Origin: a virus
Direction: 5' to 3' (one strand)
IMG/VR virus record: IMGVR_UViG_3300031537_000001
Coordinates: 1-64,000 of that record
Length of the DNA stretch: 64,000 nucleotides
The notes under the pieces are model-generated. The model ran no database searches and was not told where the DNA came from. It saw nothing but the letters and a program-made list of their open reading frames with translations. The number at the start of each line of letters is the position of its first letter. The stretch's first letter is position 1. Of the stretch, positions 1-64,000 are shown piece by piece. A program made the position numbers and the translations under genes.

Positions 1-85
1 CATATATAAATCCATCCTTATTTAATACAGAAAAATACTCTTCCCCGGTTGGACCTTCCGGTAATATTCTACCTTTTCTTCCCAT
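1..85 (-). CDS. Unknown protein, N-terminal part only
   Basis: Reading leftward from an ATG at 85-83, an open frame begins MGRKGRILPEGPTGEEYF and runs off the left edge. Only about 28 codons are visible. It starts 3 bases after the stop of the gene at 89-640, so it belongs to the same minus-strand virion operon. No function can be assigned. Confidence 0.55.
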   Translation of the reverse strand, partial: MGRKGRILPEGPTGEEYFSVLNKDGFIY

Positions 86-88
86 AAT

Positions 89-640
89 TTACCGTATTAC
101 ATATTTACCATTAATAATCCAACAACCTGATCCTATTGCACATTCTGGTATATCTTCTGTTACCATATAATCAGGATAATTTGCACATACAGCATCAACC
201 CTTTCATAAAGATTTAATGCTTGCTCTATGGAACCAGAATTTATATAAAGTTTTGCAGCCTCTATATAAAAGTACAAAAATTCAACTTCTTTGAAAGAAT
301 CCTGAATTCCTGTAAGAGCTATTTTACGTGCAAGAATAAGTGATGAATAATAAGAATTAAGTAAATAAGCTTCCACAGTTTCATCGATATCATTCTCTGC
401 ATATAGAGTTAAAATACCATCAATGATATCTGTAGTAATTCCTAATTCTGCTTTTGTTATATTTAAAGTCTCGGTTTGAATTCCACTAAGTCTACTAGAT
501 AAATCTATATAGGTATCAGTTAAATAAGCAGATCCTACATAAAATAATAAACTATTAACAACTGCACCAGTACCAGCATTAACAACTATATCTACACTTT
601 GATAATCGGCTGCTATTGTAAATTGAGTAACTGCTATCAT
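89..640 (-). CDS. Virion-operon protein of unknown function (183 aa)
   Basis: Not recognised. A 183-residue protein: the N-terminal part is rich in beta-prone stretches (VTQFTIAADYQSVDIVV) and the middle looks helical. It lies downstream of the capsid and ring-like genes and has its own promoter-like -7 box at 668-675, about 28 bases before the ATG. A terminator at 679-712 separates it from the gene upstream. Position suggests a head or head-fibre accessory protein; this is inference from context only. Confidence 0.7.
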   Translation of the reverse strand: MIAVTQFTIAADYQSVDIVVNAGTGAVVNSLLFYVGSAYLTDTYIDLSSRLSGIQTETLNITKAELGITTDIIDGILTLYAENDIDETVEAYLLNSYYSSLILARKIALTGIQDSFKEVEFLYFYIEAAKLYINSGSIEQALNLYERVDAVCANYPDYMVTEDIPECAIGSGCWIINGKYVIR

Positions 641-667
641 AATATACCTTTTTTATTTTGTATGATA

Positions 668-675
668 CAAATATA
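668..675 (-). promoter_or_regulatory. Late-type promoter -7 box TATATTTG
   Basis: On the minus strand the sequence reads TATATTTGTATCAT. It matches the Bacteroidota -7 consensus TAnnTTTG and the same box upstream of the portal, scaffold-like, 14,500 and 53,653 genes. Transcription would begin near 662 and serve the gene at 89-640. Confidence 0.6.
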
Positions 676-678
676 CGA

Positions 679-712
679 AAAAAGGTGATACGTTTCCACC
701 TACCACCTTTTT
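679..712 (-). terminator. Rho-independent terminator
   Basis: AAAAAGGTG (679-687) pairs with CACCTTTTT (704-712), giving a 9-bp stem. On the minus strand the stem ends in a U-run. It lies 26 bases after the stop of the gene at 738-1817. Confidence 0.7.
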
Positions 713-737
713 AATTAATTTAAATAAAGAAGAATTA

Positions 738-1817
738 TTAAGTTGCAGTTACAATAACAGCATTAGAAACTTCACTAACTCCTAATACACCTGATTGGGC
801 AGTAGCAGTTAATACATCTCCTGTAGCAACAGTAACAGTAACAGAAAATATTCCAGTTGTTCCATGTGCTGATACAGCAGCTTCAGGAGATCCGTCAACT
901 GATAAAATAACACTAGAACCTGGATAAGCTACACCTGTTACAGCAGTATCACCATTAACGGCTGCATCAATAGTAGGTGCAGGAGTTTTACCATTAGTCT
1001 GAAATGCAATCAATATCTGAATAGGAGCGTCAACTCTGGCATTAGCTGTTTTGACCTGATTTTCTTCGGTTAAAACAATAACTTTATAAGTTCCAGATGC
1101 AACAGCATTAGGAATATATTCAAAGTTATTTCTCCATTCTTGATAACGATACTGATCAGATTCACCGGCAGCGAAATATTCTTGTTCAAGAATATGTGGT
1201 CCATATCCAACACCATCAGCATGAGGTGTAGTTAAAGTAGCAATAGCTGAAGAATCAACTGGTAAAGTTAATCTACTTTTAACCTGAAGAAACCTTCCAG
1301 GTAAGTGCCCTTTTACATACGTCTGTAATTTTTCAGTTATAATTACATCGGCAGTAGAAACGGCAACAGTAAATAAATCAGTATGTCCTTCTCTAGCTAA
1401 CTCAGCATTCAAGGAAGCTGCAAGCCCGGTAGCAACATTAGCTGCTACAGTATCAACGGCTGTAAAATTGCCATAAAGAGTAAATTCTCCTCTCATACCA
1501 GGAATCTTTATTTCAACACTTATTTGAAATACATCCCCAACAACTGGAGTAGGAATAGTTATTGTTTCAACTTGCATTGTCGGAGCAGCATATGCCTGAA
1601 CTCCAGCCCAACCTGCAAAAGCTGCAATCGGAGGACTTTTAACAACTATTCCATTCTTCTTCATTGCAAAATAGCCAGCCCCACTAGCTGTAAGCAACCC
1701 AGTATTAACGTTAAAAAAGCCCAATTCACCCTCAAGCAAACTGTCAACATCACCAATTATTGTATTAGAGATGAGTGGGCTAACGAACACTTTTAAAGAA
1801 TTTTTAGCAGAAAACAT
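738..1817 (-). CDS. Virion protein with C-terminal Ig-like domain, head-decoration or fibre candidate
   Basis: The 359-residue protein is dominated by beta-rich sequence with many Ala, Thr, Val and Gly residues. The last 80 or so residues, starting near TPAPTIDAAVNGD and including GVAYPGSSVILSVDG, have the pattern of a bacterial Ig-like domain, a fold common on phage capsid and fibre surfaces where it binds glycans or mucus. The gene ends at a terminator (679-712) and sits after two ring-like genes in the capsid operon. Decoration or head-fibre function is inferred from domain type and position. Confidence 0.65.
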   Translation of the reverse strand: MFSAKNSLKVFVSPLISNTIIGDVDSLLEGELGFFNVNTGLLTASGAGYFAMKKNGIVVKSPPIAAFAGWAGVQAYAAPTMQVETITIPTPVVGDVFQISVEIKIPGMRGEFTLYGNFTAVDTVAANVATGLAASLNAELAREGHTDLFTVAVSTADVIITEKLQTYVKGHLPGRFLQVKSRLTLPVDSSAIATLTTPHADGVGYGPHILEQEYFAAGESDQYRYQEWRNNFEYIPNAVASGTYKVIVLTEENQVKTANARVDAPIQILIAFQTNGKTPAPTIDAAVNGDTAVTGVAYPGSSVILSVDGSPEAAVSAHGTTGIFSVTVTVATGDVLTATAQSGVLGVSEVSNAVIVTAT

Positions 1818-1838
1818 AATTTATAATTTTATTAAAAT

Positions 1839-2528
1839 TTATACTTCAGATTTAGTTACTGATTTATCTTGTAAGATAAGCCCAATAGCTAAATCAATTA
1901 TTTTGTTTAGAATTTCAGTATTAAATTTTGAATTAGTTTCTAAACTTACTCCTTCGATATCCAATCCTGTAGGTAAATCTTCAAGTACAATAGGAGTTAC
2001 TTTCGCTATGTACTTAATAGTATAAGATGATATTCCTGCCCCGGAGGGAGGAACCAATTCTGCAATCGGTGTAACAACTGTTGAAATAGTTTCTTCAGAA
2101 GTTACAATTCTCCAAATCTCCTCATAATTAGGAATCCTAAAAGGACTATTTATCTTACGAGAAACTTCGGCTAATTTTACATGAATCACCTTTACTAATT
2201 TACCATCTAATAATAGATCAGTAGGATGGCTTAATACTGCTGTTTCAGCAACCACTTTTCTTGAAGTTGCTGGTAACGGAAAAAATATAGAGTTAGCGAT
2301 TATACTTGGTGTTCGTACTAATGGTATAGTAATAATAGATTCAGCAATAAATGGCTCTAAATCCTTTGAAAGGTCTCCGTTTATTTCAAACATTTTGATA
2401 AGACTATCATAGATAGAATTCTGAGCTCTGGTTAAATAAAGAGATTTCTCATATTCATCTACTGATATTCCAATATCAAATGTACCTAATCTGGTATCAA
2501 TTATGTCACTAATTTCTTCTACTGTCAT
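1839..2528 (-). CDS. Ring/head-tail adaptor-like protein, paralogue of the next gene
   Basis: A 229-residue protein with N-terminal residues EYEKSLYLTRAQNSIYDSL. The neighbouring 218-residue protein has TYEKSVILTHAQELLLKEVL at the same place, so the two look like diverged duplicates. In crAss-like phages several such proteins form stacked rings between portal and tail; assignment to that class is inferred from size, position between capsid and decoration genes, and paralogy. The start overlaps the upstream gene's end by 20 bases, which suggests coupled translation. Confidence 0.7.
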   Translation of the reverse strand: MTVEEISDIIDTRLGTFDIGISVDEYEKSLYLTRAQNSIYDSLIKMFEINGDLSKDLEPFIAESIITIPLVRTPSIIANSIFFPLPATSRKVVAETAVLSHPTDLLLDGKLVKVIHVKLAEVSRKINSPFRIPNYEEIWRIVTSEETISTVVTPIAELVPPSGAGISSYTIKYIAKVTPIVLEDLPTGLDIEGVSLETNSKFNTEILNKIIDLAIGLILQDKSVTKSEV

Positions 2529-3165
2529 TGCTTTCAGTATTACTGTACTTATCCATATAGTAGTGTTCAGCTAAAGTAGCTGCAATTTTTAAAATATCGC
2601 GATGTAAACCTGAATCAAGTTCACACTGAGTTGTTGTTGTTACTCCATCAATTGCTGGAGATATTGTATCTAAAACAATAGGGACTGGTTTACGTAAATA
2701 TCTACAAGTATATAGAGTAGGAGTAAATCCATTTCTAACATAAATCTCAACAGATCCTCCTGTATTATCCATCGATATTCTCCAAGCTCTTCTTCTTGGC
2801 GGATATACATATGGTTTAGACAATTTCTGTTGAAGTTGTTCATTACTTATTGCCAAAACAATATGTTGTATACCTGATACATTTTCAATTTGTTCATTTA
2901 GAATTTTAAAATACCCAGAAGGTAAACTAAAAATATAAGCAGAATTATTTAATAAACCTGCTACTGGAGAATTATCAGTATGAACAGAGATTAAATCTGG
3001 AAACCTATCTCCAGATGGTTCCGATTTTAAAACTTCTTTTAACAGTAGTTCTTGTGCATGAGTTAAGATTACAGACTTTTCGTATGTATCTAACCCTGGT
3101 GCATTATTGGCATTTATGTTCTCATAAATAACATCTAACTCACTACTGAATTCTGCTGTTGTCAT
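2509..3165 (-). CDS. Ring/head-tail adaptor-like protein
   Basis: A 218-residue protein sharing the YEKS-(V/L)-x-LT-x-AQ block with the gene at 1839-2528. The middle region includes PPRRRAWRISM, a basic patch. It overlaps the upstream 290-residue gene by 4 bases (ATGA arrangement). A neck or ring component is the likely role by position; no catalytic motif is seen. Confidence 0.7.
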   Translation of the reverse strand: MTTAEFSSELDVIYENINANNAPGLDTYEKSVILTHAQELLLKEVLKSEPSGDRFPDLISVHTDNSPVAGLLNNSAYIFSLPSGYFKILNEQIENVSGIQHIVLAISNEQLQQKLSKPYVYPPRRRAWRISMDNTGGSVEIYVRNGFTPTLYTCRYLRKPVPIVLDTISPAIDGVTTTTQCELDSGLHRDILKIAATLAEHYYMDKYSNTESNDSRRN

Positions 3166-4034
3166 ATATTTTCAATTTCTGCTTCTAAGCGTATTCTCAT
3201 ATCCTGACCATCGTTTGTTGATAAGAACTCTAAAGCATTGTTTAAAGTAGGTGATATATTTGGAGATGATATATTTAGTCCATCCAGAGTTTGATATAAA
3301 CCTCCATTTACTTTTACTACATTACTTGCTACAGCCTTTTTCAACAGAACTTTTAATTTGTAATAAGGATCATTCAAAATAGATAAGAAATCTTTCGGAT
3401 TTTTAGTAACTCTTTTTCCGATTTGACTTTTAATCCATTCTTTAGAAGAATCCCCTGCAACTCTTACACCGTACATTAATAGTACATCTTTCATTGCATC
3501 TTCACTATCTTCAATCTTTCCAAATTGTTTGAAAGCTTCCATTTGAACATCAACAGTTTTATTAAATGTAATGCTTTCTTCATTAGGCCATACTATAACA
3601 AATTTTTGAGTAAGTAAAGGATTTTTATTATACTCTGACAAACTTCCTGCAATCAAATCAGAATATGCAGTAAGAGCTTTAACCTTTATATACTCATGAG
3701 GATCTTGTAAATTTAATTGTAAATCCTCTTTTGTTAAAGTAATACTTAATTGAGCCCAATAATTATCAACCTTTTTATAGATAGATAATCCATCAGATCC
3801 CAATCCTAACAATTTTTCAAGGCCTTCTTTTTCAACTTTTGTAAGAACGTTTGCAAATTGACCCTTTTCTAATTGTTTACAAGTAAGTGTAATTCCACTT
3901 CCGTCGAGCAATCCGCCATATGCTATATGTCTCTCGTTTACAATTTGGCCTCTTTGCCTTTTTATAAATTTAATTGTTACAATACCTTCCGGTAAAGTAA
4001 AAATTTCTTCTTTTTTTGTAGTAACTCCTGCCAT
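3162..4034 (-). CDS. Virion protein of unknown function downstream of the capsid gene
   Basis: A 290-residue protein, Lys-rich, starting MAGVTTKKEEIFTLPEG. The first 50 residues look beta-rich and the rest helical. It is the first gene after the major capsid protein, separated from it by a GC-rich hairpin (4062-4083). Position suggests a capsid auxiliary or head-completion protein, without sequence proof. Confidence 0.65.
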   Translation of the reverse strand: MAGVTTKKEEIFTLPEGIVTIKFIKRQRGQIVNERHIAYGGLLDGSGITLTCKQLEKGQFANVLTKVEKEGLEKLLGLGSDGLSIYKKVDNYWAQLSITLTKEDLQLNLQDPHEYIKVKALTAYSDLIAGSLSEYNKNPLLTQKFVIVWPNEESITFNKTVDVQMEAFKQFGKIEDSEDAMKDVLLMYGVRVAGDSSKEWIKSQIGKRVTKNPKDFLSILNDPYYKLKVLLKKAVASNVVKVNGGLYQTLDGLNISSPNISPTLNNALEFLSTNDGQDMRIRLEAEIENI

Positions 4035-4061
4035 TTTATTTTAAATTTTTATGTTTAATTA

Positions 4062-4083
4062 GGAGGGGTATTTAAACCCCTCC
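4062..4083 (-). terminator. GC-rich hairpin after the capsid gene
   Basis: GGAGGGGT pairs perfectly with ACCCCTCC around a 6-base loop. It lies 60 bases downstream of the capsid stop. No long U-run follows on the minus strand, so it could be a weak terminator or an mRNA 3'-end stabiliser for the abundant capsid message. Confidence 0.5.
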
Positions 4084-4142
4084 ATGAAAAAGAAAAATTA
4101 CTTAACTTTAATAACTAATATGAAAAAAAACCTGTATCCTAA

Positions 4143-5630
4143 TTAAGCTAACAAAGTCGGTAACATTGTAGCAGTACGTGATGGATCAAGTACTATAGCA
4201 GCTTGACTAATATACCTTGTATAAGTAGCCGAGTCTTCCATTGTTCCCATACTCATGTTAGTACTTTCACCGGTCCAAGGATTCCTGAAACCAGCTAGAT
4301 ATCCACGATGCTCCCCTTTAGTTGTTTCTACTTTCTGAATATTTGGTTCATCTTCTGCACCCATATAAAGAATATCAAAACGATAAGATTCAGCAACACC
4401 GCCAGATGGATGTAAGATTTTATTTCTAACCTTATCATCATACATTGCATCAACTTCAATCCTTACTTTAATACCATTAGGTGCATTCCACTCAGTAAAC
4501 TGATAACCTGCACTTAAAGCATTTTCATGTAAAGGAGACGATGTTTTCTTAATTAAAGCAGGATGCATACCTCCTCTCAATGAAACCCAACCAGAAGCTT
4601 CGGCAGTAACTGCTCTATTAAATAAAGTAGCACCCCTGGTACCAGTTTTAATTAAAAAACTTCTCTGTTTGAGATCAATTTTACCTTCAACCATATCCGA
4701 AAGAATAGATTCTAAGGTAAGTAAAGAGAACACATTATAAAAAGTAGTATTGGAAACTTCCATTTGCTCCCTAATACCTGCTCCTTCTTTAATAACAAAA
4801 CCAGATTTACCGGTATCGTTATAAGAACCATCAGCATTACGATTAGAACGTGAGTACATGAAAGCTTTTGCTTTTTCCTGTGACCAAGTTCTTTCTAGTT
4901 GCCATTCGGCATACTGCATCCAAGTGGTAAAATCTTTCTTTTGACTATCCTCATCAAGAACAGTAATAGTAGTAGCAACACGCCTACCAAGCATATTACC
5001 AGGAACTTTATGTTCATTACGAAGAGTAGTAAAAGATTGACGCATATCAATCGGACTAACGAAAGATATATCACCACCTTTTACAGACATAGTATCCTCA
5101 ACAAGTGAGAATTCCCTAGAGAACCTTTTACCAGCGACTAATTGTGAACCTGGAACTCCAAGAGCACTATTACCCATTAATTGAGTAGTATAGACCCAAC
5201 CTTCAACACTTTTTGTAGGTTCAGCAATAACGCGATATTGATAAACTTCTTTTTCACCAATTAATATATTCACTTCGTGAAATAATCTTTCGGCAAATAC
5301 TAAATAAATCAAAGTTCCGTTAGAGCCAACTCCTGTATCTCCTGTAACGATAGGAGTACCTGAAGACTGATAAGCATATACCAATGGAATGTTACGATCA
5401 TCATTCCCTACTAATTTCCAAGTAAAATCATCTTCTGTTTCCAAACGCTTTGTAGGTAAACTTGATAGAACTGTATCAAGGTTATTTAACCCTGAGTTCG
5501 CAAGAATCATTATTATAGTTTTTGTAAACAGTTGTTGATTTTGCCCGAATAAAGCACCTAAATGATTAGTAGTTACAAGACCACTAAAATCATATGCTTC
5601 AGTCATTTGAAATTTACTAAATTGTGGCAT
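4143..5630 (-). CDS. Major capsid protein (crAss-like, HK97 fold expected)
   Basis: The 495-residue protein starts MPQFSKFQMTEAYDFSGL, the general form of crAss-like capsid proteins, and is close to their usual length of about 490-500 residues. It follows the acidic scaffold-like gene and the portal gene on the same strand, the standard order. It should assemble into the icosahedral shell after prohead formation. The upstream gap is only 18 bases and contains no promoter box, so expression likely comes from the promoter near 6800. Confidence 0.8.
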   Translation of the reverse strand: MPQFSKFQMTEAYDFSGLVTTNHLGALFGQNQQLFTKTIIMILANSGLNNLDTVLSSLPTKRLETEDDFTWKLVGNDDRNIPLVYAYQSSGTPIVTGDTGVGSNGTLIYLVFAERLFHEVNILIGEKEVYQYRVIAEPTKSVEGWVYTTQLMGNSALGVPGSQLVAGKRFSREFSLVEDTMSVKGGDISFVSPIDMRQSFTTLRNEHKVPGNMLGRRVATTITVLDEDSQKKDFTTWMQYAEWQLERTWSQEKAKAFMYSRSNRNADGSYNDTGKSGFVIKEGAGIREQMEVSNTTFYNVFSLLTLESILSDMVEGKIDLKQRSFLIKTGTRGATLFNRAVTAEASGWVSLRGGMHPALIKKTSSPLHENALSAGYQFTEWNAPNGIKVRIEVDAMYDDKVRNKILHPSGGVAESYRFDILYMGAEDEPNIQKVETTKGEHRGYLAGFRNPWTGESTNMSMGTMEDSATYTRYISQAAIVLDPSRTATMLPTLLA

Positions 5631-5648
5631 AATTTTTTAATTTTTTTT

Positions 5649-6755
5649 TTATTCGTCAATAATATCTGTAATTATAGGAGGAGGTGGTACAGTCTCGTCA
5701 TTAAATGTAGGATTACTCTGGGAAGTACCAATAAAATTAGTTTTTTGAAGTTTCGCTTTAAAACTGTTTACAGCTTTAGTGCTAGCTCTATTAACTAATG
5801 CATTCATATCTTCAAATCCATTAGTAAGTAAATACACAAAATAAAGATTTTTCTGAAACTCAATCGGATTTTCAAGTTGATGTTTTTGTAAAGCATTTAC
5901 TGGTATACCATTATCTAAAGTAACTACAGCCTTAGTCATTAAATGATGAACTTTGTCTTGCATTGTCTTAGTAACAGCATAATCATTAAACAGTTTTTCA
6001 GTTGAATAAACAGCTTTTTTCAAATCTTCCGCTTGTTGCAGAATATTTTTCTGTTCATTTTCTTCAGCTTGTTTTTTCTGATTGATTGTAGCTTCATAAG
6101 TTTGATCCTGTAATTGTTTAAGTTTATCTCTAAACATTATGGCTTCTTCAACATCATCATTTGAATCGCTAACTCTTTGATATTGTTTCAAAGCATAATT
6201 TTCATCGAATCCCTGGGCTTTAAATCCCTCAATTATAAGATCCTTTCTGACTCCTTGATTACTTCTTATAACCTCATCGGTTAATTCTTCATAAGCTTTA
6301 CTAGCTACCAGATGATCATGAATAACTTCATCAGGTATACCAATACGTAAAGCTTCTAAATATTTTCTTTGATTGTCATTTAAATCTGATAATTCATTTT
6401 GTCGAATTTGATCTCGCATTAATTCAGCAAATGCATCATCATCTTGTACTGTTTCGATATCAGTATCTTTTATGTTTAAAAGTCCTCTTTCAGCTAAGAA
6501 AGTTGCAAAAGTTTTAAACACATTATCGTCAGAACCGGCAGGAGACTTCTCGATATCTTTTCCTGCTTCAGAGGACTTTATATCGTTACCTACGCTCTCC
6601 TGACTCTCGTCATCAGTAACTTGTTCTATAGTACTTTTTTCTACACCTTCATCATCTGTTTGAATTTCCAGATCACTAGGTAACTTAAATCCTTCCAATT
6701 GGATCATATCCATCGAAAGATCATCATCTAATATTTCATTTTCTAATCCTGCCAT
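5649..6755 (-). CDS. Scaffold-like acidic protein
   Basis: A 368-residue protein with a very acidic N-terminal third (many Asp, Glu and Ser) and predicted coiled-coil in the middle (QQAEDLKKAVYSTEKLF and a Gln/Glu/Lys-rich segment before it). Location between portal and major capsid protein, acidity and helical content are what scaffolding proteins show. The C-terminus has a PPPPIITD stretch. No protease motif is visible. It has its own -7 box at 6794-6801, about 40 bases before the ATG. Confidence 0.7.
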   Translation of the reverse strand: MAGLENEILDDDLSMDMIQLEGFKLPSDLEIQTDDEGVEKSTIEQVTDDESQESVGNDIKSSEAGKDIEKSPAGSDDNVFKTFATFLAERGLLNIKDTDIETVQDDDAFAELMRDQIRQNELSDLNDNQRKYLEALRIGIPDEVIHDHLVASKAYEELTDEVIRSNQGVRKDLIIEGFKAQGFDENYALKQYQRVSDSNDDVEEAIMFRDKLKQLQDQTYEATINQKKQAEENEQKNILQQAEDLKKAVYSTEKLFNDYAVTKTMQDKVHHLMTKAVVTLDNGIPVNALQKHQLENPIEFQKNLYFVYLLTNGFEDMNALVNRASTKAVNSFKAKLQKTNFIGTSQSNPTFNDETVPPPPIITDIIDE

Positions 6756-6793
6756 TTTGAAAATTTTTTCATTTTTTAATAGAATTTATATAA

Positions 6794-6801
6794 CAAATAT
6801 A
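6794..6801 (-). promoter_or_regulatory. Late-type promoter -7 box TATATTTG
   Basis: The minus strand reads TATATTTGTTATATAAAT. A TTTTTG block about 23 bases further upstream (6825-6830) is a candidate -33 element. It would drive the scaffold-like and capsid genes. Confidence 0.6.
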
Positions 6802-6823
6802 ATAAACTTATTATGAGAAATAA

Positions 6824-6849
6824 ACAAAAATGGCCTCACAAGGAGGCCA
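6824..6849 (-). terminator. Rho-independent terminator after the portal gene
   Basis: TGGCCTC (6831-6837) pairs with GAGGCCA (6843-6849), a 7-bp stem with a 5-base loop. On the minus strand it is followed by a U-rich tract. It separates the portal transcript from the scaffold/capsid promoter. Confidence 0.75.
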
Positions 6850-6877
6850 GTTTTTGATTTTCTTATAGCTATTTACA

Positions 6878-9187
6878 TCACTTTTTAGAAGCAGCAGTAC
6901 TTTTTTGTACTGATAATTTTTCTCTGTTCATTTCTATTTCTGCTTGCAATTCTTTAATTCTTAGTAAACGCTCCTCGGAAGAATCAGTTACTGTAGAGTC
7001 TATCTGTAATTGTAAACCTTCTAGTTTTAATTTTTCTATTTCTATTTTAGTTAGATTATTGGCATCGATCTCATACTGTTTGAGATCTCTCTCAGCTTGT
7101 TCAGAAGCTGCTGCATTTTCCATAGCTTGTTGTTGTACTTGCATCTCTTGTTGAGCTTGTTGAGATTGTTGTTCGGCCTGATCTTGTTCGGCTAATTCAA
7201 TCTTTCTCATTTTCTCTGTAATAGAATCAGAAAAAGCAATATCCATAACAGTACTAAGTCTTCCTCCATTTTGCATAAAAGCATGATTAGCTTGATCAAG
7301 TAATTGTTTTTTCTCCTTGGTTTTCATATCAGATACTACAAAAATATCATAATCTCTTTCAGAAAATTCATCTCCATCTATATCAAATAGTTCAGTAGAA
7401 AAATCATCAAGTATATTTTGAAGTTTTTTCTTATTACCTTTTAAAGCTACTTTACAAGTTTCAAGTAAAGCAGTTAAAGCTCTAATTTTAAAATTTTCAT
7501 GTTTTTTAAATAATTCTGCTGTAGTATTAGAAGACTGCATAACAGATCTTTCTACTCCGCCTACCGTTTCTGAAGAAGTAATAGCTCCTTGACGTTGAGG
7601 CGTAATCCCTACAATCTCAGACATTTCAGCTTTAATAAATTCTAATATATTGATTTGTTGCATTAAATATTTGGTAGTATCAGCATCAATAGTTCTACCT
7701 CCCATTGTATTCATATTACCAGCAAGTTTACCCTGAGCTATACCAGAAGAACCTTCTTTAAATGAATCAACAAACATGATTCCAAATTTAGCCATGTAAC
7801 CTATCCATTGATGTGTAGTCCAACTAGATGGTCTTTTAGCTAAATCCATTTCTATAACACTGCCCCAGTTTTTTGCTAATGCTCTGTTTATTCTATTCCA
7901 GACAATATCATATAGGTATTGATATTCTTTCATTCGATCCATCATAGAAACTGCTCGACCTTGATTTGTGTTATAAATTTCTCCAATGATACCACAGTGA
8001 GCTTTTGAAGGATTAGACATTCTTGAATACTGAATTGGTAAAGGTTCAATTACAGGATATATATCTGAACCAATTTTACAACCATGCCACCATTCTCGTA
8101 TATAAATTTTCTCCAGTGTTTCTCCTTTTGAAGGTTCAGCTATATATTCTTCCGATTCTATTTTATACTGAGTATCACCATAATCATCAAAATACTTAAC
8201 CCGATAGGCTTGCTTTAAAGAACTCCAGTAACATCTTAACATACGGACATTACCATTATTATCCATAAAGTTCCTATTAAAACGATTTCCATTGATCTCT
8301 GCAAGTTGAAGATATCCCTCAATCATTTCCCCACTCTCAGAGGTTATAAAACTATTTCTAAAATTCTGTTGATCAAAAGCTCCATACTTAGAAGTATATC
8401 CTTTGGATATTCTATCAATTTCCTCCCTAGTTAATTTATCATAATAGGTATCAAGAACCCTACCAGGGGACCAATGATCTTCTATAATAATAATATCTGC
8501 ATCTTCAATTCTTGAGGAATATCCACCTCTTATAGTATGTACTTTAATTGGATTTAAAACTTCAAATGTTGGTTCATTATCCTGTATTCCACATTGTACA
8601 ATCCCTTCACCATGAATTAAAGCATTTTTAAAAGCATCAAGTAATTTCTCATTTACTTCTAAATCCCTTACATAATGTTTAAGTAGTTTAGAGGCCCTAA
8701 CCTCTCGTATATCTTTCCACTCATATTTTAAATATAAAGCAAACTTCTTTAACTCAGACTGTAACTCTTCCTCAGATAAATCCTGACTAAGAAGTTCCTC
8801 TATTTTCTTATCTACAAGTTGCTTTCTGTTTTCTTGTTTTTGAGATATACCATCTCTATCACCTATCATTACATTATATTCAAAAGGACTCTTGCTTTCC
8901 TCACCTACTATTAAATTTATCTTAGGTACAAGTATAGGATGATGTGGAAGATTGGTAGGAATAGTTTCAGCGGTTACATTATAAGGATTAATCATTTGTA
9001 CCATATCAGGAATATTAAGTTTTCCTTCATACAATTCCTGATTAATTATCTTGGTTGCTATACTTCTCCTTGTATTTTGATTAGTGTACATTGAAGTAGC
9101 TGTATCCAGTTGATCAACACAAGACTGTCTCCATTCTTTATTTTTACTTTTATAGGATTTTCTTTGTGGAGGTAGATTAATATCCAT
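6878..9187 (-). CDS. Portal protein
   Basis: A 769-residue protein immediately downstream of TerL, in the size range of crAss-like portals. The core contains patterns usual in portals, such as RMKEYQYLYDIVWNRINRAL and ITSSETVGGVERSVMQSS, and the C-terminal 100 residues are a Gln-rich helical region (QAEQQSQQAQQEMQVQQQ), as found in portal barrels. It forms the dodecameric DNA channel at one vertex, binds terminase during packaging and the tail ring afterwards. Its own -7 box lies at 9213-9220 and a terminator follows at 6824-6849. Confidence 0.8.
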   Translation of the reverse strand: MDINLPPQRKSYKSKNKEWRQSCVDQLDTATSMYTNQNTRRSIATKIINQELYEGKLNIPDMVQMINPYNVTAETIPTNLPHHPILVPKINLIVGEESKSPFEYNVMIGDRDGISQKQENRKQLVDKKIEELLSQDLSEEELQSELKKFALYLKYEWKDIREVRASKLLKHYVRDLEVNEKLLDAFKNALIHGEGIVQCGIQDNEPTFEVLNPIKVHTIRGGYSSRIEDADIIIIEDHWSPGRVLDTYYDKLTREEIDRISKGYTSKYGAFDQQNFRNSFITSESGEMIEGYLQLAEINGNRFNRNFMDNNGNVRMLRCYWSSLKQAYRVKYFDDYGDTQYKIESEEYIAEPSKGETLEKIYIREWWHGCKIGSDIYPVIEPLPIQYSRMSNPSKAHCGIIGEIYNTNQGRAVSMMDRMKEYQYLYDIVWNRINRALAKNWGSVIEMDLAKRPSSWTTHQWIGYMAKFGIMFVDSFKEGSSGIAQGKLAGNMNTMGGRTIDADTTKYLMQQINILEFIKAEMSEIVGITPQRQGAITSSETVGGVERSVMQSSNTTAELFKKHENFKIRALTALLETCKVALKGNKKKLQNILDDFSTELFDIDGDEFSERDYDIFVVSDMKTKEKKQLLDQANHAFMQNGGRLSTVMDIAFSDSITEKMRKIELAEQDQAEQQSQQAQQEMQVQQQAMENAAASEQAERDLKQYEIDANNLTKIEIEKLKLEGLQLQIDSTVTDSSEERLLRIKELQAEIEMNREKLSVQKSTAASKK

Positions 9188-9212
9188 AATATTTTATTAT
9201 TAATATTTTATA

Positions 9213-9220
9213 CAAATCTA
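9213..9220 (-). promoter_or_regulatory. Late-type promoter -7 box TAGATTTG
   Basis: The minus strand reads TAGATTTGTATAAAATATTA about 26 bases before the portal ATG. The downstream TATAAAA extension matches the boxes at 14,519 and 53,626, extending the motif beyond the general host consensus. Confidence 0.6.
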
Positions 9221-9231
9221 CGTAATAAAAC

Positions 9232-11433
9232 TCAAATATCAAATCCTTCTACTGAAGAATAGTTTTCCATAAAAAAAGGATCATTAGCATACTCATCTCT
9301 TTCCCTATTACTATTAGAACCTTTTAAACCCTCGGCTAGTTTAATTTTATTCGCGCGTAATATAAATAGCATATTACCAGCAGATATTCTATCAAAGTTT
9401 CCATTAATATTCCATTGAGAACATTCCTTTAAATATCCAATAGATCTTATGCTATGTAACTTTAAAGTAATTTCTTCTTTATCTAATTCTGTGGTTTCAA
9501 TTCTTGCAGAACTCATCCAATCTGCTTGTAAGCGTCTACCCCATTTATTAATATTCGGAGAAGGTGGAGTACCTTTAGATTTATTACCAGTAGTATGAAT
9601 AGTTTTTACATAATCCATATCTCTTAAAGATTCAGGAGTATCGGCAAGATATCGCAAAGCATTCATTCGTTTAAAGTAATCAAATAAACCTTTCAGTTTA
9701 TTCTCATAATTTAGTTCAGCATTATAAAGTAAAGCAAGTTTAAGAGATTTTTCGAAATTAAAATCAGCACTATTTTCCCTACCAGTATACTCTGCTACAA
9801 TTTCATCTGTAAATAAATCCATTATAAGTATAGAAAATAAAGAAGTTCCAATATCATCGTCAACAGGGTCAATTCCGCCAATATATCTACCCCAGATTGG
9901 TTTAGTATCTCCTGGTAAAACTTTAGGTAGTTGAAATATCTCTATGGCTCCGGTTGTATCTTTACCTTTCATTGGATAATCCCTAATGGGGGAAATATCA
10001 AATCTGGGTCTAAATTCAACATTATTCATACCGGTATATAAAATCTCTCCTACATAATGTGGGCCAACAAAGAACTCACGGGTTGGTTCAATCCTGGCTA
10101 AATAACTTTTAATTTCCTGTACAGGAAATACTGTACCTTCAGTTCTCATTACAGCTTCCTGTGGAGTAAATGGTTCTTCAGCTATTGTCTGGGCATAGTC
10201 AGTAGGATTAGATACACTATATTTAATCTCAAACCTTTTTACTAATACTTCATATACAGCTTTTACAACATCTGAGTTACCATCTTTATCATAACAATCT
10301 TCTCTATTTAAGTAATCAGGTATAAACATACCGCAAGTTCCTATCTCAGAAGTCTTATCAAATATATTAGAAAGTCGAAGTATACTATAGGCTTTAGGTT
10401 TATAAAACAATTCTTCAAGACCTTCAAAGTTTACACCTTCTTCACCACCAGTACCAAAAGCTAACATAAATCCAAATACTCTATTACCAGATTCAACAGA
10501 CTTTTGAGCTAACCTCCATGATTTAAGTATATGGGGAAAACTTCCACTTTCCTCCCATAGAATTAATTTACCTCTTTTTCCACGAGCTTTATCCGGGTCA
10601 TTCTTTAAAGTAACCCCAATTATTTCAGATAAGAATCCACCTTCAGAAGATGTTCCTGCTTTTTTATACCCGGCTTGCTTATGCATACCTTGCAAAGAAT
10701 CTGTAATAATTAGTCTTTTGGCAAATCCTACTTTATCTACTATAAAACTATTTATATCCCATACCTTATTTAATATACCATCAAGAGTTAAATAATCTTT
10801 ATCAGAAGCTAAAGCAAAGGATTTAGATTTTTTAATAAGATGATAATTTCTAAGACACATTGAGGCAGCCTTATAAGAATATCCTTTACCCCTGGCCTTT
10901 AAAGTTACACCATGCTTACCAGCTTTCTCAGCCTGTTCTACATAATGAAAAAATAAATAATCTCCATCCCAAAAATCAGGAAAATCAGTAATCCTTTCTG
11001 CTTGTACTGTACCATCTTTAGAACGTTCACCAATAATTTCAGTTCTTAAAATAGGAGAATAGTTTAAATAAAAATAGTGATAGCCAGTTATCCACTCACC
11101 ATCACTTTTTCTTACATAACCTTCTAAACATCTTCGTTTTTCTTCATCCCAAAATTTTCTATAAGGAGAAGAAGGAGCTTTAGACGGAAAAGCATCTGTA
11201 TAAACTCCTGTTTTTTTATAAGTCAAGGCTGATTCTCTGAAGTAATCAGTATCTTCAAGCATATGAGGTTTAGCCAAATTAACTATTATCTTTTCACTAG
11301 AATCTTTAGGCATATCTTTAGCCCTAATAGTTCTATTAGACATCCAGTTTAATAGTGGAATAGAATCAAATAACTCAACTATCTCTCCAAGAATCTCCGA
11401 ATTAGTTATATTTAAATCATTTAATTTCGTCAT
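9232..11433 (-). CDS. terL: Terminase large subunit
   Basis: The 733-residue protein has a deviant Walker A segment, RGKGYSYK (about residues 181-188), a Walker B-like KLILWEESGS (about 290), and a C-terminal nuclease part beginning YIGGIDPVDDD, whose aspartates would bind metal. This is the large-terminase plan: an ATPase motor that pumps DNA into the prohead plus an RNase H-like nuclease that cuts the concatemer. Downstream come the portal, scaffold-like and capsid genes. The start overlaps the 66-residue upstream gene by 17 bases. No separate small terminase subunit was recognised. Confidence 0.85.
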   Translation of the reverse strand: MTKLNDLNITNSEILGEIVELFDSIPLLNWMSNRTIRAKDMPKDSSEKIIVNLAKPHMLEDTDYFRESALTYKKTGVYTDAFPSKAPSSPYRKFWDEEKRRCLEGYVRKSDGEWITGYHYFYLNYSPILRTEIIGERSKDGTVQAERITDFPDFWDGDYLFFHYVEQAEKAGKHGVTLKARGKGYSYKAASMCLRNYHLIKKSKSFALASDKDYLTLDGILNKVWDINSFIVDKVGFAKRLIITDSLQGMHKQAGYKKAGTSSEGGFLSEIIGVTLKNDPDKARGKRGKLILWEESGSFPHILKSWRLAQKSVESGNRVFGFMLAFGTGGEEGVNFEGLEELFYKPKAYSILRLSNIFDKTSEIGTCGMFIPDYLNREDCYDKDGNSDVVKAVYEVLVKRFEIKYSVSNPTDYAQTIAEEPFTPQEAVMRTEGTVFPVQEIKSYLARIEPTREFFVGPHYVGEILYTGMNNVEFRPRFDISPIRDYPMKGKDTTGAIEIFQLPKVLPGDTKPIWGRYIGGIDPVDDDIGTSLFSILIMDLFTDEIVAEYTGRENSADFNFEKSLKLALLYNAELNYENKLKGLFDYFKRMNALRYLADTPESLRDMDYVKTIHTTGNKSKGTPPSPNINKWGRRLQADWMSSARIETTELDKEEITLKLHSIRSIGYLKECSQWNINGNFDRISAGNMLFILRANKIKLAEGLKGSNSNRERDEYANDPFFMENYSSVEGFDI

Positions 11434-11617
11434 TTTGTACGATTCTTATTCTTGAATCTTTTATCAATTCTCTTAACTCTTCTCTTTTGGACCAACAAAG
11501 AACTGTAACTTTTTTTATGTTACTCCATTCTTTATTATATTTATCTTGTATTTGATATTTTGTCCCTACTTCAAAATCTAAAATGGATTCCGGAATTATA
11601 TAACTATTCTTACTCAC
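11417..11617 (-). CDS. Small protein upstream of TerL
   Basis: A 66-residue protein overlapping both neighbours (TerL and the DHH gene), which supports translation. It is mixed-charge with no recognised motif. Its position directly before TerL leaves open a packaging-related role, but it is short for a small terminase and shows no helix-turn-helix by eye. Confidence 0.6.
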   Translation of the reverse strand: MSKNSYIIPESILDFEVGTKYQIQDKYNKEWSNIKKVTVLCWSKREELRELIKDSRIRIVQNDEIK

Positions 11618-12680
11618 CTGATCTTATTAACTTTAACATTGTTTCATTATCACATACAAATCCAGACGCTTCTCTATGACCCCCTCCTTCATACTGTTTA
11701 GCTATAATACTACAATCTACTTTTTCGTTATCATTATATAATGACCACATCCACTTACCATCTTTATACCAGAAACAAGCAAATCCATCATATCCATCTT
11801 TATGATAATCTATTCCAAAATTAATAGGATTAAATCTTTCTTGATTTACACATAGAAATTTATATTTTGCATTACCTGATATGTGTGTGAAAGGATTATC
11901 TGGAAATACATCTGACTTAGGAATCTCTAGTTTAGTTTTTATAAATTCAATAAGAAAAGCTTTCTTATAAGTTTGCTTAGCTTCTGTACAAAGATATTCA
12001 TAAATATCTCCTCCAGAAAGTTGAATAGCTTCCACTGTATCAAATACAGCTCCTTGTACTTTTTCTAATCCTTGTATTGAATCTATAAGTTTTTCATAAC
12101 ATTCTTGATAATTAGACATACATGCTCTTGCCCCATATTGAAATTCTAATACTTTTTGCTCTTCATCAGTTCCTTTATGACCAAAACAATCATATCTTCC
12201 TAATAGTCTAACTATTTTAGGCATTGTTTCATTAGGAAAAAGATATTTCCAAGTAAGTTCGCAAGCTGCAAAATTAGTATCTTGTAACCCCTCATAAAAA
12301 GGAATATTATCATAACCTTGATTATCATTTATAGCAGATATATGATGGTCTATCCAAATTAGTTCTTTATCCACTATATGCCAAAGTCTTGACATTTCTT
12401 CTTTAGGAAAACTAACATCACACATTATAACTTTATCATATTCTGATAAATCTGGAATAGGATCTCCATAATCATACCCTAAAAAATAAATTGTTAGATC
12501 TTTAAATTTAGAATTTATTTTAGATTCCAATTCTTGTCTATCTTCTATACTAAGGGTATTTACAACATTTAAGTTAACCTCTGTTCTTTTAGTATTATTT
12601 TTATAAAACCAATGTTTAACTATTGCTGCACTCATCCATCCGTCTAAATCCCGACTGTGATACACACAAACTGTTTTCAT
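11610..12680 (-). CDS. DHH-family phosphoesterase
   Basis: The 356-residue protein has the DHH superfamily signatures in order: YHSRDLDG (residues 8-14, metal-binding DxD), DYGDP, an aspartate in VIMCDVS, then IWIDHHIS (the DHH motif), and a C-terminal GGGHREASGF (DHHA1-type substrate-binding). The family hydrolyses phosphodiester bonds in short oligoribonucleotides, cyclic dinucleotides or 5' DNA ends (NrnA, GdpP, RecJ). Which substrate this one uses cannot be told from the sequence; it lacks the extra RecJ domains. It sits upstream of TerL on the minus strand. Confidence 0.85.
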   Translation of the reverse strand: MKTVCVYHSRDLDGWMSAAIVKHWFYKNNTKRTEVNLNVVNTLSIEDRQELESKINSKFKDLTIYFLGYDYGDPIPDLSEYDKVIMCDVSFPKEEMSRLWHIVDKELIWIDHHISAINDNQGYDNIPFYEGLQDTNFAACELTWKYLFPNETMPKIVRLLGRYDCFGHKGTDEEQKVLEFQYGARACMSNYQECYEKLIDSIQGLEKVQGAVFDTVEAIQLSGGDIYEYLCTEAKQTYKKAFLIEFIKTKLEIPKSDVFPDNPFTHISGNAKYKFLCVNQERFNPINFGIDYHKDGYDGFACFWYKDGKWMWSLYNDNEKVDCSIIAKQYEGGGHREASGFVCDNETMLKLIRSGE

Positions 12681-12683
12681 ATT

Positions 12684-12974
12684 TTATAATTTTTTAGTTA
12701 ATTGAAATTGATGTAATAATAAAGAAAAACTTTGTACAAACATTTCATTTGAACTAAGTTCGTCATTTCCTAACTCTTCTAATATTGCATGGACAAGTTC
12801 ATGATAAAAAGTCTGTTCTTTCGAATTATCAGAAAGAATATGTCCATTTAAAGTATTAGATATTTTTATAAGTCCTCTGGCAGAATATGCCCTTCCTAAA
12901 CCAGTATCATCTATAGAAGGTACTTCTTCTACAGTATACTCTTTGGATCCTAATGTAAATTGTTTAATCATCAT
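12684..12974 (-). CDS. Small HExxH-type zinc metallopeptidase-like protein
   Basis: The 96-residue protein contains YHELVHAILEELG, an HExxH motif of zinc metallopeptidases, with further glutamates downstream as possible third ligand. Small proteins of this form occur in many phages, often beside DNA-packaging or regulatory genes; the substrate is unknown. The start overlaps the upstream gene by 11 bases. Confidence 0.7.
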   Translation of the reverse strand: MMIKQFTLGSKEYTVEEVPSIDDTGLGRAYSARGLIKISNTLNGHILSDNSKEQTFYHELVHAILEELGNDELSSNEMFVQSFSLLLHQFQLTKKL

Positions 12975-13533
12975 CTTCGTATATACTTTTTTGTCCCGAA
13001 CCCCGATGAGTAGTATTTTCCTGAAGTTCGGTCTTAACTTGTTTTTCCATTTCCTTTATAGCCGCGATAATTTTAGGAGACTCTTTTATAATAGTAGTTA
13101 TTCTTCCTAAAGCCAGGGTATCATAAATCTCAGTCTCATTTCCTTCATCATCTTTAATAACCTGCATTAAATCTATCTTACTCAGAGCTTGTTGTAAATT
13201 ATATAAAGCTAATTCCATAGATTCCAAATGTCTTAAACTCAATGAAGGTTGTCTCTCATTATAGAAATCAATAGCTTTTTCAGTTACTTTATCTATTATA
13301 ATTTTACTACCATTATAAATAACCTCTAATATCTTTTCTGATCTTACTTCCTTATCGATTAAATCTTTAAAGTCAGATCTATAATCAACCATAAAGTAAA
13401 TATAAGTAAGTTCTGCTTTAGCGTACTCTCTACTCCTATATTTCTTTATAACATTTCGAAAAGGTATTAATGCAAGTGTTTCAGGAAGAATAATAAGATT
13501 GTATTCCTCATCAACAGAAAATAAATTTAACAT
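12964..13533 (-). CDS. Unknown, mostly helical protein
   Basis: A 189-residue protein with long amphipathic helices (SLRHLESMELALYNLQQAL) and a polar C-terminal tail ending SIYEDDD. No motif recognised. It overlaps the genes on both sides and is cotranscribed with the TerL-proximal cluster. Confidence 0.6.
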   Translation of the reverse strand: MLNLFSVDEEYNLIILPETLALIPFRNVIKKYRSREYAKAELTYIYFMVDYRSDFKDLIDKEVRSEKILEVIYNGSKIIIDKVTEKAIDFYNERQPSLSLRHLESMELALYNLQQALSKIDLMQVIKDDEGNETEIYDTLALGRITTIIKESPKIIAAIKEMEKQVKTELQENTTHRGSGQKSIYEDDD

Positions 13534-13898
13534 TGTGTTTCCTCTTTACCATAAACCCATTTAATTTCTCTGGCAGTTATGAAAAAATATTTTTCATCAT
13601 CTATAACTTCAATAGGAAGAATAGTTACATACTTATCTGGTCCAATATCTTTAACCTGACCTACTTGTGTAGGACCAACATTCTTCTGAGGAAATAGAGA
13701 AAAATTTATCTCTACTTCATCACCAATCTTTACATTTGAATTCGGTCCGGCTGCTACAACTATTTGTTTGGTATAGGGTTTCCCTATTTCATTGGCTGTG
13801 AGTATAACACCACCTTTAGAAACTTTTTCAACTTTTACTGTAGTCATTATTTTATCAAAAAATAATCTAACTTCAGGATACTTAATTTCATTTTTCAT
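13527..13898 (-). CDS. Unknown beta-rich protein with GroES-like patterning
   Basis: The 123-residue protein is beta-rich, with PEVRLFFDKIMTTVKVEKVSKGGVILT and later VAAGPNSNVKIGDEVEIN. The pattern of a GGVILT turn followed by a V-x-x-GD-x-V loop recalls co-chaperonin GroES-type folds, where a small ring caps a chaperonin. Phage GroES analogues assist capsid folding, which would suit this operon. The resemblance is only local and by eye. Confidence 0.45.
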   Translation of the reverse strand: MKNEIKYPEVRLFFDKIMTTVKVEKVSKGGVILTANEIGKPYTKQIVVAAGPNSNVKIGDEVEINFSLFPQKNVGPTQVGQVKDIGPDKYVTILPIEVIDDEKYFFITAREIKWVYGKEETQC

Positions 13899-14139
13899 CG
13901 TTTTTCTGTTTAATTAAATTTTTATTTCTAACTTTTCTTTTTCTTTTATAGCTAACAATAAATTTACCTAATCCAGGTATTATAGCATTAGTCTTCACAC
14001 CATCTAATGATTCTAATTTACTATAAGTTACTTTAGTCATTACTCTCTTCAAATCCTTTAAGTAAGAACTAATAACAAACTTAACAGTTTTCTCAGGTAG
14101 ATTTAACTTCTTTGCTACTTCCCTTATCAACTGTTCCAT
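13888..14139 (-). CDS. HU/IHF-like DNA-binding protein
   Basis: The 83-residue protein has a helical N-terminus (LIREVAKKLNLPEKTVKFV) followed by IIPGLGKFIVSYKRKRKVRNKN. This is the HU/IHF layout: helix-turn-helix dimer core, a PGxGxF turn, then a basic beta arm that bends DNA. Its length fits the family (about 90). crAss-like phages are known to encode IHF-like proteins, so nucleoid or promoter-bending activity is plausible. It overlaps the preceding gene by 47 bases. Confidence 0.7.
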   Translation of the reverse strand: MEQLIREVAKKLNLPEKTVKFVISSYLKDLKRVMTKVTYSKLESLDGVKTNAIIPGLGKFIVSYKRKRKVRNKNLIKQKNDEK

Positions 14140-14500
14140 AAAATGATATTACTAAATCAAAATTATTAACCGGTGGAATAAATTGCTTTACTATCCTTTT
14201 ATCTATTATAATTTTCTTCTTCCTAAAAGTAGAAAGATAGTTTTGAAAGACAGGATCCTTCATATTTTCAAGGTTTTTCCTGATTTCCTTCTTAGTATCT
14301 AAATCATACAATAGTTTATAAGCAAGCTCTTCATCATTATACTTATAGAAAAATTTAAGATAATAATAAATAAGCTCCACCAATAAAGAAAGTTCTTTAT
14401 CAGGGAGCCTGTGAAATTGATATAATACTTTTAAATATTTAGTAATAAGATCCCTACGATTTTTCACCGGAACTTGTATTACTATTTGTCTCTCTGCCAT
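14093..14500 (-). CDS. First gene of the minus-strand operon, unknown
   Basis: A 135-residue basic, helical protein beginning MAERQIVIQVPVKNRRDL. An in-frame ATG also exists at 14,521, but that codon overlaps the -7 box at 14,519-14,526, so transcription should start after it. The ATG at 14,500 is therefore preferred. No function recognised. Confidence 0.6.
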   Translation of the reverse strand: MAERQIVIQVPVKNRRDLITKYLKVLYQFHRLPDKELSLLVELIYYYLKFFYKYNDEELAYKLLYDLDTKKEIRKNLENMKDPVFQNYLSTFRKKKIIIDKRIVKQFIPPVNNFDLVISFYGTVDKGSSKEVKST

Positions 14501-14518
14501 TGACTTATATTTTTTATA

Positions 14519-14526
14519 CAAATATA
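14519..14526 (-). promoter_or_regulatory. Late-type promoter -7 box for the minus-strand operon
   Basis: The minus strand reads TATATTTGTATAAAAAATAT, nearly the same as the box at 53,626 before the plus-strand virion genes. TTTTG blocks lie further upstream. It sits in the 110-base divergent region together with the plus-strand box at 14,574-14,581. Confidence 0.7.
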
Positions 14527-14573
14527 TACAAAACTATAATACAAAACAAGTATACTTTATAATAAAAATTTAG

Positions 14574-14581
14574 TATATTTG
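14574..14581 (+). promoter_or_regulatory. Early promoter candidate -7 box TATATTTG
   Basis: The box lies 31 bases before the first plus-strand ATG (14,612). It lacks the TATAAAA extension of the late boxes (it reads TATATTTGAATTTTAC), which suggests a host-type early promoter. Confidence 0.6.
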
Positions 14582-14611
14582 AATTTTACTTAATTTAATA
14601 CTAATATAATT

Positions 14612-14905
14612 ATGAAAGATCTGATAGATAAACATTTAATAAAGGGCCAATACTTTATAAATAAATATTATAAAGAAAAGCATCAAGATAATCTTGGATT
14701 TGAAACTTATATAGAAAGTAGTCTAAATTCAAACTTACTTAAAGAATTTGCAAAAGTAGAAAATGTACCTCTTATGATAGATGAATCAAAGGAAGGTACT
14801 ACTTATATAAAAGAAGTATTTGTATTTACTCGAAAATCTTTACAGGAATTGATAGATAGAGTTACTTATGCAAACTTCTATAATCCCGGTAGAATTACAC
14901 TTTAA
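14612..14905 (+). CDS. First early gene, unknown (97 aa)
   Basis: A 97-residue protein, soluble by composition, starting MKDLIDKHLIKGQYFINKYY. It is the first plus-strand gene behind the divergent promoter, so likely among the first phage proteins made. No motif recognised. Confidence 0.65.
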   Translation: MKDLIDKHLIKGQYFINKYYKEKHQDNLGFETYIESSLNSNLLKEFAKVENVPLMIDESKEGTTYIKEVFVFTRKSLQELIDRVTYANFYNPGRITL

Positions 14906-14908
14906 TAT

Positions 14909-15145
14909 ATGAAAAATTTAATACAAGATTTTAAGAAACTTCTTAAAGAAGGTTTATGGAATAACAGTTATACTCCTACTACAACTCTTGCAGAAGAATT
15001 ATCTGAAAAATGTTTTCAGGTAGCTTCCGAATACTACAAATGGAGAAAATTTGTAGATACTATAAAAGACTCTGAACTTACTACACAATTACAAGAAAGA
15101 GAATTATTTACAAAATTTATAGAAGAAAAATATGAAAGAAGATAA
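14909..15145 (+). CDS. Unknown small protein (78 aa)
   Basis: A 78-residue, charged, helical protein, 3 bases after the previous stop and overlapping the next start by 14 bases. No recognised family. Confidence 0.6.
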   Translation: MKNLIQDFKKLLKEGLWNNSYTPTTTLAEELSEKCFQVASEYYKWRKFVDTIKDSELTTQLQERELFTKFIEEKYERR

Positions 15146-15554
15146 AGTTTACTATACTCCTTCAATAGAAGAATTCCATGTTGGATTTGAATACGAGATA
15201 AACTATAATGGTAAATGGTTTTTAAAAACTATACCTATCTATCCTACAACAAAAGAAAAGTATAATGAAGAAGTTATAAGAGTTAAATACCTGGATAGAG
15301 AAGCTATAGAAAGTTTAGGTTGGAAATGTATAGAACAAGAATTAACTACTTGTCCTCGTTATAATGTATATGAATTTACTTTAGCTCCACATAAATTATT
15401 AACTCATTACGGAGGTAGAGAATACAGTATAATTCATTTAGAGTATAAAAATTATGATAATACTAAAGAGTATCCTATTCTAAGAGGGTGTAATATTAAA
15501 AATAAGTCAGAACTTAAAACTTTAATGGAATGGTTAAGAATAGATCCAGATTAA
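15132..15554 (+). CDS. Unknown early protein (140 aa)
   Basis: A 140-residue protein beginning MKEDKVYYTPSIEEFHVGFEYE and ending KTLMEWLRIDPD. The start form 'YTPSIEEFHVGFEYE' recurs in many small phage proteins of Bacteroidota viruses but has no known function. Confidence 0.65.
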   Translation: MKEDKVYYTPSIEEFHVGFEYEINYNGKWFLKTIPIYPTTKEKYNEEVIRVKYLDREAIESLGWKCIEQELTTCPRYNVYEFTLAPHKLLTHYGGREYSIIHLEYKNYDNTKEYPILRGCNIKNKSELKTLMEWLRIDPD

Positions 15555-15697
15555 TATATTCTTGGAGAATATTGTGGTATACATTCTTATTATATTTAGC
15601 AACAGTAAGTATAATACAAAGATTTAAATCTCCTACACTTACAGAAACACAATTATTACAGGAAATACTAAATAATTTACTTTTAAAATTTAAATAA
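15530..15697 (+). CDS. Small membrane protein (55 aa)
   Basis: An ATG inside the end of the previous gene opens a 55-codon frame beginning MVKNRSRLIYSWRILWYTF and containing one hydrophobic segment (ILWYTFLLYLATVSII). It fills the otherwise empty stretch before 15,712. A single-pass inner-membrane protein with a basic N-terminus is likely; function unknown. Confidence 0.5.
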   Translation: MVKNRSRLIYSWRILWYTFLLYLATVSIIQRFKSPTLTETQLLQEILNNLLLKFK

Positions 15698-15711
15698 AAA
15701 GATAGAAAAAT

Positions 15712-15957
15712 ATGAGACAAGGATGCAGAATAATTAACATAAATAAAACAACTGCAATAGTATGTGGGGGTGAACCTTCTGACCATAAATGTAATGAAGA
15801 TGCTATTTGCTATGATACCAATGAAGATAGATTCTTTTTTAAAGATAAAAAAGAAGCTGATAAATGGTATAGTGATAATTACAAAAATGTAAAAAGTGGA
15901 AGTGTAGCATGTTCAATTTGTGAGCGAGCTGCAATAGATAATATGTATTTTATTTAA
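15712..15957 (+). CDS. Unknown Cys-containing small protein (81 aa)
   Basis: An 81-residue protein with six cysteines, including VCGGEPSDHKCNEDAICYD and VACSICERA. A small zinc-binding fold is possible but the spacing matches no finger known to me. Confidence 0.6.
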   Translation: MRQGCRIININKTTAIVCGGEPSDHKCNEDAICYDTNEDRFFFKDKKEADKWYSDNYKNVKSGSVACSICERAAIDNMYFI

Positions 15958-15970
15958 TTAAAGAACTAAT

Positions 15971-16114
15971 ATGAAAATAAAAACTTATACAACAGAAGAA
16001 AGTAAAAACTTTCCAAGGCAATTTAGAACTATCAGTATTAAAAAAGCTATGAAGCTATGTAAAAATTTAATACCAAGACAAAGTAAAGAAGTTAAGAAAC
16101 CTAACGATAAATGA
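15971..16114 (+). CDS. Unknown small basic protein (47 aa)
   Basis: A 47-codon frame, MKIKTYTTEESKNFPRQF..., Lys-rich, overlapping the next start in an ATGA arrangement. Spacing and overlap support it; function unknown. Confidence 0.5.
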   Translation: MKIKTYTTEESKNFPRQFRTISIKKAMKLCKNLIPRQSKEVKKPNDK

Positions 16115-16299
16115 TTAATATGGAAATAAAACTCTCATTACTCAGTGAATCTAACAAACAGAAATTAGCAAATTCCTTGAATGAAATAAACGATTTAAAT
16201 TATTCATTTGATGAATGGCTAATTTTAATCAATTCAATAAAGGAAATGACTGATTTCTTTTTCGAATTAAATTCACAAGAAAAAGTCGTAAACAATTAA
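16111..16299 (+). CDS. Unknown small protein (62 aa)
   Basis: A 62-residue helical, acidic protein. ATG at 16,111 overlaps the previous stop; an alternative start is 16,120. No family recognised. Confidence 0.5.
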   Translation: MINMEIKLSLLSESNKQKLANSLNEINDLNYSFDEWLILINSIKEMTDFFFELNSQEKVVNN

Positions 16300-16310
16300 T
16301 TCTTAATATC

Positions 16311-16496
16311 ATGAAAACAAAAATTAAAAAATGTAAGATTTGCGGTGATGAACCTGCCGCTTATTCCAATGAAGCTGGTTGTAATCTATGTATTAAACAT
16401 CAGACACGATTAGTAAAAAAGAAAATTGCTTTAAAGAAAGCAGCTTTACTTGCTTTAGCAACAGCATGTATAGCATTATGTATTTACTTTTTATAG
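16311..16496 (+). CDS. Zinc-ribbon plus membrane-anchor protein (61 aa)
   Basis: The N-terminal half holds CKICGDEPAAYSNEAGCNLCIKH, a CxxC...CxxC zinc-ribbon pattern. The C-terminal 20 residues (LLALATACIALCIYFL) form one membrane helix. Such tail-anchored zinc ribbons are frequent small phage proteins of unknown function. A terminator follows. Confidence 0.65.
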   Translation: MKTKIKKCKICGDEPAAYSNEAGCNLCIKHQTRLVKKKIALKKAALLALATACIALCIYFL

Positions 16497-16514
16497 AAAA
16501 TATTTTTTCATAAA

Positions 16515-16548
16515 ATATACCTATTATAATAGTAGGTATATTTTTTTT
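16515..16548 (+). terminator. Rho-independent terminator
   Basis: ATATACCTA pairs with TAGGTATAT (9 bp) followed by eight T residues. It ends the first early gene group. Confidence 0.8.
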
Positions 16549-16574
16549 ATTTTATAAACTTTAAATTTATTACT

Positions 16575-16919
16575 ATGAAAAAAATTCAAATTGATTTTAT
16601 AGATGGAATTCCATTGACTAAAAAAATTAAGATTAATGGAACTGACAAAAATGGTGAACAATTATTCATTGGGCAAACTATTGTTGATAAATATGGTGAA
16701 AAATATGTAATTGGTTATCGTTACGGTAATGTTTGCCTTGTGCCTCCTTTTGGTATGCATACAGTTGGTGTTACAAGCTATGAAAGATACACTTTAACAA
16801 ATGAAATGACATGTGTAATGGGTAAATATCTGATTATAGGATATGATAATGAAGATTTTTTTAAAGAAAATTCAGAAGTATTAGATAGTATTAATATCAC
16901 TAATCTGATTGATTGTTGA
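16575..16919 (+). CDS. Unknown protein (114 aa)
   Basis: A 114-residue beta-rich protein, starting MKKIQIDFIDGIPLTKKIK, flanked by terminators on both sides and therefore possibly monocistronic. No recognised motif. Confidence 0.6.
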   Translation: MKKIQIDFIDGIPLTKKIKINGTDKNGEQLFIGQTIVDKYGEKYVIGYRYGNVCLVPPFGMHTVGVTSYERYTLTNEMTCVMGKYLIIGYDNEDFFKENSEVLDSINITNLIDC

Positions 16920-16926
16920 TTTTCAT

Positions 16927-16961
16927 AGCTCGTTTAACTTAATTGCTAAGTGGGCTTTTTG
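16927..16961 (+). terminator. Rho-independent terminator
   Basis: AGCTC (16,927-31) pairs with GGGCT (16,952-56) and an inner ACTTA with TAAGT, followed by a T-run. Confidence 0.65.
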
Positions 16962-17000
16962 TATTTAATGATGGTGTAGGTTAGAAAAACTAAAAAAAAA

Positions 17001-17165
17001 AAACGGCTTACCATCGTCGAAAGTTTGTAAGCTGTTTTAAATTTAAAAAATAAGGCAGCTTAAAAAGAATCTTGTACGGACCATCTTAAAAGCTACCCTT
17101 AATTCGAATTTTATGAAATGTGAGTAGTTTAACCAGCTTTCTTTGTGATAGAAAAAAGTCGGTTA
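17001..17165 (+). ncRNA. Three consecutive structured hairpins in a 570-base gap
   Basis: The stretch 16,962-17,488 has no convincing gene. It holds three stems: AAACGGCTTAC with GTAAGCTGTTT (17,001/17,027, 11 bp with one G-U), AAGG-AGCTT with AAGCT-CCTT (17,052/17,090), and TAACC with GGTTA (17,130/17,161). The first ends in a T-run. They may be a small RNA, attenuator or terminator cluster before the GC-richer gene at 17,489. Two imperfect repeats (17,223 and 17,278, form TATAT...TTTAGTT) follow. Confidence 0.4.
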
Positions 17166-17488
17166 TTTGGTTACAAAGATATAAATTTTTAAATTAAAAA
17201 AAGTATATAAAAAATTTTAAGACTATATACATTTAGTTCTTCGAGGGTTGAAAAAATTTTATAGAAAAAAATTTTAGAGTAGTATATGTTTAGTTTTCTT
17301 AGGGTTATTGCTCCAAAGTACCCCTACGAAATAATAGCTGGCGGGGTGTCCCCCTGTCATTTAAGCACTGAAAGCGATAGGATTAAGTCCTATATAAAGT
17401 ATGCTGATTATATCTGCACTCACTTTCATTGCGACCTAAGCTATCATAGGAATCTGATAGCACTATACATACTTTACTACTTACTTCT

Positions 17489-17929
17489 ATGGAAGCAGAA
17501 ATGGGAAAAAGAATTTGTAAAAGTCGTAGACTTATTGCAAAACCAGGCACGTACAAATTGATTGTTACATCAGTTGGTTATGTTGAAGACAGAACTATCA
17601 TAAATCTGAACGGTATTACCAAATACCATCAAACTCAGATTAATGATGCTGGCAAAGCTGGCGACTGGGACTTGGCAACTAAACAACACATGTCTGTGTC
17701 TTTATTTGAGAATGCTGGCTTTGTACCTGAAAAGGGCAATACAGTGTTAGCTGACGTGGACTATGCAGAGAATAAAGAGGGCATTCTGTGTCTTTTTGTT
17801 CAAAGGATAAGTCCGGCTCCAGTTGACTCTACTGCAAAAGCTACATTCTCTTGGGATGAAGTTTCAGAAGAAATAGCTGAAGAACCTGCAAAGAAAGTTA
17901 AAGAACCTACTATAAAAGTTGGGGAATAA
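17489..17929 (+). CDS. Unknown acquired protein, possible OB-fold
   Basis: A 146-residue protein whose core reads KPGTYKLIVTSVGYVEDRTI, HMSVSLFENAGFVPEKGNTVLADVDY and an acidic/Lys tail. The beta-strand pattern with a terminal low-complexity tail could fit an OB-fold nucleic-acid binder, but this is weak. Base composition (GCTGGC, GGCGACTGGGAC codons) is clearly richer in G+C than its neighbours, and it has its own strong terminator, so recent transfer is likely. An internal ATG at 17,501 is an equally good start. Confidence 0.6.
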   Translation: MEAEMGKRICKSRRLIAKPGTYKLIVTSVGYVEDRTIINLNGITKYHQTQINDAGKAGDWDLATKQHMSVSLFENAGFVPEKGNTVLADVDYAENKEGILCLFVQRISPAPVDSTAKATFSWDEVSEEIAEEPAKKVKEPTIKVGE

Positions 17930-17948
17930 AACACTCTTAACGGGTATG

Positions 17949-17985
17949 GAAACCGCACTGGCATTCAGTTTGCGGTTTCTTTTTT
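17949..17985 (+). terminator. Strong Rho-independent terminator
   Basis: GAAACCGCA pairs with TGCGGTTTC (9 bp) followed by TTTTTT, 20 bases after the stop of the gene at 17,489-17,929. Confidence 0.85.
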
Positions 17986-18207
17986 AATCATCAAACTTAT
18001 GACATCGTTTTTCATATTCCTCTTTCCTACTCAATGCAATTTTGAATTGCTATTTGAAGTCTTACATTTTCATAGCTTTGTAGTATGATTTTAGAAATCT
18101 AAGTTTTAATTTTGTAGTTTTTATAAAGAAATTTAAACTGAAATGTTATTTTATAGCTTTGTTTTTCTTCGGATTGCTATTAAATCAGCTATGATTTGTA
18201 TTATCAA

Positions 18208-18246
18208 CGCGCACGGCGCGACTCGGCGAAGTTACCGATTTTTTTT
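18208..18246 (+). terminator. GC-rich hairpins in the 17,986-18,455 gap
   Basis: CGCG-cacgg-CGCG is followed by TCGG...CCGA and eight T residues. The rest of the 470-base gap is AT-rich without a convincing gene; an ACCTC/GAGGT hairpin lies near 18,330-18,355. The G+C-rich block stands out from the phage background and looks acquired. Confidence 0.5.
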
Positions 18247-18455
18247 GAGAAAACAGTTCAAAATAAATATGATTTTTGTCATGTTTTTGAAAATAATTAT
18301 AATTTATAGCGAAGTAAAAGTGCGTTAACCTCAAAAAATATTATAATAGTAGAGGTAAAACAGGTAACATTCTGAGATAATATCAACAAGTTTTAAATCG
18401 CTGCACTTAGCTATATTTATTATTGAATTTAAAATTAACTAAAATTAAGATTATA

Positions 18456-18683
18456 ATGAAGATAGTAGAAATTACAAAAGAAAATGACATATATACTGTA
18501 AAACAAGTTCCTAATTGGCTTGAAAGATTATTTGGAATAAAAGAAAAGGTAGAAAAATTCAAAAAAGATAATTGGCATAAATATATGTTTGGAGGTGGAC
18601 TCTATTACAACCAGAAAGGTGAGGAGATTGGCAATGGTAATAAGGTTGGGCTTGCATTAGATAACTACGAACGCAGTTTTTAA
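18456..18683 (+). CDS. Unknown small protein (75 aa)
   Basis: A 75-residue protein beginning MKIVEITKENDIYTVKQVPN; a further upstream TTG is ignored because the ATG follows the leader AACTAAAATTAAGAT shared with the next gene. Function unknown. Confidence 0.6.
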   Translation: MKIVEITKENDIYTVKQVPNWLERLFGIKEKVEKFKKDNWHKYMFGGGLYYNQKGEEIGNGNKVGLALDNYERSF

Positions 18684-18705
18684 TTATAACTAAAATTAAG
18701 ATATT

Positions 18706-18807
18706 ATGTGGAAAACAGTAATTAATGACAAAATAGTAACAGGTACTTATGAAAAACTTGTGAAATTAACTTTAGGTTTAATTGGTAATAAAATTGAAAG
18801 GGTATAG
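18706..18807 (+). CDS. Unknown small protein (33 aa)
   Basis: A 33-codon frame MWKTVINDKIVTGTYEKL... preceded by the same AACTAAAATTAAGAT leader as the gene before it, 2 bases before the next ATG. The shared leader is the main support. Confidence 0.45.
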   Translation: MWKTVINDKIVTGTYEKLVKLTLGLIGNKIERV

Positions 18808-18809
18808 AA

Positions 18810-19028
18810 ATGGATAGAAGTGAACATTTACAATGGTGTAAAGATAGAGCAAATGAATATGTTGATATGGGAGATATGCAGCAAGCATTTGCGAGTTTTC
18901 AAAGTGATATGAGCAAGCACCCTGAAACTGCCAATCACATGGCGTTAGAAATGGGGACAATGCTACTTATATCTGGTAATTTATCAAATGCTTATCAAAT
19001 GAGAAAATGGATTAATGGTTTTAATTAG
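18810..19028 (+). CDS. Conserved phage small protein (72 aa)
   Basis: The 72-residue sequence MDRSEHLQWCKDRANEYVD...QMRKWINGFN belongs to a small helical family I recognise from phages of many hosts (pattern RSEHLxWCKxRAxEYV, HPETANH, GNLSNAxQMRKxIxGFN). The function is unknown. It lies just before the first structured RNA of motif class A. Confidence 0.8.
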   Translation: MDRSEHLQWCKDRANEYVDMGDMQQAFASFQSDMSKHPETANHMALEMGTMLLISGNLSNAYQMRKWINGFN

Positions 19029-19041
19029 TCTAATTTAGTCT

Positions 19042-19202
19042 GTTTTGTACTCAACAAAACTATCCAGTAAGCTACTGGCCTTGTTGATGGATTCTTAGAG
19101 TAAACGAATCCTGTCTTTTTAAGATATTATTATACAAACCCTCAGAGTTGAAATACTCATGGTGATATCGTTAAATCAATTTAATTGATTACTAATTGTA
19201 TA
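19042..19202 (+). ncRNA. Structured RNA, copy 1 of the CCAGTAAG-hairpin class
   Basis: Within a 207-base gene gap. Stems in order: GTTTTGT/ACAAAAC (19,042/19,054), CCAG-taagcta-CTGG (19,064-19,078), GGATTC/GAATCC (19,089/19,106), and a closing helix TATACAA/TTGTATA (19,131/19,196) enclosing GAGT/ACTC and AATCAAT/ATTGATT. The block ACTATCCAGTAAG...CTGGCC (19,059-19,080) recurs at 23,562-23,583 after a similar TTGTAC hairpin, so this is a repeated RNA element rather than chance folding. Confidence 0.6.
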
Positions 19203-19235
19203 GATGATTTTTAAACTAACTAAAAATTTGCAAAA

Positions 19236-19478
19236 ATGAAAACAATTAAAATCAACAACTCAAAAGAAGCATCAAAATATAATAAAGAATGCTGGAAAAG
19301 AACAAACGCTAATAAAACAGGCAGCACTTATATGCCTGTAAAGAAAGAATTTATTTCCTTTTTCAAACATAATAACATTGAGATTAATGTAGATGAAATT
19401 CAATCATGTACAATGGTTTCTCAATTATTGGAAGCGGAAATAATAACGAAAACAGAAAAATATACACTAATATTTTAG
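19236..19478 (+). CDS. Unknown small protein (80 aa)
   Basis: An 80-residue Lys/Asn-rich protein, MKTIKINNSKEASKYNKEC..., preceded by the leader AACTAACTAAAAATTTGC that recurs in part at 19,552. Function unknown. Confidence 0.55.
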   Translation: MKTIKINNSKEASKYNKECWKRTNANKTGSTYMPVKKEFISFFKHNNIEINVDEIQSCTMVSQLLEAEIITKTEKYTLIF

Positions 19479-19513
19479 TCTATAAAGTTTCTGCAAATTC
19501 TTTGTAGGACACG

Positions 19514-19538
19514 CCCCGGCTTTGAGACAAAGCCGGGG
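19514..19538 (+). terminator. Very stable GC-rich hairpin
   Basis: CCCCGGCTTTG pairs perfectly with CAAAGCCGGGG (11 bp) around a 3-base loop, followed by TTTCTGGG. Its G+C content is far above the surroundings. Most likely a terminator for the gene ending at 19,478. Confidence 0.65.
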
Positions 19539-19569
19539 TTTCTGGGTGAAAACAATAAAAATTTGCAAA

Positions 19570-19722
19570 ATGAAAAAAGTACAGCTTATATCAAAGATAG
19601 ACCAGGGCCACTATAAAGCTGGCGATGTAATGAGAACCATAAAAGTAAAAAGTTCTTATAATTTACAGGGTTTGTTCCTGGTTTTTAGTAGATTTGAATT
19701 TATTATAAATAAAATATCATGA
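19570..19722 (+). CDS. Unknown small protein (50 aa)
   Basis: A 50-residue protein MKKVQLISKIDQGHYKAGDV..., with the leader AAAAATTTGCAAA before the ATG, the same as for the gene at 19,236. It overlaps the next ATG by 4 bases. Confidence 0.5.
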   Translation: MKKVQLISKIDQGHYKAGDVMRTIKVKSSYNLQGLFLVFSRFEFIINKIS

Positions 19723-19802
19723 AAACAATAAAAACAATCGAAAACGGCAAGCTAAAACTTGTCAAAATCAAAAAGACAAAAAAGGGTTACATTAAAAAAT
19801 AA
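19719..19802 (+). CDS. Very small basic protein (27 aa)
   Basis: A 27-codon Lys-rich frame, MKTIKTIENGKLKLVKIKK..., starting in an ATGA overlap and followed 6 bases later by another small frame. Tight spacing is the support. Confidence 0.35.
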   Translation: MKTIKTIENGKLKLVKIKKTKKGYIKK

Positions 19803-19808
19803 AGTATC

Positions 19809-19895
19809 ATGAAAAAAGAAATAAAAAAGCTTATAAGGTCTTTAAGAAAGGCTAAAAAAGCAATTAGAATCCGTTACGAAACTAATTATAAATAA
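19809..19895 (+). CDS. Very small basic protein (28 aa)
   Basis: A 28-codon frame MKKEIKKLIRSLRKAKKAI..., an amphipathic basic helix. Four bases separate it from the next ATG. Could bind nucleic acid or membranes; unproven. Confidence 0.35.
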   Translation: MKKEIKKLIRSLRKAKKAIRIRYETNYK

Positions 19896-19899
19896 AGAC

Positions 19900-20421
19900 A
19901 TGAAAAATCAAAAAGAAATAATTATTCAAGTACCTGAAGGGTATGAGATAGATGAAGAAAAAAGTACATTTGAAAAAATAGTATTTAAAGAAGTTAAAGA
20001 AGTGTTAACTTATAAAGATGTAGCAATAAGTTTATTCAAAGATAAAACAGTAGCTACTATAGCTGGTAAAAGTAAAGTTATTACTTGGGAAGTAGAAGAA
20101 GAGGAGGAAGATATAATGGAACTCACAAATTCTATAACAGAAGAACAACTAGAATCAATATTAGCTCTTAACAAACTATGTAATGTAGCCAAATTTTTAA
20201 ATGGTTATTGGTTGCCTGAAAGAAAAAGAGGAGGTAATGATAAATGGTTTCATTATATTAATTATGAATCATTCGAAAGTTCTGAATCAACATTAAAAAT
20301 AAGTAAAACCAACATTGTACAATATAGTATAGTGTATTTTAAATCTAAAAAATTAGCAGAACAAGCTATTGAGATTTTGGGAGAAGAAGAGATAAGAAAA
20401 GCTTTAACTTTAAATCATTGA
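19900..20421 (+). CDS. Conserved phage protein of unknown function (173 aa)
   Basis: A 173-residue protein starting MKNQKEIIIQVPEGYEIDEE, a form frequent in phages and prophages of Bacteroidota. An acidic run (EVEEEEEDIM) divides it. The C-terminal half (WLPERKRGGNDKWFHYI... SKKLAEQAIEILGEE) is the conserved part. No activity is known. Confidence 0.65.
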   Translation: MKNQKEIIIQVPEGYEIDEEKSTFEKIVFKEVKEVLTYKDVAISLFKDKTVATIAGKSKVITWEVEEEEEDIMELTNSITEEQLESILALNKLCNVAKFLNGYWLPERKRGGNDKWFHYINYESFESSESTLKISKTNIVQYSIVYFKSKKLAEQAIEILGEEEIRKALTLNH

Positions 20422-20424
20422 TTT

Positions 20425-20802
20425 ATGAAAAATTTAGAAATTTATGAAGGTTTACATAACGTAGAGTTAAGAAACTTTATTGGAAGAACTTTAACTAGAG
20501 CAAATTGGAAATTCCCTATAAAACAGATTGAAGCTCTTGAAATAGCTATTGAATTAGAACGTAATTCTAATAATAATATTTGGCAGATAACTATTTTAAA
20601 TTCAAAAATAGATATAGTAAAGGCTCAGGATAGACTAAAGTATTCTGAGACTATGTATGCTCTTGGTCTAATAATGAAAATGTTTGGTTATGAAGAATTT
20701 GATATACCTGATGATATTGAAGATTATAATCCTGAAACATATGTACCTTTTATAGGAACTCAAAAGGAATTTAAAGATTTGCTTAAAAAACATCAAAAAT
20801 AA
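20425..20802 (+). CDS. Unknown protein (125 aa)
   Basis: A 125-residue helical protein, 3 bases after the previous stop and 6 bases before the primase-like gene, so likely cotranslated with both. No motif recognised. Confidence 0.6.
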   Translation: MKNLEIYEGLHNVELRNFIGRTLTRANWKFPIKQIEALEIAIELERNSNNNIWQITILNSKIDIVKAQDRLKYSETMYALGLIMKMFGYEEFDIPDDIEDYNPETYVPFIGTQKEFKDLLKKHQK

Positions 20803-20808
20803 GTAAGT

Positions 20809-21492
20809 ATGAATTATAAAATTATAGCAGATTTAGATATATTAAATAATTTCATTAAATGGCTTCCAGAATTAGAGTATAATGAAACTTTTTATGTTTG
20901 TCTATTTGCTTGTAAAAAATATTGTCAACATTTGGTGCATATTGCATCAGATAAAGGACAGATGAAACGATTTACATCTAAAAAAGATTATCTTATTCAA
21001 AAGATTAAACAATTAGAATGTGAAGTTGGTAATTATACTGTAAAAGGTGTAATAGCTCCTCAAGAAAGCTTAGTATTATACATTAATCCTAATCCGAGGA
21101 ATGTAGAAAAAGCTGCTAAAAATTCTTTAATACATTTAGCTCATTTAATAACAAAACCTTATAGTGGATGGAATCCTCAAGCAGAAGTTATTTCTGAAAT
21201 TCAAAAAGCTAAAAGTAGAACTATATATTTTGATTTAGATTTTGATGGTGTTGAAATTGACTTTATAAAATTTCATTTATTGGAAGATATAACTAAAGAA
21301 GCCTGTCATTTTCTTAAAACAAGAGGAGGTTTTCATTTATTAATAGAACCAAGTAAAATAGAAAAAAAATATAAAAAAACTTGGTATAAAAAGGTTATAT
21401 CTTTACCTGGAATAGATATTAAAGGAGATAATATGATTCCTGTACCAGGATGTTATCAAGGTAGTTTTATACCTCGTTTTATAAAAACATGA
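20809..21492 (+). CDS. Archaeo-eukaryotic primase (AEP/PrimPol)-like protein
   Basis: The 227-residue protein shows the three AEP motifs in order: YFDLDFD (residues 140-146, catalytic DxD), [10 protein letters not shown] (171-180, the sxH nucleotide-binding motif with His176), and [14 protein letters not shown] (201-214, the hD motif with Asp203 followed by the characteristic proline-glycine stretch). AEPs make RNA/DNA primers or copy past lesions. It is shorter than most PrimPols and has no helicase domain. A TOPRIM primase is encoded separately at 39,685. The stop codon is inside the terminator stem that follows. Confidence 0.65.
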
Positions 21493-21509
21493 TAAAAGTC
21501 ATGTTTTTT
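21483..21509 (+). terminator. Rho-independent terminator before the tmRNA region
   Basis: AAAAACATGA pairs with TCATGTTTTT (10 bp, loop TAAAAG) and ends in T residues. It overlaps the end of the primase-like gene and separates protein genes from the RNA cluster. Confidence 0.85.
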
Positions 21510-21540
21510 AATAAGTTAAATCTTTATATTTAAAAACTTA

Positions 21541-21603
21541 ATAAGTTCATTGATATTATTTCAAAAGTTTGTTTGGACGTGGGTTCGATTCCCATCAGCT
21601 CCA
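21541..21603 (+). ncRNA. ssrA: Permuted tmRNA, acceptor piece (3' half)
   Basis: The segment GTTTGGACGTGGGTTCG (21,570-21,586) and ATTCCCATCAGCTCCA (21,588-21,603) reproduce the tmRNA T-arm and 3' acceptor strand: T-stem GTGGG/CCCAT, T-loop TTCGATT, acceptor strand CAGCTCC and discriminator A. CCA is not encoded. Only 60 bases separate it from the upstream terminator, so no 5' half can precede it. TATTATTT (21,554-21,561) can pair with AAGTAATA (21,847-21,854) of the coding piece, reforming helix P2. The 5' boundary is estimated. Confidence 0.8.
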
Positions 21604-21821
21604 CATATGGGGTGTTTTTGGTTGATTTTATATTTAAAGCTAAACGAATACTAGTATAAGTTTAGGAAAGGGTATAAATGAAGTGAAAATTCGTTGTAAC
21701 ATGTACCAATAGTGCGAACACCTCGCCTGCATCGATTTCGCCAATTGATAATGAATGTTGATCTGAATTAACAGGGATTTTGAGGAAGTTACGGTACTTC
21801 CAACATTCATTTTTAAAACAT
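21604..21821 (+). other. Intervening spacer of the permuted tmRNA gene
   Basis: About 218 bases between the mature 3' and 5' ends, with no convincing gene. It holds stems CTAAAC/GTTTAG (near 21,640-21,665), GCGA/TCGC (near 21,714-21,726), and AATGAATGTTG/CAACATTCATT (11 bp, near 21,750-21,811) enclosing GGAAGT/ACTTCC. It starts with TGGGGTGTTTTTGGTT, an imperfect second copy of the tmRNA 5' end, possibly a relic of the duplication that permuted the gene. Confidence 0.55.
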
Positions 21822-21966
21822 GGGGCTGATTTTGGTTTTGACAGCAAAGTAATAGAAGTAAAGGAGAGCTTATTAGCTGTGTAAACGGCAACATAATTAA
21901 TTTATTTGATAGGAAACTAGCAATGGTTGCCTAACAACGAGACTGAGGGAAGCGAAAGTTCCCTCA
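21822..21966 (+). ncRNA. ssrA: Permuted tmRNA, coding piece with tag reading frame
   Basis: GGGGCTGATTTTGGTTTTGA (21,822-21,841) followed by CAGC matches the universal tmRNA 5' end (GGGGCUGAUUCUGGAUUCGACAGC). GGGGCTG pairs in all 7 positions with CAGCTCC of the upstream acceptor piece. A frame GNIINLFDRKLAMVA ends in TAA at 21,932-21,934; this resembles plastid and cyanobacterial degradation tags more than the ...NYALAA tags of ordinary bacteria. GCAA/TTGC around the tag end and an 8-bp hairpin TGAGGGAA/TTCCCTCA (about 21,943-21,966) follow. It would rescue stalled ribosomes using host SmpB. The 3' boundary is estimated. Confidence 0.78.
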
Positions 21967-21969
21967 CAT

Positions 21970-22042
21970 TGAGAAATAACTCAGTTGGTAGAGTGACACG
22001 CTGTTAACGTGTAAGTCGTAGGTTCGAGTCCTACTTTCTCAG
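21970..22042 (+). tRNA. tRNA-Asn (anticodon GUU)
   Basis: A full cloverleaf of 73 nt: acceptor TGAGAAA/TTTCTCA, D-arm CTC...GAG with loop containing GTTGG, anticodon stem ACACG/CGTGT with loop CTGTTAA (GUU, U33 present), T-arm GTAGG-TTCGAGT-CCTAC. CCA is not encoded. It lies 4 bases after the tmRNA coding-piece hairpin, so both may be processed from one transcript. Confidence 0.92.
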
Positions 22043-22046
22043 CTAT

Positions 22047-22138
22047 AATAAACTTCTATTCAAGTAATTATGATGTAGAAACTCTCAAAAGGGACCAATG
22101 AAGTAATTATTAAATACATGTTAGAATAGGAGTTTATT
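22047..22138 (+). ncRNA. Closed-helix structured RNA 1
   Basis: AATAAACTTCTATTC (22,047-22,061) pairs with GAATAGGAGTTTATT (22,124-22,138), 15 bp with one G-U. It begins 5 bases after tRNA-Asn. The interior holds two copies of AAGTAATTA and a possible ATGTA/TACAT helix. No start codon frame of note inside. Confidence 0.6.
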
Positions 22139-22170
22139 TTCTTACAAAAACTAACTAAAAATATACAATC

Positions 22171-22281
22171 ATGAGAGAATTTTTAATAGTATTGGCAATC
22201 TATTATATGTATAGATTGTTTAAATGGTTTAATAAAAAATGTAAACCAGAAGATATTGGTATTATGGATTTAAAGGATTAG
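22171..22281 (+). CDS. Small membrane protein (36 aa)
   Basis: A 36-codon frame MREFLIVLAIYYMYRLFKWF..., one membrane helix then a Lys-rich stretch. It follows the CTAACTAAAAATATACAATC leader, related to those of other small genes here. Confidence 0.5.
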   Translation: MREFLIVLAIYYMYRLFKWFNKKCKPEDIGIMDLKD

Positions 22282-22319
22282 ATTCCATTATTGAAGATTA
22301 ATAATTAAAACTGATTACT

Positions 22320-22556
22320 ATGGGAAAACTAATGGATAGACTACAAAAACAATTAAAAAATCCTGAAACTAAACAAGATGCTGAAGATTGTATTAAAATA
22401 TATAATTATCTTGAAGAACAATCTGGGGGACATGTATGGTCTTCGCAATGGGGACCGTTGACGAATGTAAAATTCAAAGGTTTCCCAAGTGATGAAAGGA
22501 ATTATAGTCTTAATAATATCGGTAAATTAGTATTAAAAGGATTAGAAAATAATTAA
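22320..22556 (+). CDS. Unknown small protein (78 aa)
   Basis: A 78-residue protein, helical first half (MGKLMDRLQKQLKNPETKQD) and a Gly/Trp-containing second half. No recognised family. Confidence 0.55.
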   Translation: MGKLMDRLQKQLKNPETKQDAEDCIKIYNYLEEQSGGHVWSSQWGPLTNVKFKGFPSDERNYSLNNIGKLVLKGLENN

Positions 22557-22567
22557 AATTGATTATT

Positions 22568-23005
22568 ATGAATATAGATAGATCCAATAAAAACTGGAAT
22601 ACCAAAATATCTGATGAAGATATTTTAAATGAAGAGTTCTCAATAGGTTATTTATTACAAACTAATCTACATAATCCATTATTAGCTGAATTAAAAGATA
22701 AAGTTTTATCTACTTATAATGTAACTGCAAAATTTGAATGGTTAGGTTATAACGGTGCTTCTATTTATTGTAATGGTCAAAAATTAGTTTATAGAAAAGA
22801 TAAATTTTCAAACTTTAGTATAGGTAAAAATGTTCAAGTAATAGAACACAATTTATCTACTAACGGAGGTGGTTCAAATAATTATCCATCCATAGCGTAT
22901 AAAGGTGCAAGTATAATATTGCAATTTATTTCTTATGGATTGCCTTATGTAAATAAAACAAACGGATGGAATATAAATATAATTAGTTTAGATAAAATTG
23001 AATAA
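22568..23005 (+). CDS. Unknown protein (145 aa)
   Basis: A 145-residue protein starting MNIDRSNKNWNTKISDEDIL; 11 bases after the previous stop. The second half is beta-rich with a Gly/Asn loop (STNGGGSNNYPSIAYKG). Function unknown. It is followed by two closed-helix RNAs. Confidence 0.6.
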   Translation: MNIDRSNKNWNTKISDEDILNEEFSIGYLLQTNLHNPLLAELKDKVLSTYNVTAKFEWLGYNGASIYCNGQKLVYRKDKFSNFSIGKNVQVIEHNLSTNGGGSNNYPSIAYKGASIILQFISYGLPYVNKTNGWNINIISLDKIE

Positions 23006-23040
23006 AAACATTAAATCCTAAACTTGAAGATTAAACAAGT

Positions 23041-23156
23041 TAAACTCTCATCCAATTTGCGGGTTAAATATGTAGAGGTGCTCTTAGTTATGTACAGACG
23101 ACGGTGAGACTGAAAAGAAGTGATACAGTTAGAGATAGCAACCCTATGAGAGTTTA
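23041..23156 (+). ncRNA. Closed-helix structured RNA 2
   Basis: TAAACTCTCAT (23,041-51) pairs perfectly with ATGAGAGTTTA (23,146-56). Inside are GGGTT/AACCC (23,061/23,140), the hairpin AGAG-gtg-CTCT (23,074-84) and ACTG/CAGT (near 23,108-23,130), giving a multi-branched fold. No reading frame spans it. Confidence 0.6.
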
Positions 23157-23162
23157 TTTAAA

Positions 23163-23258
23163 ATATTATCAAAAACCAGTAATGGAAGTTTGTAATTAAT
23201 GCCATCTGAAATATGGTGAAATTCGTTACGGCTAGATTACAAACTATTTTGATAATAT
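23163..23258 (+). ncRNA. Closed-helix structured RNA 3
   Basis: ATATTATCAAAA (23,163-74) pairs with TTTTGATAATAT (23,247-58), 12 bp perfect. A second perfect 10-bp helix AGTTTGTAAT/ATTACAAACT (23,187/23,236) and an inner GCCAT/ATGGT (23,201/23,213) stack above it, separated by a 12-base one-sided internal loop. Confidence 0.6.
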
Positions 23259-23418
23259 AAGTGAATATTTGTATTAACAATCCTACTTCCAAAAGGGATA
23301 TTTGGGACTTGGAGAGAACAACAACCTATTGAAAAATATAGTTATAGTGGTTTATACAATAGTTAATATAATTATCCCTCACTTATTTTACATAATTTTG
23401 TATAAAAATATATTTGTT

Positions 23419-23547
23419 ATGAAATATAAATCAATTAAAGTGTGTTGTAATATTATTAAAACTACAACATCTTCGAGAGAAAAATTAATTGCTCAATTTT
23501 TACTATTAAGATTGATTAATAAAGGTATACGTAAAGACATTAATTAA
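23419..23547 (+). CDS. Unknown small protein (42 aa)
   Basis: A 42-residue basic, helical frame, MKYKSIKVCCNIIKTTTSSR.... A promoter-like TATATTTG lies only 2 bases before the ATG (23,409-23,416), so either the message is leaderless or the box is coincidental. The upstream 100 bases in the same frame use a TTG start and look non-coding. Confidence 0.4.
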   Translation: MKYKSIKVCCNIIKTTTSSREKLIAQFLLLRLINKGIRKDIN

Positions 23548-23550
23548 AGA

Positions 23551-23710
23551 GTTGTTGTACAACTATCCAGTAAGTTCCTGGCCAATTTAACTGTCAATGA
23601 CTGTGTTAGGTTGAGAAATTTAACCTCACCAACTACTTAGGTATTGGTACAGATGAAAACGAGGTGAATGGAGTTAGCTGTTGAGACTCCATAGAATAAA
23701 GTATCTAAGT
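23551..23710 (+). ncRNA. Structured RNA, copy 2 of the CCAGTAAG-hairpin class
   Basis: After a GTTGTACAAC palindromic hairpin comes ACTATCCAGTAAG...CTGGCC (23,562-23,583), matching copy 1 at 19,059-19,080. Further stems are GGTT/AACC near 23,609-23,625, a 9-bp closing helix ACTTAGGTA/TATCTAAGT (23,635/23,702) and the inner hairpin TGGAGT/ACTCCA (23,669/23,686). The conserved head with a divergent tail suggests one RNA family. Confidence 0.6.
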
Positions 23711-23736
23711 CAATTTATTTGATATGATAACAATAT

Positions 23737-23809
23737 AATACAAACAAGGTGGCCCGTGAAACTTTGAAACATAAAAGGACCGGAAAATGTTCCTCTATCT
23801 GTTTGTATT
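23737..23809 (+). ncRNA. Closed-helix structured RNA 5
   Basis: AATACAAACA (23,737-46) pairs perfectly with TGTTTGTATT (23,800-09). The 53-base interior is G-rich for this genome (AGGTGGCCCGTG, AGGACCGG), suggesting further conserved structure. Confidence 0.5.
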
Positions 23810-23813
23810 GGCA

Positions 23814-23877
23814 GCTAAATAAGTTTGTGGTTTATCCAACTTTTAATGGGAAGGGATCTACGAAACAATTATTTAGC
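23814..23877 (+). ncRNA. Closed-helix structured RNA 6
   Basis: GCTAAATAA (23,814-22) pairs with TTATTTAGC (23,869-77), extended by GTTTGT against ACGAAAC with a bulge. It starts 5 bases after element 5, so the two could be arms of one larger RNA. Confidence 0.5.
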
Positions 23878-23903
23878 ATTCAAATATGAAAGTATTTGTC
23901 TTA

Positions 23904-23984
23904 TAATTTTATTATTAATTGTGGGATTCATCAAGCGAGTTTCCTTAATAAAATTAATTGTGCAATCCTGGGTTGATAACCAGG
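23904..23984 (+). ncRNA. Closed-helix structured RNA 7 and adjoining hairpin
   Basis: TAATTTTATTA (23,904-14) pairs perfectly with TAATAAAATTA (23,946-56); then CCTGG (23,967-71) pairs with CCAGG (23,980-84). It lies directly before the gene at 24,004 and could also act as its 5' leader. Confidence 0.45.
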
Positions 23985-24003
23985 AAAATATAAATTCAAA
24001 GTT

Positions 24004-24207
24004 ATGATTAAAAATAAAGATTTAGCAATAGAAAAACTTCCGTCAAGAATAAGATATTATTTATTAGATTGGAAAGATTCACATATGGATGAATATGTTT
24101 ATAAATATGGTGAAATAAGTTTATGTAATTTAACATTAAAGCAATTAAAAGGTTTATATACTTATGTATGTATAAAAGATGCTGAATTATTAATAGGGAT
24201 AAAATAA
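24004..24207 (+). CDS. Unknown small protein (67 aa)
   Basis: A 67-residue protein, MIKNKDLAIEKLPSRIRYYL..., with good codon pattern. Its stop codon overlaps the first base pairs of the large four-way-junction RNA that follows, so translation and RNA folding may interfere. Confidence 0.6.
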   Translation: MIKNKDLAIEKLPSRIRYYLLDWKDSHMDEYVYKYGEISLCNLTLKQLKGLYTYVCIKDAELLIGIK

Positions 24208-24439
24208 AGATTTGGTAACTAAATAATTAAAGATGACATTCATAATTATTTAGTCAATATTGTTGTTTAATATGTAAAATAAAAAGTATGCTTACAACCC
24301 TTATTTGGTAATGTTGAAATAGTATATAGATTATTAAACAACTTTATTGTGTTTTGATTAATACGAAAGTATAATAGCAGGATGAAGTGATAGTACGTAA
24401 TGTTCAAATCTATCATTAATCAAAACTTATCAAATCTTT
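24206..24439 (+). ncRNA. Four-way-junction RNA, about 235 nt
   Basis: The base helix is AAAGATTTGGTAA/TTATCAAATCTTT (24,206/24,427; 13 bp, one G-U). Three arms follow without gaps: CTAAATAATTA/TAATTATTTAG (24,219/24,243), GTTGTTTAATA/TATTAAACAAC (24,262/24,332; inner CAAC/GTTG hairpin at 24,296), and GTTTTGATTAAT/ATTAATCAAAAC (24,351/24,415; inner ATAC-GAAA-GTAT tetraloop hairpin and GATAG/CTATC). All three arm helices are perfect over 11-12 bp. No reading frame of note crosses it. Function unknown. Confidence 0.75.
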
Positions 24440-24448
24440 TTAAAATAT

Positions 24449-24639
24449 AAAATCTTTCTGCTTATGAAGCATTTAATATGCAGCCAATTAAGTTTGTGAA
24501 CCGTTAGTCGTAGATTTGGCAAATCAGTTTGTGGATTAAGATAGATTTACTATGTAATGCATAGTCCAATTGTAGTAGCTAAAATGCGAATAGGCGGTTA
24601 AGTAACTATTACCTTGCCAGGTACAGAAGGATTTTTTTT
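24449..24639 (+). ncRNA. Six-helix RNA ending in a U-run, about 190 nt
   Basis: The base helix AAAATCTTTCTG/CAGAAGGATTTT (24,449/24,624; 12 bp, one G-U) is followed by eight T residues, so it doubles as a terminator. Inside are GCAT/ATGC (24,469), AACCG/CGGTT (24,499/24,595), GATTT/AAATC (24,513), ACTATG/CATAGT (24,549) and TACCT/AGGTA (24,610). It starts 9 bases after the four-way-junction RNA. Confidence 0.7.
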
Positions 24640-24666
24640 ATTAATATTCAACTAAATTTAAATATT

Positions 24667-24759
24667 ATGATTTTAGATGTTTTTAATAGGATGAAAAGAG
24701 CTGGTGCTATTGCATTAGTAATTGTTGGAGCAGTTGTGTTAGCAATTGTTTTACTTTAA
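24667..24759 (+). CDS. Tiny membrane protein (30 aa)
   Basis: A 30-codon frame MILDVFNRMKRAGAIALVIV..., a short basic head and one hydrophobic helix of about 18 residues. A terminator follows directly, which supports an independent gene. Confidence 0.5.
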   Translation: MILDVFNRMKRAGAIALVIVGAVVLAIVLL

Positions 24760-24767
24760 TAGTATAA

Positions 24768-24806
24768 CAAAACTACTTAATTAAATTTTTAAGTAGTTTT
24801 GTTTTT
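24768..24806 (+). terminator. Rho-independent terminator
   Basis: CAAAACTACTTAA pairs with TTAAGTAGTTTTG (13 bp) followed by TTTTT. Confidence 0.85.
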
Positions 24807-24818
24807 AATTTTGTTTAT

Positions 24819-24968
24819 ATGAAGGACGGATTATATAAGGTTACAACCAAATATTTATGTGCTGGATTTGTAATTAAAAATAATAAAATAGTAAAATGTG
24901 CTCCAATACTTAGAAACAAAATAAAGTATTGGGTTACAATTGCTAGATTTATATGTGAAACTAACTAA
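24819..24968 (+). CDS. Conserved small phage protein (49 aa)
   Basis: A 49-residue protein MKDGLYKVTTKYLCAGFVIK...ILRNKIKYW. The pattern LYxVxTxYLCAGFVIxxxxIxxCAPIL is one I recognise from small proteins of phages of widely different hosts; function unknown. Confidence 0.7.
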   Translation: MKDGLYKVTTKYLCAGFVIKNNKIVKCAPILRNKIKYWVTIARFICETN

Positions 24969-24978
24969 AATAAAATAT

Positions 24979-25227
24979 ATGGAAACAATTGAAGAAATTG
25001 CAAGAAAACATGCTAATTTAAAAAAAGGATTTGATATAGCAGAAGAAGAATACTATAATTCAACAGGAATGAATGCTTATTATTCTTTTATAGAAGGAGC
25101 TAAGTGGAAAGAAGAGCAAGATTCTGAAGAATTTGAATGTATACGGTCTTTTATAAGAAGCGAACATTTAACTGCTAAATTAGAATTATATTCTAAAGAT
25201 TGGTTTAATAAAAATAAAAAGGAATGA
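24979..25227 (+). CDS. Unknown protein (82 aa)
   Basis: An 82-residue protein beginning METIEEIARKHANLKKGFDI and containing YYSFIEGAKWKEEQ, a pattern of small phage proteins of the form 'SFIEGAKW'. Helical. The start at 24,979 follows a CTAACTAAAATAAA leader; a longer upstream frame lacks this support. Confidence 0.65.
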   Translation: METIEEIARKHANLKKGFDIAEEEYYNSTGMNAYYSFIEGAKWKEEQDSEEFECIRSFIRSEHLTAKLELYSKDWFNKNKKE

Positions 25228-25379
25228 AAGAATCAACAGAAAGTATAAAGCCTAATGATATTGCACCGAAACTGGTGTTTTATTCATTGAGATGTCTCTT
25301 TAGTCTTATTAATAGAAAGAATAAAGACAAAAATCCGAAAGATTATCCTGGTAGCGGTTCTATTAAATTAGTAGATTAG
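25224..25379 (+). CDS. Unknown small protein (51 aa)
   Basis: A 51-codon frame MKESTESIKPNDIAPKLVFY..., overlapping the previous stop by 4 bases (ATGA) and 1 base before the next ATG. Coupling is the main support. Confidence 0.5.
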   Translation: MKESTESIKPNDIAPKLVFYSLRCLFSLINRKNKDKNPKDYPGSGSIKLVD

Positions 25380-25380
25380 T

Positions 25381-25494
25381 ATGAGGAATCTTAAACTGCG
25401 ATTATATGTAATTTGGAAAGAAATAGTGCTTTTCTTTAGACCAAAATTACGTAAAGAAATAAAAGAAATGGTTGATAAATTTAAAAAGGATTAA
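25381..25494 (+). CDS. Unknown small protein (37 aa)
   Basis: A 37-codon basic, amphipathic frame MRNLKLRLYVIWKEIVLFFR.... Packed 1 base after the previous stop and 1 base before the next start. Confidence 0.45.
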   Translation: MRNLKLRLYVIWKEIVLFFRPKLRKEIKEMVDKFKKD

Positions 25495-25495
25495 T

Positions 25496-25666
25496 ATGGC
25501 TAAGAAATTAAATACTAAAGAGTACTCGGAAGATTTATCTGATAGAATAAAAGCTCAGTTGAAAAAGGCAAATAAAGTTACAAATAAATTCAATAAACCT
25601 GTATCTAAACGTAGTCATTTTTTGTCTTTTGGATTTCATGACAGGATAAAAGATGAAAAAGAGTAA
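25496..25666 (+). CDS. Unknown small basic protein (56 aa)
   Basis: A 56-residue Lys-rich protein, MAKKLNTKEYSEDLSDRIKA.... The ATG lies 1 base after the previous stop. It is followed after 7 bases by a tRNA-like RNA. Confidence 0.5.
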   Translation: MAKKLNTKEYSEDLSDRIKAQLKKANKVTNKFNKPVSKRSHFLSFGFHDRIKDEKE

Positions 25667-25673
25667 CAAAATA

Positions 25674-25748
25674 CCCCTTCACTCTAAGGAAACACAGTAG
25701 TGGGGCTATGCAAGAAACATAGGATAGGTTCAATTCCTATTGAAGGGG
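25674..25748 (+). ncRNA. tRNA-like cloverleaf lacking a normal anticodon loop
   Basis: CCCCTTCA (25,674-81) pairs with TGAAGGGG (25,741-48). A perfect T-arm ATAGG-TTCAATT-CCTAT (25,724-40) joins it exactly as in tRNA. A middle arm CTATG-CAAGAAA-CATAG (25,706-22) has a 7-base loop but A instead of U33. The D-arm is reduced to CTA/TAG (or CACT/AGTG) with a GG in the loop, and the variable loop is about one base. Either a degenerate tRNA or a tRNA mimic; CCA is not encoded. Confidence 0.6.
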
Positions 25749-25776
25749 CTTTAATAAATTAACTAAATAACTAATT

Positions 25777-26052
25777 ATGCCATTAAGAATTAAATTTGTA
25801 AAGGATATCGAGAAAGATTATAAAGATGTTCATCATAGTATTGATATTGTAGCTTTAATTGAAGGTATCTTAACTACTTTAGATGATTCTGAATATATAG
25901 AATTGTTAAAAGGTATATTGAAACGAAAAGAATTAAGTTCTAATAAATTAATGCAATTAGTTGCATATTTTTGCAATGAATTACGAAATAGGAAATTAAA
26001 TCCTGCTCAAAAGAATGCATTAAAATCTTATTTTAAGGAGTTTGATTTGTAA
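25777..26052 (+). CDS. Unknown protein (91 aa)
   Basis: A 91-residue helical protein, MPLRIKFVKDIEKDYKDVHH..., with no recognised motif, between a tRNA-like RNA and a lipoprotein gene. Confidence 0.6.
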   Translation: MPLRIKFVKDIEKDYKDVHHSIDIVALIEGILTTLDDSEYIELLKGILKRKELSSNKLMQLVAYFCNELRNRKLNPAQKNALKSYFKEFDL

Positions 26053-26070
26053 TCAATTAAAATCAAATAT

Positions 26071-26400
26071 ATGAAACGCACAATTTTTATTCTAGTAGTT
26101 GCTTTTACAATAATGGCTTCTAGCTGTAAGGATAAAGTAACTATAAATCCGATTGTAGGAGGTTGGGAATATGTTGATGATCTTAATGATATAACATTTT
26201 TATTTACTGAAGAAGGACAGTTTACATATGCAAATACAGAATTAAATGTGTATGAAACCGGAACTTATGAAGTAATGGATGATCATGTAATAATTTATTT
26301 GGGTTACGCTACTTTAGATTATAAATTTAGAATAGAAAACAATAAATTATTTATTATTACTGAGTTCAGTAATGCATATGAATTCATAAGATTTTTATAA
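26071..26400 (+). CDS. Lipoprotein, lipocalin-like
   Basis: The 109-residue protein starts with a signal peptide ending in the lipobox MASSC (Cys19), followed by KDK, near the K-(D/E) pattern of Bacteroidota surface lipoproteins. The mature part, with GGWEYVDDLNDITFLFTEEGQFTY and later GTYEVMDDHVIIYLG, has the strand pattern of small lipocalin-like domains. Expressed early and exported, it could mask a receptor and block superinfection, as other phage lipoproteins do; that role is inference. Confidence 0.75.
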   Translation: MKRTIFILVVAFTIMASSCKDKVTINPIVGGWEYVDDLNDITFLFTEEGQFTYANTELNVYETGTYEVMDDHVIIYLGYATLDYKFRIENNKLFIITEFSNAYEFIRFL

Positions 26401-26423
26401 AAGGAGATTAGTTTCTCCTTTTT
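26399..26423 (+). terminator. Rho-independent terminator
   Basis: AAAAGGAGA pairs with TCTCCTTTT, followed by TT. It begins at the lipoprotein stop codon. A further hairpin ACTCG/CGAGT lies at 26,424-26,439. Confidence 0.8.
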
Positions 26424-26500
26424 ACTCGACTAAGCGAGTATAAATAGGTGTTAAGCTTAGTGCGTTGAAAAGGTCACATTAATAATTAATACATATAAAA

Positions 26501-26929
26501 ATGAAAATTTTAGGACGTAAACACAAAAGTGTGGATGAAGTCATTAAACAATTAGAAAAAAAAGGTTGTTTAATAACCACAGATCAGGCTATTACTAAAA
26601 GGGTTACTGATTATAAGTTACCTAGTGAAACCTTTATAAAAGACAAGTATGAAAAATATTTAAAAGGTGTAAATAGAAAAGAGCTTGAGAAAGATACCTA
26701 TTTATTGGGTATTGATGCAGCAAATGAAAAATATTTTTCGGAATTTAAAGAAAAGAATTCTGATTTATTTAGAGCTACTCCAGTTCAAAGAACAATTGTT
26801 ATTCAAGCTGAATATACAATTAATCTTGAATCAGCTACTAATATCGGTAACAAAAGTTGGGGTAAAATTGATTTTTTAGTAAATCATAACGGATTTATAG
26901 TTATTAATCAAAAATTTATGAGACAATGA
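26501..26929 (+). CDS. Unknown protein (142 aa)
   Basis: A 142-residue protein, MKILGRKHKSVDEVIKQLEK..., Lys-rich, with a central helical part and a beta-rich C-terminus. Not recognised. Overlaps the next gene in an ATGA arrangement. Confidence 0.6.
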   Translation: MKILGRKHKSVDEVIKQLEKKGCLITTDQAITKRVTDYKLPSETFIKDKYEKYLKGVNRKELEKDTYLLGIDAANEKYFSEFKEKNSDLFRATPVQRTIVIQAEYTINLESATNIGNKSWGKIDFLVNHNGFIVINQKFMRQ

Positions 26930-27129
26930 TCATACAAAGAAAACATCCGATGACTGGGAAATTGAATTCCTTGGATTTAAATGTTACTGAAGCTCAGTAT
27001 AGACATTATTGTAATGGAACTAAAGTTCAAGATGCTTTTCCTTATTTAAGTGCAGATGAATGCGAATTTTTAATATCTGGACTATTGCCAGGAGAATTTG
27101 ATGATTTATTTTATGAAGAGGAGATCTAA
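26926..27129 (+). CDS. Conserved small phage protein (67 aa)
   Basis: A 67-residue protein MIQRKHPMTGKLNSLDLNVT-like with SADECEFLISGLLPGEFDDLF at the C-terminus. The sequence form 'xHPxTGKxNxxxLxVTEAQ...LSxxxxEFLxxGxxPxEWDxLF' occurs in many phages, where it is an abundant small protein of unknown function. Confidence 0.7.
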   Translation: MIIQRKHPMTGKLNSLDLNVTEAQYRHYCNGTKVQDAFPYLSADECEFLISGLLPGEFDDLFYEEEI

Positions 27130-27147
27130 ATTCTTAAATCTAAAACT

Positions 27148-27333
27148 ATGGATATCACAACTATTATTTTATTATCAGGTATAGGATTACTTGGTATAAT
27201 CCTTTTTGTTGTTCTTTGGAAATTTCAAAGATCAGAAAAACGGTTAAAAAAGGCTCAAAGACAAGCGGCTCAAAAATTATTGGGTTCTGTTGAAACAGAA
27301 GCTAACTTTTATATGCGCGATAAGTCTAAATAG
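27148..27333 (+). CDS. Small membrane protein with helical tail (61 aa)
   Basis: Residues 5-25 form one membrane helix (TIILLSGIGLLGIILFVVLW), followed by a strongly basic helix (KFQRSEKRLKKAQRQAA). A single-pass inner-membrane protein with cytoplasmic basic tail; function unknown. Confidence 0.6.
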   Translation: MDITTIILLSGIGLLGIILFVVLWKFQRSEKRLKKAQRQAAQKLLGSVETEANFYMRDKSK

Positions 27334-27347
27334 CAATAAGAATTAAT

Positions 27348-27482
27348 CCAAACCATAACGGTGGGAAGGAACACTCAACGGTTAAAATCAAAAGGTAGAA
27401 ATAAGGCTATAGACAAAGGTTCTACTGGGTAATAATGAATTTGATCTTCTAAACACGGGAGATTCCGGATTCTATGGTTTGG
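27348..27482 (+). ncRNA. Closed-helix structured RNA next to tRNA-Gln
   Basis: CCAAACCATA (27,348-57) pairs perfectly with TATGGTTTGG (27,473-82), followed by six T residues. Inside are ATCAAA/TTTGAT (27,387/27,440) and GTAGAA/TTCTAC (27,395/27,420). The tRNA-Gln gene begins 11 bases later. The form is the same as that of the RNAs after the tmRNA. Confidence 0.65.
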
Positions 27483-27493
27483 TTTTTTGTTAT

Positions 27494-27566
27494 TGATCTC
27501 TGGTGTAATTGGCAACACATCTGATTTTGGTTCAGAAGAGTCTAGGTTTGAGACCTAGGAGATTAC
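27494..27566 (+). tRNA. tRNA-Gln (anticodon UUG)
   Basis: A 73-nt cloverleaf: acceptor TGATCTC/GAGATTA (one G-U), D-arm GTGT...ACAC with loop AATTGGCA, anticodon stem TCTGA/TCAGA with loop TTTTGGT (UUG), T-arm CTAGG-TTTGAGA-CCTAG. The T-loop begins TTTG instead of TTCG and the discriminator is C, both unusual. CCA is not encoded in the normal register. Confidence 0.85.
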
Positions 27567-27583
27567 CAAACAAGACAAAGGTC

Positions 27584-27608
27584 GGTGGTTCGAATCCATT
27601 ATTCCAAA
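27584..27608 (+). pseudogene. Orphan tRNA 3' fragment
   Basis: AGGTC-GGTGG-TTCGAAT-CCATT-ATTCCAA has the form of a variable loop, T-arm and acceptor 3' strand (GGTGG with CCATT uses two G-U pairs), 18 bases after tRNA-Gln. No TTGGAAT-like 5' acceptor strand is found upstream, so this is likely a remnant of a second tRNA. Confidence 0.5.
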
Positions 27609-27636
27609 CTAATAACAACTATTAAAATAGTATAAT

Positions 27637-27840
27637 ATGATAATAGCAAAATTCGTTCAAGAGATAATTGTAAAAGATATAGATACCAAAGGAGATGTAC
27701 AATTATCAGTTTATAAACATCCTAATGGAGGTATGTTTGCAATAGATAGCTCATATTTAGAACAAACTACGGATTGTGATGAATACCCGGTTATTCCAGA
27801 CCCATTTAGTGATGGAGATTGGATAATGTTAATTGAATAA
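27637..27840 (+). CDS. Conserved small phage protein (67 aa)
   Basis: A 67-residue acidic protein, MIIAKFVQEIIVKDIDTKGD...DPFSDGDWIML. The pattern 'VxDPDTxxxVxLxVYKHxxGGMFAIDSSYLEQ' is a recurrent small phage family of unknown function. Confidence 0.7.
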   Translation: MIIAKFVQEIIVKDIDTKGDVQLSVYKHPNGGMFAIDSSYLEQTTDCDEYPVIPDPFSDGDWIMLIE

Positions 27841-27872
27841 TAATTTATAAACAATAATTAAATTTAAATAGT

Positions 27873-28049
27873 ATGAATACAAAGAAGCAATTAAGATTAC
27901 AAGGTGCTCTTGAAAGATTAGAAGCACAACTTGATAGTGGAGTAAAAACTGTTAAAAAGACAGGTGAGAAACTTCCTTTAATCGATTCAGATATTAACAG
28001 AATTAATAAGGAAATTCAGAGTTTAAAGAAAAAACTTAATAAGATATAG
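27873..28049 (+). CDS. Coiled-coil small protein (58 aa)
   Basis: A 58-residue protein, MNTKKQLRLQGALERLEAQL..., with two heptad-rich helices separated by KKTGEKLPL. Positioned 2 bases before the next ATG. Function unknown. Confidence 0.55.
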   Translation: MNTKKQLRLQGALERLEAQLDSGVKTVKKTGEKLPLIDSDINRINKEIQSLKKKLNKI

Positions 28050-28051
28050 CT

Positions 28052-28486
28052 ATGAAAACAATAATGATTATATTTTTATTAATATTTTCTATATGTACTA
28101 AGGGACAGGTTAAGTTTGAAAGTGAATTTAATGTAGGTTGGACTGACTGGTCTAAATCTATCTATACTTCTTCTAAACAATTTAGAGTTCATTCTTCTGA
28201 TTCAACTATTTCTTTATTTACAGAAATTAATTTAAAGATTGGATGGAAAAGTTTTGAATTTAGAACAAGTGTAGTGAATTGGATGGATAATACGGATATA
28301 ATTAATTTATCTCCTGTATCTATTGAATATACTTTAGGGGTATATTACTCTTATAAATTTTTAAATATTGGTATAGAACATTCCTGTACACATCCTGTTA
28401 CTAATGGATGGACAGCGTCTTTTACTAATAGCTATAGGGCTAGTTATGAAAGAGTCTATATGGGTATTAAATTTGGAAATTATTAA
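28052..28486 (+). CDS. Exported beta-rich protein, outer-membrane barrel candidate
   Basis: The 144-residue protein begins with a signal peptide (MKTIMIIFLLIFSICTKGQ) followed by alternating aromatic/polar strands (LKIGWKSFEFRTSVVNW, YTLGVYYSYKFLNIGIEH, SYRASYERVYMGIKFGNY), ending in an aromatic residue. This pattern is usual for small outer-membrane barrels of Bacteroidota. An early-expressed phage barrel could remodel the surface or exclude other phages; that is inference. Confidence 0.65.
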   Translation: MKTIMIIFLLIFSICTKGQVKFESEFNVGWTDWSKSIYTSSKQFRVHSSDSTISLFTEINLKIGWKSFEFRTSVVNWMDNTDIINLSPVSIEYTLGVYYSYKFLNIGIEHSCTHPVTNGWTASFTNSYRASYERVYMGIKFGNY

Positions 28487-28509
28487 TTAAAAATGCTGGA
28501 GGTAAAACA

Positions 28510-29007
28510 ATGAAAGCTAATGAAGAAGAAGAACAGGTAACTGAGGTTCCTGTTAAAAAACAAAAAGTGTATCCATTTACACATGGAGCAATTTTAAAAT
28601 ATGGTGTATTAGTTTGTATAGCTAATATTAAAACCGGTGAAGTTTTAAGAATAAGACAGTCAATGGCTGATGAATTTGTACAGAAAAAAGATACAAACTG
28701 GGCTTATACTACAAAACAAATTTACAAACAATATATTAATTCTTTAAGACCTGGAAGTAATATTCCGGCTTCTAAATTTATAGCAGATTTTGAAAATACT
28801 AAAGGAGAAAAGAAAACTCAAATTATTAATGTTTGTATTGGGCATATTTCTCATAGGATAAATAAACGAAGAAGTTCTGATAATAAAAAAGGAAAATATT
28901 ATTTTCAGACTATTCCTGCTAATACTACTATTCAAGTAGATAAAGATGGAAATGAGACTGAAGTTTTCCATGAAGCCAGAGTTATTAAACATTTAAAAGC
29001 TAAATAA
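28510..29007 (+). CDS. Unknown protein before the AAA+ ATPase (165 aa)
   Basis: A 165-residue protein with acidic N-terminus (ANEEEEQVTEVP) and basic rest (HRINKRRSSDNKKGKYY). It is preceded by GGAGG (28,498-28,502), one of the few Shine-Dalgarno-like sequences in the window. 2 bases separate it from the ATPase gene, so the two likely work together. Confidence 0.6.
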   Translation: MKANEEEEQVTEVPVKKQKVYPFTHGAILKYGVLVCIANIKTGEVLRIRQSMADEFVQKKDTNWAYTTKQIYKQYINSLRPGSNIPASKFIADFENTKGEKKTQIINVCIGHISHRINKRRSSDNKKGKYYFQTIPANTTIQVDKDGNETEVFHEARVIKHLKAK

Positions 29008-29009
29008 TT

Positions 29010-29831
29010 ATGAAAAACTATAATGTAATTGGACAAGATCAGTTAATTTCTGAAGTAAAAAGGATATTTGATATTTTCAAAAGTTCAGATTGTGCAATTA
29101 GGCCCCATTTCATTTTAACAGGAGCTTCTGGTACAGGGAAATCTTTTACTATTAGGAATATGACTGTGAGCTATGATCTGAATTTTATTGAAATTAATGC
29201 TGCCCAATTGACAAAAGAAGGCACTTCAGGTAATAGTCTTGCAAAAGCTTTATCTGGACTACTTCAAATTAGCAATAAACCTACTATAGTATTTGTCGAT
29301 GAATTTGATAAATTATTCGTAGTAGGTAATGTTAATAGTGATATTGCGGATGAACATACTACAGCAGTTCAAAATGAATTTTTGAAAATTCTTGAATCTC
29401 CGTATACTTCTATATTTGGGGACTATGGTAAGTATATTAATGTACCAGTATCAAATACATTGTTTATATTTTCAGGAGCCTTTAATGGAGAGGAAGATTT
29501 AACTTTAGATAGGCTAAGAGAGTTGGGTATGAAAACTGAATTCTTAGGAAGAGTAGGTTTGATTTACAATACTAAGCCTTTAGCTTTAGAAGATTTATTT
29601 TCTATTTTGGAAAATTCAGAATTACTTACAAATTATTTGCAATTATTTGAAGATTCTGACCGTGAACAGGTGATTTATAGCATTAAAGCTTATCTACAGA
29701 AAACTTACGAATTCAATACTCTTGGAGCCAGATTGATTAATACATTAATCCATCAATATTTTATCAAAGGTGGTAAATTAACTAAAGAAGAGGTTAAATC
29801 AATATCTTTTCAGAAAAAATTAAAGTTGTAA
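29010..29831 (+). CDS. AAA+ ATPase
   Basis: The 273-residue protein has Walker A GASGTGKS (residues 38-45), Walker B TIVFVDEFDKL (about 93-103), a sensor-1-like strand NTLFIFSGAF, and an arginine-finger candidate in DRLRELGMKTEFLGRVG. It is a single AAA+ module of the Cdc48/clamp-loader/ClpX-like type. Its position before the replication block suggests a loader or remodelling role, for instance on the helicase or a protease partner. Confidence 0.8.
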   Translation: MKNYNVIGQDQLISEVKRIFDIFKSSDCAIRPHFILTGASGTGKSFTIRNMTVSYDLNFIEINAAQLTKEGTSGNSLAKALSGLLQISNKPTIVFVDEFDKLFVVGNVNSDIADEHTTAVQNEFLKILESPYTSIFGDYGKYINVPVSNTLFIFSGAFNGEEDLTLDRLRELGMKTEFLGRVGLIYNTKPLALEDLFSILENSELLTNYLQLFEDSDREQVIYSIKAYLQKTYEFNTLGARLINTLIHQYFIKGGKLTKEEVKSISFQKKLKL

Positions 29832-29833
29832 TC

Positions 29834-30103
29834 ATGGGAAAATTCAAAGAAAAATCAATTGATGAAATGAATAAACCCTTAAAAAAAGGTGAATTTATTG
29901 TTAAAGTTCAACAATCTTTAGCTACAAATGGTGAATCATCCCAGATGTTGATATACAATGAAGATAAATCTATACTGTTTGAAGATGATTTAGACGAATC
30001 TGTAAAGATTATTTTAAAAGGTTGTCATAAAGCTTACTTTAAAGCTCGATTAAACGAAGGTATGATTAAAATAGGGGAAGAAATTCCTAATCAATCCTGG
30101 TAA
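29834..30103 (+). CDS. Unknown small protein (89 aa)
   Basis: An 89-residue protein, MGKFKEKSIDEMNKPLKKGE..., 2 bases after the ATPase gene. No motif. A closed-helix RNA follows directly. Confidence 0.6.
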   Translation: MGKFKEKSIDEMNKPLKKGEFIVKVQQSLATNGESSQMLIYNEDKSILFEDDLDESVKIILKGCHKAYFKARLNEGMIKIGEEIPNQSW

Positions 30104-30108
30104 TTTTT

Positions 30109-30216
30109 AAAGCATCAAGACATTTTTATTAGTAATTATTATTGTTTATACGTCAAAACATGGTATGTTGCTAGAATACGGTTTTGTTTATATTAGATTC
30201 TATGTCTTGGTGCTTT
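30109..30216 (+). ncRNA. Closed-helix structured RNA with terminator-like end
   Basis: AAAGCATCAAGACAT (30,109-23) pairs with ATGTCTTGGTGCTTT (30,202-16), 15 bp with one G-U, then a T-rich tract. An inner CAAAAC/GTTTTG (30,154/30,181) helix is present. It fills the gap between two small genes. Confidence 0.6.
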
Positions 30217-30240
30217 TATTTTATTTTTAATATTATAGTT

Positions 30241-30417
30241 ATGGAAAATGGATATAGAGAATATGAAGTAGGAATGTCATGGGATAGTTATGAAGGTAGT
30301 TTATTCCGAGAGACAAGAACCACATGGCCTTATGCTGCTTCAAGAGAAGAAGCCGAACAACGAGCTATTTCACAGTTTGGTAACAATAAAGGGTTTAGAA
30401 TTGAATATATAAATTAA
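30241..30417 (+). CDS. Unknown small protein (58 aa)
   Basis: A 58-residue protein, MENGYREYEVGMSWDSYEGS.... A longer frame exists upstream but lies inside the structured RNA, so the ATG at 30,241 is chosen. Contains ASREEAEQRAISQFG, a helical segment. Confidence 0.55.
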   Translation: MENGYREYEVGMSWDSYEGSLFRETRTTWPYAASREEAEQRAISQFGNNKGFRIEYIN

Positions 30418-30422
30418 CTATT

Positions 30423-30626
30423 ATGGGAAATCCTTGGGAAGAATTTGAAACTTCTACAGAAGCTGATGTTGATGCTGTAGAATACATGTATCAAGATTTT
30501 TTATTAAGTTCACCAGATGAACTTTTAAATGAACAGGAATTGAGTGATAAAAAATCTTTACAGGAATCAATTAACAAAATAAAAATTGAAGACATTATAC
30601 CGGGAGAAGATTTACTTCCGTTTTAA
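30423..30626 (+). CDS. Unknown acidic small protein (67 aa)
   Basis: A 67-residue strongly acidic protein, MGNPWEEFETSTEADVDAVE.... DNA-mimic or protein-binding roles are possible for such acidity; no evidence for either. Confidence 0.55.
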   Translation: MGNPWEEFETSTEADVDAVEYMYQDFLLSSPDELLNEQELSDKKSLQESINKIKIEDIIPGEDLLPF

Positions 30627-30653
30627 AGACTTTGTATTTTAGTTGGTTAATTC

Positions 30654-30729
30654 CCTGACTCTTAGTAGCTTACTTATTGTGTTGTAAGGGGGTGATTGAA
30701 AAAGTTGGTAAGCCAGCCTAAGAGTCAGG
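30654..30729 (+). ncRNA. Small structured RNA with U-rich 3' end
   Basis: CCTGACTCTTA (30,654-64) pairs perfectly with TAAGAGTCAGG (30,719-29), followed by TTTTTATTTTAATTTT. Inside, GCTTAC (30,668) pairs with GTAAGC (30,708); an alternative CTTA/TAAG hairpin would compete with it, as in a switch. About 76 nt. Confidence 0.65.
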
Positions 30730-30759
30730 TTTTTATTTTAATTTTGTATTTTATATTTT

Positions 30760-30808
30760 AGCAGAGAAACAGTATTATTCGTATATTGTTTTTCTGCTCT
30801 TTTTTTTT
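30760..30808 (+). terminator. Rho-independent terminator before the replication block
   Basis: AGCAGA with TCTGCT and AAACA with TGTTT form an interrupted stem followed by nine T residues. Confidence 0.8.
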
Positions 30809-30828
30809 ATTAATTAATTGAAAATTTT

Positions 30829-31452
30829 ATGAACTTAGAAGCATTAAAAAATGTAAAACTAGCTGAAGTAGAAGAAGTTAAAGGTAGTTCTAAAATTAGT
30901 ATTAAAACACCTGAAAAAGGTGATATACTAATTACGAATACTGGTAAAATCTTTTACTCGGAGAAGTTAGAAAAATTAGTAGGAACAGGTGGAATTGATT
31001 TTACCGATTCAAGAAACTGGCTAATGTATAAAAAATTAGGAAATGATCTTCCTGAAGTCATTTTCTTCAGTACAGTAAAAGATCCATCTAATCCAAAATT
31101 AGGAGCTAAAACAGATGTTAAGAAACAATCTACAAATGCTCCTATAGTATTTGTTAAAAGAGATTTAATTCCTTTACTTATCGAAATGTATAAAGTAGAT
31201 AAAGATTTTCATTATGTAGAATTACAAATTGAATGGGATTATCCTTTAACAAATGCTTCCGGTATTTATAGTTTACCTAAAACTGTTAGTAGTGGTGATC
31301 AAAAAGGTGAAGTTAAATATGTCCGCAGAGAATCTACAACCTTTTATCCAATTAGTATTATACACAATGATACTACTACTGATGTTGAAGAAACTATAAA
31401 TATTGAGAATACTGAAGATGAAAACATTGAACAGATTTTAGATAATGAGTAA
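30829..31452 (+). CDS. Unknown protein upstream of DNA polymerase (207 aa)
   Basis: A 207-residue protein: the first 170 residues are a mixed alpha/beta domain and the tail (TTTDVEETINIENTEDENIEQ) is acidic, like the C-terminal tails of single-stranded DNA-binding proteins and polymerase partners. It overlaps the polymerase start by 8 bases. A replication accessory role is inferred from this. Confidence 0.6.
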   Translation: MNLEALKNVKLAEVEEVKGSSKISIKTPEKGDILITNTGKIFYSEKLEKLVGTGGIDFTDSRNWLMYKKLGNDLPEVIFFSTVKDPSNPKLGAKTDVKKQSTNAPIVFVKRDLIPLLIEMYKVDKDFHYVELQIEWDYPLTNASGIYSLPKTVSSGDQKGEVKYVRRESTTFYPISIIHNDTTTDVEETINIENTEDENIEQILDNE

Positions 31453-33745
31453 ACTCAATTATATAGGATCTACGAGCTATACTACAAAGTATAGCTTTTG
31501 TTCTTCTTTTGAAGAGTTTCTTATATGGTTTTCTGAGCAACAAATATTAGGTTTGGATGTTGAAACTACTACTCATAAATCTATATTAGAAAGAGAATTA
31601 AGATCTGTACAGTTTACTGACCAGTTTGAAAATATTACCTGGGTTATCCAATGGTCATCTTTATCTTCAGACCAAAAATCTAAATTATTAAATCTTCTAC
31701 AAACTACCAGTGCATTATTAATAACCGTTACTACTTTTGAATATGTTTTATTTCGCAAGTATGGTGTAAGACTTAGAAATATTTGGGATGCATTTGCAGT
31801 AGAAAAGTTACTATATGCAGGTAAAACTTCTGAAAAAGGATTTTTTAGTCTTGCCGGTATTTATAAAAGAAGGTTTGATATTGATATGAGTAAGGCTCTT
31901 CAATTATCTTTTGATGATGATATATTTACTGATGAGAAGATTGCTTATGCAGCATTGGATACTTTAAAATTAGCTGAGATAAGAAGACTTCAGATTGAAG
32001 AAGCTAAAGCTCATGATAAAAGTGTTGGATTTAAGTCTCGAAAAGGACTAATAAAAACAATCTGGTGGGAAAATGAATTTTCTAAAGTATTAGGAGATAT
32101 TGAATTTGATGGAATACAGTTTGATCAAAATATATGGAGAAAGAATTATGATTTGGCATTACCAGTTCTTCAACAGAAAGAGAGGGAACTTAATAATATT
32201 GTCCTAAATAATTTTTCCTTACAAAGTTTAATTGAGAATAACTTTTATGTTCCTGAAGATAGATTTGATAGAATTTGGACTAGTTCAGCAAAAAAGAAAT
32301 TGGTATTATCCTGGATATTTCCAGATATAAAAGAAACTTCTAAAGAAGGATTAAAAAAGTATTTACAAGCACATGATCCAGATTTTCCTGAAGGGTTAAA
32401 GATTACAGGAAAAACCTGGGAATCTAGTGAGTATTATAACAATTTGGATATTTTATCCGATTTTTCTATACTTAAACTTATTATAAAGAATGGAACTAAA
32501 GAAGACTTTTCTCCTTTACTTGATACATTAATTGAGAATAATTTTAGGGATAAATTAATCGAAAATAATTTATTAATTCCTAAAGATACTGTTACAATAA
32601 ATTGGAATAGTTCTGATCAGAAATTAACTATATTTAAATGGATAAATGCAAGTATAGAATCTACCAATAAAGAAACTGTTACAGCTAATCTACTTATGCA
32701 TGAATTATTTCCTAAGTATCAGGAATATTCTGATATAATTAATCTTGTAACTACATTTGGAATTAAATTTCTCGAACATGTTGATAGTGATGGTAGAATA
32801 AGAACCAGTTTTAATTCAGTATTGGCTACTGGTAGATTATCTACTCGTGCGCCAAGTTTATTGAACATTCCAAAGATGCAAATTTATAGGGATGCTTTTA
32901 TAGCTACTCCGGGATATAATTTTGTTGGAGCTGACTATAGTGCCGAAGAATTAGTCATTATTGCATTAATGTCTGGTGAAACTACCTGGTTAGATGCTTT
33001 AAAACAAGGTTACGATATCCATAGTTCAAATAGTGTTTTAATATTTAAAGATAAATGGACTAAAGCTGCTGAAGAAGATTGTGATTTTGTTAAATCAAAA
33101 CAGAAATGCAAATGCAAACTTCATAAAGAGTATAGAGATAAAGAAAAGACTATTGCATTTGGATTATCTTATGGATTAACTGCTTTTGGAGCAGCTCCTA
33201 AACTAAATTGTTCTAAGACTGAGGCTCAGGTTTTGATAGATGAATTTTTTAAAGCTTTTCCACATATTAAAATTAGGTTAGAGGAGTTTGCAGACTATGG
33301 TGTTAAACATGGACTTATTTTGGAACCGGTTTTAGGTAGACCACGATTTTATGATGATTGGAAGATGGCAATTATAGGTAAACTTAGCTATAAACAAATG
33401 AATGAATATGTTAAGATGTCTTATAGTGAGCAAAAAGAAGCTGAACAACAGAAAAGTTCTATAATGAAAGAAAGTATGAATCATCCTATTCAAGGAGCCG
33501 GGGCAAGTTTATTAAAGATTTCCGGTGTTTTACTTAGAAGGTTCATTCTTAATAACTCTTATCAGGAAAAGATTCGATTATTGCTTCCTATTCACGATGA
33601 ATGGGCCACTGAATCCATTAAAGAATTATCTGTAATGTGGGCAAAAAAGCTTAAATATTATATGGAACTTACAGGAAAACTCGGATTAAAATCTGATTTA
33701 CTGAAAGCTCAACCATATATTGATAGTAAATGGACTAAAGATTAA
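31445..33745 (+). CDS. polA: DNA polymerase, family A, with 3'-5' exonuclease
   Basis: The 766-residue protein has an exonuclease domain with LGLDVETTT (residues 36-43, ExoI DxE) and YAALDTLKLAE (ExoIII). The polymerase domain has motif A FVGADYSAEEL (about 492), motif B with KTIAFGLSYGL (about 567) and motif C LPIHDEWATE (about 714) whose HD holds a catalytic aspartate. Between the domains lies a long insert with two similar blocks (SLIENNFYVPEDRFDRIWTS and KLIENNLLIPKDTVTINWNS). It is the replicative polymerase of the phage. Overlaps the upstream gene by 8 bases. Confidence 0.93.
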   Translation: MSKLNYIGSTSYTTKYSFCSSFEEFLIWFSEQQILGLDVETTTHKSILERELRSVQFTDQFENITWVIQWSSLSSDQKSKLLNLLQTTSALLITVTTFEYVLFRKYGVRLRNIWDAFAVEKLLYAGKTSEKGFFSLAGIYKRRFDIDMSKALQLSFDDDIFTDEKIAYAALDTLKLAEIRRLQIEEAKAHDKSVGFKSRKGLIKTIWWENEFSKVLGDIEFDGIQFDQNIWRKNYDLALPVLQQKERELNNIVLNNFSLQSLIENNFYVPEDRFDRIWTSSAKKKLVLSWIFPDIKETSKEGLKKYLQAHDPDFPEGLKITGKTWESSEYYNNLDILSDFSILKLIIKNGTKEDFSPLLDTLIENNFRDKLIENNLLIPKDTVTINWNSSDQKLTIFKWINASIESTNKETVTANLLMHELFPKYQEYSDIINLVTTFGIKFLEHVDSDGRIRTSFNSVLATGRLSTRAPSLLNIPKMQIYRDAFIATPGYNFVGADYSAEELVIIALMSGETTWLDALKQGYDIHSSNSVLIFKDKWTKAAEEDCDFVKSKQKCKCKLHKEYRDKEKTIAFGLSYGLTAFGAAPKLNCSKTEAQVLIDEFFKAFPHIKIRLEEFADYGVKHGLILEPVLGRPRFYDDWKMAIIGKLSYKQMNEYVKMSYSEQKEAEQQKSSIMKESMNHPIQGAGASLLKISGVLLRRFILNNSYQEKIRLLLPIHDEWATESIKELSVMWAKKLKYYMELTGKLGLKSDLLKAQPYIDSKWTKD

Positions 33746-33767
33746 GAATACTTTAAATTTACATATT

Positions 33768-34397
33768 ATGGATAATGAAGGAGAAAGATATACACATCCT
33801 TCCTACGGACAGATAAGATTTTCTAGGATACAAGGACATGCTAGGTTCTATGGTAGCGAATTAGAGCAAGATCACTATATTATGATGGAGTTACATCAAT
33901 CAGATACTGATAGAGATTTAACACAGGACAGGTATCATTCACTAAATAAAGTAATTTCAGTTCGTATGACAGCAGGACAATTTTCAGAGCTTATTACTTC
34001 TATGAATCAGGAAGGTATACCTTGTACTATTGAATATCTTCAAGGTAATGTTCAAAAACTTCCACCTATAGAAAATAGAAAGGAATTTGTCCGTAGAAAA
34101 TTTGAAGAACGTATGAAGGAGTTTGCTAGTAAAATAAAAGCAAACCAACAAAAAGCTGTAGAAATAATTAAAAAGAAAACCTTATCCAAACAAGATATAC
34201 ATGATTTATCTTGGCACATAGAGTGGTTAACACAAGAAATTTCTAGTAATATTCCATTCTTTGCTAAATGTTTTCAGGAAAATATGGATGAGGTTGTATT
34301 TGAAGCAAAACTTGAAATTGAAAATGCTATACAACATAAAATTAATGTATTAGGTATTCAAGAATTACGTAAACAAAATAAAATTTTAAAGGAATAA
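33768..34397 (+). CDS. Conserved phage protein of unknown function (209 aa)
   Basis: The 209-residue protein starts MDNEGERYTHPSYGQIRFSR and has GSELEQDHYIMMELHQSD and FSELITSMNQEGIPCTI, a pattern found in large phages of several hosts. The C-terminal half is helical. The ATG at 33,768 is used because the upstream extension overlaps the polymerase end without support. Confidence 0.65.
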   Translation: MDNEGERYTHPSYGQIRFSRIQGHARFYGSELEQDHYIMMELHQSDTDRDLTQDRYHSLNKVISVRMTAGQFSELITSMNQEGIPCTIEYLQGNVQKLPPIENRKEFVRRKFEERMKEFASKIKANQQKAVEIIKKKTLSKQDIHDLSWHIEWLTQEISSNIPFFAKCFQENMDEVVFEAKLEIENAIQHKINVLGIQELRKQNKILKE

Positions 34398-34401
34398 TGA
34401 T

Positions 34402-34545
34402 ATGAATGAAGAAAAACGATTACTATGTATAGAATTATTAAATTGGTTACTTGATAATGAGATAGTATGGGCTAACTGGTCTAAAGGTAAAATAAGCTCT
34501 GAAGATGTCTGCAATCTATTTTTAAAATCTGAATATAATGGTTAG
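34402..34545 (+). CDS. Unknown small protein (47 aa)
   Basis: A 47-residue protein, MNEEKRLLCIELLNWLLDNE..., 4 bases after the previous stop, ending 4 bases before the next chosen ATG. Function unknown. Confidence 0.5.
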   Translation: MNEEKRLLCIELLNWLLDNEIVWANWSKGKISSEDVCNLFLKSEYNG

Positions 34546-34549
34546 TAGT

Positions 34550-34960
34550 ATGAAAAACTTAAAAGAATTTAAAGAGTTGATTAAAAACTATCGCTCTATA
34601 ACTATGGAAGAATTGATACAAGAAAAGTTAAACCTTCCTAATCGATATAGTGCAGAAGATTTAGAGGATGAAGAAGACTATCCAGCTTTAATAATTTCCA
34701 ATCTTACAGGATATGGTAGTACAGGAACTTGTTCTTTATGTTTTGTAAAAGATCATTATAATTTTGATTTTCCTTGTAAAGACTGTGTTTGGTTTGATTC
34801 AGAATTCACAATGAACCCGTGTATAAATCATAATACCTTTCTTAATATAGATGAAGCAAAGAGTCTTGAGGATTTATTTAAAGCCGTAAAAGCCAGAGCT
34901 GATTATATGGAAGAATGGTTATTAAAGAAAGGGATTAAGTTGAATGACGAAGAAGGATAA
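34550..34960 (+). CDS. Cys-rich, probable zinc-binding protein (136 aa)
   Basis: The centre holds CSLCFVKDHYNFDFPCKDC followed by C and H in NPCINHNTF, a two-CxxC zinc-binding arrangement. Flanks are acidic helices. It overlaps the SF2 helicase start by 17 bases, so the two may act together. Confidence 0.6.
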   Translation: MKNLKEFKELIKNYRSITMEELIQEKLNLPNRYSAEDLEDEEDYPALIISNLTGYGSTGTCSLCFVKDHYNFDFPCKDCVWFDSEFTMNPCINHNTFLNIDEAKSLEDLFKAVKARADYMEEWLLKKGIKLNDEEG

Positions 34961-36206
34961 AAAACAAAAAGAGCTTGGTGATATTATTTATAATAAAGCT
35001 AAGAAAGATTCTTTTATACATAATTCAGCAGTTATTGGAACTGGAGTAGGTAAATCTAAAATCATAATTGATTTGATTGAACCTTTACAAGAAATATTAA
35101 AGTTTAAAAAGATTCTAATAACTGTTGACAATAATAGATTAAAGGATTTTAACTGGAAAGAAGAATTCGAATGCTGGGATAAACTGGATTTGTTTGAAAA
35201 ATATATCGAAATAAATACATATCAAACGGTTTATAAATGGAGTAAAAACTTAGATGATTATTTAATCATAGCTGATGAAGCTGATTTTGCTCTAACTCCA
35301 GAGTATAGTAAATTCTTTAAGACGTATAGCAAGGTTAATATGATTGCTATGACAGGATTTGTTAATGAATCTAAACGACCAATACTTGAAGAATTCTTTC
35401 CTTGTATTGTCGAATATACTCAGGAACAAGCTCAGAAGGATGGTTTAGTAAATCATACTCCTATTATCTTTATTAAGTTTGATCTTGGTAAAGATAAGAA
35501 TATAAAGGTATTATATGCCAAAGGAACTAAGTCTTTTGTCCAAAGTGAAAATCATGCCTATAATTATTGGGATTCTCAGGTTAGGATTTTATCTGGTAAA
35601 ATAGCTCAGGAAGAATCAAAGGCAATGATTACAAGTAATTATAAAGAAGTAGCCAGGGTTAAAGCTATGTTACAGGTATCAGCTAATAAAAGAGCTGAAA
35701 TCTTACTTAATTCCTCCACTTCTATTGATATTTGTAAACGTGCTTTAGACCAATTACATTCACAAGATCCTGATGGGAAGATTGTAATCTTTTCTAAGCG
35801 AACTACACAAGTTGATAAAATAACTCCACATACTTATCATGGAAATAATCCTGATTTGGTTAATAACAAGAATTTTAAGGAATTCAATAAAGGTATTATT
35901 AAGGAGTTAGGTCTTGTGGATAAAATTAATCGCGGAGTGAATATGGATAATCTTAAATATGCAATATTTGAATCTTATTTTAGTAGTGATACCAAGATGA
36001 GACAAAGATTAGGTAGAATGATGAGATTGGATCCAGATGATTTAGCTTATATTTTTGTTTTACTTCCATACTTTATGCGTAGGACAAAAAAAGGATTTAT
36101 TCAAGCTCCTACTGCTGCTGTTAAATGGGCTAATACTATGTTAGGTGGTTGGGATCTTACTACTTCTAAGACTTTAGATTGGAGACAAATAAAATCAGAT
36201 TTATGA
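34944..36206 (+). CDS. Superfamily 2 helicase
   Basis: The 420-residue protein has Walker A GTGVGKS (about residue 31-37), Walker B LIIADEADF (DEAD at about 109), motif III-like AMTGF, and motif VI QRLGRMMRLDPDD (about 353) with the arginine finger. An ATP-dependent DNA or RNA translocase of the kind that processes forks or recombination intermediates (UvsW-like). It overlaps both neighbours. Confidence 0.85.
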   Translation: MTKKDKKQKELGDIIYNKAKKDSFIHNSAVIGTGVGKSKIIIDLIEPLQEILKFKKILITVDNNRLKDFNWKEEFECWDKLDLFEKYIEINTYQTVYKWSKNLDDYLIIADEADFALTPEYSKFFKTYSKVNMIAMTGFVNESKRPILEEFFPCIVEYTQEQAQKDGLVNHTPIIFIKFDLGKDKNIKVLYAKGTKSFVQSENHAYNYWDSQVRILSGKIAQEESKAMITSNYKEVARVKAMLQVSANKRAEILLNSSTSIDICKRALDQLHSQDPDGKIVIFSKRTTQVDKITPHTYHGNNPDLVNNKNFKEFNKGIIKELGLVDKINRGVNMDNLKYAIFESYFSSDTKMRQRLGRMMRLDPDDLAYIFVLLPYFMRRTKKGFIQAPTAAVKWANTMLGGWDLTTSKTLDWRQIKSDL

Positions 36207-36583
36207 TGACAAATGATGAAAAAAAAACTAAAATTGAAGAATTATTATCACTTCAAGATGTATTTCGGGTAAAAGATGTATTAAATGTAAATCATAAACC
36301 TCATCCTTATATAGTAGGACCTAAACATATAACTTATGCCAGTGATAATTATGGTGGTATATTAGATGAAAGAACTTTAAATAAAGTAAAGTGTGATTAT
36401 AAAGGCTGTAACTTATCTTATGAGGAACATACAAGTGATTTAGTTTGTTTTTTACAGTTAAAAAAAAATGCTACTAATGATGAAGTTAAATTTATTTTAA
36501 AAGAATTAGTTGATAATGTTGGTGAAACATTTATTGATGGATTTGGTTTTGTAGATACAGATGAAAAATTTAGAATAGAATGA
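36203..36583 (+). CDS. Unknown protein (126 aa)
   Basis: A 126-residue protein starting at ATGATG in an ATGA overlap with the helicase stop. Contains KCDYKGCNLSYEEHTSDLVC (Cys/His spacing that could bind zinc). Unknown. Confidence 0.55.
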   Translation: MMTNDEKKTKIEELLSLQDVFRVKDVLNVNHKPHPYIVGPKHITYASDNYGGILDERTLNKVKCDYKGCNLSYEEHTSDLVCFLQLKKNATNDEVKFILKELVDNVGETFIDGFGFVDTDEKFRIE

Positions 36584-37017
36584 CAAAAGATGAGATTTTG
36601 AAAGAGTTAATAAAAAGAAGAGTCATTACAAGAGTTGGAGAAAATTATTCATTTATAAATCCTAAGAAATTAGTATGTAATTGTAAGAATTTACCTGATA
36701 GATATTTAGGTATTTCTGGTACTCAGGCATTAAAGTTATTTTTTATTGATGCTGCAATACCTTCATTTTCAGGGGGTTCTATTAATTATGCACTCAGGAC
36801 TACTACAACAAAATCTATTGAAACTTTCATCAAAATTCTTGGTGATCCTTCAATAGATTTTTCTATCTTAGTAGACCGTACTAAAAAGTACTACAAAGAT
36901 AAAAGTACGGTAAAACCGGCTATGAGTAAGTATTTCATGGAAGGCTTATGGGAGACTGTTTACAATGATTATGAAAAAAGATCTGATGAAAGTCAGAGTA
37001 ATACATTTTTCTTATGA
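36580..37017 (+). CDS. Unknown protein preceding the replicative helicase (145 aa)
   Basis: A 145-residue protein that overlaps the previous gene and the DnaB-like gene by 4 bases each. Helix-rich at the N-terminus, basic in the C-terminal half (DRTKKYYKDKSTVKPAMSKY). Its location fits a helicase loader or N-terminal helicase partner, unproven. Confidence 0.6.
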   Translation: MTKDEILKELIKRRVITRVGENYSFINPKKLVCNCKNLPDRYLGISGTQALKLFFIDAAIPSFSGGSINYALRTTTTKSIETFIKILGDPSIDFSILVDRTKKYYKDKSTVKPAMSKYFMEGLWETVYNDYEKRSDESQSNTFFL

Positions 37018-38204
37018 GTGTATATAATGAATTTTTAGACACATTAAAAAATAGAAGCATTCCAATTATTCCAAATCAATTAGCCAGAGTTGGAAACATA
37101 TTTAATATAGTTCAAGGTAGATATACTCTTGTAGGATCAGTAAGCGGGGTAGGGAAAACATCTTTTGTAGATGATGATTTTTTACTAAAACCATATGAAT
37201 GGTTACAAGTTACTAAATCGGATATCTATTTCGAAGGTTTATATTTTTCTATGGAAAGACAGGTTAGGGCCAAATTAGCAAAAATAACTAGTTGGTTACT
37301 TTTTGTTAAACATGGTATCAGACTTAGTTCAGAGATAATACTAGGAAATAATCCATTTAGAAAAGTATTACCTGAAGAACAACTTTTTATTGATAAATTA
37401 CAGCCTTGGATGGATGCTTTTCTTGAGATGGTAGATATTAAAGATGGCAGAAAAACAGTAAATGAAATAAAGCAAGAAATTGAATTGTTAGGAAAAAGGC
37501 TAGGTTTTCTTATTACTACTGATATAAATACTGTATTCATTGACGGAGTAGAGAAATTGAAATTCAAGGGCGAAGTTATAGCTACAAGAAAAGGAAATGT
37601 CCCTATTGTAAGATTTAATTTTCAAGACAAAAGCTATGTAATGAAACAAAATTCCAGGCTATTTGTCCCTAAGAATGAAAAATATATAATCACAATTATT
37701 GTAGACCATGTTGGAAAAATTAAAGAAGACGGTTACATTGGAAAGAAACAAGCTATCGATGCTTTGGACGCTGTTTTATCTGATGCTCGTGATGTGTATA
37801 ATTTTAATCCTATTGCTATTTCTCAATTCAATAGATCTTTATCGGACATTACTCGACTAAAGTATTCAAAAGGGAACTTAGAGCCTTTGTATGAGGACTT
37901 TAAAGATACCGGTAATACTGTTGAATCTGCTGATCTTGTTCTCAGTTTGTTTAATCCGTATAAATATGGTTCATATGATAGTGAGGGATTTTACAAAGGA
38001 TATGATATAAAACGTGGACTGTTAACTCCAGATGGAAATCAAAGATTTAGGTCTTTGCATATTTTAAAAAATAGTTATGGAGTTTCAGATGTAAGTTTTG
38101 GATTAAAGTTCTTAGGTGAGTGTATGTATTTTTCTACATTACCCAGACCTGATGATTTACCTAATTTACAAGCAGTTTATGAAAAAGTACAAGTTGGACT
38201 TTAA
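37014..38204 (+). CDS. dnaB: DnaB-like replicative helicase
   Basis: A RecA-fold ATPase of 396 residues: Walker A GSVSGVGKTS (about 41-50), GLYFSMERQ (the DnaB 'FSLEM' position), Walker B-like IITIIVDHVGKI, AISQFNRSL (Q-containing motif 3) and GNTVESADLVLSL (as in the 'IEQDAD' region). It lacks the usual N-terminal primase-interaction domain, like gp41-type phage helicases. It unwinds the fork ahead of the polymerase. Confidence 0.85.
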   Translation: MSVYNEFLDTLKNRSIPIIPNQLARVGNIFNIVQGRYTLVGSVSGVGKTSFVDDDFLLKPYEWLQVTKSDIYFEGLYFSMERQVRAKLAKITSWLLFVKHGIRLSSEIILGNNPFRKVLPEEQLFIDKLQPWMDAFLEMVDIKDGRKTVNEIKQEIELLGKRLGFLITTDINTVFIDGVEKLKFKGEVIATRKGNVPIVRFNFQDKSYVMKQNSRLFVPKNEKYIITIIVDHVGKIKEDGYIGKKQAIDALDAVLSDARDVYNFNPIAISQFNRSLSDITRLKYSKGNLEPLYEDFKDTGNTVESADLVLSLFNPYKYGSYDSEGFYKGYDIKRGLLTPDGNQRFRSLHILKNSYGVSDVSFGLKFLGECMYFSTLPRPDDLPNLQAVYEKVQVGL

Positions 38205-38220
38205 ATTAAAATTTTAATAT

Positions 38221-38910
38221 ATGAGATTATCCTTAGTTATTGGAAGAAGTGGATCTGGAAAAACTTCTTCTTTAAGATATGTTAATCCAGAGACTACAGC
38301 TATAATAGTTCCTAATAATAAAGAATTATTTCCTGGCTTCAATAAAGTCTATGTAGAGAAAAAGAATAAGATTACTACAAATGAAATTAATCATATTGAT
38401 GGAGTACTTACAATATTTGCTAAAAATCCAGCTATAAAATTAATTATCATAGAAGATCTTAATCATTTCTTTAATGCCAGAATTAATAGTATGGCTTTTA
38501 GAGCTCGAAATTCCGGAGGAGAAGTATTTGCCAGGTGGAATGATTTTGGAGGAGATGTAGCTGAACATTTAGTAACTGCTATATCAAGAAATACTTCTAA
38601 TGTTGATGTATTTGTGTTCGCACATACAGATATTAAAGAAGATGGACATATTGGTATGAAAACTTCGGGTAAATTACTCGACAATACTATTGATATTCCA
38701 AGCTATGTAGATTGTTTGTTTCATTCTGTAGTTATTGAAGAAGCTGGAGTTACGAAGTATAAGTTTTTAACTAATACTGATGGAATTCATTTAGCTAAAA
38801 CTCCAGCAGGAATGTTTCCAGAGAAATATATTCCTAATGACCTAAAATTTATTTTAGAGCGTATGGAAAAATATCGTAAAGGTGAAATAAAACCTGCTTG
38901 GATAGATTAA
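38221..38910 (+). CDS. P-loop ATPase, Sak4/AAA_24-like recombinase candidate
   Basis: The 229-residue RecA-fold protein begins with LVIGRSGSGKTSSLRY (Walker A at 8-15), has Walker B KLIIIEDLNHFF, and HTDIKEDGHIGMKTSGKLLDN in the core. Small RecA-like proteins of this form beside an SSB gene are single-strand annealing or strand-exchange proteins (Sak4 type). Here an SSB-like gene follows directly, which supports this. Confidence 0.7.
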   Translation: MRLSLVIGRSGSGKTSSLRYVNPETTAIIVPNNKELFPGFNKVYVEKKNKITTNEINHIDGVLTIFAKNPAIKLIIIEDLNHFFNARINSMAFRARNSGGEVFARWNDFGGDVAEHLVTAISRNTSNVDVFVFAHTDIKEDGHIGMKTSGKLLDNTIDIPSYVDCLFHSVVIEEAGVTKYKFLTNTDGIHLAKTPAGMFPEKYIPNDLKFILERMEKYRKGEIKPAWID

Positions 38911-38935
38911 ATTGTAACTTTTTAATTTTTTAAAT

Positions 38936-39682
38936 ATGATAAGATTAGGGATTAATGAAAATGTAAAAATAGGTTCAGGTACAGAAGTAACTGATAAAGG
39001 ATTAACATTTAACTTCGTTAGAGGTACGAGCTCAACTTTTGATGCTTTTGTAAATGATGGAGATATAGAAGATAGTATAAATATCTTCTTACCAACTATA
39101 TTCGTATTAGAGTTTGGTAAAACTACTCCAAGGGATCCAAAAGCAATCGCAAAAGATGTAAAGCGTAATGTATCCTATATGAAAAGTATTTTAGGTATCT
39201 ATCTTAAATTAGAAGAAGTAGATAAATACCTTGGGGGAGGAGCTTTAGCAAAACTTTTTGCTAAATACGGAGCCACAGCAGAAAATTTAGATTCTAAATG
39301 GACTGATGAAAAATTTGTTAATGGATTTATGATGGATTGTTCTAAAGCTTTTGTTAAAGCTATAGCAGACCATAAATTAACAACCAGACCTGAATTATTT
39401 AGGATTAAACTTCCCAGACAATCAAAAAACAATTTCGCTGCTTTACCATTGAGTATTTATACACCTTGGATTGAAAGTATGGATGTTGAAAAATCAGCTA
39501 TTGAATGGTCTGATTACGAGATTCAACATAAATTGGATAGAATGATTGATATTGCTACTGATCCTACTGCTCCGGCTGAAGTAAAAACTGCTGAAACATT
39601 GTTTGGAGATAATGGACAAAATACTACTCCAGCTAACGATGTTACTATAAATGAAATTTTTCCTGAACCGAAAAAGGAATAA
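38936..39682 (+). CDS. Single-stranded DNA-binding protein-like
   Basis: A 248-residue protein with a beta-rich N-terminal part, a long middle region and an acidic, disordered tail ending INEIFPEPKKE. Size, tail and position between a recombinase-like ATPase and the primase match SSB proteins of crAss-like phages. No OB-fold motif can be proved by eye. Confidence 0.55.
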   Translation: MIRLGINENVKIGSGTEVTDKGLTFNFVRGTSSTFDAFVNDGDIEDSINIFLPTIFVLEFGKTTPRDPKAIAKDVKRNVSYMKSILGIYLKLEEVDKYLGGGALAKLFAKYGATAENLDSKWTDEKFVNGFMMDCSKAFVKAIADHKLTTRPELFRIKLPRQSKNNFAALPLSIYTPWIESMDVEKSAIEWSDYEIQHKLDRMIDIATDPTAPAEVKTAETLFGDNGQNTTPANDVTINEIFPEPKKE

Positions 39683-39684
39683 TC

Positions 39685-40710
39685 ATGTGTTTACTGGAAG
39701 ACTATTTGATTGAAAATAGCTTATCAGTAGAATCTATACATAAATATGTAGATGATTATTCAATATTTTCATTTTACATAGGAAAGGAGTTAGAGATAAA
39801 TAAAATCTACTCCTCTCCTTTAAGAGATTCAGATGAGCATCCTTCTTTTGCTTTATATGAAGCCAGAGATGGTAGTATCATGTTTAAAGATCATGGCCGA
39901 AATTTAAAAGGTGGTGTACTAAAATTTGTTAGACATTTGTTATCTGAGGATTGGGATAATCTTATTCCATTTCAAGATGTATTGCATCAAATCAATATTG
40001 ATTTTGATATAGGTCTTGCAGGAACTCCGAAAACATTTAAACCACGAGCAAAAATAATAAAAAGTTACAGTAAAAAACCAAAAACCAAAATAGAAATCGT
40101 ATCTAAAAGGTATAACTCATCATTTTTAGATTACTTTACTGGAAAATATGATATTACATCAGACATATTAAAAATGTATAATGTATATAATGTAGCTATG
40201 GCAAAGTTTAATCTATTTCTAGTGTATCAAAAAACTCTTTGTATCGCATATAAAATAGGTAAATATTATAAATTATGTATGCCATTTAATCCAAAAGGAG
40301 AAAGATTTAGAACTGATTTTCCTCCTAATTATGTAGAAGGATTCTTACAATTAAAGTATAAGTTACCATTTGTAATTATTACTAAAGCTATGAAGGAAGT
40401 AATGTTTTTTAGGAAACATTTCGATTGGGATTCTGTTGCAGGAAAGAGCGAAAATACTATGATACCAGATTTTATAATGAAAAAGTTATTTATCCGCTAT
40501 AAGTGCGTTTTTATTTGGTTGGATAGAGATCAGGGTGGAATCGAAGCTACAAAAGCTTATTTAGATAAATACCCTGGTCTTATCTCTATTAACTATCCTA
40601 CTTCAATAAAAGAAAAGGATGTTACTGATAGATATTTTTACATGAAAACTTTAAATAAAGAAAAAGAAAGCTTAAAAGAAATAGAAAATGTCGTTATTGG
40701 ATATAAGTGA
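39685..40710 (+). CDS. DnaG-type TOPRIM primase
   Basis: The 341-residue protein has an N-terminal part with SPLRDSDEHPSFALYEARDG and MFKDHGRNLKGGVLKFV (the primase substrate-binding block; zinc-ribbon cysteines are absent), and a TOPRIM domain with FVIITKAMKEVMFF (glutamate of motif 1) and CVFIWLDRDQGGIEA (DxD at about 278-280). It makes RNA primers for lagging-strand synthesis. Its 3' end overlaps the rIIA-like gene by 23 bases. Confidence 0.85.
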   Translation: MCLLEDYLIENSLSVESIHKYVDDYSIFSFYIGKELEINKIYSSPLRDSDEHPSFALYEARDGSIMFKDHGRNLKGGVLKFVRHLLSEDWDNLIPFQDVLHQINIDFDIGLAGTPKTFKPRAKIIKSYSKKPKTKIEIVSKRYNSSFLDYFTGKYDITSDILKMYNVYNVAMAKFNLFLVYQKTLCIAYKIGKYYKLCMPFNPKGERFRTDFPPNYVEGFLQLKYKLPFVIITKAMKEVMFFRKHFDWDSVAGKSENTMIPDFIMKKLFIRYKCVFIWLDRDQGGIEATKAYLDKYPGLISINYPTSIKEKDVTDRYFYMKTLNKEKESLKEIENVVIGYK

Positions 40711-43291
40711 AAGTAAGAATATTGGGCTTGTTAAAGAGCTTGATGAAGCTTCTATTGATTTAATATTTAGTAATCTTCAAGAATCTCAATATAGCTTCCC
40801 TATAAAGTCGTTTATCAGGGAAATATTTTCTAATGCTTTAGATAGTATTAGGGAGAAGGAGATTGCTTTTGATATTATTATGAATGGAACTGATGTGAAT
40901 AAGTACTTTGTTACAAGATTTGAAGACGTTGTTATAGATTCAAATTTTGATGCAAGTTACTATGATTTCTCCTTTCTTGATATGGAATCAAAAAAGGTTG
41001 AAATAGTCTATACGCGAAGAGAAGAAGCCCCAAAAGATTTAATTACTATATTAGATAAAGGTGTGGGATTAAGCTCTGAAAGATTGCGTAATTATTTAAA
41101 ATTGGGATGGTCTAGCAAAAGAAATACTAAATATGCTATAGGAAAATTTGGAATTGGAGCCAAGAGTGGTTTAGCAACCGGTGCTGAATTTTTTGTAGTT
41201 AGAACCGTTTACAATGGGTATACTACTTCTTTTATGATATACAAAGAACATTTTCATTGTATAACCAAAGATGATTTTAGTGGATATACTGAAGTATGGA
41301 AAGGTCATTCTAAAGAAGGTACTGAACTAGAGATCCCGGTAGTTTGGAATTCAACTAAAGCTGCAAATGGAGTAACAATTGAGCTCGAGGTACAATCCTA
41401 TACAAAGGATAATTATATTCGAGCTATAAAAGAACAGTTATTATACTTTTATGATAGAGTAAGTTTTTTCTGTGAAGAAAATTCAATAAAGATGGAGTTT
41501 GAATTTCTATTAGAGCCGGAATTTGATTCTAATAATTGCATCGTAACCAAGTCAAGTATTATGTCAGAACCTCACCTTGTATTAGATGGAGTTAATTACG
41601 GTATAATCTCCTGGTCTGAGTTAGGCATGGAAAAACGGTATGGAAATATAGGGATTAAAGTATCTCCTAGTGATATTGATGTAAATCAATCGAGAGAGAA
41701 TGTAATCTGGTCTGAAAAGACTAAAACTACTGTTCTTGCTAAAATACAAGAAGTTACTAAAGATGCAGAATTATATCTTCAAGATAAAATAAGTTATATT
41801 GAAAACTATTTTGAATGGTGTGGTACTATGGGACAGACTAAAAGTAAAGTAGAAGGAGAATTAGTTCTTCATACTTTTAAAAGATTTGTTCCGAAAGCTA
41901 ATCTTAATTTAGTTTGGGAATTTAAAGACTTTGATACTTTAGATGGTTTAGCAGAAGATTTTAGATTTTTAAATACTTCATTCTTCTCTGACTATAATGT
42001 GGAAGAATATTTTACTTTAAAAAATGTTTATCTGAATTCTTATAGAGGAAAAACGGTTATTGCACAAGATAATGTTTATGCAAAAGATCTCAATTCTAAA
42101 ATAGTAGTATACGCTTCTGAAAAATCTATAAATATAGAATTTGTTGAGTATATTTTAAAAAAGTATTCAATAAGTAATTTTTATTATTTACGTCCTGCTG
42201 AAAGATCTTCTTCTAAAGCGACTTATTTTAATGCAATTACAGTTTTTAAATATTTACTTGAAAAATATGCTATTAATTTAGATACTTTCGAATATCCTCA
42301 AGAATATTTTGATGAATTGGCAAGGAAGGAAGAAGCAATTAAAGCAGAAAAAGAAAGGATTGCTCAAGAAGAACGTGAAAGAAAAAGATTAGAAAGGGAA
42401 AGTAAGAAAAAAGCTACTAATATTACTACTGAAGTAAAAATAACTGTTAAAAATGTATATTGGAAAAGCTATAATAAATTTTATCGGGAAAGTACCCAAA
42501 AAATATGGAAATCTCATGATTCCAGTTCTTTTGTATATAATATGTCTTATGATAGTTTTACTCTTGATTCTTTACGAAAATCTGGTACTAATATTTTTGC
42601 TAAAACTTCGGATGCTGGTATACTAAAAGCCGTTGTTGCATATCTTGCTAGTAGTAAAGTTATAGAAGATTTTGAAGGTTACAATTTTATTATTGTATCA
42701 CAGGATAATTATGAATTTTTACGTAAACAAGAAGATTTTATACCTTTAGAAAAATTTATTATGAATGAAGTTGGGGATACTTTAACTTTACATGAGTTAT
42801 TTGTACAGTATAATACACGAAGAATTTTATCAGAATTATTTGCAAAACATCACTGGTTGAAACCTGTAAGTAAACTAAAGGGTATAGATGATGATTTTGA
42901 TAAATTAGTTGAAACCTTTGATTCTTATAAATCTATTGCCTTAAATGTAAGAGAAGGAACCAGAGATCTTATTTTAAGTGCATATACAGCACTTACTGCT
43001 GAACAAACTGATATATTTAATGCTTTAGATCAGTATCTCAAAAACACAGAGATAATTCATAGACTTATCTCTGAAGGAAAAACAGATGAATTAAAAGACA
43101 AATCAAAAGAGTTATTTGGAAGTGATGTTCCATTAACTATTACTGCATTTGATGAAAAGTTCATCAACACAATAGAGTCATTCATAAAAAAAGTAGAACC
43201 AATTGTAGATATTTTACTATTTTTAGATTATGATTCTATGTCTATGGATGATATTACAAATGTAGTATCTATATTAAATAAACTTTTGTAA
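40688..43291 (+). CDS. rIIA: rIIA-like GHKL ATPase
   Basis: The 867-residue protein has the GHKL (HSP90/gyrase B) nucleotide site: EIFSNALDSIREKE (N-box, Asn about 49), ITILDKGVGLS (G1-box, Asp about 121) and GKFGIGAKSG (G2-box, about 155). A long helical middle (RKEEAIKAEKERIAQEE) follows. Next to it is an rIIB-like gene, so the pair corresponds to T4 rIIA/rIIB, membrane-associated proteins that protect against prophage-encoded exclusion and affect lysis timing. Confidence 0.8.
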   Translation: MSLLDISESKNIGLVKELDEASIDLIFSNLQESQYSFPIKSFIREIFSNALDSIREKEIAFDIIMNGTDVNKYFVTRFEDVVIDSNFDASYYDFSFLDMESKKVEIVYTRREEAPKDLITILDKGVGLSSERLRNYLKLGWSSKRNTKYAIGKFGIGAKSGLATGAEFFVVRTVYNGYTTSFMIYKEHFHCITKDDFSGYTEVWKGHSKEGTELEIPVVWNSTKAANGVTIELEVQSYTKDNYIRAIKEQLLYFYDRVSFFCEENSIKMEFEFLLEPEFDSNNCIVTKSSIMSEPHLVLDGVNYGIISWSELGMEKRYGNIGIKVSPSDIDVNQSRENVIWSEKTKTTVLAKIQEVTKDAELYLQDKISYIENYFEWCGTMGQTKSKVEGELVLHTFKRFVPKANLNLVWEFKDFDTLDGLAEDFRFLNTSFFSDYNVEEYFTLKNVYLNSYRGKTVIAQDNVYAKDLNSKIVVYASEKSINIEFVEYILKKYSISNFYYLRPAERSSSKATYFNAITVFKYLLEKYAINLDTFEYPQEYFDELARKEEAIKAEKERIAQEERERKRLERESKKKATNITTEVKITVKNVYWKSYNKFYRESTQKIWKSHDSSSFVYNMSYDSFTLDSLRKSGTNIFAKTSDAGILKAVVAYLASSKVIEDFEGYNFIIVSQDNYEFLRKQEDFIPLEKFIMNEVGDTLTLHELFVQYNTRRILSELFAKHHWLKPVSKLKGIDDDFDKLVETFDSYKSIALNVREGTRDLILSAYTALTAEQTDIFNALDQYLKNTEIIHRLISEGKTDELKDKSKELFGSDVPLTITAFDEKFINTIESFIKKVEPIVDILLFLDYDSMSMDDITNVVSILNKLL

Positions 43292-43306
43292 CTTAATATT
43301 TTAAAT

Positions 43307-44542
43307 ATGATAATAATTAATAGAACAGACAAAAACATTGTCGGAGCTATAAATGGTAAACCTTTTTCTATACCATTTAATGAGCAATTGTATACTAAAC
43401 TGGTAAAGATTAGTGAAGATTTTGTTTCTTCTACCGAGTTGCCTAAAGCTAATGCATTGTTAGAAGAAGCAAATAAATTAACAATACTAAACTTTAAAGA
43501 GCTTATTGCTACTTCTAATCCTTATTTGCATTATAATCCAGTTAAGGATTTATACTACCTTGTAGTTAACAAAGGTAAGAAGGATGAATATGTTATTGAT
43601 AAACCTTTACCAGTTGGATTATCGGAAAGGATAGTCGAATCTTTTGAAAAGGGATTTAGTTTTATGCCTATTATTAAAGCATGGATCAGATTCTTACAAA
43701 GGGATAAAGAATATTCTGAAACAGACGCAGCATTTTTCAGCAGATATTTAAATACTATGTATATTGACTATGAGGCTGTTGATAAGTTGGTGGAAACTGA
43801 AGGATTATCTGAAGATACTGCTGTTGAACGTTGTACTTTTAACGATCTGGCTATTACTCAAGAAGGTTTATTGGCTACTTATAAAGTAGTAAATGAAATC
43901 AAAACTGAGTGGGTTCTTGTTACAGATGAAGAAGGTAATGTAGTACTTAATTCAGATGATTCACCTCAAAAGAAACAAGTTCTAAAAAAGGAATATCAGA
44001 GTCAGTATGACATTGATCCTTTAACCGGAGAAACGAAAACTACTGTAGGTAAACCCGTATATGTCGAAGATAGATATTTTACTCCAGCTATTCATAAACA
44101 TGGAGAGAATTTCTACTCAGGAGATAAATATGGTTATATTTATAAAGTAGGTGAAGCTCAGTATTTACCTAAGATAAATCCTAATACTAATGAATCTGCA
44201 AATGTAAATAAAGAAAATTCTTTTGGAGGTGGTGGTCTATACACAGGAGGGCTTAACTATATTAAAAACTACAGATCTCAAGGAGATGTTGTTTTAGTAT
44301 GTTTCTTAGATCCTGCAAACATTATTTCTTTTCAAGATGATGGATCAGCTATGCGTACTTGGGAATTATTTCCTCACAATATCTTAGAGGATGATGTAAC
44401 TTTAAAAGGTTTATATCACTCTTCTCAGTATGCAAAAGAATCTTCAGCTAAAACTATTTTAAGATTACAAGAAATTGCTGATAAAGAAAGAGAAGCTTTA
44501 GACAAAAAATCAGAAGAGATTAGTAACTTAAATAAGATTTAG
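43307..44542 (+). CDS. rIIB: rIIB-like protein
   Basis: The 411-residue protein starts MIIINRTDKNIVGAINGKPF and includes FISRYLNT-like FFSRYLNTMYIDYEAV and YTPAIHKHGENFYSG, patterns of the rIIB family. It lies 15 bases after the rIIA-like gene. In T4 the two proteins act as a complex. The C-terminus is a charged helix. Confidence 0.75.
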   Translation: MIIINRTDKNIVGAINGKPFSIPFNEQLYTKLVKISEDFVSSTELPKANALLEEANKLTILNFKELIATSNPYLHYNPVKDLYYLVVNKGKKDEYVIDKPLPVGLSERIVESFEKGFSFMPIIKAWIRFLQRDKEYSETDAAFFSRYLNTMYIDYEAVDKLVETEGLSEDTAVERCTFNDLAITQEGLLATYKVVNEIKTEWVLVTDEEGNVVLNSDDSPQKKQVLKKEYQSQYDIDPLTGETKTTVGKPVYVEDRYFTPAIHKHGENFYSGDKYGYIYKVGEAQYLPKINPNTNESANVNKENSFGGGGLYTGGLNYIKNYRSQGDVVLVCFLDPANIISFQDDGSAMRTWELFPHNILEDDVTLKGLYHSSQYAKESSAKTILRLQEIADKEREALDKKSEEISNLNKI

Positions 44543-44543
44543 T

Positions 44544-45035
44544 ATGGGTACCGGTACACGAAATAAAAATGCCGGTAGTAATTGGGAAAGAGAAATTGTT
44601 ACATTATTAAATTCTGAGAAAATTTTTCATAAAGTCGGAACTTCCCGACTTTTAAGTAAAAGTTTTGATGATAATAAAATTGATGTTATAACTGAAGTTA
44701 TTTCAAAAATGGAAGAGTTTGGCTTGGCTATCCAAGCCAAAACTTCTACTACTACTCTCAGATATCCACAATTACTAAATGAGGTTAAAGAAGGTATGTC
44801 TAAATTGGGAATATCTTGTACTCCAGTTATTTTCCACAAACAAACTCAGCGAGTCAAAGAAAGATTTATGCCCAGAGGAACATTTGCTTCTTTATATTTA
44901 GGAGATTTTATAAAGATATTTAAGAAGTTAGAAGTTTATAAACAAGCTTATGAACTATTAAATTCTTACTTTGACAGCATTCCTGATGATGAAAAAGATT
45001 CAGTAAATGCTAAACTATTAAAATTAGAGTTATGA
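44544..45035 (+). CDS. Hjc-like PD-(D/E)xK endonuclease
   Basis: The 163-residue protein has the archaeal Holliday-junction resolvase layout: KNAGSNWEREIVTLLN (Glu of motif I), SKSFDDNKIDVIT (Asp) and FGLAIQAKTS (the x-K of ExK). PD-(D/E)xK resolvases cut branched DNA before packaging. It lies between the rII pair and the flap exonuclease, overlapping the latter by 4 bases. Confidence 0.7.
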   Translation: MGTGTRNKNAGSNWEREIVTLLNSEKIFHKVGTSRLLSKSFDDNKIDVITEVISKMEEFGLAIQAKTSTTTLRYPQLLNEVKEGMSKLGISCTPVIFHKQTQRVKERFMPRGTFASLYLGDFIKIFKKLEVYKQAYELLNSYFDSIPDDEKDSVNAKLLKLEL

Positions 45036-45781
45036 TTTCAGCTATAGTAGATTTAGATTCTCTAGGATTTATTGTTGCTTACCAACAATTTGTAAAGTTA
45101 GAGAATAAGACTGATGCGGAGAAAGTAAAGAATCATGTTAAAGACTTCGTTTCTTCCATTTTAAATAGTGTGGGAGCCGAAGAATATATGTTATTTTATC
45201 AATCTCAGAAACATAAAAATTATAGGCTTGAAATTTATCCGGAATATAAGGCTAATCGTCCTGAAACACCGGAGTTCTTTACTCATTGGAGGTCTGTTTT
45301 ATATAAAATCTATGAAGAATTAGGAGCTGTAGCACTAAATACTATCGAAACTGATGATGCTTTAAGTATTGTATTTAAGATATTTCCAGAAAAAGAAATA
45401 GTTTTATGTCATAATGATAAAGATATGTTTCAGATTCCTTGTAAACATTATTTATATAAAAAACTAAAATTTATTGATATTTCTATAGCAGATTCTATCC
45501 GTAACCTAAATATTCAGCTATTACAAGGTGATTCTATAGACAATATAAAAGGTTGTCGAAGAATAGGAGAAGTAAAAGCTGCAAAAGCAATTGATTCAGG
45601 CCAATCAGTTATAGATGTTTATAAATCTGTTTATGGGACCGATTGGAGACAACATTATGTACTTAATGCTAAAATGATTATATTAGGAAGAGTAAAAGAA
45701 GATTTTCCTATAAAGTGGATAAAAAACACTAATTTGTTTAAAGTTGATGCTTTATTTGAATGTAAAAGTTTATTTGATTAA
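45032..45781 (+). CDS. 5'-3' exonuclease / flap endonuclease
   Basis: The 249-residue protein has the FEN core: VDLDSLGF (metal Asp at about 6-8), YPEYKANRP (clamp region), TIETDDALS (acidic motif), CHNDKDMFQI, and LLQGDSIDNIKGCRRIGEVKAAKAI, a helix-hairpin-helix DNA-binding block. It removes RNA primers and flaps. Length fits phage versions. Confidence 0.85.
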   Translation: MISAIVDLDSLGFIVAYQQFVKLENKTDAEKVKNHVKDFVSSILNSVGAEEYMLFYQSQKHKNYRLEIYPEYKANRPETPEFFTHWRSVLYKIYEELGAVALNTIETDDALSIVFKIFPEKEIVLCHNDKDMFQIPCKHYLYKKLKFIDISIADSIRNLNIQLLQGDSIDNIKGCRRIGEVKAAKAIDSGQSVIDVYKSVYGTDWRQHYVLNAKMIILGRVKEDFPIKWIKNTNLFKVDALFECKSLFD

Positions 45782-45819
45782 ATAATATCACCAATAACTT
45801 ACTAAAATTATATACTGTT

Positions 45820-46374
45820 ATGGGTAATAGATTTCTTAAAGATCCAAGCGATAATATTTTTAATTATTACATTTTACCGCTTATAGGATTAAACAAAGTA
45901 AGTTTTGGAGATTGCTTTATAAAAACATTGTTAAACAAAAGTTATGATGCTATTTTTGTTCAGGTAGCTTCGGTAGAAAATAAGAATAAATTTCTTGATT
46001 TTCCTTACTTTGAATCTATTGTAGAACATAAAACTGGTTTATTCTTTAAATTTTCTATACCCGCTATATTTTCTGAAGATATTAAGTTAATTGGGTCAGG
46101 AAAGTATAGTTTAATTTCAATCCAAGCTAAAACATTTATCAAATCTTACTCTGGTTTAGCTTATAATGTTAAATCTTCTGATGGTAAAACAATTGTTTCT
46201 AAGGCTTTATTAGCCTTGGATAAACATGTTGCATTAATAGAGTATTATGCTGATTATTTGGGTTTAACTGAAAAAGAAATTGAAGATTGTATTACTATTC
46301 CTGATATAGAATTGATGGATGAGCCTTATGAAAATGATTTTATAGAGAATTTTAAAATGGAAAAGAGTGTTTAA
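45820..46374 (+). CDS. Unknown protein (184 aa)
   Basis: A 184-residue protein, MGNRFLKDPSDNIFNYYILP..., with no recognised motif, ending at a terminator that overlaps its last codons. It closes the replication block. Confidence 0.6.
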   Translation: MGNRFLKDPSDNIFNYYILPLIGLNKVSFGDCFIKTLLNKSYDAIFVQVASVENKNKFLDFPYFESIVEHKTGLFFKFSIPAIFSEDIKLIGSGKYSLISIQAKTFIKSYSGLAYNVKSSDGKTIVSKALLALDKHVALIEYYADYLGLTEKEIEDCITIPDIELMDEPYENDFIENFKMEKSV

Positions 46375-46383
46375 TACTCTTTT
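46361..46383 (+). terminator. Rho-independent terminator
   Basis: AAAAGAGT pairs with ACTCTTTT across the stop codon of the preceding gene (8 bp, loop GTTTAAT). Confidence 0.75.
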
Positions 46384-46409
46384 CCTATTGTTTAACTAAA
46401 AATTTAATA

Positions 46410-46988
46410 ATGAAAAAAGTTATAGTTATTATCATATTTCTTATAAGTTTTTATTATACAGCTACTAATGCTACTAATAAATATTTATCTGAATCAATAC
46501 ATCAGTATTCTTATAATCTGATGTTGAAAGAAACTGTAATTAATAAATTTGAAGAAGTTATAAATTTAATAAAACTCCATGAAGGGTTTAGGTCTACACC
46601 ATATGATGATTGTGGCTATTTAGCTATAGGATATGGACAAAGACTCGCCTTTTTTACTACTTTTAAGATAGGTAATTATGTTACCGAAGAAACAGCCGAT
46701 AATATTCTCAGGATTAGTTTCGATAACCACTTAAAGTTAGTTGATTATTATTTCCCAGGATTAAATCAATTTCAAAGATTTTCTGTTGCTCATATGAGTT
46801 ATAGTATTGGTCTTGGAAATGTAATAAAGTATAAATATCTATATAAAGAAGAAGGATGTTGGAAAATAAATCAACATAAACTTTATACTACTCGAAAAGT
46901 TGATAGAATTAATTCTAAATACAGGGAAAATCGGATATTTGAGTATAATTTATTTAATTTTAAAATAAACATGCACAAAAATGGATAA
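46410..46988 (+). CDS. Lysozyme-like endolysin, GH24 family, with N-terminal membrane anchor/signal
   Basis: The 192-residue protein starts with a hydrophobic segment (KKVIVIIIFLISFYYTA), then IKLHEGFR (catalytic Glu about 58), TPYDDCGYLAIGYG (Asp66/67 at the place of T4 lysozyme Asp20; Ala72 replaces the usual Thr of GYxTIGxG), and a helical C-terminal lobe. It would cleave peptidoglycan at the end of infection. The N-terminal segment may make it a signal-anchor-release endolysin or send it through Sec. It lies far from the virion genes, after the replication block. Confidence 0.75.
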   Translation: MKKVIVIIIFLISFYYTATNATNKYLSESIHQYSYNLMLKETVINKFEEVINLIKLHEGFRSTPYDDCGYLAIGYGQRLAFFTTFKIGNYVTEETADNILRISFDNHLKLVDYYFPGLNQFQRFSVAHMSYSIGLGNVIKYKYLYKEEGCWKINQHKLYTTRKVDRINSKYRENRIFEYNLFNFKINMHKNG

Positions 46989-48483
46989 CAGTGAAAAATG
47001 GTGGAAGTATGTTAAAGTTGGACATACTTTACAATGTTTGAATGCTTCAACAGGTATGCGAGCAGGTCAAGGTTATGTTCCAAATAAGGTATTTAAAGTA
47101 TTTAACATAATCTCTCAGTTAAATACTAATAGGGCCTTTACTGATTCTAAAGGATTATCTGTATGGGATGATTGGTGTAAACCTTATTATCAAGTAGGAG
47201 ATTGGGTATCTTTTTACTCCGAAATAGAAAATAAAATTATAACAAGTAGAATTAATAAACTTGGAAGTAGTTATCATTACTTAGAGTCTGGGAATCAACC
47301 TTTTACACATCTTATTAGATATGCCTCAGATGAAGAAATTAAACAAGCTAAAAAAGCTAATCTGGAAAAAGAATTTGTATTACCTGAAAAATGGTGTATA
47401 AAATCTAATAAGGATATTGTTTCTATAGTAGCTTCTTATTGGGATAAAGGCTGTAATACTGTTTGTTATAGCCAGCTTATTAAAGAAGATAGTTATATAA
47501 ATTATTATTGGGCTTCACATAACTTAGCAAACGATTGTCCACTATTTGGACATAACCCAGGAAGTAATCATTGTACTCCATCTAAACCTGAAGGATTTAC
47601 AGAAATTACATTTGAACAGTTCCAAAAATATGTTTTAAAAAATACTATTGAAATGGATAGGGAGAAATTAATAGAAGAAGCTAAAAAGAGATATCCTGCT
47701 GGGACTAAATATATATCAGCTATGAGCGGCATAGATATTTATATAGCTAAAGGAGATCCTTATTTTGGAAATATAGTTAATTCAAATTCTATATTTGATA
47801 ATCGTGCTTGTATTTATTATAATAACAAATGGGCTGAAATTATTTCTACTCCAGAAGTAAAGGTATTGGATAAATTTCCAGAAACAGGATGTATAAATTT
47901 ATTAGCAGCACCTGAATTTATAAGCTATTTCCAGCGTTTAGGTAAAATTTTATTAGGAACTGCATCCTCTAAAGAATGGACACAATTGTGTTGGAATGAA
48001 ACAAACTATTGGTATGCTGTTAAATCATCGAAATTGGTCTTTAATCCTTCTGATTTACGTCAATTTATGTTTACAGAAACTAAACCTTTAACAGTAGATG
48101 ATTTAGTTAAAGGAGAGATTTATTGCTTTGATTTTGATAATTATGAAGGTTTTATTTCTAAATGGGAATCTTATTATATATATCCAGGCAATCATTATTT
48201 TACTAGGACTAATAGATATGATTTTTCTAATCCTAACAATATTAGATTAGCCACTCAAGATGAAAAAGATTGGTTAAATGCTTGTATTAAAGCAGATAAA
48301 TTTATTTCAAAAGAAGAAGCTTTAAAACTTAAACCGGATATAGAAGAAGTAGAATGTCATATTTGTTATAAAATAAATGAAAGAAAATCTGGTTGGAATT
48401 TTGAAGAAGAATATTATAAATTTAATGTACCTCTTAAACAACAAAAACTTTCTACATTTACTAAAATTGAATTTTTTAATTAA
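46981..48483 (+). CDS. Unknown 500-residue protein
   Basis: Starts MDNSEKWWKYVKVGHTLQCL and includes GDWVSFYS, EGFTEITFEQFQKYVLK and DDLVKGEIYCFDFDNYEG. Several of these are small beta-barrel-like blocks seen as repeats in large phage hypothetical proteins, so it may be a fusion of small modules. It overlaps the lysozyme gene by 8 bases. Function unknown. Confidence 0.65.
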   Translation: MDNSEKWWKYVKVGHTLQCLNASTGMRAGQGYVPNKVFKVFNIISQLNTNRAFTDSKGLSVWDDWCKPYYQVGDWVSFYSEIENKIITSRINKLGSSYHYLESGNQPFTHLIRYASDEEIKQAKKANLEKEFVLPEKWCIKSNKDIVSIVASYWDKGCNTVCYSQLIKEDSYINYYWASHNLANDCPLFGHNPGSNHCTPSKPEGFTEITFEQFQKYVLKNTIEMDREKLIEEAKKRYPAGTKYISAMSGIDIYIAKGDPYFGNIVNSNSIFDNRACIYYNNKWAEIISTPEVKVLDKFPETGCINLLAAPEFISYFQRLGKILLGTASSKEWTQLCWNETNYWYAVKSSKLVFNPSDLRQFMFTETKPLTVDDLVKGEIYCFDFDNYEGFISKWESYYIYPGNHYFTRTNRYDFSNPNNIRLATQDEKDWLNACIKADKFISKEEALKLKPDIEEVECHICYKINERKSGWNFEEEYYKFNVPLKQQKLSTFTKIEFFN

Positions 48484-48499
48484 CATTAAATAGATAAAA

Positions 48500-48925
48500 A
48501 TGAAAAACGAAAAAGTATCAAAATTTGTACTACAAGGTGTAAAAGATCTTGAGAAGACTGAGAAAGAAATATTTATCGAAAAAACTGAAAAATTTCTAAC
48601 TTTTGCTAGAATTGAAGCTAACAAGAATATTAATAATATTCAGTCAGCTATTTCAGCTAAATTAGCTTTAATTTCTTATAAAGAACAGGAAATTGAGTTA
48701 CAAGAAGCTGAAATTGAAAAAGTTAGATTTACAAAAGCTTCTAATTATGTCAAATATTGTAGAAACTTAGAAGAATCTAAACAACTTAAAGATAAGTTGA
48801 TAAACTTTACTAGCGATGAAGATGATAAGAAAGGTTTAGCTCAATTAAAATTTGAGATTGAATATCTTAAAACTCAACTTGAGTTACATAAAGAAAATTT
48901 AGTTACTTTTAATAGTGAGGAGTAG
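48500..48925 (+). CDS. Coiled-coil protein (141 aa)
   Basis: A 141-residue protein almost entirely of charged heptads (IEQEIELQEAEIEKVRF-like, LKFEIEYLKTQLELHKEN). A structural or regulatory coiled coil; a terminator follows at 48,918-48,940. Confidence 0.65.
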   Translation: MKNEKVSKFVLQGVKDLEKTEKEIFIEKTEKFLTFARIEANKNINNIQSAISAKLALISYKEQEIELQEAEIEKVRFTKASNYVKYCRNLEESKQLKDKLINFTSDEDDKKGLAQLKFEIEYLKTQLELHKENLVTFNSEE

Positions 48926-48940
48926 AAATACTCCTTTTTA
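48918..48940 (+). terminator. Rho-independent terminator
   Basis: GGAGT pairs with ACTCC around AGAAAT, followed by TTTTTA; the stem spans the stop codon of the previous gene. Confidence 0.7.
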
Positions 48941-48950
48941 TACTTAAATT

Positions 48951-49121
48951 ATGGAAAGCGAATATAAAGAAAGAGCTGAAGAAATTTTATTCTTTTTAAG
49001 TGCTAAACAAAGGGCGCAACCTTTTATTGGACTAAGTAAGGAAGAAAAAGAACTTATTATTACGGCTATGTGTCAATTGGCTGAAGAAGTAAAGAAATCT
49101 TGTGTTGAAGAAGCTGAATAA
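48951..49121 (+). CDS. Unknown small helical protein (56 aa)
   Basis: A 56-residue acidic helical protein, MESEYKERAEEILFFLSAKQ..., 10 bases after a terminator. Function unknown. Confidence 0.5.
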   Translation: MESEYKERAEEILFFLSAKQRAQPFIGLSKEEKELIITAMCQLAEEVKKSCVEEAE

Positions 49122-49179
49122 AAAAAAAATAAAATTGATTAATATGAAACAATTTAAGCTTATTTAAGAAGTTTGGAAG

Positions 49180-49380
49180 ATGCTTAAAGTAGGAGATAAA
49201 GTCCACTACATTCCTTTTTCAGATTGTGATGAATCAATTATAGAAAATGGAATTGTTAAATCACTACAAAACGAAGAATATTGTTTTGTTGTGTTTCATT
49301 GGTCAGATACCCCAGAAAAGTATCAAGACTTTACAGGTCAAAGAACAGATATAAAATCATTAAAGAAAGGATGGATATGA
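49180..49380 (+). CDS. Conserved small phage protein (66 aa)
   Basis: A 66-residue protein, MLKVGDKVHYIPFSDCDESI..., with the pattern 'VGxKVHYxPFxGCxxxxxENGxVKS...VFVVYxC', a recurrent SH3-like small phage family. It overlaps the kinase start by 4 bases. Confidence 0.65.
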   Translation: MLKVGDKVHYIPFSDCDESIIENGIVKSLQNEEYCFVVFHWSDTPEKYQDFTGQRTDIKSLKKGWI

Positions 49381-50183
49381 TAATAGGAATTAGTGGTAAA
49401 TCACAATCAGGAAAAGATCTTGTAGGTAAGATTATTCAATATTTAACTCATTGTAAAAATGATGATACTACTTGGGAAGATTGGAATAATTTCATTCATT
49501 ATGATTTAGGAGATTGGAGAATAAAGAAATTTGCAGCAAAGGTAAAACAAATATTATCCATTCTTACTGGAATATCTATTGAAGACTTTGAAAAAGAAGA
49601 AGTCAAGAATAGTTATTTAGGAGAAGAATGGAATTACGTTATAATTGGTGATATGCTATGTACAGTCCAAGATTATTATAATTATATTGCTGGTACTACA
49701 TATCTTTCTAAAAAAGAAGATATTCAAAGAATGACAGTACGTCAAGCTCTTCAATGGATAGGAACAGATTTATTTAGAAATAAATTTCATCCTCAAACGT
49801 GGTGTAATGCTTTGTTTAGTGAATATAAATTAAATACTATAATTAGAAATGGTCAAAAGTACAGAGGATTAGAATTTCCATCATGGATCATTACAGATTG
49901 TAGATTTCCTAATGAGGCTAAAGCTATTAAAGATAGAGGAGGTATATTGATTAGAGTTAATAGATCTGTATGTCCTAAATGTGGAGAAGAAGAAAATTTC
50001 CATTGGGATATTGTTACACATAGATTAGAATATTGTAATGAGTGTGGTTATAGATGGAATACACACGAAAGCGAAACTGCCCTAGATAATTATAATTTTG
50101 ATTATGAAATAGATAATTCAGAAACTATTGAAAAATTAATAGAAAAAGTAAAAGAAATATTAATTAAAGAAAAGTTGATATGA
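49377..50183 (+). CDS. Deoxynucleoside monophosphate kinase with inserted zinc ribbon
   Basis: The 268-residue protein has the P-loop GKSQSGKD (residues 7-14) and the phage dNMP-kinase blocks VRQALQWIGTDLFRNKFHPQTWCNAL and WIITDCRFPNEAKAI. A segment CPKCGEEENFHWD...CNECGYRW is a four-cysteine zinc ribbon placed before the conserved ESETALDNYNFDYEIDN end, not usual in the family. It phosphorylates dNMPs for DNA synthesis. The ATG at 49,377 is chosen for its ATGA coupling; 49,371 is possible. Confidence 0.8.
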   Translation: MIIGISGKSQSGKDLVGKIIQYLTHCKNDDTTWEDWNNFIHYDLGDWRIKKFAAKVKQILSILTGISIEDFEKEEVKNSYLGEEWNYVIIGDMLCTVQDYYNYIAGTTYLSKKEDIQRMTVRQALQWIGTDLFRNKFHPQTWCNALFSEYKLNTIIRNGQKYRGLEFPSWIITDCRFPNEAKAIKDRGGILIRVNRSVCPKCGEEENFHWDIVTHRLEYCNECGYRWNTHESETALDNYNFDYEIDNSETIEKLIEKVKEILIKEKLI

Positions 50184-50524
50184 ATGAAGTTCAAAAAAGA
50201 ATAGACAAATTACTAGATAGATTTTCTAATGAAGTAATTACGGATGTTGATTTACAAGCTGCTATAGTTGAATTAAGAACTCTAAAAGCTTTAGTAAAAC
50301 ATTTGTTTGAAACTAATCTTACTGAGGAAGATAATTTAGGTTTTAATGACTTACGAGCTGCTCAGATAAAACATTGTAAAGATTTACGTGTAACCAGATG
50401 GGCTCCTTATGATGGAATTTGTCCTAAATGCAGAAAACAAATATACGATGTATTAACTTTAGAGGAGTGTTCTTCTGAAGTTATTGTTAATTGTCCTTAT
50501 TGTAACGCTGATTTTACTACTTAA
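50180..50524 (+). CDS. Zinc-ribbon protein (114 aa)
   Basis: The C-terminal third has CPKCRKQIYDVLTLEE...CPYCNADF, two CxxC pairs of a zinc ribbon; the N-terminal two thirds are helical. It overlaps the kinase by 4 bases, so it may be a partner of the ribbon-bearing kinase. Confidence 0.65.
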   Translation: MNEVQKRIDKLLDRFSNEVITDVDLQAAIVELRTLKALVKHLFETNLTEEDNLGFNDLRAAQIKHCKDLRVTRWAPYDGICPKCRKQIYDVLTLEECSSEVIVNCPYCNADFTT

Positions 50525-50535
50525 TTATATGTATC

Positions 50536-51006
50536 ATGATAACTCTTTATATTTTATCCTTATGTATATTTATAGGATATATTACTATTACAATAATAAG
50601 ATATGGTATACTTGATTCGGTTTCTAATTCATATTATTGGTTTCCATATAATCAAAAACTGCTTTTTACACTGTTCTGTTGGGGAATTTCAATACCGGTT
50701 ATGATTTTAGCTGAATCTCCTATTATGTTTTTTGCTGGTTCCGGAATAACTTTTGCCGGTGCTGCTGCCGCATATCAAGAAAGAATTACACATACTGTTC
50801 ATATGATAGGTGCTTTTTCTGGTGTTATATTAAGCCAGATTTCAATTGTAATTGATTTTCATTTATATATTCTGAATTTTATTTTTATCAGTATATCTTT
50901 AATACTTATTTTATTGACTAAATTAAGGATTAAAGTACATTATTTTTGGTGGATTGAAATCTTAGCTTATATCTGTATTATGATTTCATTGCTTTCAAAA
51001 CTATAA
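50536..51006 (+). CDS. Integral membrane protein, about five helices
   Basis: The 156-residue protein has hydrophobic segments at the start (TLYILSLCIFIGYITI), near 40 (LLFTLFCWGISIPVMIL), near 65 (SPIMFFAGSGITFAGAAA), near 95-125 and at the C-terminus (EILAYICIMISLLS). A holin or membrane-remodelling role is possible but the length and helix number are high for a holin. Confidence 0.65.
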   Translation: MITLYILSLCIFIGYITITIIRYGILDSVSNSYYWFPYNQKLLFTLFCWGISIPVMILAESPIMFFAGSGITFAGAAAAYQERITHTVHMIGAFSGVILSQISIVIDFHLYILNFIFISISLILILLTKLRIKVHYFWWIEILAYICIMISLLSKL

Positions 51007-51026
51007 CATAATTTAATTATTTAACT

Positions 51027-51488
51027 ATGGTAGGAAAGAAAAATTTAGATTCTTTTGAAACTGAATCTGTTGAAAACCCTTCATTCGTATTAGATATAAT
51101 CTATTCTTCTGAGTTAAATAATTATAACTCGTTTCTTGTTAAGACAATACAAAGCGTTATTAATTATAGATTTAAGATTGAGTTATATCATCCTTCTTTG
51201 AAAAATATTATTATCATACTTACGATTCCAAGTAAGGGATTTGGATCTACTCAAGAAGATTCAATTAACTTTAGTAAGAATCAAAAGATTCTTTTGATAA
51301 ATTCTAAATTTAAAGGGTATAAAAAATTTCACTCTACTTCAAATGTAAAGGAGGCTATGAAGTTAGTATTTGACCATATAATAAATACTATTGATATGTT
51401 AGATATATTTCAAGAACTTAAGAAAGATGATTTAAAAGAGTATATTTCTTTGTGTAAAGATGATGTTATAGGTAAATTTGAAATATGA
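51027..51488 (+). CDS. Unknown protein (153 aa)
   Basis: A 153-residue mixed alpha/beta protein, MVGKKNLDSFETESVENPSF.... Not recognised. Its stop overlaps the ATG of the first of two small membrane proteins. Confidence 0.55.
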   Translation: MVGKKNLDSFETESVENPSFVLDIIYSSELNNYNSFLVKTIQSVINYRFKIELYHPSLKNIIIILTIPSKGFGSTQEDSINFSKNQKILLINSKFKGYKKFHSTSNVKEAMKLVFDHIINTIDMLDIFQELKKDDLKEYISLCKDDVIGKFEI

Positions 51489-51613
51489 TGAAACAATTAA
51501 TTAAAATTTTACTATATGTGTCGAGTATAGGTATAGTAGCAATACTTTTTATATTTAAAGGATTATGTAAACTACTTAAAATAGATTATAATGATACTAT
51601 CAAAACTAAGTGA
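51485..51613 (+). CDS. Small membrane protein, holin/spanin candidate (42 aa)
   Basis: A 42-residue frame MMKQLIKILLYVSSIGIVAI... with one membrane helix and a charged C-terminus, overlapping the next small membrane protein by 23 bases in another frame. The nested pair recalls overlapping lysis genes. Confidence 0.5.
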   Translation: MMKQLIKILLYVSSIGIVAILFIFKGLCKLLKIDYNDTIKTK

Positions 51614-51701
51614 ACTAATAAAGAATATTATATTCTTTGTATTAATGGTGTTACTTTTTGTAGCATCGTTCTTTGTAGGATTGTTTACGAATTTTCAATA
51701 A
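51591..51701 (+). CDS. Small membrane protein, lysis-accessory candidate (36 aa)
   Basis: A 36-residue frame MILSKLSELIKNIIFFVLMV... with one membrane helix of about 22 residues. It starts inside the previous gene. The following 170 bases hold a hairpin ATAAGGG/CCCTTAT near 51,798-51,824. Confidence 0.5.
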   Translation: MILSKLSELIKNIIFFVLMVLLFVASFFVGLFTNFQ

Positions 51702-51871
51702 ATTGTAAACTTTCGAAGATATGAAAGAAACAAATCCCAGTTAATATATTTTTTGTTAGTAAAAGATTATTTATTGATATATTTTTCTGAATTTTATAAG
51801 GGTTGTTGGATTTGCGGCCCTTATGTTTACATTGTAGGTATGTAAGTCTACGGCATTTAAAGATAAATCTA

Positions 51872-52069
51872 ATGAGTAGATTAAGAGAAAATATTAAAAA
51901 AGCCCTTATAGACAGGGGATTTACGGGTGAAATTAAATTATTCTTTTGGCCCAAAGATGGGTGGTACGGACATTGTGACCAATTTCAACATGAATGGTTA
52001 GGTCAACACTCGAAACATTCCGTCGAACAAATCAAAGAAGGGCTTTTTGATACGTATTTAGATCAATAA
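51872..52069 (+). CDS. Small conserved phage protein (65 aa)
   Basis: A 65-residue protein, MSRLRENIKKALIDRGFTGE..., with GHCDQFQHEWLGQHSKHSVEQIKE-type C-terminus. The form 'WxGHCxQFxHEWLGxHxxxAxxxI' looks conserved. Start at 51,872 because the upstream extension is low-quality. Base composition rises in G+C from here. Confidence 0.6.
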   Translation: MSRLRENIKKALIDRGFTGEIKLFFWPKDGWYGHCDQFQHEWLGQHSKHSVEQIKEGLFDTYLDQ

Positions 52070-52091
52070 GTTTATTACCAACAATGACTGT

Positions 52092-52134
52092 CCGCGTAGC
52101 GGCAGATGTTCATCACCCGCATAGCGGGAAGCCG
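52092..52134 (+). repeat. GC-rich hairpins and left copy of a 12-bp inverted repeat
   Basis: CCGC-gta-GCGG and CCCGC-at-AGCGGG lie in tandem, and AGCGGGAAGCCG (52,123-34) is the exact reverse complement of CGGCTTCCCGCT at 52,653-64. Between them lies one gene. G+C content is far above the phage average. The region to 52,220 has no gene. Confidence 0.6.
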
Positions 52135-52220
52135 ATGGAACGCAAGTAGCGGAGCAGAGTTGCATATAGCTGCGGTTATCGTCTCGGTTTTTATTATTAA
52201 TCTTAAAATCAATATATTTT

Positions 52221-52640
52221 ATGAAAAAACAATGTGAATTAAAAAATTATGAATGTTCCTTAAATGGTCAGGATTGGTGGAGCTGTAATGAAACATCATA
52301 CGGAAAAGCCAAATCTGCTTTTTATCGAATGTTAGATATGGAGATTAAATACATTTGGATTAAATGTAGGTGTATTGGCAAACCTTACACAAGTGAAGAT
52401 TTTAAAAGAACTGCAAAATATAGAGGTATTGATTTTGCTTATTGCGGAATGGTTGTAGATGTTGATGGAGTTAAAGGTTTGATTGTAGGACATAATTCAT
52501 CAGCAAATTTGGATATTTTATTTACAGATGGGAAATGTAAAGGTCAAACTCTTAATTGCCATCCAAATTGGAAAATGACTTATTATAATTCAAAAGGTGA
52601 AGTTATTAAGTCATTTAGTGATAACCGTGCAGCTTCTTAA
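52221..52640 (+). CDS. Unknown protein within inverted repeats (139 aa)
   Basis: A 139-residue protein with six cysteines (CELKNYECSLNGQDWWSCNE near the start, IKCRCIGKPY). WIKCRCIGKPYTSEDFKRTAKYRGIDFAYCGM forms a conserved-looking core followed by a beta-rich domain (VKGLIVGHNSSANLDILF). Bracketed by a 12-bp inverted repeat with GC-rich flanks, so it may be a recently inserted cassette. Confidence 0.6.
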   Translation: MKKQCELKNYECSLNGQDWWSCNETSYGKAKSAFYRMLDMEIKYIWIKCRCIGKPYTSEDFKRTAKYRGIDFAYCGMVVDVDGVKGLIVGHNSSANLDILFTDGKCKGQTLNCHPNWKMTYYNSKGEVIKSFSDNRAAS

Positions 52641-52652
52641 ATTGAGCGATGA

Positions 52653-52664
52653 CGGCTTCCCGCT
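52653..52664 (+). repeat. Right copy of the 12-bp inverted repeat
   Basis: CGGCTTCCCGCT is the perfect reverse complement of 52,123-52,134 across the gene at 52,221-52,640. Confidence 0.65.
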
Positions 52665-52699
52665 AAACTTCGTTTTATTAAAAATATTAAGTATATTGA

Positions 52700-52954
52700 C
52701 ACAGGAATGAAAAGGATGGAAATATAAAACTTTCGATAAATTTTATAGATTGGAATAATCTTACAATAGAACAGTACATCGAATATTTAGAAAATAAATT
52801 TAAATATAATTCAAGTGGTACAGCAAAAGCTGTTTTTGAATTGATAGCGGCTTATAAATCGTTAAATCAGAGTATTAAGGTATGCGAATATTTTGAATCT
52901 AATAATACAGAAAATAGTGCAACTAAGTGTAGTAAATGCGGACATGAAAAATAG
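52700..52954 (+). pseudogene. Frameshifted or 5'-truncated gene
   Basis: A frame of 84 codons without ATG reads ...FIDWNNLTIEQYIEYLENKF... and ends in ATKCSKCGHEK, half of a zinc knuckle. An ATG at 52,707 begins MKRMEI in another frame and stops at once, so a one- or two-base shift would join a start to the body. Not recognised as a family. Confidence 0.5.
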
Positions 52955-53014
52955 AAGCATTTAAATACAAAGTAATTGGCTAAAATGAAAGGAGTTGATT
53001 TAAAATAACTAATA

Positions 53015-53380
53015 ATGAGAGATAGTTGGTTAGACCCTAACGGAAAAATAATAGAAGTTGGTGACTTTAGGCACAACGAATACGCTCATGAATTACTTGA
53101 AAATGAAATGGGCATGGAACAGCTACACGAATACATGGATGAACATAATTGTCATAGTGCTACTGAGGTTCTACATAAGTATGGGTGGGTTAGAATTAAA
53201 TATAACACGGCTTATCTACCAAGGATAGAAATATTAGGTAACTGTATTAGCTTAGTTAAACCTGAGCATAACACAATTGACCCACGAATGAATAGTAAAC
53301 AATTAGAAGTTGCTAAACGATTGTGTGAGGAAAATAATACCACATTACACGTAGCTGTTAATGATAAACGCTTCTGGTAA
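53015..53380 (+). CDS. Conserved phage protein (121 aa)
   Basis: A 121-residue protein, MRDSWLDPNGKIIEVGDFRH..., followed by NEYAHELLENEMG and EVLHKYGWVRIKYN. The 'RDSWLxPxGxxxxVxxxxHNEYA...LxxxGWVRI' form occurs in phages and mobile elements of many bacteria; function unknown. A 9-bp hairpin AATAGTCGC/GCGGCTATT (53,398/53,416) follows. Confidence 0.65.
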   Translation: MRDSWLDPNGKIIEVGDFRHNEYAHELLENEMGMEQLHEYMDEHNCHSATEVLHKYGWVRIKYNTAYLPRIEILGNCISLVKPEHNTIDPRMNSKQLEVAKRLCEENNTTLHVAVNDKRFW

Positions 53381-53453
53381 ATTGTGGCTAATGATTAAAT
53401 AGTCGCTTTTTGATTGCGGCTATTGAGTGTTATTTAATTAAAAATATTGAGAT

Positions 53454-53522
53454 ATGAAAAAAAAATCATTAACCGAAGTCTGGCAATCAAAAATTAAATG
53501 GGAGCACTTAAATACAAAATAA
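53454..53522 (+). CDS. Very small protein or gene remnant (22 aa)
   Basis: A 22-codon frame MKKKSLTEVWQSKIKWEHLN.... Its last 30 bases (AGCACTTAAATACAAAATAA) resemble those after the frameshifted frame at 52,956, indicating a short duplicated segment. May be a decayed copy. Confidence 0.3.
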   Translation: MKKKSLTEVWQSKIKWEHLNTK

Positions 53523-53573
53523 TTAGTCAAAATAAATTAATTAAAAAAAGGATGGTAAAAGTATTATAAATTT

Positions 53574-53602
53574 TACCAGGCTTTTGCCTGGTATTTTTTT
53601 TT
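53574..53602 (+). terminator. Strong Rho-independent terminator before the virion genes
   Basis: TACCAGGC-tttt-GCCTGGTA (8 bp) followed by nine T residues. It isolates the late genes from early read-through. Confidence 0.9.
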
Positions 53603-53625
53603 AATTAGCGTATCATTTAAATTCG

Positions 53626-53633
53626 TATATTTG
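53626..53633 (+). promoter_or_regulatory. Late promoter -7 box TATATTTG
   Basis: TATATTTGTATAAAAATATA lies 20 bases before the first plus-strand virion ATG. Sixteen of the first 20 bases, at least, agree with the minus-strand box at 14,519-14,526. Confidence 0.75.
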
Positions 53634-53652
53634 TATAAAAATATAATCTATA

Positions 53653-54315
53653 ATGAAAAGAAGTGAATTAATTGCCGATATAAGAGAGGTTTTAAGATCT
53701 TATTCTATAGATGATGAAATTGCTGATAGACATATTTTATTCCTTATACGAACAAAACGTAACAAATACATACGTCAAAAGGAAATTAATAGTAGGGGAG
53801 AATATAGAAACCAACTACAACAATCTGTATTTTTGGCTTTAGAAATTACAGATACTTCAAGATATCCTGGAATTACAACAGGTGGAAAAATACTTCGAAC
53901 AATTAAATCCTTACCAAATTTAGTAGGTAGAGATGCTTTCAAACAGATGGAAATACGAACTGTTGATTATTTAGGTACAGAAGTAGAGATACTTGATAAA
54001 GCAAGAGTAGCCTATGCCTCAAGTGCTCCTAAAGGGTTTATTTATTGTTTTCGGGAAGATGATGGAAAACTATATTTTTTCAGTAAAGACCCTTCACATT
54101 TTGCTATTGAACAGGTTGTAGTTCAATGTATACTTGAAGATCCAGAAGAAATAGTAAGTTTGAATAGTTTAACTACACCTCTTGAAATATATCCTATCAC
54201 AGGAGATCTATGGGGTATTATACGGCCTGAAATATTATCAGAACTAGCAATGAGTAAAGGTATTCCTATTGACACATTAAATGATAAAGCTGATGCTCCG
54301 ACACCATCTAAATAA
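53653..54315 (+). CDS. Ring/tail adaptor-like virion protein
   Basis: A 220-residue protein starting MKRSELIADIREVLRSYSID, with RHILFLIRTKRNKYIRQKE, a helical N-terminus, then beta-rich sequence. In crAss-like phages a protein of this size and start precedes the muzzle gene and forms a ring below the portal. First gene behind the late promoter. Assignment by form and position. Confidence 0.65.
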   Translation: MKRSELIADIREVLRSYSIDDEIADRHILFLIRTKRNKYIRQKEINSRGEYRNQLQQSVFLALEITDTSRYPGITTGGKILRTIKSLPNLVGRDAFKQMEIRTVDYLGTEVEILDKARVAYASSAPKGFIYCFREDDGKLYFFSKDPSHFAIEQVVVQCILEDPEEIVSLNSLTTPLEIYPITGDLWGIIRPEILSELAMSKGIPIDTLNDKADAPTPSK

Positions 54316-54346
54316 ATTAGATTTTGTCTCTCAAGACTTCTTTAAG

Positions 54347-54793
54347 ATGTTTAAGAGACGTAATAAAACTTCAGATATAACTATGCCTACTTATACATTA
54401 ATTATAAGAACTTTCTTTGAATTAGCTGTAACCAAAATCATAAACGATGCTTTTCGATTAAAATTACCTCAATTTGGGTTATTTTATTTGGTTAAAACTA
54501 AACAGAAAATAGGAAAAGATAAAGCGGGTAAAGTTAGAGTATATGGATCTATAAATTGGAAAGCTACAAAGGAATTAATAAAAGAAACAGGAGATAAAAG
54601 TAGAAAGGTATACTATTTAAACGATCATACTAATAGACATGTCTATACTATTTTATGGGATAAATACATGGTTGATTTTACTAATAAAACCTTCTATACT
54701 TTTGCAATTAATAAAAAACACAGACAAGCATTGAATTATGCTATACTAAATTCCGATAAACCTTTAAATGCATATGAGATATGGTATCGTTAG
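54347..54793 (+). CDS. Conserved crAss-like virion-block protein, HU/IHF-like candidate
   Basis: A 148-residue protein: RTFFELAVTKIINDAFRLKLPQFGLFYLVKTKQKIG has a helical dimerisation part followed by a LPxFGxFxxVKxK turn as in HU/IHF, then a basic middle and an aromatic C-terminus. crAss-like phages have such an IHF-related gene among the virion genes. A further upstream ATG at 54,281 overlaps the preceding gene; 54,347 is preferred. Confidence 0.55.
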   Translation: MFKRRNKTSDITMPTYTLIIRTFFELAVTKIINDAFRLKLPQFGLFYLVKTKQKIGKDKAGKVRVYGSINWKATKELIKETGDKSRKVYYLNDHTNRHVYTILWDKYMVDFTNKTFYTFAINKKHRQALNYAILNSDKPLNAYEIWYR

Positions 54794-55500
54794 GAGAAAT
54801 AATGTATAACCTTTTAAAGAACCCTTCTTTAAGAGCTGTAAATAAGAGTGATGTAGTAAATCATTTAAAAGATTTCATTAACCTTGTGGGAGCCCCCGGA
54901 TTACATGAAGATAAAAATATAACCTTAGATATTTATGATTTCAGAGCCCAGGTTCCTACCGATTTTATCAATACAACTGTTGTAAGAAAGATTATTATCA
55001 ATAGTGAAGAACCACGTCCTATAACTATGGGACATAATACAGACCAATTCTTTAATACTTATAAAGCACAAAGTGATAATGGCTCTACTATAGATTTACT
55101 TTATACTTTTAAAGTAGTAGGAGATTTTATTTATGTTGACTTTAAAGAAGGACAAATTGAGTTAGCCTATAAAGCATTTAGAGTAGATGAAGAAGGACTT
55201 CCTCTTATTAATGCAGGTACAGCCTTTAGAATAGCTGCTGAATGGTATATTAAAAAACAATACTATATGGTTCTCTGGGAACAAGGTTTACTTCCGGATA
55301 AAGTTTTACAATATACCGATCAACAATATGCATGGCATGTGGGTCAGGCTCATAGTGAACTAAATATACCTGATCCTATTGAAGCTGAAGCTATTGGTAA
55401 TGCAATTGTAAGGTTAATACCTTTGATAGATAATCGCGAGTCAAATTATAAATATGATTCACAAAAAGAAAGATTAATAAATCATGCTCCATTTAGATAA
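54781..55500 (+). CDS. Ring/tail adaptor-like virion protein
   Basis: A 239-residue protein with helical N-terminus (MVSLGEIMYNLLKNPSLRAV), a beta-rich centre and a long C-terminal helix region (AFRIAAEWYIKKQYYMVLWEQG). Position between two virion genes and before the muzzle gene fits a neck/ring protein. Overlaps the previous gene by 13 bases. Confidence 0.65.
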   Translation: MVSLGEIMYNLLKNPSLRAVNKSDVVNHLKDFINLVGAPGLHEDKNITLDIYDFRAQVPTDFINTTVVRKIIINSEEPRPITMGHNTDQFFNTYKAQSDNGSTIDLLYTFKVVGDFIYVDFKEGQIELAYKAFRVDEEGLPLINAGTAFRIAAEWYIKKQYYMVLWEQGLLPDKVLQYTDQQYAWHVGQAHSELNIPDPIEAEAIGNAIVRLIPLIDNRESNYKYDSQKERLINHAPFR

Positions 55501-55506
55501 TAAGCT

Positions 55507-58500
55507 ATGTTTAAGAAAGAAAGATATATAGGAACAGGTATTGATCAGGATACTTCCCCAGATAAGAGAGGTAAAGATACTTTTTATGATTCCGAAAATA
55601 TAAGAATTTTATATAATGGTAGAAATTTATCCATAAAACCTATTAAAGAATCAGGAGAGTATACTGATGATTTTGAAAATGGAGGAGTCGGTATTTATAA
55701 TATAGGTAGTATAGAAATTAAAAATAAGCTTTACATATTTGCTACTACTAATACATCTACTCCAGGAACCGGAGATCATTTTCTTATAAGAGTTAATGAG
55801 GATGGAAGTACTGATACAATGTATTCTGGATCTGCAACAGCAGATTGGGATTTTTCTACACAATACCCACTTGAATTAGTAGCTAATTATGAAAATGAAG
55901 ATATAATTAAACTATATTGGACTGATGGATACAATCTTTTTAGGTTTATAAATGTAGCCCTTACTCCTTCAGGAACTCCAAAAATAAATATAGTAGAAGA
56001 GATTACTTTGAGTCAATTAGAACCTACTTTAGTAGCTGGCGGTAGTCTTAAAGCTGGAAATATTCAATATGCATATACTCTTTATAATTTAAATGGTAGT
56101 GAATCTGTTTTATCTCCTTTTTCCAGAATGATGTCTGTTTCTCTTAATATGAAAGGTTATAATAGTAATCAATCTACCGGATTGTCTATGCATTTATCAG
56201 CTACTATTGATACAGATTTTGAATATATTAGAGTTTACTCAATACATTTTTTAGAACTTAACCAAACTCCTGTAATAACATTAGTTCTGGATGAACAAAT
56301 TACTTCTAGTACATTTGTTTTTATTGATGATGGTAACTCAGTTGTTGCAGAATTAAGTGAGGCTGAACTATTTTCATTAGGTGGAAGACCTTTCATAGTA
56401 GGTACACTTGCTGCTAAACGTAATAGATTATTTATAGCTAATTACAGTATAAATAATTTTGATCCGGATATAGATATGAGGGCTTTCGGGTTTCCAATTT
56501 CAAGTGATATTTACTATGTAAAAAATTCTGGAGGATCTCCTACAGCCTACGATACTTCAACGGTATTTAATATGCCTCCGGAAACTGATGATTGTATTAA
56601 TCCTGATCCAGATACTTACATATATGCCAGAGGCACTTCTCCAGGGGTCGCTGGCCCTAATATCTCTATTTTTATAGCAGGTATAGATTTATCCACATCT
56701 ACTGATGGATTTAATACCCCTTCTTTAAAACGGGGGGAAATTTACAGGTTTGGAATAGTTTTCTTTAATAAGTACGGACAAAAGAGTCCTGTTAAATGGA
56801 TAAGTGATATAAAAATATATCATCATCCGTTTGGAAGACATAGAATGATGATTCCTTATGTTGTATTAACTACAGCAGGTTCTGCTGCTGCTATTGCAGC
56901 AGGATGTACTAATTACCAGTTAGTGATGGTTGAACGTAAAGTTTGGGATAGAACTATCATTGCTCAAGGGTTTTTAGTTCCTGCTACACAATATAAGGTT
57001 ATAAGTTCTGGAACACCTTTAAGTCCATATTATCATCCTCATCATGCTGTTAAAGATATATGTACAGAATCCGGATTTAGTATGTTAAATCATTTTCAAT
57101 CTGATGTAGATTGGGATTCTACCAGTTTAAATGCTCCGGAAATTACAACTGCAACCTTATTTTTTTATTCTTCAGATACAATATTTGAAAGTCAACTTGA
57201 TTCTGCTACTTCAGTAGTATGTATAGGAACAAATTATCCTGCTGCCAGTACTGATAATTCTACTGAATTTTTATATCTACAAGATGGAGTAAAATCGGCA
57301 ACATATTCTGCTACTTATAATACTTTACAACTTACCGGATATCCTCCACCTGCCTCATTTGGAGCTACTTTTCTTTTTGATAAAGATACAGCTACTCATA
57401 CTGCAATAACTAATTTTTTTACTACATTTATCAGGAATTATAATACTGCATCAGATGGTGTTACTCCGGGATCTACTCCTTTAGTATTATATGAAGTAGA
57501 TTTAGAAGAACCAAGTATGTTTTTAGCTAAAGGAGAAACAAAATTCTTTACGTCTACTCTAACGGTATCTAACGTTGTACAAATAAATAATCTTGTAGGT
57601 CCCGATGAAGGATCTTTTTATAGTAAATATTGTGGTTGTGCTGTTTTAAAATTTGCTACAACTGCCCCTAGATGGCATTCTTTAACTGTACTTAACAGTT
57701 GGGAAAAATTTAGTCCGCATGGAACTGATGCAAATCGTAGAATACCTATAGTAGATTTAAAACGAACACTTACTAATCAATATGGTGGTAATACTTACGA
57801 AGTTAAAAGACGAAATGAATACTCAATTTCAGGTGCAATTAGAACAATTGATACTACTCCTCATTTTGAAGTAATAGGAGATATTTACTTAGGTCCATTA
57901 TCTGTTAATAGAGCAGATGGTGAAAATACAACTTCCATACATAAAAACTGGAATATTTATGAACATATTAAAGTAGATTATATAGAAAATAATCATAATG
58001 TTTTCTGTAGAAGAGATAATATGTATTCCTGGTCTTCTGGTATCAGTGCAACAACTAATTACCGATATTTTAGAATTGATGATAATCATGCATTGTTAGG
58101 GGCCTATAATCAAAAAGCCAATTTTATAAAAAATTTTGGAAAACCAGTTAACTTTAATTCAACCGATATTTTTAGAAATGTAGTTCAAGCATCAAAAGAA
58201 AAATTTCCTAATGAAATGATTGATTCCTGGACTAAATTTCCAGTAAATGAAAATAGATATTTAGAAGGAATTTATGGTAGTATTACTAAACTATACAATT
58301 TTAAAGGAGAAATATATGCTTTTCAAGAAAAAGGAGTATGTGTACTTTCAATTAATCCTAGAATTCAAACTCAAGCTACAGACGGAGTAAATATTGAACT
58401 TGGTATCGGAGCCGTGTTATATGATCATAGATATCTAAATACTAACAATGGGGCTACTAATAAATTTGCTATTATCGATGATAATAAAAACTTATTTTTC

Positions 58501-59142
58501 TATGATCCTGTTTTTAAATGTATAACTGCATTAGAAGATACCAATCTTACAAATTCTCTTGGTGTTAGAAATATAGTGGCAAATCTTGATCATGGTGTTC
58601 TCAAAACTCTGTTTGATAAATTTAAAAATGAAGTTTATTTTGTTTTTAATACCTATTCTTTAATTTATAATACCGATTTACAAAAATTCACATCAAGATT
58701 TATACATGATACGGGTTTTGATGGGATGTATATGACATTTGGTAATAAAGTCTTATATAAAAAGTTAGGAGATGAAATACAACAACGAGAAATTGCTGCA
58801 ACTTATAAAGCTTCATTAATTACTTATCTATTTAATCCGGAGCCAGGCTTTGATAAAATATTTCATAATTTAGAATTTAGACATTACGGTAAAGATTTTG
58901 ATCAGATACGTGTTTATGGACAGATTACTGCTAATGTAGCAGAAGTATTGTTATCCGGTAAAATCTATAACAAGTTTAATATAAAAAGAATTCATATTCC
59001 AAGGATATTAGAAGGTCATACAACATTAGCGACAAGAGAAAGATACAGAGAGATGTATTTAATGGTACAATTATCTACTTTTGCCGGGAGTACTGACTAT
59101 AATTTAGATGATATGGTTATAATGTATAATATAAAAGGTTAA
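55507..59142 (+). CDS. Tail muzzle / tail-stabilisation-like protein
   Basis: The 1,211-residue protein starts MFKKERYIGTGIDQDTSPDK, typical of crAss-like muzzle (tail-stabilisation) proteins, which fold into a dodecameric assembly that closes the tail. The sequence is beta-rich with repeated short motifs of propeller type (NKLYIFATTNTSTPG, RNRLFIANYSI, KGEIYAFQEKGVCVLS). Size and position before the cargo genes agree with this. The longest gene in the window. Confidence 0.75.
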   Translation: MFKKERYIGTGIDQDTSPDKRGKDTFYDSENIRILYNGRNLSIKPIKESGEYTDDFENGGVGIYNIGSIEIKNKLYIFATTNTSTPGTGDHFLIRVNEDGSTDTMYSGSATADWDFSTQYPLELVANYENEDIIKLYWTDGYNLFRFINVALTPSGTPKINIVEEITLSQLEPTLVAGGSLKAGNIQYAYTLYNLNGSESVLSPFSRMMSVSLNMKGYNSNQSTGLSMHLSATIDTDFEYIRVYSIHFLELNQTPVITLVLDEQITSSTFVFIDDGNSVVAELSEAELFSLGGRPFIVGTLAAKRNRLFIANYSINNFDPDIDMRAFGFPISSDIYYVKNSGGSPTAYDTSTVFNMPPETDDCINPDPDTYIYARGTSPGVAGPNISIFIAGIDLSTSTDGFNTPSLKRGEIYRFGIVFFNKYGQKSPVKWISDIKIYHHPFGRHRMMIPYVVLTTAGSAAAIAAGCTNYQLVMVERKVWDRTIIAQGFLVPATQYKVISSGTPLSPYYHPHHAVKDICTESGFSMLNHFQSDVDWDSTSLNAPEITTATLFFYSSDTIFESQLDSATSVVCIGTNYPAASTDNSTEFLYLQDGVKSATYSATYNTLQLTGYPPPASFGATFLFDKDTATHTAITNFFTTFIRNYNTASDGVTPGSTPLVLYEVDLEEPSMFLAKGETKFFTSTLTVSNVVQINNLVGPDEGSFYSKYCGCAVLKFATTAPRWHSLTVLNSWEKFSPHGTDANRRIPIVDLKRTLTNQYGGNTYEVKRRNEYSISGAIRTIDTTPHFEVIGDIYLGPLSVNRADGENTTSIHKNWNIYEHIKVDYIENNHNVFCRRDNMYSWSSGISATTNYRYFRIDDNHALLGAYNQKANFIKNFGKPVNFNSTDIFRNVVQASKEKFPNEMIDSWTKFPVNENRYLEGIYGSITKLYNFKGEIYAFQEKGVCVLSINPRIQTQATDGVNIELGIGAVLYDHRYLNTNNGATNKFAIIDDNKNLFFYDPVFKCITALEDTNLTNSLGVRNIVANLDHGVLKTLFDKFKNEVYFVFNTYSLIYNTDLQKFTSRFIHDTGFDGMYMTFGNKVLYKKLGDEIQQREIAATYKASLITYLFNPEPGFDKIFHNLEFRHYGKDFDQIRVYGQITANVAEVLLSGKIYNKFNIKRIHIPRILEGHTTLATRERYREMYLMVQLSTFAGSTDYNLDDMVIMYNIKG

Positions 59143-59148
59143 AACAAA

Positions 59149-60300
59149 ATGGCTAAGAAGAAAAATTGGATACAAGAGGCAGTAAACCCAGCTCATAAAG
59201 GATACTGTACTCCAATAACAAAATCAACATGTACGGGACATAGAAAAGCATTTGCTTTAACAATGAAAAAGAAACATGGATTCCATGCTTTTGGAGGTTT
59301 GATAGGTCTTCCTGAAGGAGAACCAGGTTTAAATGCACCACCTATATATACACCTTCTGATAAAACACAATGGTTTCCAGAAAGTGCAGCATTAAGTAAA
59401 TATAAAACTTTAATAAGTCAAGGTAAAGCAAAAGATGCTGATAATCTTATATTTGGTTACTATTCTAATGAACCTTATGGACCCTATAAAGAAGGAACTC
59501 ATTCTGAATATGAAAAAAAAGGTAGAATAAAACCAATAAGAGCTAATGATCTACGTAATTTAGATACAAAACAATATAAACCTCCTAGCGATTATGGTGC
59601 TTTAATGGAAACTTTAGGTAAAACAAAATTTGATCAAAATCCTGGAGCTAATTATCAAAATTTAACTGTTAAAATGGTTAAAGGAGGTCTTGTAAATCCA
59701 CTTGTTAATATGTATGATTTAGGTGGTGAAGTAAGACCAGGACAAGAAAGTTTTATAAATAATAATATAAATGGTATATCCTCTGTTGCCGGAACGGTAG
59801 GTCAAGGATTACAGAATTCAGGATCTGCTGCTGGTACAATTGCTGGAGGAGCTTTAAAAGGAGCTGCAATGGGTACTGCTGCATTACCTGCATTACCTGG
59901 AGTAGGAGCAGTTATAGGAGGTGTTGTAGGATTAGTAGGTGGAATATTTACTAATAAAAAACGTAAAGAAGAAGAAGAAAGACTTAAAAGAGAAGCTCAT
60001 CAAAAACAAGTATTAACAAATATGGCTTCAATGCCTACACCATCCGGAGGTATTGTTCCAGGTGTAGCTAATCCTTATATGTTAAAATGTGGAGGTTTAG
60101 CAAAGGCTGCTGGAGGTTTGTTAAGTCCTAATTTACTCGAAACTTATGATTCAGGAGGTTTACATGAAACAAATCCTTATGGAGGTATACCAATTGGAGT
60201 AGGTAAAAATTCTAAAATGAATACAGTAGAGCAAGGTGAAGCAGCTTTTAATTTCAAAGATGGAAAATATATATTCAGTAATCGTTTAAAAATAAACTAA
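59149..60300 (+). CDS. Putative cargo/ejection protein with glycine-zipper segment
   Basis: The 383-residue protein begins with a basic block WIQEAVNPAHKGYCTPITK. Residues 222-266 (SSVAGTVGQGLQNSGSAAG... AVIGGVVGLVGGIFTNKK) form a Gly/Ala-rich hydrophobic zipper usual in membrane-penetrating proteins, followed by a charged helix. Such proteins are packed in the virion and form a channel during DNA entry. Role inferred. Confidence 0.65.
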   Translation: MAKKKNWIQEAVNPAHKGYCTPITKSTCTGHRKAFALTMKKKHGFHAFGGLIGLPEGEPGLNAPPIYTPSDKTQWFPESAALSKYKTLISQGKAKDADNLIFGYYSNEPYGPYKEGTHSEYEKKGRIKPIRANDLRNLDTKQYKPPSDYGALMETLGKTKFDQNPGANYQNLTVKMVKGGLVNPLVNMYDLGGEVRPGQESFINNNINGISSVAGTVGQGLQNSGSAAGTIAGGALKGAAMGTAALPALPGVGAVIGGVVGLVGGIFTNKKRKEEEERLKREAHQKQVLTNMASMPTPSGGIVPGVANPYMLKCGGLAKAAGGLLSPNLLETYDSGGLHETNPYGGIPIGVGKNSKMNTVEQGEAAFNFKDGKYIFSNRLKIN

Positions 60301-61298
60301 TGGACTACAAAACAGAATTCGGATTACCAAAAGCTATAAAAGGTAAAACATTTGCTGAAGCAGCTAAATATATAGAAAAATTATTTGAGGGCAGAAATTC
60401 TAAAATTGATAATGATACTAAAGGTATTCTTATGCAACGATTAAGAAATTTACAAGAATCAAAAAAAGAAAAGAAGCAACAACAAGTACCTGCTAACCAA
60501 TTTCAATTAGGTGGAGAACCTACCTATCCAGGTCAGGGAGTAATCCAAGCTAATCCTAATATCAATCAACAAGTTCCTGTAAATGCTTCTCTAGGGTTAC
60601 CAAATACTAATATTTCTGATATAAATGCTAATGCATTTACCTGGCCTATAGATCAAACACCCAAAGTCTCAAATACATCAAATGGATCAACTTCCTGGTG
60701 GGATAGAAATAAATCTTTGGTAGGTGATGTAGCATCCTATGGATTAATGGCTTCTCCTATTATAGGGAATATGATGGCTATGAAAAATTTATCTAAACCG
60801 GAAACAGTTAGTGCTGGAAATATTAAAACCTCATTAACTCCTCAACTTGTAAACAGACAACAAATAGAAAGAAATCTTGTTCGACAATTGGCAGGTAATA
60901 GACAAGCATTACAATCTGTATCCTCTGGAGATTTTGGACAGTATGCTGCTAATCTTCAATCATTACATTCAAGTTCAGCTTCGGCGTTAGGTACAGTTAA
61001 TTTACAAGCTGATATGGCTGATGCACAAGAACGAGCACGAGTAGAAGAAGGAAACATAGGTATTCAACAATTTAATATAAATCAGCAACAAAGATCTTCT
61101 GAAATAAATGCTCAGAATCAAGCTGCATACGATGCTCAAAAATTAGCATTACAACAAGGTATGTATCAAAATATATCTAATGTAGGACAAAGTTTATTTA
61201 ATTATAAACAAGCTCAAAAATATGCTGATGCACAAAGTAGAGCTATGATGTTCTTAGCTTTAAATAAAACAAATCCACAACAAGAAATACAGAAATAA
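60300..61298 (+). CDS. Putative cargo/ejection protein, Gln-rich
   Basis: A 332-residue protein with a Lys/Gln-rich N-terminus, a Pro/Asn-rich linker (PVNASLGLPNTNISDIN), a hydrophobic stretch (YGLMASPIIGNMMAM) and a Gln/Ala-rich helical C-terminal half (NQQQRSSEINAQNQAAYDAQ). Composition resembles internal ejection proteins of short-tailed phages. Starts on the last base of the previous stop. Confidence 0.6.
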   Translation: MDYKTEFGLPKAIKGKTFAEAAKYIEKLFEGRNSKIDNDTKGILMQRLRNLQESKKEKKQQQVPANQFQLGGEPTYPGQGVIQANPNINQQVPVNASLGLPNTNISDINANAFTWPIDQTPKVSNTSNGSTSWWDRNKSLVGDVASYGLMASPIIGNMMAMKNLSKPETVSAGNIKTSLTPQLVNRQQIERNLVRQLAGNRQALQSVSSGDFGQYAANLQSLHSSSASALGTVNLQADMADAQERARVEEGNIGIQQFNINQQQRSSEINAQNQAAYDAQKLALQQGMYQNISNVGQSLFNYKQAQKYADAQSRAMMFLALNKTNPQQEIQK

Positions 61299-61299
61299 A

Positions 61300-63351
61300 A
61301 TGAATAGATATTCTCCTATAGTTCAACCAACGATAGTTAATCCTATCTCATTTGAAGAGTTTGCAAGAGTTCCTTTAGCTGAAGCTAATGCCAAAGCAGC
61401 AGGATTATATTCAACTCAAATGATAGATACTGAATATGATGTAGATGAGAAAGATTTACTTACTGCTGATAATCTTATAAAAACTGTTACAAAAGAAAAA
61501 GATTCTTTGGTTAATAATATTTTAGATGAAGGGGTAACAAATCAAACTATTAATAAATTTCTTAAAGTAAAAAAGACCCGTGATAAAGTATATAAAGATT
61601 TTCTTACTGTAGCTCAAGAGAATAAAAAGAAGATAGCTTTATGGAGATCTACTTTAGATGCCATGTCTATAAATGGTAAAAGAACTCCCCAATTTACTAA
61701 TCTGGTAAAAGAGACTGAATATAACAAATGGGATGGTACAATAAATGAAGATGGTTCTACAAAAGAATTTAATCCTTACTATGGTCCTGAAGAGATAAAT
61801 ACTGACCAGGATATTATTAATACCTTACAAAATATTAAAACTACTTATAAAGGTAAACAGGTATTAAAGAATCTATCTTTTAAAGGGTATGATAAGTATG
61901 GTAAAGTGGTTATGACTGATGAACAAGGAGAATATGTATATGATAATACAGGAGAGATTACTGCTGCTATTGATATGTTATTCAAAGACTATAAAGACCC
62001 TGAAACTGTTAGAGGAGCTTTTGCAGATTATACCAAATTGGATGAGAAAGATCTTTTTGAAAAACTGAATTATTATAAAGATATTTTTACTGAAAAAGAT
62101 GTTAAACCTTATGGTGGAGGTACTCATTTATTTGATGCGCCAATGGCTAATGATGGAGGAGGAAAAAATCCTAATCCATTTAATTCTATAACTCCTACCG
62201 GACTTACTACTGGAGCTGATGTAAAAATCCCTACAGGATTTGATCTAAGTAAATCTGGAGCTTGGTTAGAAACTGTAAATAAAGAGATGGAAAAATCACA
62301 ATCTAAATCAATGGATAAGACTTTTGATGATTTATTGGATGCTGTCTTTGGAACTGAAACAGATGATCCCAATGCTCCTCATCCATTTAAAGAAGGTCCG
62401 TCAATAGGAAATAAAGAAAAACCTGGATGGTTTCAAAGAAATTTTAAAATCTTTGCAGCCGCAGGAGATGTAATTCTTATGGGTACTATATCAAATCTGG
62501 CTAAAAATTTAGAACCTTTAATATCAGCTAAAAATGTTTCTGATAAAAATAAACTAAAAGTTATTTCCTACTTTTCCGGAGCCTATAATAAACTTGAAGA
62601 AGATAATGTAATCTCTAAGGAAGATAAATTAAATATGTTGAAAGGAGATAAAGTTACTATAAATAGAGTTTATGGAGATATAGTAGATCATGTAAGTGAT
62701 TTAGCTGATACAAAAGGAGGTTTGTATGATATTTATCAAGGAGATAATTTAAGGCAAATGCTTGGAAAGGATACAAAAACTCCAGTAGAAGATATTACAA
62801 AGGATGTAAAAGATAATATATTTTCATTGACTGTTACTGACTTAGAAACCAGAGGTAAAGATTTTACAAAAGATAAAAAAGAACTCTGGAAAATGATGAA
62901 AGATGGGGAGTTAACAGTAAGAGGTGTACTACCTGCCGGATCTCCTTTAACTACTGATAAGAATGGTAAGTATAGAAAAGAACTTTCTCAAGCCTATGTA
63001 TTAACAGATAAAGATGGAAAGGAATATTTGGCAAGTAGATTGTGGGAGCCACGCGAAGGAGGTGAAATAGGGAATGAATTTAGAATAAATCAAGATCTTG
63101 AAAAATACCTTGTATCATTAAAATTTGATATTCAATATCCTATAGCAGTTGTTGGACAAGACAATCAACAAATACGAACTTTTGTTTACAGAGATTCTGG
63201 AGATGGCCATATAAAATTAGGAGTAGGAGATACTAATGGAAAACCTATTGATTTATATAATCAGCCATCTGCCTGGGGATATATTATACCTCCAAAGAAT
63301 GTAGATAAAGCTATACAAGCTGGTGAATTTGGACTTCAAACAAAGAAATAA
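61300..63351 (+). CDS. Putative cargo protein (683 aa)
   Basis: The 683-residue protein is charged and helical, MNRYSPIVQPTIVNPISFEE..., without a signal or obvious enzyme motif. It contains one hydrophobic segment (FKIFAAAGDVILMGTIS). In crAss-like phages proteins of this size between muzzle and the giant RNA polymerase genes are packed inside the virion. Starts 1 base after the previous stop. Confidence 0.6.
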   Translation: MNRYSPIVQPTIVNPISFEEFARVPLAEANAKAAGLYSTQMIDTEYDVDEKDLLTADNLIKTVTKEKDSLVNNILDEGVTNQTINKFLKVKKTRDKVYKDFLTVAQENKKKIALWRSTLDAMSINGKRTPQFTNLVKETEYNKWDGTINEDGSTKEFNPYYGPEEINTDQDIINTLQNIKTTYKGKQVLKNLSFKGYDKYGKVVMTDEQGEYVYDNTGEITAAIDMLFKDYKDPETVRGAFADYTKLDEKDLFEKLNYYKDIFTEKDVKPYGGGTHLFDAPMANDGGGKNPNPFNSITPTGLTTGADVKIPTGFDLSKSGAWLETVNKEMEKSQSKSMDKTFDDLLDAVFGTETDDPNAPHPFKEGPSIGNKEKPGWFQRNFKIFAAAGDVILMGTISNLAKNLEPLISAKNVSDKNKLKVISYFSGAYNKLEEDNVISKEDKLNMLKGDKVTINRVYGDIVDHVSDLADTKGGLYDIYQGDNLRQMLGKDTKTPVEDITKDVKDNIFSLTVTDLETRGKDFTKDKKELWKMMKDGELTVRGVLPAGSPLTTDKNGKYRKELSQAYVLTDKDGKEYLASRLWEPREGGEIGNEFRINQDLEKYLVSLKFDIQYPIAVVGQDNQQIRTFVYRDSGDGHIKLGVGDTNGKPIDLYNQPSAWGYIIPPKNVDKAIQAGEFGLQTKK

Positions 63352-63352
63352 G

Positions 63353-64000
63353 ATGGCTGTAACCGAACTTAAAGATACTGGAAATGGTGAGAGTAAAAAA
63401 TATCTTACTGATAACTACAAAACTGAACAATTTACTGATGATAAAGGTATTGAATATTCTCCTGTAAAATTTCAAGGAGATGAAGAATCAGGATTTACTT
63501 ATAAACCTAGAGGGAATGTTGCTACTTTACCCGGAAGAAATCCTGTATTTATGGGTTCTACTTCTCCAAGATTTGCTATACCTTCTAAAGATTGGAGTTT
63601 ATGGGATGCTGGGTTTACCGGAGATAATATACAGGATTTAGAACGATTCAGGGCTGAACAACAACCCTGGATAGTTAAAGCCGGATATACAATCGGAGGA
63701 GGTGCATTGTCAGGTTTAGGTACTATAATAGAGGATGCCGGATATTTAATGGATTATATGACTTATGTTAATATGTTTACTGATATTGATATGCATAGTC
63801 AAAAATCCATGAATTTATTTAGAGCTTTACCTTCCGCTTATCAACAAATGGGACGCGGCTTAAAAAAGTCTACAGAGAAAAATGTAATGCCTGTATATCA
63901 AAATTTGGATCCAAATAGTTTTTCAGATCAAGTGTTTCAGTGGAATACACTTAAAACTATTATTGATAATGCAGTCGGATTTGCTGTAACCGGTTGGGGT
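63353..64000 (+). CDS. Virion/cargo protein, N-terminal part only
   Basis: An open frame of 216 codons beginning MAVTELKDTGNGESKKYLTD runs off the right edge. It includes GYTIGGGALSGLGTIIEDAGYL, a Gly-rich hydrophobic segment. It starts 1 base after the previous stop and likely encodes another large injected protein. Confidence 0.65.
   Translation, partial: MAVTELKDTGNGESKKYLTDNYKTEQFTDDKGIEYSPVKFQGDEESGFTYKPRGNVATLPGRNPVFMGSTSPRFAIPSKDWSLWDAGFTGDNIQDLERFRAEQQPWIVKAGYTIGGGALSGLGTIIEDAGYLMDYMTYVNMFTDIDMHSQKSMNLFRALPSAYQQMGRGLKKSTEKNVMPVYQNLDPNSFSDQVFQWNTLKTIIDNAVGFAVTGWG

Follow-up and report, generated by a model that had tools for sequence, protein, structure and literature searches.

The stretch of DNA analysed here (64,000 nucleotides; hereafter the window) is part of a 93-kb IMG/VR virus record. 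Its terminase, portal and capsid proteins match phage families in PHROGs, and the capsid shares 47% identity with its counterpart in Cellulophaga phage phi14:2. Since the taxonomy of phi14:2, and of the next capsid matches whose taxonomy was read, is Crassvirales, the window phage is crAss-like as judged from protein similarity; crAss-like phages are among the most abundant human gut viruses. The sequence TATCCAGTAAGNNNCTGGCC occurs exactly twice in the window, on the + strand at 19061-19080 and 23564-23583, compared to 0.02 expected occurrences in shuffled sequence, and no further copy was found in the window even when 3 mismatches were allowed. Thus, the two copies 4.5 kb apart that the original prediction described are both present. 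The 8-mer CCAGTAAG was not significant by itself; the significance of the repeat comes from the longer pattern, together with 77 exact-pattern loci elsewhere and covariation. We refer to the repeated element as element A.

Copy 1 sits between ORFs 18810-19028 and 19236-19478, and neither copy lies in a protein frame. The stop of the upstream ORF (18810-19028, + strand, 72 aa) is located 14 nt before the start of copy 1, which opens with a hairpin identified from sequence and by stem search (GTTTTGT-ACTCA-ACAAAAC; 19042-19060, +). This hairpin abuts an invariant core (19061-19079, +) composed of a UAU linker, the hairpin CCAG-UAAGCUA-CUGG, whose stem covaries in relatives, and a C. The core is followed by a pseudoknot region (19080-19111, +) defined by family-wide covariation of its stems S1 and S2: S2 pairs GGATTC (19089-19094) with GAATCC (19106-19111), while S1 is weak (TTG/TAG or CTT/GAG). 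By eye, an alternative 7-bp pairing of TCAACAA (19051-19057) with TTGTTGA (19081-19087) can also be drawn. Copy 2 has a corresponding upstream hairpin (AGTTG-TTGTA-CAACT; 23550-23564, +; sequence and stem search) and core (UAU linker, CCAG-UAAGUUC-CUGG hairpin and C; 23564-23582, +; sequence and covariance model R1). Stem search gave no confident S1/S2 in copy 2, where the family pseudoknot is weak or absent, and its tail (23583-23612, +) can instead form the hairpin AATTTAAC/GTTAGGTT. Model R1, which was built from 47 copies, matched copy 1 at 19034-19110 (36.5 bits, E 7e-6) and copy 2 at 23546-23615 (33.7 bits, E 3e-5), both being among the model's own sequences.

Several other noncoding RNAs lie near the two copies. 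A Pistol self-cleaving ribozyme (Rfam RF02679, 55.2 bits; 26424-26478, +) is found 24 nt past the stop of ORF 26071-26400, on the same strand as copy 1 and in a similar placement. Module D (AACTCTCATCCAA...GCAACCCTATGAGAGTT; 23039-23154, +) lies upstream of copy 2 and recurs upstream of the motif in relatives; the module (CTCTCATCCAA...GCAACC...TGAGAG; also at L044:4710-4800) often starts directly behind a stop codon, ahead of the motif. Between the two copies is a permuted tmRNA (RF04321, 52 bits; 21545-21934) with a tRNA-Asn next to it at 21970, and positions 23738-23882 hold two more hairpin-rich noncoding elements (ATACAAACA...TGTTTGTAT and the stretch that follows).

Further copies were looked for in related phages, as their lack would have spoken against the element, and the exact pattern CTATCCAGTAAGNNNCTGG was found at 77 loci in IMG/VR, at least two of which lie inside ORFs and are chance matches, while nearly all others share the flanking architecture. 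Relaxed scans also picked up copies in which UAUCC is preceded by A or G, and others with compensated core stems (CUAG/CUAG in L010; CCUG/CAGG in L153, L154, L156 and L160; CCGG/CCGG in L159); most matches of the relaxed stem scan were chance, L010 being the only real one of that scan. Among carrier records of 45-177 kb, R1 mostly found a single copy; the window's record, its relative G029 and G009 have two each. The larger carriers are mostly uncultured crAss-like phages, and a homologue of the window's terminase was present in 25 of the 31 carrier records tested, with 26-56% identity over the main matches. R1 gave no match in six GenBank Crassvirales records, and BLAST against GenBank phages returned weak matches only, with no convincing copy in those checked. 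We also considered a bacterial chromosomal element, but the single match in genome_contigs lies inside a coding sequence and was rejected as chance. In four records (L001, L003, L041 and L054) copies of the motif stand in tandem, exactly 81 nt apart, with no spacer.

Across the family, element A consists of a variable upstream hairpin, the UAU linker, a 4-bp hairpin and then usually an H-type pseudoknot. The 3' strand of the upstream stem abuts the core, and all seven of its modelled pairs change on both sides. Its commonest class is GUAUYG-stem-UUYCUUUAACC-stem, with UUYCUUUAACC as the loop; there are at least three other classes, and the window copies carry short TTGTAC hairpins. Hence the TTGTAC hairpin proposed to precede the conserved head is real in both window copies but is not a property of the family. 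The CCAG/CTGG hairpin with a 7-nt loop starting TAAG was found as predicted (TAAGCTA in copy 1, TAAGTTC in copy 2), and in the family this core stem, with loop UAAGYUD, is 100% paired and shows compensatory changes. Thirteen columns of the R1 alignment are invariant, in part by construction, since the collecting pattern fixed most of them. Among 67 non-redundant copies the mean pseudoknot score was 17.1, compared to 9.0 ± 1.1 in dinucleotide shuffles, and about forty distinct S1/S2 combinations occurred, with both stems covarying. The tail, expected to be a series of further stems of differing sequence, is therefore usually a pseudoknot; copy 1 shows it clearly and copy 2 only weakly. Recurrence outside protein frames in many related phages and compensatory changes in three structural parts uphold the proposed selection for an RNA motif, and element A as a conserved and covarying structured-RNA family of about 85 nt is well supported.

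The near-total invariance of UAUC..GUAAG..C points to ligand or protein binding, catalysis or a specific tertiary fold. The loop and linker are near-invariant across phages whose terminases are only about 26-56% identical to that of the window, which would fit an element that binds a conserved host or phage protein and serves in trans, or as a signal for localisation or packaging. However, no linked protein family was identified, and such a role would leave the strict cis placement of A beside RNA-end modules (see below) unexplained; we consider this quite improbable. A riboswitch, one of the functions originally suggested, found no support, as A has no associated gene class and often lies 3' of genes or before ribozymes.

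Copies of element A are intercistronic or noncoding, lie outside ORFs and are mostly co-directional with the upstream gene. A quarter (25%) of 72 copies start within 20 nt of a same-strand stop codon, compared to none of 41 copies of module C, none of 11 of module B and none of 23 of the second pseudoknot F, all three of which are described below. Bacteroidota-type promoter motifs were not enriched upstream of A, and A is therefore probably the final part of the upstream unit's transcript. A host promoter was rejected on the same grounds. Other candidate origins were discarded as well: protein coding, as no substantial same-strand ORF runs across the copies; a stop-codon readthrough pseudoknot, as no frame continues downstream; an attC-like recombination site, as the box-like sequences of copy 2 are a coincidence of its self-complementary stem; and membership in a tRNA, tmRNA or GOLLD RNA, which position excludes. 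Since A often starts directly behind the last stop codon, ahead of a long untranslated structured RNA, and since most records carry one copy, it could be imagined as a put-like RNA-polymerase-binding antiterminator that shields untranslated stretches from Rho. This is very improbable given that an intrinsic terminator follows A at once in two loci (L005, L062), that downstream ribozymes would sever A from the RNA, and that no promoter signal lies close upstream.

Comparison with known RNA families gave no relative of element A. An Rfam scan of the window, riboswitches included, gave no credible match on A (at gathering score, or with E clearly below 1), and a literature search found no paper describing the family. 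Hatchet (RF02678) did not match A in the window scans and was found only downstream of it; Pistol (RF02679) did not match either, the window's own Pistol lying elsewhere; and twister (RF03160) gave no match, A being devoid of the UAA / UNCCAAG / GAGNG anatomy. These three, the last as twister-P1, share phage loci and strand with A, yet A matches none of their models. A also lies outside the region matched by the 3' domain of GOLLD (RF02032): it is located about 465 nt upstream of that domain in G006 and upstream of it in other carriers, and is also present without GOLLD, which makes it a separate module. As every test of membership in a known family was negative, we regard family A as new; its mechanism may be of a known type.

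The same searches showed A to be one module within a larger noncoding-RNA locus of the phages that also holds ribozymes. According to Rfam, Pistol occurs in 4 and twister-P1 (below the Rfam cut-off, E ~1e-12) in 2 of 26 carrier records, no more than about 3 kb from A and on its strand. In stretches of 3 kb with A in the middle, Rfam detected Pistol and GOLLD in three each, the GOLLD matches being below cut-off (E 1e-20 to 1e-31), and Hatchet in two. The order in G006 is A, about 465 nt, the GOLLD 3' domain and Pistol 5 nt beyond; in other carriers module C replaces Pistol after GOLLD, according to module maps based on short regexes whose GOL1, GOL2 and Tw labels are only indicative. In the crAss-like phage L169, GOLLD and Pistol lie on the - strand (638-1036 and 571-632), with Pistol starting 5 nt past the GOLLD 3' end, which suggests that GOLLD ends are made by a ribozyme. 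The size of A, its few invariant unpaired nucleotides, its pseudoknot and the Pistol, twister and Hatchet near it on the same strand together recall the discovery of pistol and hatchet and raise the possibility that A is a small self-cleaving ribozyme of a new kind in its own right, cutting for example in the invariant UAU linker and, with the downstream ribozymes, excising short RNAs from a polycistronic transcript. We regard this as rather unlikely: A usually stands directly beside another ribozyme-like module and would be redundant, its upstream-hairpin classes differ widely, and it matches no Rfam ribozyme.

Hatchet is a ribozyme class established by experiment. Its cleavage site, like that of twister, lies near the 5' side of the ribozyme, and that of HDV ribozymes is their 5' end. 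In a pattern search of the 230 nt 3' of A, module C followed 34 of 93 copies, module B 19 and a Hatchet pattern 3, and 37 copies had no recognised module; the patterns overlooked one in several of these (e.g. L036, L068), and a few copies run straight into the next ORF (L028). B, C or Hatchet comes immediately after A, or after A and the second pseudoknot, F. A third leader type, with a terminal hairpin and the loop region GGTGAGAACC, is likewise followed by B (L007), C (L041, L054) or Hatchet (L127, L051). The Hatchet of L175 scores 81.5 bits, over the Rfam cut-off, and lies about 56 nt 3' of A, while that of L177 is near the cut-off and right after A; in L115 the Hatchet pattern falls inside A, and the true start is given by the Rfam alignment. 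Furthermore, in L005 and L062 a strong intrinsic terminator starts about 36 nt past the core hairpin of A, and in L026 and L048 A precedes tmRNA.

Module B lies directly 3' of copy 1 (19123-19202, +), as determined from the alignment and pair counts, and in the window comprises P1 (GATAT/ATATC), P2 (TATACAA/TTGTATA), P3 (ACC/GGT) and P4 (ATCA/TGAT), with CTAA in J4/2 and a predicted cut site before 19123. Of its 24 pairs 17 are double-changed, and 93.6% of cells are paired, a value that no shuffle reached. The module has the nested double pseudoknot P1-P2-P3-P1'-P4-P2' of the HDV-like topology, and a near-invariant C and A before P2' fit the C-N-R-A of J4/2; a P1.1 pairing is not evident from sequence, and no Rfam HDV model matched the window module. 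These features make module B a candidate unlisted HDV-like ribozyme that is, as far as can be told, previously undescribed. It occurs in the window, where it stands alone, and in L007, L017, L043, L131 and others, and in several phages it flanks GOLLD on the 5' side. Module C (e.g. L044:4923 onwards, L055:7090 onwards and many others) has the order P1-UAA-P2-P4 with a UCCCAAG loop-P2'-GAGGG-P1', which is twister anatomy with a hypervariable extra stem. Its flanking P1 covaries and reaches 3.55 bp, compared to 2.52 ± 0.16 with partners shuffled, and the module resembles the twister in L171. No Rfam model, twister included, matched module C, which we propose as a candidate unlisted twister-variant ribozyme. 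Some copies of C carry a module E (GTGGATATAAAGACTTCTT...AAACCACAATGATTAA) nested in their P4 loop (L055:7272-7446).

The constant position of A 5' of three different ribozyme-type modules could indicate a folding insulator or accessory domain that prevents the ribozyme from mispairing with the upstream message, and the P0 hairpins of Hatchet take an equivalent place. In our judgement this is unlikely, because two copies of A precede intrinsic terminators, others precede no recognised ribozyme, and an insulator would not need an invariant core. The simplest feature shared by the ribozyme-type modules and the terminators is that A lies where an RNA 3' end is formed. Since Hatchet cleavage falls at the 5' side of the ribozyme (PMC4604424), the leader, including A, would become the 3' end of the upstream RNA. 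The hairpin P0 stands just 5' of the cut in about 90% of Hatchets (PMC4604424). Like A, P0 is a structured RNA just 5' of the cut that stays on the 5' product (PMC4604424); unlike A, which has an invariant core and a pseudoknot, it has no sequence conservation, nor is it common to Hatchet, HDV-topology and twister-like modules and terminators.

As A usually lies just 5' of self-cutting or look-alike modules, it is probably the tail of the upstream cleavage product, and as it stands where an RNA 3' end is made, we favour, with less than even confidence, a cis-acting pseudoknot that forms the 3' terminus of the upstream RNA and caps it at an end generated by a ribozyme or terminator. Hatchet, B or C, the latter two as predicted from their folds, would cut just 3' of A, and the upstream RNA would then end in the structure of A (with F). 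The stacked pseudoknots at the new end would block 3'-to-5' exonucleases and so stabilise the upstream mRNA, and cutting would release GOLLD, tmRNA or another noncoding RNA downstream.

In tobamoviruses and related plant viruses, the upstream pseudoknot domain of the 3' end is a stacked chain of H-type pseudoknots. This is a resemblance only, with no sequence relation established; A occurs in phage, and no tRNA-like structure was found with it. The main weaknesses of the 3'-end cap are that about a third of A copies have no recognised neighbour, that the tail of copy 2 is degenerate, and that the invariance of the core exceeds what a simple exonuclease block needs. Moreover, A is coupled to the downstream RNA as tightly as to the upstream gene, so a role on the 5' side is conceivable.

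Three unrelated ribozyme-type folds swapping behind one leader point to RNA cutting as the selected function. It is possible, though we hold it more tentatively than the cap itself, that Crassvirales possess a plug-in RNA-end system, in which a pseudoknot tail and an interchangeable ribozyme (a Hatchet, a twister variant or an HDV-like ribozyme of a new type) cut polycistronic RNA, cap its 3' end and free GOLLD, tmRNA or other noncoding RNAs. Altogether, these data reveal a folded RNA with a nearly invariant core, without an Rfam entry, across very diverse crAss-like phages, and provide in modules B and C two strong candidates for unlisted ribozyme variants. Moreover, the position of element A opens a way to test what purpose the Pistol, Hatchet, twister and HDV-like ribozymes and the GOLLD RNAs of phages serve.

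Follow-up and report, generated by a model that had tools for sequence, protein, structure and literature searches.

Predicted structured RNAs adjoining the tmRNA and tRNA-Asn of a Crassvirales phage, including two apparently new families with variable arms

Described phage RNAs and the locus

The phage RNA GOLLD assembles into an RNA nanocage. It is structured, often found near tRNA islands and without an assigned function, and it combines a conserved 3' part with a less conserved 5' part and with kissing loops, while ROOL, a phage RNA which likewise occurs near tRNA islands, exhibits pseudoknots and conserved kissing contacts (PMC12286853). Furthermore, small RNAs referred to as theta (HDV-like) ribozymes are located beside tRNAs in gut phages using alternative genetic codes (PMC10879173).

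The window analysed here, by which we mean the whole stretch of 64,000 nucleotides, corresponds to nucleotides 1-64000 of a virus record which is 93,292 bp long. The best match of its major capsid protein is that of Cellulophaga phage phi14:2 (Crassvirales, Steigviridae; 47% identity over 99%), and the protein is also close to those of crAss-like phages, an abundant virus group. By its nearest major capsid protein the genome belongs to the Crassvirales. Within the window, a permuted tmRNA heads a cluster comprising a tRNA-Asn gene and an array (22047-24640) of predicted closed-helix elements among which, as the original prediction had it, short ORFs are interspersed. The features of this region are the following:

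19042..19081, + strand: second E5-type copy within the window
21545..21934, + strand: permuted tmRNA (RF04321, 52 bits, gathering score 47), head of the cluster
21970..22043, + strand: tRNA-Asn(GTT) (ARAGORN; RF00005, 71.6 bits)
22047..22138, + strand: E1, predicted fold with a 15-bp closing helix
23040..23156, + strand: E2-family RNA with closing helix (11 bp, 23041-23156), 3' hairpin and one variable arm; homologs in alignment A5
23162..23259, + strand: E3, 12-bp closing helix (23163-23258) and inner 10-bp stem; fold only
23257..23386, + strand: E4, 8-bp closing helix; sequence and fold, no homolog
23550..23583, + strand: E5-type segment consisting of a stem, UAU, CCAGUAAGUUCCUGG and CC; fold less certain
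23623..23692, + strand: E6-type RNA with P1 (ACCUC/GAGGU), P2 (ACCAA/UUGGU) and P3 (AUGGAGU/ACUCCAU)
23635 to about 23710: closing helix of about 10 bp
23737..23809, + strand: E7, 10-bp closing helix; fold only
23814..23877, + strand: E8, 9-bp closing helix; fold only
23904-23956: E9, 11-bp closing helix of A/T only, spanning only 53 nt; no support beyond chance
24201..24440, + strand: E10, multi-way junction closed by AAAGAUUUGGUA/UAUCAAAUCUUU (24206-24439; 9 bp perfect, longer with G-U)
24449..24640, + strand: J-family RNA of a divergent subtype; P1 24449-24460/24624-24635 (closing helix 24449-24635, 12 bp with G-U), two variable arms
26424-26478: Pistol ribozyme (Rfam match), 2 kb downstream of the array

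The original prediction had considered a kinship of the array to GOLLD and ROOL. When the window and its relatives were searched with these and all other models of Rfam 15 (cmscan, gathering and E-value modes), no array element obtained a match. Phage origin, kissing loops and, in the window, L063 and L065, the proximity to tRNAs are reminiscent of GOLLD and ROOL; however, many GOLLD RNAs exceed 800 nt, whereas the RNAs of the array measure about 75-290 nt (about 165-290 nt in family J and about 76-155 nt in family E2), so that membership is ruled out by size and by the missing model match. ROOL membership is ruled out by the latter as well, and no sequence or secondary structure shared between ROOL and the array RNAs was found. 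Although the permuted tmRNA belongs to the same cluster, the array elements match neither RF00023 nor RF04321, and among the Pistol, HDV-like and other Rfam ribozyme models the Pistol match at 26424-26478, which is no array element, is the only one. The open literature, exclusive of bioRxiv and most subscription papers, yielded nothing on such structured RNAs in phages of the Crassvirales or of Cellulophaga. Two families at the least, J and E2, appear to be new among phage RNAs, their newness lying at the level of family and design, while the mechanism is only proposed. Of the idea of one related or new class the novelty appears to hold; the array, however, contains several unrelated families rather than a single one.

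Closing helices and their density

Protein searches led to a related genome, G001 (93,532 bp; 80% in a neighbouring protein), which contains a homologous array, and a pattern taken from G001 led to G010 (88,518 bp; L018). At the DNA level, comparison of the array with annotated phages matched only the tRNA and a small protein gene, and comparison with G002-G009 gave mostly protein-gene or short chance matches. Intergenic comparison of G001, G010 and other phage genomes, in turn, revealed many short conserved non-coding blocks.

All nine closing helices originally predicted are present in the sequence, and that of E4 (23257-23386) constitutes a tenth, absent from the earlier list. Their density is beyond chance, as had been claimed: counting perfect helices of at least 10 bp with a span of 40-260, we found eight in 22047-24640, compared to a mean of 2.65 in 500 shuffles (about 3-fold excess), only one of which reaches eight. 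The stretch 23035-24000 alone contains five (0.56 in shuffles; 0/500). No excess is seen in three coding control stretches taken from the window (1, 0 and 0 helices), nor does any further stretch of 2.6 kb in it contain more such helices than the array. An excess is also present in the homologous array of G001 (nine helices compared to 1.24; 0/500 shuffles) and in that of L018 (four compared to 0.23; 0/500 shuffles), while phi14:2 and L049 show none by the same crude count. MFE z-scores calculated in fixed 130-nt windows are ordinary and do not single out the region of 23-24 kb; hence, comparison and not energy carries the case, and thermodynamics alone would have missed the array.

These ordinary z-scores, together with the lack of homologs for E3, E4, E7, E8 and E9, are what one would expect of chance helices in AT-rich intergenic DNA. 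Yet the helix excess over shuffles in the window array and in two relatives, as well as the covariation in J, E2, E6 and E10 described below, render this explanation hardly credible for the array, and for the latter four elements it is refuted.

Conserved families within the array

A 21-nt block common to G007 and G017 served as pattern for a scan of IMG/VR, which matched 43 contigs, 40 of them with genuine J. The surroundings typical of J are missing from the other three (L054, L075 and L083), which resemble coding or chance matches and were excluded. In addition to the 40 contigs, family J includes two phages in culture, phi14:2 of the Crassvirales and the unrelated phi4:1, both of Cellulophaga. 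The predicted J RNA is located at KC821624 1283-1575 in phi14:2, which has a second predicted RNA at 2905-3365, and at NC_021788 129597-129799 in phi4:1. Scanning genome contigs yielded one contig, which is binned with a Lutibacter MAG and does not suffice to define a host range.

The 28 distinct J copies of alignment A4 are 166-262 nt long, that of phi14:2 about 290 nt. From 5' to 3' the predicted structure consists of P1, P2, arm 1, hairpin P4, arm 2, hairpin P6 and a U-run, with AAACUCUUUG/CAAAGAGUUU forming the closing helix P1, AUAAAC/GUUUAU forming P2 and AACUG-UAUCAG-CAGUU forming P4, whose sequence was fixed by the search pattern so that its covariation is not assessable. In A4, P1 is paired in 93.6% of cases and shows double changes at eight of its ten pairs; over all pairs, 86.8% of cells are able to pair, compared to 40-51% with slid partners (0/500 shuffles). 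G-U cells outnumber A-C cells by 79 to 17, 27 of the 79 originating from one nearly invariant G-U pair, which points to + strand RNA as the folded molecule.

The perfect terminal inverted repeats and the presence of some elements more than once per genome might also suggest a role at the DNA level, be it as mobile inverted-repeat elements or as replication or packaging signals in the form of DNA hairpins. We consider this very unlikely, as the repeats are not the same from one element to the next and show covariation, the interiors are conserved in sequence, no common ends are seen and the ratio of G-U to A-C cells indicates RNA from one strand. Mobile inverted-repeat elements, in particular, were rejected because the ends differ and covary.

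In divergent J members, which lie outside the search pattern, the loops of P4 and P6 differ in sequence yet stay complementary. The P4/P6 loop pairs are UAUCAG/CUGAUA, UAUCA/UGAUG, CAGU/ACUG, UUCAG/CUGAA, GCAGU/ACUGC and UGGCAA/UUGCCA. Of the 720 possible pairings of these six distinct types, the actual one alone attains the score observed, and with all nine members none of 20,000 permutations does so; since the loops were delimited by eye, this evidence of kissing is strong, though not blind. The predicted contact of P4 and P6 may form within or between molecules.

The J element of the window (24449-24640) is, to judge from its P1 and its complementary P4 and P6 loops (UGGCAA, 24517-24522, and UUGCCA, 24614-24619), a divergent member in which P2 is not clear. 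With filters off, model R1, which was built without this copy, recognises it over its full length as the top match of the 64-kb window (29.7 bits, E 8e-4 over 64 kb; next match 18.9 bits), while with default filters on the whole 93-kb record it is not reported. Homologs are present at L004 6630-6805 and L044 6890-7081, those of G001 and G010 being R1 matches, too, and the closing helix covaries among the copies of the window, G001 and G010. L007 contains a further divergent member (R1 24.6 bits, E 0.08).

The E2 family is characterised by a closing helix, the ACUCUCAU helix, which is accompanied by a 5' UUUGC segment and a 3' hairpin of complementary loop. The loop of this hairpin (CAAGG-UGCAA-CCUUG) is complementary to the 5' UUGCA, predicting a pseudoknot. 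The pattern AAACUCUCAUCCAAUUUGC is common to the window and six other distinct phage contigs (seven matches, two of identical sequence; one match is G011). A relaxed search of the loci already collected added L092, L093 and L058, and the family occurs in at least nine phages. Two pairs each of the pseudoknot and of the hairpin exhibit double changes, compared to at most one in slid controls; P1 is nearly invariant because it was fixed by the search. Between the core halves lies a variable segment of tens to about 100 nt, and the E2 copies measure 76-153 nt overall. In terms of sequence, window positions 23040-23156 display all features of the family, with an R2 score of 81 bits from a model which includes the window sequence; with default filters, R2 misses several of its own members, the window copy among them. 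An E2 paralog with a different closing helix is found at L028 11429-11557 (R2 33.5 bits). The weak R2 match of E1 (18.6 bits, E 0.03) makes it possibly a distant E2-type member.

Within E6 the loop of P3 is conserved (UAGCUGUUGAG), and the homolog at L032 176-250, which lies directly 5' of a tRNA, differs by compensatory double changes, four in P3 and one in P2. As this fold uses bases of the 23635 closing helix, the latter is probably not a functional fold. E10 is predicted as a 4-way junction in the window and as a 3-way junction in G001, its closing helix being conserved; its homolog in G001 (L004 5619-5811) exhibits compensatory double changes in one arm, which was paired by eye. The E5-type segment is 94% identical to G001 over 51-52 nt, and its pattern also occurs in L042. 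Among the relatives compared, no convincing homolog was found for E1, E3, E4, E7, E8 or E9.

Sequence comparison in relatives, which revealed the anticipated covariation in the J-type, E2-type, E6 and E10 elements, confirms these four as structured RNAs adjoining the tmRNA and tRNA. The earlier view of the closing helices as real folds is upheld in part, but not at 23635, where the homolog backs a different fold, nor at 23904, which has no support beyond chance.

Variable arms, neighbouring genes and possible function

The median pairwise identity of J amounts to 0.84 in the core and to 0.50 and 0.49 in the two arms, the latter being, by our own estimate and not by computation, about the level of unrelated AT-rich sequence in global alignment. 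L061 and L066, as well as L056 and L094, have arm 1 in common and differ in arm 2, while L062, L071 and L073 share arm 2 and differ in arm 1. The Lightbulbvirus phi4:1 and the Crassvirales phage phi14:2, which infect the same species, Cellulophaga baltica, and are not related to each other, are 91% identical in arm 1 over 54 nt and do not have arm 2 in common. Comparison shows that J arms are exchanged between phages. The case of phi4:1 and phi14:2 may reflect mere recombination on a common host or, alternatively, host matching, and it may be that the variable arms are no binding modules but neutral insertions under no constraint. A cross-match of a J arm of L067 with L028 14475 proved to lie in the terminal part of a protein gene and to represent no further RNA.

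If the elements were cis-regulatory leaders, each would, as part of a 5' UTR, control translation or stability of the next small gene. Several J copies (L060, L061, L066, L091, L092 and L095) do end 10-30 nt 5' of a start codon, and E1 and E4 of the window sit 5' of small ORFs. The ORFs next to J, however, are unrelated (32 clusters among 38), J is also followed by tRNAs within tRNA arrays (L063 and L065), by another RNA (L070) or by long non-coding stretches, and elements are found in direct succession, uninterrupted by any gene. We regard cis regulation as unlikely; the lack of a conserved gene downstream of J favours trans-acting RNAs.

It has been proposed that theta ribozymes, which are HDV-like and adjoin phage tRNAs, process the latter (PMC10879173), and some array elements might by analogy be self-cleaving ribozymes processing a polycistronic tmRNA/tRNA transcript. 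The Pistol ribozyme downstream of the array, the position of E6 just 5' of the tRNA in L032, the published theta ribozymes themselves and the compactness of E2 and E6 with their conserved unpaired cores are in line with this idea. Yet no element is matched by an Rfam ribozyme model, even if a new ribozyme could still be outside Rfam, and J, in contrast to the tRNA-associated theta ribozymes, has about 200 nt, hypervariable arms and varied neighbours and does not hold a constant place with respect to tRNAs. Such a role strikes us as improbable. A tRNA adjoins the RNAs in the window, L063 and L065, most J contigs show no tRNA in the vicinity, and in phi14:2 J is located about 2.7 kb from a tmRNA.

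We consider it rather probable that the array represents a group of individual, stable noncoding RNAs which act in trans; that a core scaffold is combined in them with interchangeable host-binding arms is the mechanism we propose. The + strand cluster beside the phage tmRNA and tRNA would be expressed, and each RNA, bounded by its own closing helix, would be excised there and act in trans, the J and E2 types being RNA families common to many Bacteroidota phages. The conserved core, i.e. the closing helix and the two kissing hairpins of J and the pseudoknot of E2, would provide a rigid scaffold holding one or two hypervariable arms as interchangeable binding modules. These arms would engage host molecules during infection, be it for host take-over or counter-defence, and would therefore diversify and pass between phages. 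As to what the arms bind, host factors are our best, albeit tentative, guess.

It is conceivable, if somewhat speculative, that Bacteroidota phages possess a toolkit of unrelated RNA families, each with an invariant scaffold and with hypervariable, recombination-exchanged, host-matched arms, and, as part of the same doubtful reading, that such arms are the RNA counterpart of variable binding proteins directed against host defences or machinery. Families J and E2 are absent from Rfam 15, yet they occur in crAss-like and cultured marine phages. In phage annotation, such RNAs have been overlooked or replaced by doubtful short ORFs, as with gp003 and gp004 of phi14:2, which overlie the J RNA and were both removed by RefSeq in 2020, and with gp168 of phi4:1. 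With a culturable host available for both phi14:2 and phi4:1, the role of small structured phage RNAs is directly testable, and the exchange of arms between unrelated phages offers a comparative handle on their target.

Neighbours of the RNA array in the window

21545-21934: permuted (two-piece) tmRNA of the crAss-like phage
22320-22556 (also at L007 10001 and in L060, two other phage loci): conserved 78-aa protein
26424-26478: Pistol ribozyme (55 bits)

The pre-stop reading frame of the window tmRNA terminates in KLAMVA*, an end which resembles the tag GSSVQKLAMVA of the one-piece tmRNA of Cellulophaga phage phi14:2. A one-piece tmRNA is also present in the phage genome G007. The 78-aa protein, for which no PHROG match was found, repeatedly adjoins structured RNAs (window, L007, L060). 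The array lies 2 kb upstream of the Pistol ribozyme.

Copies of the J RNA and overlying annotations

KC821624 (phi14:2) 1321-1434 and 1470-1619: gp003 and gp004, short annotated CDS
NC_021788 (phi4:1) 129616-129774: gp168, short annotated CDS

All three overlie J RNA and are probably not true genes. The J copies of L078 and L088 have a 17-nt insert (CCCGUAAGGGUAUUAAA) in common, located within the 3' strand of helix P2.

Further structured RNAs of other phages

L097 2905-3365; L028 15866-16290; L037 2042-2920: large, conserved RNA 'K'
L032 1147-1330; L004 5287-5400; L070 after 2116: RNA 'F'
L102 181-251 and 966-1033: two paralogous RNAs
L018 769-920; L042 120-210: RNA 'X'

RNA 'K', characterised by the motifs CCUUGAGAAAG, ACACAAAUGAGUUCUCA and GUGACCCU..AGGGUGCUAA, occurs in phi14:2, G007 and G017 and partially in phi4:1. 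The pattern ACUAAUUAAGCUAGUUUAU..GAACAGCYACAC..GUGU of RNA 'F' is seen in three phages. Both L102 paralogs contain the core UAUCUAAUC..GGUUUACA..UGUAUUAGUCAGG; their closing helices differ strongly. Finally, two different phages carry RNA 'X' with identical blocks of 37 nt and 18 nt enclosing a variable arm, a layout consistent with the scaffold-plus-arm design, in which a conserved folded core displays hypervariable arms.

Follow-up and report, generated by a model that had tools for sequence, protein, structure and literature searches.

A four-way-junction RNA with a conserved base and variable arms in a noncoding island of a crAss-like phage

In a crAss-like phage, one noncoding island contains a structured, noncoding four-way-junction RNA, which is supported by its folding energy, by the asymmetry between sense and antisense strand and by homologues in two other phages. 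Comparison of the three sequences indicates that the base stem and the first arm form a conserved chassis, which carries replaceable arms. We read the element as a free-standing, trans-acting phage noncoding RNA with a fixed chassis and varying arms, and put the probability of this reading at roughly 0.45. The analysed stretch (the window) comprises 64 kb out of a 93,292-bp virus record. The features discussed here are compiled in Table 1.

Table 1. Position of the RNA, its parts, its homologues and further noncoding features; coordinates without a contig name refer to the window.
Feature	Position	Strand	Remarks
Four-way-junction RNA, whole unit	24206..24439	+	Fold; homologues L007, L046
Base helix, 5' strand AAAGAUUUGGUA	24206..24217	+	Pairs with 24428-24439; invariant in three phages
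Base helix, 3' strand UAUCAAAUCUUU	24428..24439	+	UACCAAAUCUUU in L007 (G-U to G-C)
Arm 1	24218..24254	+	Outer 10 bp ACUAAAUAAU/AUUAUUUAGU invariant in three phages
Arm 2	24255..24349	+	5 bp, UU/UU internal loop, 11 bp, inner hairpins
Arm 3	24351..24426	+	10-12 bp basal helix enclosing GAAA hairpin and 7-bp hairpin
Boundary motif TCTTTTTAAAATATA	24435..24449	+	Between four-way RNA and gamma; exact at L007 5801 and 6086, unit edges
Gamma, second structured RNA	24449..24635	+	Linked to four-way RNA in three genomes; present in a fourth
Terminator-like hairpin	24766..24803	+	Downstream of four-way RNA and gamma
Homologue in L007	L007:5624-5805	+	
Homologue in G006	L046:10757-11035	-	
tRNA-Asn	21970..22043	+	Upstream end of island
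Possible unit	22047..22138	+	Closed by 15-bp helix; z -2.9
Possible unit	23041..23156	+	Closed by 11-bp helix; z -0.3, weak
Possible unit	23163..23258	+	Closed by 12-bp helix; z -4.5
F1, conserved noncoding element	23539..23590	+	94% to L007:5411-5462
F2, conserved noncoding element	23619..23692	+	79% to L005:187-258
F3, conserved noncoding element	23879..23914	+	92% to L005:3472-3507

Genomic setting

Crassvirales are among the most abundant gut viruses. The window phage is crAss-like, its capsid protein matching Pfam Crass_capsid with an E value of 1e-151, and the nearest named capsid (47%) is that of Cellulophaga phage phi14:2, which belongs to the Steigviridae within the Crassvirales. The island with the four-way RNA is surrounded by small genes and further noncoding stretches, in a region that has a primase-like gene (20809-21492) on one side and the DNA polymerase (31445-33745) on the other. 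A tRNA-Asn, a permuted tmRNA and a Pistol ribozyme were detected nearby by ARAGORN and Rfam; they share the neighbourhood and the + strand with the four-way RNA and are unrelated to it in sequence and fold. In the tmRNA (21545-21934, + strand; Rfam RF04321, 52 bits at a cut-off of 47), which is not called by ARAGORN, the T-arm half stands before the 5' half, and a possible tag frame, read by eye, ends in ...KLAMVA followed by UAA. The Pistol ribozyme (26424-26478, + strand; RF02679, 55 bits) lies about 2 kb downstream of the four-way RNA, flanked by two small genes. The primase-like protein has a weak match to phrog_14949 and recurs, at 42-80%, in crAss-like phages as well as in contigs of 308 and 334 kb (L007, L008, L009, L057, L058, L059), a distribution which, judged from these sequences, points to exchange between phage lineages. 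A scan for sigma-70 promoters returned candidates that were no commoner than in shuffled sequences.

Structure of the four-way RNA

The four-way fold is more than chance would give. The whole unit has a minimum free energy of -54.6 kcal/mol compared with -34.0 +/- 3.9 for dinucleotide shuffles (z -5.28), and none of 200 shuffles was equally good, which bears out the fold under the energy check proposed in the initial annotation. There it had also been called the clearest fold of the window; its energy excess is indeed strongly extreme, but it ranks second, not first, among 547 segments of 234 nt on the + strand. The top-ranked segment, at 19306, consists of a reading frame and a GC-rich terminator-like hairpin (CCCCGGCTTTGAGACAAAGCCGGGG, 19510-19541, + strand), which accounts for part of its excess and stands out in this AT-rich genome.

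Pair probabilities were computed in a context of 660 nt, and the means for the principal helices range from 0.95 to 0.99. The base helix has 12 bp (0.96); the 13 bp described at first hold as a maximum, as the 13th pair (24218-24427) competes with arm 1. Arm 1 has 12 bp without gaps (0.96). The helix lengths given for three exact and gapless arms were recovered, whereas gaplessness does not extend to arm 2, where 5 bp (0.99) and a UU/UU internal loop precede the exact 11 bp (0.97). The basal helix of arm 3 has 10 bp (0.95) with a maximum of 12 bp, and the AUAC-GAAA-GUAU hairpin noted earlier is present within this arm at a mean pair probability of 0.68. The junction is as tight as had been claimed: no base is unpaired between base and arm 1 or between arms 1 and 2, and one each between arms 2 and 3 and between arm 3 and base, two in total. 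Coding potential had been denied, and on the + strand no ORF of at least 40 aa occurs within the RNA, but a 49-aa ORF exists on the - strand (24267-24416). In the homologues the interior has diverged too far for a reading frame in the RNA to be conserved.

The strand asymmetry bears on the question whether the element acts as RNA at all. A DNA-level element, such as a cruciform or a replication or packaging site, would yield the RNA fold as a by-product of its inverted repeats, and inverted repeats of 12-13 bp in AT-rich sequence are what is seen. However, the + strand is clearly more stable in the window (-54.6 vs -42.8 for the - strand), as holds for each of the three homologues and for nine out of ten tested units, and two of the three homologues carry a G-U pair in the base helix on the + strand. 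The higher stability of this strand and the varying pair being G-U on it argue for a + strand RNA, and we regard a DNA-level element as the least probable of the explanations weighed here.

Homologues in other phages

The IMG/VR collection was searched for homologues by pattern and by neighbouring proteins, and two true homologues were obtained. One lies in L007, a 93.5-kb crAss-like contig whose primase-like protein is 80% to that of the window, and the other in G006, a 334-kb contig for which the corresponding value is 58%. The crAss capsid and polymerase were looked for in G006 and not found; it is a giant phage unrelated to the crAss-like window phage. G006 encodes a Dda-like helicase as well as RtcB, an RlaP-type RNA repair nucleotidyltransferase and a tRNA nucleotidyltransferase, so that its RNAs (L046:10580-11620, - strand) stand in a genome with an RNA repair set.

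Further copies were not obtained by any of the searches. The exact pattern GATTTGGTAACTAAATAA gave six matches in IMG/VR, two of them genuine, and the other four were rejected as one unrelated coding sequence. Three new IMG/VR matches of a looser gapped pattern are backed by neither sequence nor model, and a gapped pattern had no match in the genome collection. Across five named crAss-like phages the models R1 and R2 gave no credible match, the R1 match in phi14:2 being rejected for its position inside a primase/helicase gene. A blastn comparison of the island with 50,697 named phages retrieved the tRNA-Asn only, apart from chance matches. Alignments of the polymerase and of the primase-like protein widened the sample to more phages with noncoding islands and added no copy of the four-way RNA.

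According to the model search each genome holds one copy, with a length of 234 nt in the window and of 182 and 279 nt in the homologues. Base and arm 1 barely vary among the three, whereas arms 2 and 3 change wholesale. AAAGAUUUGGUAACUAAAUAAU and the 3' base strand are almost invariant, as is AUUAUUUAGUCAA, the partner of AAAGAUUUGGUAACUAAAUAAU in arm 1; the arm-1 interiors of 17, 61 and 45 nt (window, L007, G006) are unrelated in sequence. The start of arm 2, CAAUAUUGUUGUUUAAU, is common to the window and G006 only; the architecture of this arm differs in the homologues, and its full form is seen in the window only. Taken alone, the L007 form (z -5.64) folds into base, arm 1, an 11-bp arm 3 and, in the place of arm 2, just a 4-bp hairpin. 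Arm 3 is built from different sequences in the window and in L007, and a helix matching it and flush with the junction arises in 0.1% and 0.2% of shuffled interiors, respectively (p 0.001 and 0.002); in G006 no junction-flush arm 3 was significant against shuffled interiors. Support in two phages hence covers base, arm 1 and arm 3, and full support for arm 2 comes from one; for G006 it is limited to base and arm 1. The four-way form, as initially described, is clear in the window and acceptable in L007, but in G006 clarity ends with base and arm 1. Homologues devoid of compensatory changes or with translated frames across the region, which had been named as counter-evidence, are not what we found, although the covariation is thin: point by point, the three sequences show a single change, G-U to G-C, in the base helix.

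Comparison with known RNAs

Rfam, at gathering and at permissive thresholds, assigns no family to the four-way RNA. The covariance models of GOLLD and ROOL do not match it, and neither ARAGORN nor the Rfam tRNA model calls a tRNA. By these tools GOLLD, ROOL, tRNA, tmRNA and self-splicing introns were ruled out; in the case of the intron, the Rfam models are without a match and the RNA lies between units and does not interrupt a gene. GOLLD is a phage RNA often located near tRNA genes; part of it is conserved and part less so, and many members exceed 800 nt (PMC12286853). Our RNA resembles it as a phage RNA without assigned function that has conserved and less conserved parts and tRNA genes in its vicinity (tRNA-Asn 2.2 kb upstream, tRNA-Gln 3.1 kb downstream). 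It differs in its size of 182-279 nt, in its conserved part, which is the base with the first arm, and in the missing Rfam match. ROOL, also an RNA of phages and prophages with many stems and often found by tRNA islands, is far larger, and again Rfam gives no match. No loop is conserved across the three homologues, and nothing like the conserved quaternary kissing loop of ROOL was seen.

The initial annotation had hinted at a multimer of the ROOL/GOLLD kind, which the missing Rfam match and the much smaller size leave unsupported. An RNA assembling into such a homomultimeric structure would fit a phage RNA with many stems near tRNA genes, as GOLLD and ROOL are (PMC12286853), but the arms, which would be expected to bear the contacts between copies, are not conserved, and we consider this assembly very unlikely. 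The tRNA cloverleaf is likewise a four-way junction with a terminal closing stem and almost no unpaired bases; the four-way RNA, in contrast, has stems of 10-16 bp and lacks anticodon and T-arm features. The words noncoding and intergenic are absent from a 2023 review of the Crassvirales, in which only tRNAs and introns are named (PMC10136315), and such an RNA is not described for crAss-like phages in the open-licence literature searched. Novelty was judged against open-licence papers and Rfam 15.

Possible role

The base helix overlaps the stop codon of the preceding 67-aa gene, as noted at the outset, by 2 nt (the AA of the TAA at 24205-24207). This start within a stop codon, the end-to-end packing of units with the boundary motif between them and the terminator-like hairpin downstream at 24766 would suit a cis element, either a structured 3' end of the message of this gene or a leader or spacer, with control over how a polycistronic transcript is stabilised, terminated or processed. 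In L007 and G006, however, the RNA comes after other noncoding units, so that the stop-codon overlap is not conserved, and base and arm 1 have a longer invariant sequence than a stability hairpin needs. We therefore regard a cis element as unlikely. The genes adjoining the RNA differ among the three genomes, which favours a role in trans; a chassis whose sequence is kept while the gene neighbourhood is not speaks for an RNA acting in trans and against a cis element.

For a free-standing RNA acting in trans, a + strand transcript through the noncoding island would yield the four-way RNA as one unit, with its ends presumably set near the A/U-rich boundary motif. The fixed chassis would consist of base helix, tight junction and arm 1, for which conservation is observed, and would hold out the arms, for which variation from phage to phage is observed. 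The chassis may be recognised by a constant factor of host or phage, and the variable arms may contact a target that varies with the host; such a pairing of a constant with a host-dependent partner fits an RNA whose chassis is fixed and whose arms are replaced. The single most likely role would be to act as decoy or adaptor towards a host factor involved in RNA handling or defence, which we propose tentatively and with considerable doubt. A chassis-and-arms RNA that occurs in two unrelated phage lineages and is linked to gamma is a defined object for experiment, and it points to a portion of phage genomes missed by protein-based annotation.

Gamma, boundary motif and further island elements

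Gamma accompanies the four-way RNA in all three genomes in varying order: the window has it 9 nt and L007 about 0.8 kb downstream of the four-way RNA, and G006 about 0.1 kb upstream. RNAalifold on gamma from four phages gave 37 pairs, ten of which show compensatory changes, both partners differing in one or more sequences, and a model built from these pairs has strong matches in those four phages only. The one match of a gamma pattern in the genome collection, within a GC-rich gene, was dismissed as chance. In the loci searched, the 15-mer TCTTTKWAAAATATA of the boundary motif is exact solely at unit edges (window 24435, L007 5801 and 6086). A form shorter by one base, TCTTTGAAAATATA, lies within the G006 repeat AAAGTTCTTTGAAAATATAAA, which has two exact occurrences in 334 kb, each directly preceding a unit. 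The motif may be a promoter or a processing signal.

Further island elements recur in shuffled order, F1 in the window and L007, F2 and F3 in the window and L005. The F2 hairpin (23668-23692) has an identical 11-nt loop, UAGCUGUUGAG, in the window and L005, and its stems, AUGGAGU/ACUCCAU and UGUAAGU/ACUUACA, differ by four compensatory pairs. Three more conserved noncoding elements, not seen in the window, occur as pairs in related crAss-like phages (L007:6218-6399 with L056:7698-7835, L005:59-104 with L056:8630-8671, L005:1157-1196 with L007:5283-5319). In windows of 160 nt, the folding of whole islands is not above that of coding sequence (mean z -1.04 vs -0.86, p 0.25). The idea of islands densely structured throughout was dropped on this ground, and the claim for structure rests on single units with homologues.

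A small mobile RNA-encoding element which spreads among phage genomes without benefit to the phage would account for the shuffled order of units and for a four-way RNA common to unrelated phages. However, terminal repeats and an intron core were not found, the Rfam intron models are without a match and the model detects a single copy per genome, so that we think such a selfish cassette quite improbable. Somewhat more doubtful than the decoy or adaptor role is a wider proposal, in which the island might be a common pool of structured RNA cassettes that can replace one another and carry the same boundary signal; crAss-like phages and unrelated giant phages, presumably infecting the same hosts, would exchange them. 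The cassettes, with conserved chassis and rapidly replaced arms, might together form an RNA-based layer of takeover or counter-defence. At L050:5427-7127, the frame of the DNA polymerase is broken after residue 566, with the downstream part remaining encoded (L056 match 10001-12676); this break is perhaps an intron or an insertion.
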